Shown in pieces: positions 1 to 33,725 of a stretch of 33,725 nucleotides of DNA. Each line of letters starts with the position of its first letter. Positions within the stretch are counted from its first letter, which is position 1. Under the pieces are notes generated by a model, which did no database searches, was not told the origin of the DNA, and worked only from the letters and a program-made list of their open reading frames with translations. The stretch covers positions 1 through 33,725 of the forward strand of contig JAAURL010000004.1 in NCBI GenBank assembly GCA_012032235.1, given 5' to 3'. The stretch is from Akkermansiaceae bacterium (GTDB lineage: Bacteria > Verrucomicrobiota > Verrucomicrobiia > Verrucomicrobiales > Akkermansiaceae). A program made the translations under genes and the position numbers.

Positions 1-3000
1 CCAGTCATTGTGCTTGCGACGAGTGAAGTCGATAACACGGTGGACTTTGGTCTCAGTGGACCTGCCCCAGCTGCTATTGGGAATCATGTTTTCTGCGATG
101 TCAATAACGACGGCCTTCGCGATTTGAATGGGCTCGATAACATCCTTGGCAACGCCGATGATGAAGTAGGTATCGAAAACGTCGTCGTAAGCCTGTTCGC
201 ATCTAACGGAACAACTCCCATCGATAACCCTAACATTGACGGTGTGCAGAATTACACATCACTCACAGATGCGGATGGCGTTTATGCATTCATGAATCTG
301 TTGCCTGGAAGCTATGTGGTAAAAATAGAAAACCCACTTCTTGGTAAATCGATTAGCTCTGCAACCACTGTCACCACAGATAATACAGTGGACAATGACG
401 ACAACGGATCACAATCCGTACCTGGTGGTGTCGTGACATCGCCAGTCATCGTCCTAGTCGCTGGTGAAACGGATAATACAAAAGACTTTGGCTTCATCGG
501 CACAGTCGCGCTGGGAGACTTGGTCTTCTGCGATGATAATAATGATGGATTCGCGATCCCGACGGTCTCGATAACATTGCCGGAAACGCTGATGATGAAA
601 CTCCGATCTCAGGAGTCGTTCTCGGCCTGTTCGCAGCCAATGGCACAACTACGATCGATGATCCAGTGCTTGCCGGCATCCAGCCTTACACCGTGACGAC
701 TGATTCTAACGGAATTTATAATTTTACCAATCTTCTTCCAGGAAGCTATTTGGTGAAAATCGGAACAGCTAACTTCGCTTCTGGCGGTGCCTTGGTCAAT
801 AAGCCCGCGAGCAGCGGAAACACCGGTACCGCAGACAATCAGCAAAATGACGATGATAACGGCATCCAGTCTGCCTCAGGAGCGGAGGTCAGCTCACCTG
901 TGATCGCACTCACAGGAACAGAGTTGGACTCAACTGTGGACTTCGGTTTCTTCACGCCACTCAGTCTTGGAAATCTCGTTTTCATGGATTCTAACAACAA
1001 CGGATTGTTTGATTCTGGAACGGACATGGGCATCGATGGTGTGAGCGTGCAGCTCTTGTTCGATGCAAACAACAATGGCACCATCGATGCGGCTGAGCTA
1101 ACAACGCCATTCGCAACGACTTCGACGAGCGGCGGCGGCGTTTACTCTTTCAGCAATCTGGTCGCTGGAAATTACCAAGTCGTCATCCCGGTTAGTAATT
1201 TCTCTGTTGGAAGCGCACTTGCTACCAAAAATGTTTCATCTTCTAACACAGACACCGCAGATAACGGCCAAGATGATGATGATAACGGCACGCAAGCTGC
1301 CCCTAGCGCTGTCACTACTAGCCCGTTGATTGCTCTATTAGGCGGAACCGAGCCAGGTTCTACAGGCAGTGCCAACACAGACAATACAATCGACTTTGGT
1401 TTCATTGCACCATCTTCCATCGGTAGCTTGGTCTTTATGGATTCTAACAACAATGGTCTGTTTGATTCTGGAACAGAGATGGGCATTGGTGGTGTGACGG
1501 TGCAGCTATTCCTCGATGTGAATGGTGATAATGACCTCAACGATCCTGGTGAAGACGTAGCCGTCGCAACAACTGCCACGAGCACAGTTTCTGCAACTTT
1601 GGGTCAATATAACTTCGCAAATCTCGTTCCAGGTAATTATCAAGTTGTGATTCCTGTGACGAACTTCGCGACAGGTGCGCCGCTGGTAGCGAAAAATACT
1701 TCATCGTCACCTGGCGTCACCGACACCGCAGATAACAATCAAGACAACGATGATAATGGCACGCAAGTTTCCTCAGGTCTCGTAACGACCAGCCCATTCA
1801 TTAATCTAGCAGCTGGTGAAAGCGACCAAACGATTGACCTTGGCTTCTTCCAGACAGTCGCTCTTGGAAACTTCGTGTTCCTCGATAGTAATAACGACGG
1901 TCTTCTCACGAGTGAAAACGGTCTCAGCGGTGCGACAGTGCAGCTTTTCAATAGTGACGGCACAACGCCTGCAACGAATTACCTCGGCGTAGCTGTGCCA
2001 TCACAAACAACAGGCGGTTCGGGTCAGTATAGTTTCCCTGATCTTGCACCAGGAGATTATATTGTTAGGGCGACGCCTCCTGCAGGCTTTATCCCGGCAA
2101 CCCCTGCTTCGCAACCTGATCCAGATCTCAACCCTGCGGACAATGATAGCAATGGCGTGCAAGTGCCTTCACAGCCTTACGTGCAGTCACCAGTTGTTAC
2201 TCTTCTCGCTGGCACCGAGCCAATCAACGACGATGATGAGCTGGCCAATACCAACACGACTGTGGACTTTGGCTTTGTGCCAAGTGTCGGTGTAGGCAAT
2301 CTCGTCTTCAATGATGCAATGGTAATGGCATCTTTGACTCGGGTGAAACAGGCGTCAATGGTGTGGCTGTTAGACTATTTAAACAAGGAGATGATCCACT
2401 CACTGCGACACCTGTAGCAACAGCCACGACGGCCACGGTCAGCGGCACAGCGGGTTGTTATCTTTTTGATAATCTTGCTCCAGGAAACTACTTTGTTTAT
2501 CTCCCAGCGAGCAACTTCGCATCAGGTGGGCCTCTCGCAGGAAGCTTCTCCTCGACAGGAGCCGATGCCACCGATCTTGTAGATGATACGGCAAATGAAA
2601 ATGGTATTGATAACGCAGCACCAGCAACGAATGGAATTCGCACTAACAATTTCGCGCTCGGTGATAATGCCGAGCCAGCGAGCGAAGCTGGAGCCTGCGC
2701 CAGCCAAGACGATGCTGATGATAATAACATCAACCTCACCATCGACTTCGGTTTTGTGAAACCTGTATGCATTGGTAACTTTGTTTACAGCGTGCCAACA
2801 GTTCCTCTAGATCCGAATACTTCACAAACGGGCTCTAGCGGTCTCTCTGGAGCTACAGTAGAGCTCTTTAGATCCAGCGGCGCTTCACTCCTACCTGTTA
2901 CGAACCTAACTGGAGCTGCCGTGGCTTCGGTGACGACTCTATCGACAGGTCGCTATGAATTCTGCGATCTCGCACCAGGGGACTATGTCGTCCGCGTCAC

Positions 3001-6000
3001 TCCGCCTACTGGGCTAACACCACTCGCTACAGCAACAGATCCAGACCCTGATACAAATGCTCTAAACACAGACAGCAACGGCGTGACGGTATCTGGTCAG
3101 ACTTATGTGCAGTCGCCAGTCGTCACCCTCGCTTCTGGCACAGAGCCAACTGGCGACGATGCACCAACAGCTCCCTATGCGGATAATGACTCTAACAATA
3201 CCGTAGACTTTGGCTTCATTTCCTCACTCATTGTGAATCCAGTCGCTATAGGAGATCGTGTCTGGTGCGATGAAAACGGCAACGGCATCCAAGACTCAGG
3301 CGAGCCAGGTATTCCAAATGTGGTTGTCACTCTGACTCAAGGTGCAAATACCGCGACATCTACAACGGATGCGACAGGTCTTTATCGCTTTGCCAGTGAT
3401 GGCAATGCTCCATTCCTCAGTGCGGGAAGTAGTGTGACTCTAACAATAGATAAAGCAGCAAATGCCGCCGCTCTGAGCGCTTGCCCACTAGTCACCTCGC
3501 CAAACTCCACTGGCCCTGGCGCGAATGATGGTAATGACAGCGATGGCATCGATGGTGCCACGACCGTCACGATCACTACAACGGTTCCAGGACTTGGCAC
3601 TAGCGATCTGACGAATGACTTGGGATTCACGCCGACGGTATCACTCGGTAACTTCGTCTTCATCGACTCTGATAGAGATGGTTTGTCCAGTGGAGAAGTC
3701 GGTCTCGCTGGAGCCATGGTCACCTTGCTCCAAAGCGACGGCGTCACCCCTGCGACGAAGTTTGACGGCACAGCCACACCGATGATCACTACCACCGCAG
3801 ACGGTAAATATCTCTTCACCGATCTCGCTCCAGGCGATTACATCGTCAAAGTAAAACCACCCGTCATCGCACCACAGCCATCGGCGGCTCCGAGCCCAAC
3901 AGGCTATGTGCCAACTACCGCCGCGCCTACAGTCGATCCTGATGCCAATGCCTCTGATATTGATTCTAACAATACAGCGATGGGAACTCTGACTGATCCT
4001 TATCAAGTAGCGTCCGTTGCTGTGACTCTCACCATCGGTGGTGAGCCAGTAGGTGATGAAGATAATGATGTAAATTCTAACAATACAGTTGATTTCGGAT
4101 TCTTTGCTCAAGTTGGCGTGGGTAACCTAGTCTGGATCGATAAAGATGCAGACAGCAAGTTCACCGCTGGTGTTGATGCCCGCGTGCCAAACGTCGTCGT
4201 CCAAGTTTGGCCTGAAGGCGCGAATCCGCTCATCGGCACGGCTCCACACACAGCGACCACAGATGCTAACGGAAATTGGCTCGTCACCAGCGCGCCTCCA
4301 GGACGCTACTTTGCCTTCATCCCACCAGCGATGTTCCAAGCTGGCGCGCCTCTCGAAGGTTACTTTAGCGCTCCTGGTGTCGAGGTCGAGCCGCTGAACT
4401 CTGCCGCAGATGATGATCTGGGAGAGAGCGGTATCGATGATAGCAATCCAGCAGCAAACGGAATCCGTACCCGGAATTTCAACCTCCGCATCGATCGCGA
4501 ACCATTCGTTCAATTCGGTGAAACAGGCGACAATGCGAACTTCGATGCCGCGCCAGTTTATGATGACGATAGCATCGATCTTACCAAAGACTTCGCCTTC
4601 GTTGCACCATTGAGCGTAGGTAACCTCGTCTTCAATGATCTCAATTCAGACGGCCAATATGCTTCTGGAACAGACGCTACATTGGGTGGAGTATTGGTGG
4701 AGCTCTTCAAGTCCACACCAGGCGGACTTGTCCCAGCATTGGATGTTTTCAATAATGCAGTGACATCGGTCACCACACCATCGACGGGTATCTATAACTT
4801 CACCAATCTACCCAAAGGTGACTACGTTGTGCGGTTCACGCCACCGGCTGGTTTCAGAAACACAACCGTGCCAGCTGATCCAGATCCAGATACGAATTCA
4901 TCTAACACCGATAGCAATATCCAGCCAGTCGTAGGGCAAAGCTACTTCCAGACGCCAGTCTTCGCACTTATGGAAGACTCAGAGCCAATCACCGATGGTG
5001 ACACTGACAATGACTCCGATCTCAGCGTTGATGCAGGCTTCGTCCAAGTTATCAGCCTTGGTGATCTAGTCTTCATGGACTCTAACAATAATGGCGTGTT
5101 TGATTCTGCGACTGAAATGGGAATCAACGGTGTTGCCGTGCAACTCCTCTTCGACGCCGACAATAACGGCAGTATCGCAGGGGCGGAAACCACGCCGATC
5201 GCAACAACATCGACTGTCTCAGGCGGATTATACAGCTTCACCGATCTCGTTCCTGGCAGATACCAAGTGCTCATCCCGGCTACGAACTTTGCCACAGGCA
5301 ACGCACTAGCTTCCAAGAGCACCTCATCCACCAATATCGCGACATCCACTGCAGATAACGGTGTGAATAATGATGACAACGGTAACCAACTTGGTGGTGC
5401 AGGCACAGTGACCAGCAGCCCGCTCATCGTTCTAGCTCCGAATACAGAGCCAGGCACTACAGGAACAGGAAATGCTGATAACACCATCGATTTCGGCTTC
5501 TATGCCTCGCTCACACTTGGAGATCTTGTTTTCTGTGATGATAATAACAGCGGCGAGAAAGACCCAGCCGAGCCAGGAATCGGCGGAGTGACTTTACAAC
5601 TCCTCAAAGACGCTGATGGCAATGGCTCCATCGACGGTGCTGAGACCACCCCAGTCGCATCCGTGGTATCATCGACAGTGCCAGCCACTCTCGGCCAATA
5701 CAGCTTCGCTGGACTAACCGATGGCAATTACCAAGTGATTGTCCCTGCGAGCAATTTCATCAGCGGCGGGCCGCTTGCGATTAAGAGTTCGTCTTCCACC
5801 GCATCAAATCCTGATAACGAAACCAATGACGATGACAACGGATCGCAGTCTGGCGGCTCGGGCACAGTCACCACTAGCCCGATCATTGTTCTAGCTGGAG
5901 GCACCGAGCCAAACGGAACAGGAAACAATACCGACAACACCATCGATTTCGGCTTCTTGGCTGGGAAATACAATACTTTCACTTCTTGGCAGGTTGCAAA

Positions 6001-7438
6001 TCCGCTCGGTGGGCAAAATGGCCTAACCCAAAACCCAGACGGTGACGGCTTTAGTAACCTACTTGAATACGCACTCTGCGGTCATCCCTCCACGGGTCTC
6101 AAGGTCTCACCAAGTGGCCAGCCTAATAGCGGGCTCCAGATTGTGCCGAGTGCTAGCACGGCAGATCAGATCGACGCTACTTTCATTCGTCCTAGTGGCA
6201 TCACCGACGTAGCTTATGTTCTGCAATACAGCTCCGACGGGCAAACATGGGTATCTGTCACCGGTATCACTCCTTTGACTACGGCTAATACCAATGGCAC
6301 GGAGACGGTAACTTATCCGAACCTTGAAAGTCTCGGTGCCACGGGCCTGATCAGGCTGCAAATTAGCTCGGGCGTATCCGGCCCACTAGTCACAAATGTC
6401 ACGCAGACTAGTGGTTGGCAGCCGCACACGGTGAAGCCGCTTTGTGAAAGCTATAGTCACCCACTTCTCAATTCGTGTGTCTTTACTGGCACGATCGACG
6501 GAGTGTCTGGGTCGACGCTCGATCTCACGGGATCCGTTGGCACGGGAGATCTAACCACTCTGGACACAACGAAACAATACTACATCGAAGTTACCTCTGG
6601 CGATAACGTGGGCTGCCGCTTTGATATTGCTAGCTTTACCGCGACAAGCGTTGTTCTAGCTGCTGATGCGAGCCTTTACAGCCCAGAGCCGCCATATAAC
6701 ACCACGCTAACTATTCCGGCGACGCTAACAGGTGATAGTATTGTTCTCCGTGAACATCACACATTTGCCAGTCTGTTCCCACCTGACGATATCGGAACTC
6801 CTGCTGTGGATGGCTTTGTAAGCGGAACAACAGTTAATAACTCTGCGCGGCTTCTCTTCTGGGATCGTCTCCAGCAAAAGTTGGTCACCTACTATCTGGA
6901 AACACAGGTCACAGGTGGTCCGATCTGGCGTTCTACCACCAGTGCGACCTCCCTCAATGATCGCGTGTTCCCAGCAGACCAAGGTGTGTTCACTCACAAT
7001 TTGCAAAGTGCAGCAGCAGCCTTCGATATCTTGCAATACGGCGAAGTTCGCACGAACGCAGCACGCGTTCCACTCATTAAGGACTACAACCTCGTTCCAG
7101 CACTTTATCCACTCGATCAAGACTATGCAGCACGCAACCTACTCACTCCAGGTGGTGCTACAGGTAGTTCGGTGCGTCAACAGGCAGATCAGATTCAGTT
7201 CTGGAGAGATGATTCAAACACTAGCCCGACCTTTGTTCCTCATCTCTGCTACGATGCATCGTTCTACTTTGTGACCGCATCACCAGTGAATGACAAGTGG
7301 GTCATGTCGGCAGATCTTTCCCTTGCGGATCAGACGCTACTAGAGGTCTTCAAGCGAGATCGCAGCGCTCTGCATTGCATTCAAACTGCAGATCGGCCAG
7401 CTTATACGATTCCTAATCCGATCAATACTGCTCCATAA
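1..7438 (+). CDS. Giant SdrD_B/CNA_B-like repeat surface or secreted protein (5' truncated by window; two apparent frameshifts near 549 and 2318)
   Basis: ORFs 10..696, 666..2417 and 2363..7438 join into one protein. About 13 modules of ~150 aa share a G(N/D)xVFxDxNNDG start, a GxYxFxxLxPGxYxV core and a DNTxDFGF end. The non-repeat C-terminus starts with NPDGDGFSNLLEYAL. Confidence 0.85.
61..5985 (+). repeat. Degenerate tandem array of ~13 SdrD_B-like coding modules (period ~400-500 bp)
   Basis: Recurring module starts near 73, 505, 967, 1420, 1862, 2290, 2770, 3246, 3645, 4113, 4617, 5059 and 5515. DNA similarity is high between 981-1035, 1434-1485 and 5073-5125 (atggattctaacaacaa...ctgtttgattctggaac). 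Confidence 0.8.
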
Positions 7439-7488
7439 GCTTCACCCGTGAATTGAGAAAATTTATAACCCTTCACTCCATCAAACCG

Positions 7489-8203
7489 ATGAAAAGAATA
7501 TCTCTTTGCTCCACTCTACTAATCGGAGCTCAAGCCCTGTTGCTGTCCACAGCAGGAAGCCATGCGGCAACCATCAACTGGGGACCAAGCTTTACGCCTG
7601 ATAACTACTTCAGCAATGGAGATCAATTGGATGGCGCTGGTGCAGAAGTCGTCACCTTTGAATTGGGTGCTTTTACGACAGGGTTTGACCCAGCGACTGC
7701 TGACCCCGCTTTATGGGCGGCGAATTGGATTGTCGTGAATACGGTAACTTCAAGTGGCACAATCACCGGCACCGCGACATCCACTTACAGCACCTCGAAT
7801 AACAATTACGGCGGCTCGGTGGAAACGGCAGGCTTTACGACTGCGGGAATTGCTGCGGGACTGCCCCATTTTTATTTGGGGATATACTCAAAAAACGGTT
7901 GATTTGACGACTCAGTGGGTCTTGTTCAGTGCCGCCAATGTGAGCGCCTCAGGCCCACAAACAAGTAACTGGGTAGCCCCATTCACTGCGGGAGACCAAG
8001 GCAACCCAGCGATCGATTGGGAGCCGATTGCTTCCACAAATGTAGTCTTTGGTGGCACCTCCACGGACACAGGTTTAGGCATCGTGGATGGACCGCAAAC
8101 ATTGACCTTAAATCAAGTGCAACTTTACAAAGTGGTCCCAGAACCGAGTAGTGCTGCGTTTGTCATTTTGGCCAGCTTAGCCTTGGTTCGTCGTAAAAGA
8201 TAA
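7489..8203 (+). CDS. PEP-CTERM-anchored secreted protein (apparent +1 frameshift in A6 run near 7893)
   Basis: Signal peptide MKRISLCSTLLIGAQALLLSTAGSHA. ORFs 7453..7902 and 7754..8203 join. C-terminus VPEPSSAAFVILASLALVRRKR is a canonical PEP-CTERM sorting tail. Confidence 0.8.
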
Positions 8204-8209
8204 ACCTAC

Positions 8210-9142
8210 ATGCGGGTCATAAGATCTGTCTTCCTTTGTGTAGCCGCGTCTCTGTCTTTCCTAAAGGCGGGAAATGTAGATATTGCTTGGCAAAGCTCAG
8301 GACCTCACCTGCAAAGTAATGGCAGTGCCATGACATCGAGATTCATCTTTGAGGTGGGTGGTTTTGTAGATGGTTTCGTGCCAACTTCTGAGAATACTGC
8401 ACAGTGGGCTGGCAAATGGCGGTCACTGGGTGGCGCGAATTTTCAGCCTGCAAATTTACGTTTTCAGGGAGCTTCAACACTAACCACAAACCAAGATCCT
8501 TTCGGAGTGAGCCAGCAAGTTTATATTTGGGGATATGGTTTAGGAGGATCATCCGCAGAATGGGTGTTGATTCGCAACACATCTTGGGCATGGCCAGATA
8601 CAACCGTCCCGTTTACTCCAAGTGCGCCTTTCTACACCGTCACGGCGGCGGAGGCCGGTTACACGACGGTCGTTGGGCATGTGAACCAGTCAGGAATAGT
8701 GATAAAGTCCACAGCTGTTAGTAACTCTCCAACTCCTTCGGTTTCCTATACTGCTTGGGTCGTGGAAAATTTCTTTATATCTGAGCAGAGTGATCCAGCG
8801 ATTGTTGGGCAAGTAGCCGACCCAGATGGTGATGGGCAAACGAATATTTACGAATACGCCTTTGGCACGAATCCTAAGCAAACTTCGATGGCCTCGGTTC
8901 CCCAATTGGATATTATGAATGTGAACTCACAGTCATTTGCGCAGATCACGATGAATTTTTCACCTCGGGCGCAGGTGACGATGCAACTTCACCAGTCATC
9001 GGATCTGCAGACTTTCACTGCATTGAGTCCGGCTCCGATCACGGTCCTAAATACGCAGGGGACTTTGATTCTTCGGGATTCCGCAGCGATTCATACTGGA
9101 TCGCCGCGCAAGTTCTACCGAATGCAGTTTACTTCGCCATAG
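8210..9142 (+). CDS. Secreted protein related to the upstream PEP-CTERM protein, with DPDGDG-type Ca-binding-like motif and different C-terminus
   Basis: Signal peptide MRVIRSVFLCVAASLSFLKA. FEVGGFVDGFVPTSENTAQWAGKW resembles FELGAFTTGFDPATADPALWAANW upstream. Contains DPDGDGQTNIYEYAFGTNP. Confidence 0.7.
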   Translation: MRVIRSVFLCVAASLSFLKAGNVDIAWQSSGPHLQSNGSAMTSRFIFEVGGFVDGFVPTSENTAQWAGKWRSLGGANFQPANLRFQGASTLTTNQDPFGVSQQVYIWGYGLGGSSAEWVLIRNTSWAWPDTTVPFTPSAPFYTVTAAEAGYTTVVGHVNQSGIVIKSTAVSNSPTPSVSYTAWVVENFFISEQSDPAIVGQVADPDGDGQTNIYEYAFGTNPKQTSMASVPQLDIMNVNSQSFAQITMNFSPRAQVTMQLHQSSDLQTFTALSPAPITVLNTQGTLILRDSAAIHTGSPRKFYRMQFTSP

Positions 9143-9167
9143 ACGTTCGCCGGTAGCAAGCTCGCTG

Positions 9168-9192
9168 CGTGTGGCGATTGAATCGTCACACG
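9168..9192. terminator. Hairpin between convergent genes
   Basis: cgtgtggcgat-tga-atcgtcacacg, ~11 bp stem with one G-T pair, lying between the stop of 8210..9142(+) and the stop of 9197(-). Confidence 0.6.
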
Positions 9193-9196
9193 TTTG

Positions 9197-10078
9197 TTAG
9201 AAAGTCGGTGCAGCGATGGTCGCTTTATCGCGCTCTTCGATACGGCGGCGCAAGATGCGATCTGCTGTTTCGGCAACCATTTCTGATAGAAGTAACCATA
9301 GATGTGATCCTTGACGATAGTCTGCTGGGGCGATGTGCTTGACTCGATTCGCATGGGTGGAAAGTTGGAAGCACTTCCGGAAGGAGCGCCCAGTTGCATC
9401 TTCAGGATTATAAACGGCGATGGCTTGGCCGCCATTGCGAGCCATGACGGTGAAGCAAGGAACATCCGTGGGACCATCACCAACATAAACCATGTTTTCA
9501 AAAGGGATCGGGCGCTGTTCGCTAGGCATGTGGTCATTTACATCCTGATCGTAGCCTAGCATGCCTTTATTGATGCGGAAAAGGAATTGTGTCTTGGTGG
9601 TGTGAGAGATTGCTCGCTTCGGAAAACTGATCCGGCCTTCTGAATCTTCTCCAAATTCACAGCCAAAAATCGCTTTCACAAATGGCTGCAATCGGGAGCC
9701 ATCTAACAGAGCCTTTAATCCTGAGGAAATGATGTAGTGTTCGATTTTGATCCCGGCTAGTTCATGTTCAGGGCGCAGCACCGCCTCGGGCAAATCCACA
9801 AACAGTTCGGGTAAGCCTGGAAAAAAGCTGAGACCTGCTCCCAGTTCGTTTAGCCTCGAATTGGTGACATTATCCATGCCGAGGTAGTCGAGCATGCACT
9901 TCATATATGCCAGCTCCCCATCCCATTTTTGATTGCTGACGAGTGAGTTGCACTTTTTCCAAAACTGTGCCGGATCAATCCCGAATTCAGGGAAAACCAC
10001 ATCATCCTGCATATAGCGCGGGCTGAGTGTTTGATCATAATCGTAGACCAGTGCGATGATGTTTTGCGGAGCTGCCAT
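9197..10078 (-). CDS. HAD-superfamily phosphatase-like protein
   Basis: ALVYDYDQTLSP motif I, IISSGLKALLDGS, and MVYVGDGPTDVPCFTVM motif IV. Start taken at MAAPQN; the ORF extends to 10117. Confidence 0.75.
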   Translation of the reverse strand: MAAPQNIIALVYDYDQTLSPRYMQDDVVFPEFGIDPAQFWKKCNSLVSNQKWDGELAYMKCMLDYLGMDNVTNSRLNELGAGLSFFPGLPELFVDLPEAVLRPEHELAGIKIEHYIISSGLKALLDGSRLQPFVKAIFGCEFGEDSEGRISFPKRAISHTTKTQFLFRINKGMLGYDQDVNDHMPSEQRPIPFENMVYVGDGPTDVPCFTVMARNGGQAIAVYNPEDATGRSFRKCFQLSTHANRVKHIAPADYRQGSHLWLLLSEMVAETADRILRRRIEERDKATIAAPTF

Positions 10079-10264
10079 GAAAGACCTTAGACAAACGGCG
10101 GGAGGCTCCTGCGACAAGGCGGAATTTTAGAAATTAGGAATAGGTAAATCACCTACTATCAGGAAGCCCTGCAAGGCAACAAAGAATGCTTTTCTCGTAA
10201 ATCCATGATTTCAAAATGAAAATGATTTGCCCTAGACGCGCTGCTTAACCGGACTCTCAGCAGG

Positions 10265-11137
10265 TTAGCTATCTGAGGTAATTTTGCCAAGGTTTGGTGC
10301 TTTAGAATCGAAAGATGTATAAATAATTGCTCTTAGCTTCTCTAATAATTTACGTGTTGTTAAACTATTAGCACATAATGCTCGGATGATGTAGATATTA
10401 TTTGAAACAGATCCGTGCCCAAGATGTATATTTTCAGTATTTAAATCATCTAGCGAAGTTATCAGTGAATCTGAAATCTTCATTCCAGAAATATATGCTG
10501 ACAAGTAATGAGCTTCAGGGAATTTTGCCTTCAATGATTCAAGGCTATGATCACTCGGTTGCAAATGATAGCGTTCTCTAGTAATGAGTTTTTCAGAAAC
10601 GTATAAATCAAGTTTCCATTCGAGTTTTTGATAAGCAAACACCTCACCCATTGCAACTCGACCTGGTGCTAACCAATCGAAGTATAATAGATTCGCAGTA
10701 GGATGCAGATGAATGGTCGTTTCTTGAACATATCTCGCGCCAGCATGCGGAATGAACGGTTCAGGAATCCATTCCATGAAAGCATTTTCATCAATATGAA
10801 AAACCTGTTTGTTCGCTGCAGCAGCTCCGGAACGGGTTCTGTAAACTCTAGCTGCTGATGGCGTGCTTAAAACCAATTGACCATGCTTTCCAACCGATAC
10901 GGCGGACTGTACGACATCACCATCGAAGAATCCAGCTGTAGGATTGACGATATTTAAAACAAGTTTCCCTTGATCGATATATGATTTACCCAAATGAATC
11001 GGTGAGCTGAAGCTTTGATGTGAAATGTAGCTATCGCCATTGCTACGAGTTTCACAACGAAGCTCAAGATGACCACGCAGTGATGAACCAGAAACACGGG
11101 TTAATACATCATTCATATCAAATGAATAAGTATTCAT
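10265..11137 (-). CDS. ureD: Urease accessory protein UreD (UreH)
   Basis: [65 protein letters not shown] and [13 protein letters not shown] are typical of UreD. Confidence 0.92.
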
Positions 11138-11780
11138 GCTTCAACCAATGAAGGAGCTCGTCTTTGCCTTTCTCTGATTTAAGATCCGCGAAGATAAATG
11201 GTCTAGAGTCTCTTTGAGCTTTTGCATCACGATCCATAACTGTCAGATCAGCTCCTACGTATGGCGCCAGCTCGATTTTATTGATCAGTAATAAATCACT
11301 TGTCCGAATGGCCGGGCCTCCTTTGCGTGGAATTTTATCTCCCTCGGCGACATCAATTACATAAATATATGCATCGACAAGTTCTGGAGAAAACGTAGCT
11401 GATAAATTATCACCACCGCTTTCGATCAGGATAAGTTTTAAATCTGGATGTCGATTTTCCAAATCGATCACAGCGGCCATATTCATACTGGTGTCATCGC
11501 GAATCGCCGTATGTGGGCAGCCACCTGTTTCGACTCCGATGACTCGATTAGACCCTAATACATTCGCACGAATTAAAAACTCTGCGTCTTCGCGTGTGTA
11601 AATATCATTTGTAATGACTGCTAAGGAAATTTCATCTTTCAGCCATTGGCATAACCGTAGAACACACATGGTTTTGCCAGAGCCGACTGGCCCACCTATA
11701 CCGAGGCGAAAGGGCCGTTTTTTATTAGGAGATGAAGAGTCTTGCATGAGATTTGGCGTGTCTAAGTGATGATATTTCAA
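11118..11780 (-). CDS. ureG: Urease accessory GTPase UreG
   Basis: [12 protein letters not shown]-loop, [52 protein letters not shown]. Confidence 0.97.
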
Positions 11781-12391
11781 TAAGTGGATTGAACCATCCG
11801 TAGTTTGTTAGGTTTAAAGAATCTTCGATTTTTTCGCTGATCGCTTCGAGAGCTTTGCGCAAAATCTGCTGGCACGCATTTTGCCCGATGCGAATCAGCT
11901 TCATTGAAGCTGCTGTAAGCGCAGATAAGGTTTGATATACGAATGCAAGTGCCGCTTGCTGCATCGACAATGATGATAATTCTAATGCTGTGACGATAAG
12001 GTGATGACAGCGTGGAATTTTCCTCGAATGCACTCGATGAAAGGAGAAGGATCGAGTTTGGAAAGAATATCAAGTCGTTGAGAACCGATACGACGTGATG
12101 CATCGCGGAGTTCTGCTGGGATGCGCCAGGCATCAAGCTCTTGATCAAGAGCGATGATTTCACTTTCACGATGATCTAAAACGGCATGATAGACTTTAGC
12201 AAAGAATGGCAACTCAAAGTGCAGTATAGATGGAATGACCTGTTGATGCAAAACCTATTCAAATCGGCAGTATTCGTCACAACTCCTGATTCTACTAATT
12301 CTTCCAAACCAAATGAATGTGCATAAGATCCCGAAGGATATGCACTATCATTAGTCTGCAAGAGCCAGAGGATAGAATCATTGATCATCAT
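11725..12391 (-). CDS. ureF: Urease accessory protein UreF (two apparent frameshifts near 12250 and 11998)
   Basis: [27 protein letters not shown] at N-term; middle in ORF 12251..11982; [28 protein letters not shown] and [21 protein letters not shown] at C-term (frame of ORF 12033..11725). Confidence 0.85.
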
Positions 12392-12398
12392 GAAAATG

Positions 12399-12830
12399 TT
12401 ACGAATGTGCCATCGCTTTCATCGGTGTAAATAGGACTTCTGGCTCGCCGTATGTCCAACCTTCGCGTTCTAAAAGCTGCTTCATCGCATCATCATATAG
12501 GATGCGGATCGAGTTTGTCAAAATCTGCGCAGGTAAATGAAAATTGCCAACTTTCCAAGCGATGAGCGCAGCCTGCGCAGGTGAATCGAATGCTATTTCA
12601 TAAACGATTTCAGGAAGTTGCCTGACGACGTAGTCATTTCCACGTTCATGATAGATTACACAACTATCGTTCAAACGACTTTCCAGATCGAATCCGAATT
12701 CTGTCCCATCTTGCGCTACTCCACGCCAACGACGCTTGAGAAATAAACGCCTTTCTACTGAAAGAACGATTTGCTGCTCTGACGGCAAACTCGATGATGA
12801 TGCCAGGGCGTTTTGGATAATGTGCATCAA
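12399..12830 (-). CDS. ureE: Urease accessory protein UreE
   Basis: Position between ureC and ure[29 protein letters not shown] is typical of the UreE N-terminal domain. No His-rich tail. Confidence 0.85.
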
Positions 12831-14548
12831 AACAAGAAGTAACGTTGCGCCATGGGCAATACAGCAAGTGGCTCGCAGCGTAGTTCTTTGCCATCGGCTG
12901 TCACGGTATATGTATCTGGATCGACAGTGATCTTCGGCATGGAATTATTGTATGGTAGATCTTTCTTGCTGATGTTTCTGCAATTCTTAACAGCGACGAG
13001 TTTTTTTGTTAGATTGAGCTGTTCCAGATTTCCATATTTCAACGATGCATCACTCACAAATGTGAGTGATGTTGAAGCTATCGCCTTACCGAATGCTCCA
13101 AACTGCGGGCGGTACATGGTGGGTTGCGGCGTAGGTATCGATGCATTGGGGTCGCCCATGTTCGCCCATGCGATAAGGCCGCCTTTTATTATGGTTTCGG
13201 GTTTCACGCCGAAAAACGCAGGTTTCCAAATGACGATATCAGCGAGTTTGCCAACTTCGATACTTCCGACTTCATGCGCGATACCATGAGTGATTGCTGG
13301 GCAAATAGTATACTTAGCGACATATCGAAGTGCACGAAAATTATCTGCTGCAGGATGTTCGGTACTTTCTAATTTCCCAAACTGCACTTTCATTTTATGT
13401 GCTGTTTGCCAAGTGCGAGTGATCGTTTCACCGATGCGTCCCATGGCCTGACTATCAGATGATGTCATCGATATCGCGCCGAGATCATGTAAAATATCTT
13501 CAGCTGCGATCGTCTCTGGACGGATACGGCTTTCTGCGAAAGCAATATCCTCTGGGATCCGTGAGTCGAGATGGTGACATACCATCAACATATCTAGATG
13601 CTCATCAATGGTATTAACAGTAAATGGCCGTGTTGGATTCGTAGATGATGGTAACACATTCGCTTCACCACATACACGAATGATGTCCGGTGCATGACCT
13701 CCGCCAGCACCTTCAGAATGGTAAGTATGAATCGTTCGGCCTTTGAATGCGGCAAGCGTGCTCTCTACAAAACCAGCTTCGTTTAATGTATCAGTGTGAA
13801 TCGCGACTTGGACATCGAACTCATCAGCAACTGTTAGGCAAGTATCGATTGCTGCTGGTGTCGTCCCCCAATCTTCATGAAGTTTTAAGCCAATGGCGCC
13901 TGCGATGATTTGCTCACGTAATGGTTCGGGTGAAGAACAATTACCTTTACCGAGGAATCCGAGATTTACAGGAAATGCTTCTGCGGCCTCTAACATACGA
14001 TGGATATTCCATTTTCCCGGAGTGCATGTTGTCGCGTAGGTGCCATGTGCAGGGCCAGTCCCTCCACCAATGAGAGTGGTGACACCGCTTGCGATAGCGT
14101 GCTCGATCTGTTGCGGGCAGATGAAGTGAATATGTGTATCGATGCCACCTGCTGTGATGATGCATCCTTCACCTGCGATCACCTCTGTGCCAGCTCCGAT
14201 GGTCATAGTAATGCCATCTTGCAATAAAGGATTTCCTGCGTGACCGATCCCGACAATTCGTCCGTGTTTGATGCCAATGTCTGCTTTGATCACGCCTTGT
14301 GCTGCATCGAGGATCAGTGCATTTGTGATCACTAAATCTAAAGATTCTGCATCACATGCGAGCGGTGATTGCGCCATTCCGTCGCGGATCACTTTACCAC
14401 CACCGAACTTCACTTCATTGCCATAGCCACTGTTTTCGATAACAAGATCCCGCTCGACTTCGATAAACAATTCTGTATCAGCCAAGCGCACTTGATCACC
14501 GACAGTAGGACCGTAAGTGCCTGCATAATTCGTGCGAGATTGTTTCAT
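12827..14548 (-). CDS. ureC: Urease alpha subunit UreC
   Basis: [57 protein letters not shown] (carbamylated Lys region), [24 protein letters not shown]. Confidence 0.98.
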
Positions 14549-14862
14549 GAGTCGAGCTTGCCGTTGATTAGATTATTGAGTCCGTAAACTTCGCGGTTGC
14601 CTGCGAAAGCCACCAGCGGAACTTCGCGTGTATCTCCAGGCTCGAAGCGAATCGCTGTGCCAGCGGGTATGTTTAAACGAAAACCACGAGCTTCATCTCT
14701 ATCGAACTTCAATGAAGTGTTCACTTCCATAAAATGAAAGTGACTGCCTACCTGGACAGGGCGATCTCCTGTATTGGCGACTACCATACTCTTCATGGCT
14801 AGACCCGTATTGAGTTCCAGATCGGGAGCATCCGAAGGTGTTATAATTTCTCCAGGGATCAT
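14545..14862 (-). CDS. ureB: Urease beta subunit UreB
   Basis: [59 protein letters not shown]. Confidence 0.97.
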
Positions 14863-15161
14863 CGGATTGGGTGATGGACTGTTACGAGTTTTGTGCCATC
14901 GGGAAAGGTCGCTTCCACCTGCACATCATGAATCATTTCAGCGACTCCTTCCATGACTTCATCGCGAGATATGATCATAGTCCCGTAGCTCATGAGCTCT
15001 GAAACAGATTTTCCATCACGCGCAGCCTCTAACAATTCTGCTGTGATTAAGGCTACGGCTTCGGGGTAATTTAGTTTCAAGCCACGCGCTCTGCGCCGAG
15101 CGGCGAGATCGCCAGCGACAACGATGAGGAGCTTTTCCTGTTCACGCGGAGAAAGATGCAT
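14859..15161 (-). CDS. ureA: Urease gamma subunit UreA
   Basis: [50 protein letters not shown]...[20 protein letters not shown]. Confidence 0.98.
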
Positions 15162-15174
15162 GTAGACGAAAAAA

Positions 15175-15471
15175 TTAGAGTAATGGCAGAAGAACCGCTG
15201 CTGCTACACAAGTCGCTATAGCGCTCACTCGAAGGGCTGGTTTTTGGCTAGTGAAAAAAACGGTGAGGCTCAGTAGAACTACGATCGCTAAGGCGTAATC
15301 TAGGAAGCCGTGAGAATGAAAAAAGAGCGTTTGAAAGGTGTCGAATTCATCCGTTTCGTCAGGATGATAATGCCCGGGATGAGCCCAAAGTAGCGTTGGG
15401 ATGAAACAAAAACCTGCCACCAAATAGTGGTTGATTGACGGCTTATTCTTAATCATGTGAGACAATTTCAT
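15175..15471 (-). CDS. Short HupE/UreJ-like membrane protein
   Basis: Hydrophobic leader ending ...[13 protein letters not shown], then [18 protein letters not shown] and a second hydrophobic segment. AHPGH plus the H-G-(L/F)D segment resemble the HupE/UreJ N-terminus. First gene of the ure operon. Confidence 0.55.
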
Positions 15472-15505
15472 TTGATAAATTAATGCTTAACAAATTTTGG
15501 TTCGA

Positions 15506-15520
15506 GCAAGCAATATGCCA
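15506..15520 (-). promoter_or_regulatory. Sigma-54-like promoter upstream of the ureJ-like/ureABCEFGD operon
   Basis: Minus strand TGGCAT-ATTGC-TTGC followed by T; near-consensus TGGCAY-N5-TTGCW, ~35 nt upstream of the first ORF start. Confidence 0.65.
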
Positions 15521-15535
15521 AGAACAAAGTGAAAA

Positions 15536-15563
15536 ACCATGCCCCTACGCATAGAGGCATGGT
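15536..15563 (-). terminator. Rho-independent terminator downstream of urtA
   Basis: Inverted repeat accatgcc...ggcatggt followed on the minus strand by TTTTT. Confidence 0.65.
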
Positions 15564-15594
15564 CGATATGATGAAACTACACTATCCTAAGAAT

Positions 15595-16848
15595 TTACTT
15601 ATAAGTTCCTTTAAGAAAAGGCTCACCTACGACATCTTTGTATTCTTTGAGAATCTTAAATTGTCCGTCCGCACGAGTCTCGCCGATGTAGACGTTCTTT
15701 GTGAGATGGTGATTCTTTTGAGATGTTACTTTGCCGCCAGGACCATCGAATGAGATTCCGCCTTTAAGAGCTTCCATGACTTTTGCTGGCTCGAATGAAC
15801 CTGCTTTTTCAACGGCAGCCTTCCAGAGATAAACACCATTGTATGAAAGAACCATCGGTGAACAGGTCACGCGGTTTTCTTTGACGATGCCTGGCACAGT
15901 GGATTTAGCTAACCAGTCTTGGAAGTCTTTAACAAACTTCGCATTGGCATCGCTTTTAATGGATTGGAAATAAGTCCAGCATCCGAGCTGACCCACTAGC
16001 TGGCTAGCAGGGAGACCGCGGAATTCATCTTCAGATACGGAGAAACTTACGACTGGGCAAGTCTCTGCGGTCAGACCAGCAGCTGCGTATTCTTTGAAAA
16101 ATGGAACATTGGTATCACCGTTTAGCGTGTTGATGATACAGGCATTACCACTTGCTGCGAACTGTTTGATCTCTGAAATGATTTGCTGGTAATCTGTGTG
16201 ACCGAATGGTGTGTATTTGCCTGCGGAAATGATTTTTCCACTCGCATCTTTCGTGAAACCACCGCCGATGTTTTCGAGAGGCACTCCTTTGCTAAGAAGA
16301 TATTCTAACAAAATCAAATTGGTCGTTTGTGGATATACATAGTCAGAACCAATGAGGTAAAATTTCTTTTTCCCTTCTTCGAGCATGTAGTCAACAGCTG
16401 GAGTCGCTTGCTGATTTACAGCTTCCGCAGTATAGAAAATGTTAGGTGACATTTCTTCGCCTTCGTACTGAACGGGATAGAAGAGCAAACCTTTCTTTTC
16501 TTCAAATACAGGTAAAACAGACTTGCGGCTCACAGATGTCCAGCAACCAAATGTCACTGAAACCTTGTCTTGATCGAGAAGCTGTTTCGCTTTTTCTGCA
16601 AAGAGCGGCCAGTTGGAAGCGCCGTCCACGACGACAGGCTCGATTTTTTTACCCATAACGCCGCCAGCAGCGTTAATTTCATCAAAGGTAAAAAGAAGTA
16701 CATCGCGGAGCGAAGTCTCACTAATCGCCATGGTGCCACTCAATGAATGGAGGACTCCGACTTTGACTGCCTCTTGAGCAGTGGTGGTGAGGGAAGTTGC
16801 TGTGAGTGCGACTGCTGCGAGCGCTGAAGGAATTAATTTTGAAATCAT
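15595..16848 (-). CDS. urtA: Urea ABC transporter substrate-binding protein UrtA
   Basis: Signal peptide; [89 protein letters not shown] is characteristic of UrtA. Confidence 0.95.
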
Positions 16849-16882
16849 TGTAAATATGAATTTTTATAAATTATTAAAAGAA

Positions 16883-16926
16883 GCGGGAGAGTATTGATTC
16901 CGAGCAATCAATAAGACCTCTCCCGC
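16883..16926 (-). terminator. Two-tier hairpin/attenuator-like element between the porin gene and urtA
   Basis: Outer stem gcgggagag/ctctcccgc (9 bp) encloses inner stem tattgatt/aatcaata (8 bp, loop ccgagc). T-rich tract ttcttttaataattt follows on the minus strand. Confidence 0.7.
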
Positions 16927-16959
16927 CACAACCGTTATATACAAAAAAATCGGATCGAA

Positions 16960-17808
16960 TTAGAAAGAGAGACTTAAGCCGATGTTAGAGGTTAGGAAGT
17001 CATCATCGGTGTTACCAATCACCTCATTATCGGTGAAGTATTGAGTGAGACCACCATACAGAGTCCAATCACCAATCGCGCCTCCGATATATGGAGTGAG
17101 TGGAAGCGATGCTGAGACACCTACTGAAGTGTAAGCATAGCCAGAGTCCGTGCTACTCACATGGAAATCATCCTGAAGCGACCATGCCACATTTACAGGG
17201 AAAGAAATTGTCACTGGGCCAGCTTCAACACTATGGGAAGCACCAAACACAAGAATGGTGCCCTCATTGCCGCCAGATGCGCCTGCGCCGAGGCGATTGT
17301 GGATCGTTAGAGAGGGAGCTAAGAAACAATCGTATGCAAATTTCACATCGAGAATTTCTTCTGTGGCACTGCCGTAGATCCAATCTTGGAAAGTCACCCC
17401 TACGGTGAATTTATCCGCTGTGTAAGAAAGTCCTGCCCACACATCAACCTCTCTGAGCTGGCCGCCAATATTGCCAAGTGATGTGGAGCTATCACCTTTT
17501 GAATTCACATCCCACCAAGTTCCGAGGGTTCCAGTAAAACCGGCAGGAAGAGCAAAGGACAGCTCGAGCAAGGGGTTAAATGCCATATCTGAAAGAGAAT
17601 CATCATCTTTCCAAACATCTATTCCGTATGAAACGAAGTGTGAGTTAAAGTCTAATTTAAGAACACCTGATACCACGCTCTCTGATGGAGCAGGTGTCAT
17701 TGGCGATTCTTTTTTCATCTCCTCCGTACCTGCAAACGAGGTGCTAGATGCCAGCGCAAACGCCAACAGTGACGTTGTAACGAGTTTATTGCGATTTGTG
17801 TTTTTCAT
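16960..17808 (-). CDS. Outer-membrane beta-barrel (putative porin) in the urea transport locus
   Basis: Signal peptide MKNTNRNKLVTTSLLAFALASSTSFAG, alternating-pattern beta strands, terminal ...LSLSF ending in Phe. Start taken at MKNTNR; the ORF extends to 17859. Confidence 0.7.
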   Translation of the reverse strand: MKNTNRNKLVTTSLLAFALASSTSFAGTEEMKKESPMTPAPSESVVSGVLKLDFNSHFVSYGIDVWKDDDSLSDMAFNPLLELSFALPAGFTGTLGTWWDVNSKGDSSTSLGNIGGQLREVDVWAGLSYTADKFTVGVTFQDWIYGSATEEILDVKFAYDCFLAPSLTIHNRLGAGASGGNEGTILVFGASHSVEAGPVTISFPVNVAWSLQDDFHVSSTDSGYAYTSVGVSASLPLTPYIGGAIGDWTLYGGLTQYFTDNEVIGNTDDDFLTSNIGLSLSF

Positions 17809-17865
17809 AGTTGCTATGGTTATTAGGTTGTGCTGCAGAAAAATCCGCAGATTCAGCATGAGTTA

Positions 17866-17880
17866 GCTTGTTTTGTGCCA
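17866..17880 (-). promoter_or_regulatory. Sigma-54-like promoter upstream of the putative porin
   Basis: Minus strand TGGCAC-AAAAC-AAGC followed by T; perfect -24, GG-N10-GC spacing kept, weak -12. Confidence 0.4.
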
Positions 17881-18108
17881 TACTTTGAATTCATGAGGCG
17901 AAATATTTAGATTTCTGAATAAATTAAACCGAGAACCCAATAAGAATGAATGCAATTCATTTTTCATAAACTTATTGAATAATTTTAATCATGGTCAACG
18001 AGCCATGCTAAGTTGGCTGATATAAGGAAGGCCCTTTCGAAAAGTTGATTTTCCTTTCACCAACTCGCTTTTCTTTCTGAAAATCTTGGATGTTGGTATT
18101 CCTAAAGC

Positions 18109-18831
18109 TCACACCGTCAAAAACTCCTTAACGATATCCTCGTTCAGATTCTTCATTTCTCCTGAAGCAACTACTGCGCCTCTTTCTAAGATCGCAAAAT
18201 CATCACCGAGCTCTTTGCAGAAATCGAGATATTGCTCGACGAGCAAGATGCTCATTTCACCTTCTGCGCGGAGTAGTTTGATCGCGTCGCCGATTTGGTC
18301 GATGATGTTTGGCTGAATGCCTTCGGTTGGTTCGTCGAGAATCAATAGTTTAGGCTTCGTCATCAAAGCACGGCCAATTGCAAGTTGTTGCTGCTGCCCA
18401 CCGGAAAGCATACCACCTTTGCGATGTAAGAATTCCTTGATAATCGGGAAGAGTTCAAAGGTCCGATCAATGTCTGCCGCATGGCGTTTTCTGCCACGAG
18501 CGTTGAGGCCGATGAATAAATTTTCTTCGACTGTGAGATGAGGGAATATTTCACGACCTTGCGGCACATAGCCTATGCCAAAACGGGCACGGTCTGCGGA
18601 CGAGAGTTTGTTTAAAGAAGTATCTCCCAATAAAATATCTCCAGCATCCGCGGATAGCAATCCCATGATAGCTCGCAATGTCGTGCTTTTGCCCACACCA
18701 TTACGTCCCATTAGACAAAAAACTGTCTTCGGGCGAATGTTGAGATTTACACCACGCAAAATGGCACTTCCACCGATGGAAACGAGCAAGTTCTGAATCG
18801 AAAGACTATCTTGTGAAATAAGAGCAGACAT
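18109..18831 (-). CDS. urtE: Urea ABC transporter ATPase UrtE
   Basis: GRNGVGKST Walker A, YVPQGREIFPHLTVEENL, LSGGQQQQLAIGRAL, LLILDEPTEGIQPNII. Confidence 0.93.
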   Translation of the reverse strand: MSALISQDSLSIQNLLVSIGGSAILRGVNLNIRPKTVFCLMGRNGVGKSTTLRAIMGLLSADAGDILLGDTSLNKLSSADRARFGIGYVPQGREIFPHLTVEENLFIGLNARGRKRHAADIDRTFELFPIIKEFLHRKGGMLSGGQQQQLAIGRALMTKPKLLILDEPTEGIQPNIIDQIGDAIKLLRAEGEMSILLVEQYLDFCKELGDDFAILERGAVVASGEMKNLNEDIVKEFLTV

Positions 18832-18840
18832 GGTTTGGTA

Positions 18841-19611
18841 TTACGCGACTTTCGATTTGCGACCGAGATAGACCTCGATGACTCGTTCATCTGCTTGGAC
18901 TTTATCGACGGGTCCTTCACAGAGAATATGGCCTTGATGAAGGACTGTCACTTTACGACCTTGGGAAATTTGCCTTACAAAGGTCATATCGTGTTCGATG
19001 ACGATGATCGTATGTTTTCCAGCAAGTGATAATAGTAATTCACCTGTGCGATAAGTTTCTTCATCTGTCATGCCAGCAGCAGGCTCATCAACAAGCAAGA
19101 GACGCGCTTCTTGGGCTAGTAACATTCCGATTTCTAACCACTGCTTTTGACCATGAGCCAGAGCACCTGCTTTACGCTGTGCATGATCTGATAGCTTGAT
19201 CGTTTTTAATATATCTTGAATTCGATCTTTTTGCTCGCTTGTAATTTTGCCAAATAGACTATGCCAAATGCTGCGAGACCCGGCGAGTGAAAGTATGAGA
19301 TTTTCAGTCACAGTGTGATCGTTATAAACTGTTGGCGTTTGAAATTTCCTACCAATACCAAGTCGGTAGATCTCATATTCATTGAGCTTTAATAAATCAT
19401 GCTTGCTGTCATCCCACATGAGCGTGCCCTCATCGGGCTTGGTGCGTCCTGTGATGAGATCGAGAAACGTTGTCTTGCCAGCACCGTTTGGACCGATGAC
19501 CGTCCGCAACTCACCTTCATCGAGATAGAAATTCAGATCATTGATTGCTTTGAAGCCGTCAAACGTTTTGTTGAGTCCTTCAGCGGCGAGAAGAAATGGT
19601 TTTTGGCTCAT
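18841..19611 (-). CDS. urtD: Urea ABC transporter ATPase UrtD
   Basis: [63 protein letters not shown]. Confidence 0.93.
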
Positions 19612-20735
19612 GACTCGACTACTTCTTTAGGATTTGAAATTTCAGATGCTCCGCCTTTACGGCGAAGTTTGTGATAAAGATCACGCAGTTGCTGAGGCAG
19701 TCCGACGATGCCTTTTGGCATAAACATGACGACTAGTACAAATACGCCACCCAGAATTAGCAACCAACTATCAGGATACTCGCGTGTCGCCCAGCTCTTC
19801 AAGGCATTCACGAAAATAGCACCAATTACAGGGCCGAGTAGTGTCCCCCGTCCACCGAGTGCGACCCATACGATGACTTCCAGAGACTTATCCGTCGTCA
19901 TTTCGCTGGGATTGATAATGCCGACTTGCGGCACATATAGCGCACCTGCCGCAGCGGCGATCATTGAACTGATAACAAAGATGAAGAGCTTAAAGTTCGC
20001 CGTGGAATAACCAGAAAATAAAACTCGATTCTCAGAATCACGAATTGCGCGTTGAATCAGGCCAAACTTGGAACGTGTTAGCCATTTACAACCGAAAATT
20101 ACAGCGATCATCAACACAGCAGTGCAAATATATAAAATGCGCTGTGTCTCAGGCGTGCGAAGATTAGCTCCTAAAATTGTGCGAAAATCGGTAAAGCCGT
20201 TATTTCCACCCATCAATAAATCGTTACGGAAAAATAGCAGAGATGCTCCGTAAGTCAGAGCCTGAGTTAATATGGAAAAATAAACGCCTTTGATGCGTGA
20301 TCGGAACGCGAGATATCCAAAGATATAAGCGATCACACCAGGGACGATAAAAACCATCGCGATCGCAAACGGAAACGAATAGAATGGCTCCCAAAAAGAT
20401 GGCAACTTGGTATGCCCTAGGAATACCATGAAATCAGGAAGATCATTTTTGTAGGCACCTAGCTTACCGATCATTAACATGAGATGCATTCCAAACATAT
20501 AACCACCCAGGCTGAAAAATAAAGCCTGGCATAAGCATAACAATCCCGTATATCCCCACAATAAATCTACAGAAATCGCCATGATACCATAACATAGATA
20601 TTTACCCCAAAGATTGAGTGTAAAATCGGATATCATGCCGAATGAATTTAACATCGGCATCACTACGACGAAGAAAATCGCAGCGATGATGAGAAACGGA
20701 AGCTGGATGCGGTTAGTGACGAGTGGAGTGGTCAT
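19608..20735 (-). CDS. urtC: Urea ABC transporter permease UrtC
   Basis: [42 protein letters not shown]; located between urtB and urtD. Confidence 0.93.
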
Positions 20736-20741
20736 CGTATA

Positions 20742-22493
20742 TCAATCAAGACTGCGCGAACGTGTGGCAAAAATGCCTGCTGGTCGCCATTGCAGGAAAA
20801 GGATGATGGCTGCGAGAACGAGAATTTTCCCCGTCACAGGATTGCCAAGATATTGTTGTAAGGATTGATCCACGATTCCTATGCCCAGCGCGCTAATCAC
20901 AGTACCAAGTATATTTCCAACACCGCCGACGACGACAGTCATGAATGAATCGACGATATAGTTTTGCCCTAGCGATGGCCCAACGTTGCCGATTTGTGAT
21001 AAAAAGGCACCCGCTAATCCTGCTAAACCGCAGCCGAATGAAAAGGTCATCATATTGACTCGCTCGGTCCGCACGCCCATGCAGGCTGCCATGTTGCGAT
21101 TTTGCATCACTGCACGAATCAACAAACCAAGCGATGTTTTATTTAATACGAGCCAAGTAACAACAATGATAAGCACAGCAAATCCGATTACGAATACGCG
21201 GTTCCAACCAAAGGTAATATCATTGATCGTCCAGTTTCCCGAAAGCCAATTGGGGCTTACCACCTGCACGTTGTTTGATCCAAAGATCAGTCGGAACAAC
21301 TGTTGCATAACTAAAGAAATCCCCCAAGTCGCTAGCAATGATTCCAGTGGACGCTTATATAAAAAGCGAATCACGGATCTTTCTAATAACAAACCAATCA
21401 ATGCCGCTGTAATGAAACTCATGGGCAATGCGACAACAAAATACCAGCCCATGCTACCTGGTGATAAATTCATGCCAGGCAAAGAAATCGATTGGCCAAA
21501 CGGGGAAATCTGCAGACCCGATGAAAATAGATTTTGAATCACATATGTCGTATAGGCACCGATGGCGATGAACTCGCCGTGAGCCATATTGATAATTCCC
21601 ATCAACCCGAACGTGATCGCGAGACCGATCGCCACAACGAGTAATACCGAGCCTAAAGATAAACCGCGAAAGCCTGTACCAATCGCATTGATTGTAGATA
21701 TGTGGCTTTCTATCTTCGCAATCGCATTCTTAGCTGCTGCGATAAGCTCTGAATTTTTCGCTTCGGTAGCCTCTTTGAGGGTCGTTTGAAGACTATCTTT
21801 CGCAGCGAGCGATTTAAGCTCTCCGAGTTGATTGCACGCTGCCATTTTCTCAGCAGATTGAGCGGAGCGAAGCTGAATGATCGCAATCGTTTCGTCTAAA
21901 GCACGCAATGCTTTGGGATCTTTTTCCGTCGTTTTCAGCAGCTGTAAGGCAGGAAGTTTCTCCGCATTTTGTCCGATAGCAGAGTCCTGAATGGCGCGAA
22001 TTCTTTTGATCAAATCAGGATCTGCTAGAGCTGCTAGATCCGTGACTTCTTTCATGGCTTTTCGTAGACCAGAACTTGTGTCCAAGAAATCCACTGCCTT
22101 TGGATTGATGCGGACTTCGCTGCCATCTGCTTTTAGCACTGGGGTGTTATCGAAAAGTTTCAGCGTGGCGAAAGTTCCACTAGCATCTGCTGATCCTGTT
22201 AGGATGACTGGAATTGAAACGTCATTAGCGTCTTTGCTGATAAAAATTTCACCTTTCTTCCATTTTTCAATCCACATCACTACCTCTGGCGATGGTTGAG
22301 ACTTGAGAGAAAGAATGATTTCGCGTTGTTCAGATGTTTTATCTGTGGCTGCAGCAGCAGCGATGATTTCGCGAACAGGCTTGGTATTCGCTGGCTCTGT
22401 ATTTTGTGCATGTGCCAAGGACACAGCTATCCAAAACAGCAGAATACTGTGCGATAGCTGGTTGATAAAACCTAATCTAGTAAAGCGATACAT
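20742..22493 (-). CDS. urtB: Urea ABC transporter permease UrtB with long N-terminal secreted-type extension
   Basis: C-terminal LivH-like permease (GLAITFGLMGIINMAHGEFIAIGAYTTYVIQ). ~280 aa N-terminal extension with signal peptide. Confidence 0.93.
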   Translation of the reverse strand: MYRFTRLGFINQLSHSILLFWIAVSLAHAQNTEPANTKPVREIIAAAAATDKTSEQREIILSLKSQPSPEVVMWIEKWKKGEIFISKDANDVSIPVILTGSADASGTFATLKLFDNTPVLKADGSEVRINPKAVDFLDTSSGLRKAMKEVTDLAALADPDLIKRIRAIQDSAIGQNAEKLPALQLLKTTEKDPKALRALDETIAIIQLRSAQSAEKMAACNQLGELKSLAAKDSLQTTLKEATEAKNSELIAAAKNAIAKIESHISTINAIGTGFRGLSLGSVLLVVAIGLAITFGLMGIINMAHGEFIAIGAYTTYVIQNLFSSGLQISPFGQSISLPGMNLSPGSMGWYFVVALPMSFITAALIGLLLERSVIRFLYKRPLESLLATWGISLVMQQLFRLIFGSNNVQVVSPNWLSGNWTINDITFGWNRVFVIGFAVLIIVVTWLVLNKTSLGLLIRAVMQNRNMAACMGVRTERVNMMTFSFGCGLAGLAGAFLSQIGNVGPSLGQNYIVDSFMTVVVGGVGNILGTVISALGIGIVDQSLQQYLGNPVTGKILVLAAIILFLQWRPAGIFATRSRSLD

Positions 22494-22514
22494 GTATTCA
22501 GGCTCTTAAAAAGA

Positions 22515-22529
22515 GCACCGTTCATGCCA
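22515..22529 (-). promoter_or_regulatory. Sigma-54-like promoter upstream of urtB
   Basis: Minus strand TGGCAT-GAACG-GTGC followed by T, 22 nt upstream of the annotated urtB start. Confidence 0.5.
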
Positions 22530-22556
22530 GCCTTGGATGAAATTTCTAGATAGCGT

Positions 22557-22611
22557 GCTAAAAAAGCGCCAAAGGCGAGGTGGCTTTGGGATGATTCAAT
22601 GCTTTTTAGCT
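22557..22611 (-). terminator. Terminator downstream of the anti-sigma-like gene
   Basis: ccaaag/ctttgg inverted repeat followed on the minus strand by cgcTTTTTT, inside larger gctaaaaa/tttttagc arms. Confidence 0.55.
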
Positions 22612-22623
22612 TATGCGATCAGT

Positions 22624-23841
22624 CTAGAAGCTTAGCGATTCGTTGACCAGATTGACGAAATCTGCGCGGTCTTTCGCGAGACTATCAGATGTGATTTCGC
22701 GGGCGAGGGCGGAAAGGGTTTGCTTATCCAATACGCCAGCTTGTTCTCCGGCTAGCCATTGGGAATAGGAGCAAATGAGTGCGGCGAACCGTGCATCATC
22801 GGATGGTTCGTTGGCGGATTTTTGGACTAGGGAAAGAGTGGGAGCAGCCTTTCCATTGACTGACCATTGCAGGGAGCCGAGGTCAGTGTTTTGTTTGGCC
22901 AGATCGATCTCGATCGCCATGGTCGTGGAGCTATTGGCTAACAAGGTGCTCGTTTGGCGTTCCGTAAGTTCTCCGGATTTTGATTTAAATCCTAACAATT
23001 TATAATGAGAGACTGCTTGGGAGTCGGGATGAAATGTGAGACTGACTTCACAATCTGCTTTTGAATTTCCCCGCAGGGAAATTAGTAAAAGCTTGGCTGA
23101 GGGTCTCCACGGGCAGGAGATTATTTCGCTGGTGAGCGTAGCAGTGTGAGAGCTCGCGCCGCTGTCGCGATTGTCGGGATGCCAAGTTTCGATTCCGCTG
23201 CGGGCGATGGAGGCGATTCCGTTGAGGCGCAGCGGGAAATGATTTAGAATCTCCTCGCAGCGGATGGTCTCTGGCGAAGGAAGTTTCTTTTCTGTGCGGA
23301 TGGATTTTAAGATTTCCGCGTAATTGGAATCTGCGATTTTTGCGGGTAAGTTCAGCTTTGGATGATCGAGAGAATTTCCCGCGCTGCGTGGCTGGGAACT
23401 GGAACTTTCTGTTTGAATGGCAGGAGCGATGGCAACTTCGCTGGATGATTGCCCGGGCAAGGATTCGTTTTTCGTGACGGTGATAGAGTCGTCAGGGATT
23501 CGCAGCAAAATGAAGGTGCTCAGTGTGAGAATTGCGGCCGCAGATGCTGGGATAAACCAGGTTTTTAGCGTTTCTGAAATTTTGGAGAAAAAAGGCGTCG
23601 TCTCTGGTTGATCGAGCTGCGAAGCGATTTTCAACACTTCTGCCCGCTGTGCAGGCAGAAGTGTCGCGGGGGGAACTTGGAGCTCTTTCGTTAAGAGCTG
23701 ATTGAATTTTTGAAGCTCTTGAATTTCTAATTGGAGTTCTGGATTTTCAGCGACGACGTAGTCCATCGCGGTCATTTCATCCTCACCTAGCTGGCCTAGT
23801 GTGTAGGATGTTAGATGTGGATCGTCGTGACCTGTTTCCAT
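22624..23841 (-). CDS. Membrane anti-sigma-like protein with YfbK-type flanking domains but no recognisable VWA core
   Basis: N-term DDPHLTSYTLGQLGEDEMTAMDYVVAENPELQLEI (anti-sigma-like), one TM (WFIPASAAAILTLSTFILL), NYAEILKSIRTEKKLPSPETIRCEEILNHFPLR and CPWRPSAKLLLISLRG, then EVSLTFHPDSQAVSHYKLLGFKSKSGEL. Confidence 0.6.
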   Translation of the reverse strand: METGHDDPHLTSYTLGQLGEDEMTAMDYVVAENPELQLEIQELQKFNQLLTKELQVPPATLLPAQRAEVLKIASQLDQPETTPFFSKISETLKTWFIPASAAAILTLSTFILLRIPDDSITVTKNESLPGQSSSEVAIAPAIQTESSSSQPRSAGNSLDHPKLNLPAKIADSNYAEILKSIRTEKKLPSPETIRCEEILNHFPLRLNGIASIARSGIETWHPDNRDSGASSHTATLTSEIISCPWRPSAKLLLISLRGNSKADCEVSLTFHPDSQAVSHYKLLGFKSKSGELTERQTSTLLANSSTTMAIEIDLAKQNTDLGSLQWSVNGKAAPTLSLVQKSANEPSDDARFAALICSYSQWLAGEQAGVLDKQTLSALAREITSDSLAKDRADFVNLVNESLSF

Positions 23842-23866
23842 GTTAGGGTGAATGGGAAATTTTTAA

Positions 23867-24466
23867 CTAGCCGCGTAAGTCAGTGGGAATCATTTCACGG
23901 AGTCGTTTCAAGCCGGCATGAAGGAGAAAGCCGACGTTGCTGATACTGTGGCCAGTGATCTCGTGGATTTCTTGATAGCTAAGGCCTTGTTGAAATTTAA
24001 GAATGATGGCTTCACGCTGGTTAGGGGTGAGGCGATCCAGATAAGCGCTGAGGCGATGAGATTGTTCCTGTTGAGAAAGGTTTTCGTCAGGCTGCAGATC
24101 AGAAGATGGAATGCTCTGTGCCTGGGCATCTTCAAGTGGTTGAATACGTTTATTTTTGCGGAGAATGTCAAAAGCTCGGTTGCGACAAACGGTGAAAAGC
24201 CAAGATTTGAGGTTGTCGCAGACTTTTTCCTCATCCTGATGGCATAGCCGCAAAAAGCTATCTTGGACCACGTCACGGGCCAAATCCAAGTCGTTGAGGA
24301 TGGTGAATGCATAGGCAATGAGCGGTGATTCGTAATCCAACAGTGCTTGTTCGATGAATTCCTCCTTGGTGCGTGCGGGAGTTGAGAATGAGGAAGTGAT
24401 CGACTTCTCACTTTGAACGGAAGTTCCAAGTGAAACCTTAGATGAATTTTCAGAATCTTCCGGCAT
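23867..24466 (-). CDS. ECF-type RNA polymerase sigma factor
   Basis: LARDVVQDSFLRLC, LKSWLFTVCRNRAFDILRK (region 2); LTPNQREAIILKFQQGLSYQEIHEITGHSISNVGFLLHAGLKRLRE (region 4). Confidence 0.92.
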   Translation of the reverse strand: MPEDSENSSKVSLGTSVQSEKSITSSFSTPARTKEEFIEQALLDYESPLIAYAFTILNDLDLARDVVQDSFLRLCHQDEEKVCDNLKSWLFTVCRNRAFDILRKNKRIQPLEDAQAQSIPSSDLQPDENLSQQEQSHRLSAYLDRLTPNQREAIILKFQQGLSYQEIHEITGHSISNVGFLLHAGLKRLREMIPTDLRG

Positions 24467-24467
24467 G

Positions 24468-25106
24468 CTAGCGGACGAAGTAACTGAGGTGCTCTAATTC
24501 CAGCGCGAGATCGACGTTATTGACGGTGACATCAGGATTTACATCTAGCACCACAGGGGAGAAATTGAGCACGCCCAAGATACCAGCGGCGACGAGTCGA
24601 TTGACGACGCTCTGGGCGAACTCGACCGGGACGCAAAGGATGGCGAGTTTGACGTTTTTCTCTGCGATGAATTTTTCCAGATCATTGTCAGGAAAAACGG
24701 GGATTTGTACACCGCGTGCACGTGCTCCTTCTGGATTAGAATCAAACGCTGCGAGAACCTCGAAGCCTTCTTTTTCAAATCCATGATAGCGCAGTAAGGC
24801 GGAGCCGAGATTTCCCGCTCCTACCAAAATAACGGGTTGGAGATGTTCCCTGCGGAGGGTCTCCCGGATGGTGGAGGAAAGTAGTTCCACTGGGTAACCT
24901 AGCCCGCGTGTGCCGAATTGGCCGAAATAGGCGAGGTCTTTGCGAAGTTGCGCGGACTTGACTCCAGCGGCTCTGGCCAGAGTGGAAGAGCTGACGGTAT
25001 CCACGCCATTTGCTTCCAGCTTCTGCAGGCAGCGATGATAAATCGATAGGCGATAGACTGCTTTGCTCGGAATATCGATTTTCTCAATTTTTTCAGGCTG
25101 GTCCAC
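24468..25106 (-). CDS. rex: Redox-sensing transcriptional repressor Rex
   Basis: RLSIYHRCLQKLEANGVDTVSSSTLARAAGVKSAQLRKDLAYFGQFGTRGLGYPVELL and VILVGAGNLGSALLRYHGFEKEGFEVLAAFDSNPE. Confidence 0.95.
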   Translation of the reverse strand: MDQPEKIEKIDIPSKAVYRLSIYHRCLQKLEANGVDTVSSSTLARAAGVKSAQLRKDLAYFGQFGTRGLGYPVELLSSTIRETLRREHLQPVILVGAGNLGSALLRYHGFEKEGFEVLAAFDSNPEGARARGVQIPVFPDNDLEKFIAEKNVKLAILCVPVEFAQSVVNRLVAAGILGVLNFSPVVLDVNPDVTVNNVDLALELEHLSYFVR

Positions 25107-25117
25107 GGGCAGGAAGA

Positions 25118-26356
25118 CTAGAGATTTTCTGGTTTTTGGAGAAGCTCCGAAACGCGGTTTAGCAGAATGCCAGCACCACCACCATCGACGACGCGGTGGT
25201 CAAAGGTGAGCAGTAGATCCGCTTCTGTAGCGGGGAGAAATGTCTCAACTTGCTTGCTCCAGACGGGCTTTTTCACTCCCGCACCGATGCCGAGGATGAG
25301 CGTTTCATTCGGCAGCGGAATCGGCGTGCCGATGGTGAGCCCGAATGTGCCGAAGTTCGTCACAGTGGCAATACCGCCTGCGCAATCTGCCTCCGTGAGG
25401 CGGCGGCGGCGGGCACGATCCACGAGGTCATCGTATTCGGAAACCAGCTCCTTCAGCGATTTTTGATCTACTTTCCTCACCACGGGAACCACTACGCCGT
25501 CTTCGACCTGGACTGCTACGCCCATGTCGAAAGCACGCGGATGCACGACTTTATCACCGATGAGATAGCCAGCCGTTGTCGGATTTTCTGCAAGGGCGAT
25601 CGCAAAAGTACGCAGCAAATAGAGGGTGAGTCCGGGTTTGGGCGATTGGGCGCGGCGATGATCCAAAACGCGATCTAACAGAGTCGGTAATCCAACCGTC
25701 GCCAGTGGTCGCGTCCAACTGCGGCGCATGGCATCTGCCACGGCCAACCGCATGGGAGACGCGCTAGAGCTGGGCCATGTATCGAGGTAATCGAGAAAGC
25801 GCTCCAAGTCTTCTACCGTCACCCGACCGCCTGCGCCAGTCCCAGCGATGGCGGAAATGTCAGCCTCGCGGATGCCGAGATCATCCATTCTGGCGCGCAT
25901 TCTGGGGGAAATATAATGGGCGCCTAGAACGCCAGTCGGCACGGGCAATCCTTTCACGCTCGGAACGACTGCTGGCGCTTCTTCGTAAGCATCATCATCG
26001 AGAGCGAAGTGTAAATTCGCCTCAGTTTGAGTAGGGCTGTTAGATGAATGCGATGTTGCACGCTTGGCTTCGATCGCTTCTAACGATTCCACTCCGGTAC
26101 GGGCGATTTCATCATTCGTCACTTCTAGTAAACCTAACAGGGTTCCCACTGAGTAGGAAACACCTTCTTGAGCACGTATTTCAGAAACGATGCCGTCACA
26201 TAAAGTGGTCACGCCCATCACGGCTTTATTCGTCTCCACCTCGATCATTTCTTGGTCCGTTTTTACCGCGTCGCCCACGGCTACGCCTAGGCGGATGATG
26301 GTCGCCTCGGCAATGGATTCACCAAGCTGCGGCATGAGAATGGGGACGGTTGGCAT
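25118..26356 (-). CDS. Dihydrolipoamide acyltransferase (E2) of a 2-oxoacid/pyruvate/acetoin dehydrogenase complex
   Basis: Lipoyl domain ...MIEVETNKAVMGV, peripheral-subunit binding region YISPRMRARMDDLGIREADISAIAGTGAGGRVTVEDLERF, catalytic TFDHRVVDGGGAG. Confidence 0.92.
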   Translation of the reverse strand: MPTVPILMPQLGESIAEATIIRLGVAVGDAVKTDQEMIEVETNKAVMGVTTLCDGIVSEIRAQEGVSYSVGTLLGLLEVTNDEIARTGVESLEAIEAKRATSHSSNSPTQTEANLHFALDDDAYEEAPAVVPSVKGLPVPTGVLGAHYISPRMRARMDDLGIREADISAIAGTGAGGRVTVEDLERFLDYLDTWPSSSASPMRLAVADAMRRSWTRPLATVGLPTLLDRVLDHRRAQSPKPGLTLYLLRTFAIALAENPTTAGYLIGDKVVHPRAFDMGVAVQVEDGVVVPVVRKVDQKSLKELVSEYDDLVDRARRRRLTEADCAGGIATVTNFGTFGLTIGTPIPLPNETLILGIGAGVKKPVWSKQVETFLPATEADLLLTFDHRVVDGGGAGILLNRVSELLQKPENL

Positions 26357-26374
26357 GATTTTGAAAGGTGGCGA

Positions 26375-27400
26375 TTAGAAGGAGAGCAGCTTTCGGAGTG
26401 CTTCGCAAATCGACTCTGGTGTCGGGCGGTGTGCAGCCCAGAGTTTTGGGTGATAGGGGACTGGAGTATCGCGGGCATTGAGGCGCTGCGGCGGCGCGTC
26501 TAACAGATGGAATCCTTCCTCGGTTACTCGGGAAACGACTTCTGCCGTCACTCCTCCCCATGGGAAGGCCTCTCCCACGGCTAGCAAGCGTCCAGTCCGC
26601 GCCACAGAAGCGAGAATCGTATCGAGATCTAACGGTTTTACGGATCGCAAATCCACCACTTCGATTTCCCAGCCATCCTGGGCTAGTCGGTCTGCCGCAC
26701 GAACGGCTTCATGAACCATCGCACTGTAGGCGACGACGGTGGCGTGCTTGCCGGGACGGGTGATTCTCGCTTGGCCGATGGGTAAATGATCGCCGTTGAT
26801 CGACTTTGCCTTTAACCAGCGATAGAGAAATTTATGCTCACAGTAAATGACTGGATCATCCAAAGCGACTCCGTCTAACAGCATGTGATACGCGTCAGAA
26901 ACAGTCGCAGGTGTTAGCACGACCAGGCCGGGATACTGCGCGTAAATTCCCTCCATGCTCTGGCTATGAAATGGCCCGGAGCCGGGGGTGCCGCCAGATG
27001 GGAGCCGCACCGTGATCGGGATCGGCATGCCAGTCCGGTAAAAGTGCGTGGCGGCTTGATTAACGATTTGGTTAAACGCCAACGAGGAGAAATCTGCGAA
27101 TTGCATTTCCACAATCGGACGCATCCCTTCGATGGCGGCTCCCACTGCCATGCCGATCATCGCGTCTTCGGAAATCGGGGCATCAAATACTCTGTTAGGA
27201 AATTGCTCGGCTAGTCCTTTCGTCGCTTTAAATGCTCCGCCAAAAGTAGCGATGTCTTGGCCGTATAGAAATACGCGCTCGTCGTCGCGCAGGAGTTTTT
27301 CCTGAGCTTCGCGGATGGCATCGATGTAGGTTACGCTCACTGGGGAATGGTCTAGGAAATGGGCCTTAATAGAGGAAATTTTGTGGAGAGTGCTGTCCAA
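26375..27400 (-). CDS. 2-oxoacid dehydrogenase E1 component, beta subunit
   Basis: SVTYIDAIREAQEKLLRDDERVFLYGQDIATFGGAFKATKGLAEQFPNRVFDAPISEDAMIGMAVGAAIEGMRPIVEMQFADF. True start probably downstream, near SVTYIDAI. Confidence 0.92.
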   Translation of the reverse strand: MDSTLHKISSIKAHFLDHSPVSVTYIDAIREAQEKLLRDDERVFLYGQDIATFGGAFKATKGLAEQFPNRVFDAPISEDAMIGMAVGAAIEGMRPIVEMQFADFSSLAFNQIVNQAATHFYRTGMPIPITVRLPSGGTPGSGPFHSQSMEGIYAQYPGLVVLTPATVSDAYHMLLDGVALDDPVIYCEHKFLYRWLKAKSINGDHLPIGQARITRPGKHATVVAYSAMVHEAVRAADRLAQDGWEIEVVDLRSVKPLDLDTILASVARTGRLLAVGEAFPWGGVTAEVVSRVTEEGFHLLDAPPQRLNARDTPVPYHPKLWAAHRPTPESICEALRKLLSF

Positions 27401-28330
27401 TTTTCCTGGTAGGGATCAGGCAGGTTTTCTTGTTGCGCTTGGGCGACGGCGCGTTGGACCTCATCGGCGATTTCATCCTGCCAAGCCGTGATTTTCTCTG
27501 GCGTCGCGCAGCCAGTCTCTACTAGCTGGCGGATCGCGATTTCAATGCAATCGCGCCCATAGTGATCGCTGCGGGTGTTTTCCGGCACGTAGCTGCCGTC
27601 ATCGTGTTCGCCGTGGCCAGATAGCCGCAGCAAATGGGCGACGACCATTTGTGGGCCGCCTCCACTGCGCGCCCGCCGCACCGCTTCACCGATGACCGAG
27701 GCACAAGCAAGAAGATCCGTGCCGTCTACGGAAAATCCGCCAATGCCGTAACCACGTGCTCTCTCTACCAAATCATTGCAGGCAAATTGGCGATGATTCG
27801 GCGTGGAATAGGCAAATTGATTATTCGCCACCACCACCACTAGCGGGAGCTTTTCCACGGCTGCCATATTGAGCCCTTCGTGAAATGCTCCTGTGGATGT
27901 CGCTCCATCGCCGATGCAGGTTGCGCCGACGCGTCCTACCAGCGTGCCTTGCAGGCGCTTCGCGAAAAGCCATTCCTGCCACGACTGGCACTTGTGCACC
28001 GAGATGTGAAATCATCGCTGGCATTCCCATTTCAGGTCGGCCACGGTGGATATTTCCATCGCGCCCGCGCATGGGACCTTCGACTGAGCCTAGGTAAGTC
28101 CGTGTGCAGTCGATCAGCGGCTCACCGAAAGCGGTGCGTCCTGCTTGGTCGCGGATCAGGGGGGCAAAGAAATCGGTGCCTTGAATCAAGGCCGTGCCGA
28201 GCGTGGCGCTGACCGCCTCCTGACCACGGCCTAAATACACGCCACCGACGATTTTCCCCGCTTTATAAAGGCTGGAAAGCTTGTTTTCCAAGATTCGCGC
28301 TCGCAGCATTGAAAGAAAAACGGATCGCAA
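27352..28330 (-). CDS. 2-oxoacid dehydrogenase E1 component, alpha subunit (apparent frameshift in A4 run 27965-27968)
   Basis: ORFs 28330..27821 and 27999..27352 join; ThDP motif GDGATSTGAFHEGLNMAAVEKLPLVVVVANNQFAYSTP. Confidence 0.9.
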
Positions 28331-28478
28331 AAGTCGCGATTTGTCATCACCCTGTCGGTGAACGGCTGAATATCCAAGTGAGGCACTGCGCGAGATTAAG
28401 ACGGTGCCGGGTCAACCTGCAACCGCTTTCCGGTAAAGCTTTAAAGAAGTGAACTTTCCCGATTTCCTAACCCAAAAA

Positions 28479-28513
28479 GAACAGGCCGAACGAAGATCTC
28501 CGTCGGCCTGTTC
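28479..28513 (-). terminator. Rho-independent terminator downstream of the small secreted protein
   Basis: Perfect 11 bp stem gaacaggccga/tcggcctgttc with CTTTTT following on the minus strand. Confidence 0.8.
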
Positions 28514-28535
28514 TCACATTGATAGATGAAGTGCT

Positions 28536-28924
28536 TTACTTTTTCTTCTTTAATCCGAATGCGCGGACTTTAGCCGTGCCGATTGGCAAGCCTTCTGCAA
28601 ATGCCGTGACGTTAAATGCGCCGTTGAGTGCTTCGGCCGCTCCTGCGGTGAGCTTCAGTGAAACGCCCGAAAGAGTTAGCGATTTCATCGATCCTTTTGG
28701 TTGGAGTGGTAAGGTAATACCCTCAGGCAACACGAGATCGAACAATGGTAGGCGTCCTACCGTGTTCTCGTTCGCTACGACTAGACCAGTCAGGACGGGG
28801 GTGGCCCCTGTGGTGTCGATGATGAAATTGCGCAACTCCACGGTAGTGGTGCTGCTATCACGCTGCCTGTGATCATAGCGACTGCTGTTGTCATCCACAT
28901 GAATTGTTTTTTCATAGCTTTCAT
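28536..28924 (-). CDS. Small secreted protein of unknown function (apparent frameshift near 28858)
   Basis: Signal peptide MKAMKKQFMWMTTAVAMITGSVIAA from ORF 28972..28790, joined to TTTVELRNFIIDTTGATPVLTGLVV...AFGLKKKK from ORF 28898..28536. Confidence 0.6.
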
Positions 28925-29081
28925 ATAGTTTTGGTTATTGGTTTGCGATCGACTTAATTGCCGAACACACAACGGTTGATCCTTTTTTTGGGCGTGTAAG
29001 GTATTTACATTATAAACTTAATGTGTGGCCCAATCGTTTTAAATAACAGACTTATTTTAAAAGTCTTAGTTGTCCTGGCTC

Positions 29082-30428
29082 TCAGAAAAATTCGTCTTGA
29101 AAAGGCTTAGGCCATTGGATTTTACAACGTCCCGGCACGTTAAAGCACCTTTGCGAAAGAGTTCCGCGCCCCTGGCTAGTCCCTAACAGTAAGTTGATGA
29201 ATTGCTTTACCACTTGAGGTTTTGGCTTTTCGGCTTTTGTCCAAAAATCGTCAAACCCACCTTTGAAAGTCAGATTTTCCAAATCATAAACTGCTGTCCC
29301 TAGAGCAATCACAGGCGCTCCATGGATCAGTCCAGAAATGCCGACGGAGCTATTGATATTCACCACGCCACGGGAATGTTCTAACAGAGTCGGTAAATGC
29401 ACACGATCCACATAGAGAATGCGATTGCCGCCTAGGTGATCATCGAGCGATGCGATCAGGTCCGCGTAATCTTTGTAACCACGATCCATCGGATGAACTT
29501 TGAAAACCAGCTTCGTCTCCGGTGGTGCGTGTTGCGCAAATGACTCCACAACCTCAGTGATGAATTGCTCGATGGATTGGTAGTTTGAGCACTTCGTGAT
29601 TTGAGTATCACTGTGGACTTGCAGAGGCACTGCGTAATAGTTTTCTGAAAGTTTGTCGGCGAAGAGTGGATCGTATTCACGATCCCGATTCCGCTCTATG
29701 GTGCGCCATAGGTGGATCAAGCCATGTTTGAAATGACGGACAAGCCCCATGTCTCGTTGGTCCACAAAGTTTGGAAATAAAGGTGCCGTGACGCGGCTAA
29801 TGAAAAAGTTAGTGCAAAAGACGGTTAGTTTAACCAAGGTGCTCACTTGGCAAAGCGCCGGAGGGGTTTCGACAGCTGGTGCGTTCAATTTCCCGTGGGA
29901 TAATTCTTCCCATTTACTCGCCAAGGTCGGCAGTGGAAGTGAGTTTCTACTGAAAACAGTAATGCAATTCGGCCGGATTAAACCGAGCTCAAAAACGTAG
30001 CAGCCTAGATCTAACTCTCCCGCCAGATTCCACGCTACTTGGTTGTATGGGCGATAGTGATTGTAGAGCAAAAAGGTGTCGTATCCTTCCGTGCGAACCA
30101 GCTCGCGTAACCAGCTCTCAAAATCAGCCAGCGTTTTGCGGAATAAATGCGTCCGAATTTTTCTGATTTTGTAAATGACATCAGGAGCGCAGAATAAAAT
30201 CTTCCCGACTTCATGCCCAGTATCTTGTAGATCAAGGGCTAGCAGCGACATTCCACCTTCCCAGTCGCCTTGGACGATCAGAATTTTGCGCCTTGGCTTT
30301 GGCTCTTGGCTGCAAACTCCAGTCACTTCGCCCGATGAAAGTTGCGAAATTGAACTCAGTTCATCGGCATTTTCATGGAGTCGGAAAGCGCTCAGCGGGA
30401 GGGTCGAAGGCATAGATGATTCCGTCAA
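29082..30428 (-). CDS. KpsS-like capsule polysaccharide biosynthesis protein (putative Kdo transferase family)
   Basis: RKILIVQGDWEGGMSLLALDLQDTGHEV, YYAVPLQVHSDTQI, LVFKVHPMDRGYKDY and VNINSSVGISGLIHGAPVIALGTAVYDLENLTFKGGFDDFW are capsule-synthesis family motifs. Confidence 0.8.
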   Translation of the reverse strand: MTESSMPSTLPLSAFRLHENADELSSISQLSSGEVTGVCSQEPKPRRKILIVQGDWEGGMSLLALDLQDTGHEVGKILFCAPDVIYKIRKIRTHLFRKTLADFESWLRELVRTEGYDTFLLYNHYRPYNQVAWNLAGELDLGCYVFELGLIRPNCITVFSRNSLPLPTLASKWEELSHGKLNAPAVETPPALCQVSTLVKLTVFCTNFFISRVTAPLFPNFVDQRDMGLVRHFKHGLIHLWRTIERNRDREYDPLFADKLSENYYAVPLQVHSDTQITKCSNYQSIEQFITEVVESFAQHAPPETKLVFKVHPMDRGYKDYADLIASLDDHLGGNRILYVDRVHLPTLLEHSRGVVNINSSVGISGLIHGAPVIALGTAVYDLENLTFKGGFDDFWTKAEKPKPQVVKQFINLLLGTSQGRGTLSQRCFNVPGRCKIQWPKPFQDEFF

Positions 30429-30669
30429 ATGAGAGAGTTTGAATAATTTGGTTTCATCTGATGGTCACAGATCGTGGGAAATTTTAAAAATGCTTAAGAT
30501 AAGTTAGCTTAGTTTTCGGGGGGGCTTCGTCAACCTTGAAAAGCCGCTAAAAGGAACGCGTATTCCTTTAGTTTTATTCATGGTTCATAAAAATGAAGAA
30601 CTTCGGCTCATTTTTGATCCGCTGTGATCAAGTATTTTAGATCTCTTTTAAAATCGGACTGAAATCTGC

Positions 30670-31610
30670 TTGGATTTCCAGATGGCTTTACGTAATGCTC
30701 CGCGCCCCATGGCGAAACAAGCACTCGGAAAAGGACTTGGCGCACTCATTAAGAAGAGTGCGGCGATAGCGGCGGTCGATCATGTGATCGCTCCAGAAGA
30801 TTTTAAGCGAGTCCGCGATGTCCCTCTCGATCAGGTAGTTCCTAGTCCTTTGCAACCGAGGACTCAATTTGTCGAATCGCCATTAGATGATCTTGTAGAA
30901 TCGATCCGCCAGCACGGGATCATCCAGCCGCTCATTGTGCGTCCGGTTAATGGAAAGCTGGAGCTCATCGCTGGGGAGCGCCGCTGGCGTGCCTCGCGGA
31001 AACTTGGACTGCTCACGGTTCCGGTCATCGAGCGGGAAGCATCTGACCGCGATGTGCTTGAAATGGCGCTGATCGAGAACCTCCAACGGGAGGATTTAAA
31101 TCCAATGGAAGAGGCCGCCGGATATGTCCGCCTGGCAGAAGAATTCTCCCTCAAGCAAGATGAAATCGCCGTCCGTGTGGGCAAATCCCGGGCTAGCGTT
31201 GCCAATGCGATGCGGTTGCTCGGCTTGCATTCGGATGTGCAAATGCTAGTTGCCAAGCCCGCCTCACTGTAGGTCATGCAAAAGCGATCTTAGCGATTAA
31301 AGACCAAGATTCCCAGCTCCTCGCGGCCGATCAAATCATCCGCCGTCAGCTCACGGTTCGCGCGGCGGAAAAGTTAGCGCAATCTTTCCTCAATGGAGAT
31401 TCCTCGGAATCTGGTGAGCCGAAAAAAGCCGCAGCGATCCGGGAAGTGGACATCCAAGTCCGCGCCATCACCAACCGTCTCCGGGAGCATTTAGCCACCC
31501 ATGTTTCGATCCAACATTCCGCGAAAAAAGGAAAAATCGAAATCGAGTATTACGGTGATGACGACCTGCAACGCTTGATCGAGCTCTTGGGCTTACCTGG
31601 AGGGGACTGA
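30670..31610 (+). CDS. parB: Chromosome partitioning protein ParB (apparent frameshift near 31260)
   Basis: KQALGKGLGALI, IRQHGIIQPLIVRPVNGKLELIAGERRWRASRKLGL, ALIENLQREDLNPMEEA; C-terminal half (LTVGHAKAILAIKD...IEIEYYGDDDLQRLIELLG) in another frame. Confidence 0.92.
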
Positions 31611-31674
31611 TTGGCAAGAAGGAGCGATCCGGGGTGGACCTTTGTAGCGAGATAGGCAATACCCGCGTCGCGTC

Positions 31675-33575
31675 ATGTCTGCTTTACTTTCTGCCAACGA
31701 AATCCGCCTCACTTATGGTTACCAAACACTGTTAGATGGCGTCACTCTTGCCGTTTCTGCAGGAGAAAAACCGGGATGGTCGGGCGTAATGGTTGCGGGA
31801 AAACTTCACTGCTCAAAATCCTAACAGGTCAGCAAATGGCCGATTCTGGAGAGATTTCCCTCCGCCGCGCATTGCGCGTCGGCTATTTGCCGCAAGAGTT
31901 CGAGCTAGATCCTGAGCTCAGTGTGCATGAAAATATCGCCTCGGGAGCAGCAGACATTGTGGATGCGATTCGCCGTTATGAAAATGGCGAAGGGAGCGAG
32001 GTGGAGCTGGCGGACTTGCTCCATCTCATCGATCACGCGGATGGCTGGAATCTCGATGCCCGCATCAAGGCGACTTCCACCGCGCTTGGAACACCACCAT
32101 TAACAGCAACCGTAGGGCCACTTTCAGGAGGGGAAAAACGTCGCGTCGCGCTGTGTCGCGCGCTGGTCTGTCAGCCGGATTTACTTTTGTTAGATGAGCC
32201 AACCAACCACCTCGATGCTGAGTCGATCCGTTGGTTAGAAGATTATCTCAAAGGTTTTCCCGGCGCAGTGATCTTTGTAACGCATGATCGCTACTTTCTC
32301 GATGTCATTGCCACGCGGATTATCGAGATCGATCAAGGCCGCGCTTTTTCCCATCCAGGAAACTACACAGCGTTTCTCGAATCAAAAGCGATCCGCCAAC
32401 AAATCGCGGAACAGACGGAGCGCCGTCGCCAGCGCTTCCTGCGGGAGGAGCTGGAATGGGTCCGTGCCGGCGTGAAAGCTCGCGGCACGAAACAGCGGAC
32501 TCGCTTGGATAAATTTTATGAAATCGAAGGCATGGAAGCACCACCCGAAGAACGGGAAATGGACTTGCTGATTCCTCCTCCGCCAGACTTGGGAAATGTC
32601 GTTGTGGAGCTGGAAGGAGCGGGCGTGAATGTCGGTTCTACTGCTGCGCCGCGTTGGCTTTTCCGAAGCCTAACACTTAGCTTGCGGCCTGGCCAATGTA
32701 CCGGGATCGTCGGGAGAAATGGCGTAGGGAAAACAACTTTGCTGAAGCTCTGCCTTGGCCAAATCGAGGCGACCGAAGGAACTGCGGTGACCGGGAAACG
32801 CGTGAAGGTGAACTACATCGATCAAACGCGGATGGCACTGGATGGAACGGGCTCCTTGTTAGATGAAATTTCCGATGGAAATGAAAAGTTGATGTTCGGC
32901 AATCAGCCACTGGGAGCGCGGAACTATCTGCGGAGATTTCTTTTCGATGATAAGCGGATCAACGAGCGCGTGGATCTCCTTTCTGGTGGGGAGCGTGCGC
33001 GTCTGATGTTAGCCAAGGTTTTGAAAAATGGAGGAAACTTGATTGTGTTAGACGAGCCGACGAACGATCTCGACTTGCCCTCGCTGCGGATGTTAGAAGA
33101 AGCGCTGGCGGCGTTCGATGGTTCCGTGATCGTGGTTTCTCATGATCGCTATTTCCTTGATCGGATCTGCGATCAGATCATCGCGTTTGAAGACGATGGC
33201 GTCACTGTGCAGACGGGAAATTATTCCTACTATTTAGAAAAACGCCAAGCCCGCGAAGCCGCGCAACGAATCCAGGCCCAAGCTGCCGCAAAAGACGCCG
33301 CCGCCCGTCAAAAAGCACAAAACACGGTTTTTCCTAGCAAACCACGCAAGCTCACGATGAAGGAGAAGATCGAGCTGGAAGGTATCGAAGAGGTAATCCT
33401 AAATGCAGAGCAAGAAGTCGAAACGCAAGAAGCGCAACTCAACGATGCAGATTTCCAAGCTACAAATTTTACCGAAATCCCTGCGTTGGTAGAAAAGCTA
33501 GAGACTGCGAAAGCAAAAGTGGCAGCGCTTTACAGCCGCTGGGAAGAGCTCGAAAGAATGAACGGCGACCAGTGA
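31675..33575 (+). CDS. ABC-F family ATPase, Uup-like (apparent frameshift in A5 run 31766-31770)
   Basis: MSALLSANEIRLTYGYQTLLDGVTLAVSAGEK then MVGRNGCGKTSLL; two ABC cassettes, two LSGGE(K/R)(R/A)R, two LDEPTN, C-terminal coiled coil (KPRKLTMKEKIELEGIEEVI...). Confidence 0.9.
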
Positions 33576-33581
33576 TCGCCA

Positions 33582-33725
33582 CTACTTGGAAAAATGCTCC
33601 CAACCACCGGCGAGAGATTGTGATTTCTCTTTTTCCACGAGTTCTCCAATTTCTGTCAGCGGGAGATCAGGAAATGGCCAAGCTGCCATGAGTTCTCTAG
33701 ATTTGTTAGGAGCAATGGTGAACAA
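33582..33725 (-). CDS. C-terminal 47 aa of a partial gene running off the window; product unknown
   Basis: Open minus frame to a TAG stop at 33584-33582: ...LFTIAPNKSRELMAAWPFPDLPLTEIGELVEKEKSQSLAGGWEHFSK*. Confidence 0.5.
   Translation of the reverse strand: MFTIAPNKSRELMAAWPFPDLPLTEIGELVEKEKSQSLAGGWEHFSK

Follow-up and report, generated by a model that had tools for sequence, protein, structure and literature searches.

Gene and Domain Organization

The window, a stretch of 33,725 nucleotides, carries a gene for a 405-aa protein in which an anti-sigma-like N-terminus and one transmembrane (TM) helix precede two flanks of YfbK-type proteins joined without a VWA domain. This layout, proposed in the original prediction, was confirmed by Pfam, NCBIfam and hhalign (Table 1). 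The claimed reading frame is indeed uninterrupted, is 405 aa long and contains all the quoted motifs, but its strand had to be corrected to minus (23841 to 22624); the plus strand across the interval is full of stops.

Table 1. Features of the VWA-less gene and of the genes upstream of it in the window.
Feature	Position	Strand	Residues	Evidence and remarks
VWA-less anti-sigma/YfbK-flank protein	22624..23841	(-)		405 aa plus stop
N-terminal anti-sigma-like helical domain, predicted cytoplasmic	23611..23823	(-)	about 7-77	NF052375; helices in model
Single hydrophobic TM segment	23503..23559	(-)	about 95-113	sequence; model helix 85-114
Low-complexity linker, predicted disordered	23377..23499	(-)	about 115-155	pLDDT <50 at 116-153
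N-terminal YfbK flank (vWF_A N-domain)	23068..23364	(-)	160-258	PF12450 E 1.7e-4; hhalign E 3.3e-16
Junction at the VWA position of relatives; 5-residue turn NSKAD	23053..23067	(-)	259-263	model and alignment
C-terminal YfbK flank (YfbK_C)	22627..23052	(-)	264-405	PF12034 E 2.4e-4; hhalign E 6.8e-11
ECF sigma factor, regions 2 and 4	23867..24466	(-)		PF04542 2e-9; PF08281 5.6e-11
Rex-type NADH-responsive repressor	24468..25106	(-)		PF06971, PF02629
2-oxoacid dehydrogenase E2 (pyruvate dehydrogenase-type)	25118..26356	(-)		PF00198, PF00364; conserved order
Dehydrogenase E1 beta subunit	26375..27400	(-)		PF02779, PF02780
Dehydrogenase E1 alpha subunit, broken frame in assembly	27352..28330	(-)		PF00676, profile 123-299 only, ORF 27352-27999

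The N-terminus matched the NCBIfam anti-sigma model NF052375 over residues 10-112 (E 2.1e-6) with 27.9 bits against a model cut-off of 100 bits, and the same domain of VWA-containing relatives with an hhalign E of 4.3e-25; its clade consensus is DPRLTAYxLGEL. No zinc-finger was matched in the protein by Pfam. Both the sequence and the structural model gave a single hydrophobic helix, for which an N-in, C-out topology is predicted.

The Pfam matches to PF12450 (vWF_A, residues 169-205, 22 bits) and PF12034 (YfbK_C, residues 340-401, 21.8 bits) were both slightly below the gathering score of 25 bits. They are nevertheless real, if weak, because in profile-profile comparisons (hhalign; alignment of the 405-aa protein and 29 homologues) the N flank matched the canonical flanks at E 3.3e-16 and the C flank at E 6.8e-11 over 138 columns, and both flanks were co-linear through the junction with the joined flanks of VWA-containing relatives (E 1.3e-21). 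Profile matches to both flanks, on which the prediction depended, were thus obtained. The N flank ends in the strand AKLLLISLRG, and in the window type its motif DVDTASY has drifted. The C flank comprises the remaining part of the sandwich and the C-terminal helices; EPSDDARFAAL is conserved, and near-invariant residues include P346, S347, D349, F352, W362, L363, R381 and E382. Of the features of the YfbK family, the protein therefore has PF12450 and PF12034 and lacks the VWA with the MIDAS motif DxSxS: no VWA was matched in it by Pfam, NCBIfam or our own HMM, and the VWA profile reached a probability of 0.1% against the window-type alignment (hhalign).

Predicted Structure

The AlphaFold2 model, built from a 30-sequence alignment (L085 was left out of the structure alignment), had an overall pLDDT of 80. 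The predicted periplasmic part was modelled as a beta-sandwich followed by C-terminal helices, mostly with a pLDDT of about 90-97 and with lower values in loops near residues 211-230 and 281-300. Residues 259-263 form the turn of a beta-hairpin joining strands 249-258 and 264-272, in a block with a pLDDT of about 92-95. When VWA-containing relatives are aligned with this VWA-less model, their VWA appears to be inserted at the tip of that hairpin of the sandwich.

A VWA fold was sought in the predicted structure, and none appeared either in the model or in the fold search. Against the PDB, the best fold matches, with an E of about 1.5e-3 and a TM score by target near 0.55, were the Ig-like sandwiches of adaptin ears; these matches are weak and uninformative on the function of the periplasmic domain. 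A PDB sequence search with the window protein returned no notable match. Viral fold matches to this domain were judged not meaningful, and no canonical (VWA-containing) relative was found on viral contigs.

Distribution of the VWA-Less Form

Homologues were present in 49 of 61 sampled genomes of the genus, some of them on single contigs, and in 58 of 97 sampled genomes of the family, mostly as weak matches. A genome scan with the single sequence P0001 gave no match; the alignment query used afterwards gave 44 named loci from Akkermansiaceae or Verrucomicrobia, including one in Luteolibacter pohnpeiensis KCTC 22041. None of the 24 loci newly fetched from genus genomes showed a VWA match, and the same short junction was recognized by pattern in 21 of them (e.g., CPWKPSATLLLISLRGNALTDCDVKLSFHTNP); the fetched loci of the window clade likewise contained no VWA. 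VWA-less homologues adjoining ECF genes, a search for which the original prediction had suggested, were found in both the genus and the family. According to our analysis, the VWA-less form is the standard one in the genus and family, and not a one-off; the loss behind it is old and common to dozens of relatives.

The omega of the anti-sigma gene was 0.12-0.25 in most moderately close pairs with measurable divergence, which indicates purifying selection. The exceptions were two pairs with values of 0.35-0.40 and one near-identical pair with very few changes (0.45).

Transfer of the VWA to another gene was considered; in the sequence fetched around window-type genes, no VWA was present. Other VWA proteins are encoded elsewhere in the window genome. 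In genus g3 of the same family, which has small genomes, all 18 sampled genomes lacked PF12450, and those g3 genomes that were searched with the window protein gave no match.

VWA-Containing Relatives and Repeated Loss

Throughout the class and the phylum there are many PF12450 proteins, about 640-1100 aa long, in which the same N-terminus (e.g., MKLQPDDPKLTAYALGELDASEA) and a TM are followed by the N flank, a DVSGSM-bearing VWA and YfbK_C; an ECF gene lies just upstream of these full-length genes. ECF-linked Verrucomicrobiota proteins of this kind (e.g., L034, L118, and L120) thus resemble the window protein in the N-terminal anti-sigma motif, the TM, both flanks and the upstream ECF gene, but carry between the flanks a VWA with the MIDAS motif DxSGSM that the window protein does not have. 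E. coli YfbK, with the order PF12450–VWA–PF12034, also shares both flank domains with the window protein and differs from it in possessing the VWA; it is not known to carry an anti-sigma domain as a fusion. Since VWA-containing versions across the phylum are already fused to the anti-sigma domain and paired with an ECF gene, these two traits are older than the loss of the VWA. What is new is that loss, the derived trait, and not the fusion to an anti-sigma domain. The idea that losing the VWA had turned the flanks into a sigma-linked domain therefore holds in part: there is good support for a YfbK-type protein having lost its VWA, whereas the linkage to the anti-sigma domain predates this loss.

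In a tree of 88 sigma factors, which used no anti-sigma columns, is unrooted and has a bootstrap that is not fully settled, the window-type proteins formed one clade of 55 rows with support of 100/99. The state of the VWA changed eight times on this tree, and at least six of the changes are forced by well-supported branches. Two losses lie within family f13, both on complete genomes (L110 and L111); in L110 about 11 residues separate the flanks (HRLVRIGLKGREAGGTLVTIAKDVKIQVEFNP). Further losses were found at L112, L113, and L114. In losses on the complete genomes G202 and G168 the flanks are almost intact (PF12034 E 3e-63 and 6e-53). L115 (1818-3896, (-)) retains an insert of VWA length in which the MIDAS has decayed, with DGVEVRGM replacing DVSGSM, and has no VWA profile match; it was scored as VWA-minus on the tree despite this insert.

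The window genome (G000) contains a second VWA-less ECF/anti-sigma/YfbK system, on contig C226 at 24141-25727 (L106 4142-5728), whose 529-aa protein belongs to a type distinct from the window pair. All 19 fetched family orthologues of L106, several of them from the same genus, had a VWA match, and D.SGSM was found in 18 of them, the remaining one being a contig fragment. Only the window genome lacks the VWA among the fetched loci of this type, with the excision near residue 381 in one MAG. Judging from these sequences, the VWA has been lost in several separate events, two of them in the window genome, although the second case there rests on one MAG.

Two other accounts of the missing domain were weighed. 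That its absence is an artefact, an assembly error or an in-frame deletion in a MAG, could be suspected from the source genome, which is a MAG of 272 contigs (85% complete and 5.4% contaminated). Such a local deletion was looked for in relatives, and the identical junction appeared in other assemblies made independently, among them single-contig genomes and that of Luteolibacter pohnpeiensis KCTC 22041; this refutes an artefact in the window gene, an explanation to which we assign practically no probability. It is also very improbable that an ancestrally VWA-less sandwich gained the VWA several times. The sandwich does look self-sufficient in the model and the sigma tree is unrooted, but VWA-containing versions are spread over the phylum and include E. 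coli YfbK outside it, VWA-less rows are nested within VWA clades in f13, L115 retains its MIDAS-dead insert of VWA length, and several insertions at precisely the same position would be unlikely. Even with an unrooted tree, loss is a more plausible account than several gains at the same site.

The ECF Partner and Its Operon

The ECF gene lies 25 bp upstream of the anti-sigma/YfbK gene in the same direction, and an ECF gene is found directly upstream in nearly all homologues. In the genus-level clade of the window, the genes are arranged as E1 alpha–E1 beta–E2–Rex–ECF–anti-sigma, and the gap between Rex and ECF is 1 bp in the window, as it is in many relatives. The Rex–ECF order was also observed in genera g7 and g11, and several other genera have no Rex nearby. 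Where over 1.1 kb of sequence lay upstream of a VWA-containing gene, neither Rex nor E2 was found. A search for Rex operators gave 24 matches against 17.4 expected, and 6 of 100 shuffles gave as many, so this number is not clearly above chance.

The remainder of the E1 alpha gene lies in another frame, which reflects either a broken gene or an assembly error. At L104, a second and more distant ECF gene (5654-6385, (+)), followed by a 463-aa ORF without YfbK flanks, is located just downstream of the window-type pair. On the other side of the anti-sigma gene, the window encodes UrtB (20742-22493, (-)) with an N-terminal extension of roughly 270 aa ahead of the permease domain; other urea-transporter genes follow downstream of UrtB on the same strand.

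Proposed Function

Our best inference from the sequences is that the two joined flanks form an input domain in the periplasm that serves the neighbouring ECF factor. The protein resembles class I membrane anti-sigma factors of ECF in its operon with an ECF gene, N-terminal helical domain, one TM and C-terminal outer domain; it differs in that the outer domain is a YfbK sandwich, and its sigma binding is a prediction. We consider it probable that the protein serves as a membrane anti-sigma factor for the ECF factor encoded next to it, with the remaining putative periplasmic sandwich as the input domain. The N-terminal helical domain would hold the ECF factor at the membrane, and the TM helix would lead to a periplasmic sandwich and C-terminal helices, both formed by the two YfbK flanks. 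The VWA would have been cut out at the hairpin, leaving a 5-residue turn and an intact sandwich core, so that the sandwich alone would now receive the signal; the sigma factor would then be released, probably by regulated proteolysis. In the window clade, the pair lies at the end of the conserved pyruvate dehydrogenase–Rex operon, so that its supply is probably tied to the redox and central-carbon state.

The role assigned to the outer domain has two competitors. The flank domain may be a structural remnant or scaffold, with the anti-sigma factor controlled otherwise, for example by a partner protein or by general membrane stress. We regard this as rather unlikely: the sole metal/ligand-binding domain has been lost and drift is seen in the DVDTASY flank motif of the window type, but most close pairs are under purifying selection, many residues of the C flank are near-invariant, and the flank domain is conserved throughout a family. 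Alternatively, the outer domain could be independent of sigma control and serve, for instance, as a scaffold of the envelope or respiratory chain that shares an operon with pyruvate dehydrogenase and ECF. The conserved pyruvate dehydrogenase–Rex neighbourhood would agree with this, and so would one locus in the complete single-contig genome G082 (L010 631-2184, (+)). There, a 518-aa ORF has a degenerate remnant of sigma region 2 (HMM E 4.5e-13) fused to the TM and the YfbK flanks, and the flanks are conserved despite the loss of sigma region 4 and the anti-sigma domain. This fusion without an anti-sigma domain implies that, in this genome at least, the outer part may serve a different purpose. 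At nearly all other loci, however, the ECF gene lies directly upstream, even without pyruvate dehydrogenase and Rex, and we therefore hold a sigma-independent role to be improbable.

Relation to Known Systems and Significance

Among the closest systems in the literature are the YfbK-like vWA “force transducers” tethered to the inner membrane and linked to TolQR-like motors (PMC12204202, 2025), a study in which E. coli YfbK is termed a free periplasmic protein. Like the window protein, they are TM-tethered, YfbK-like and periplasmic and also occur in Verrucomicrobia, but they retain the vWA and have a TolQR-like context; the word “sigma” is absent from the main text of that paper. In the accessible literature, we found no description of ECF-linked YfbK anti-sigma factors or of VWA-less forms. 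The VWA-containing ECF-linked group may already be known in the published ECF classification; apparently, the ECF-linked YfbK sensor family has so far been undescribed.

In conclusion, the matched VWA-plus and VWA-minus anti-sigma factors are a natural series for probing the role of the VWA in YfbK-type proteins; the series takes in nested losses from complete genomes as well as one MIDAS-dead intermediate. These proteins single out the flanks as the core that is conserved in an ECF-linked sensor family, one branch of which shares an operon with pyruvate dehydrogenase and a redox sensor. More tentatively, the YfbK flanks could form one continuous sandwich and be the true input unit of a large family of Verrucomicrobiota ECF anti-sigma factors, in which the VWA would be a detachable ligand-binding insert that has repeatedly been discarded, and the stripped form of this genus may have been wired into the pyruvate dehydrogenase–Rex operon, coupling redox to an envelope-sensing sigma factor.
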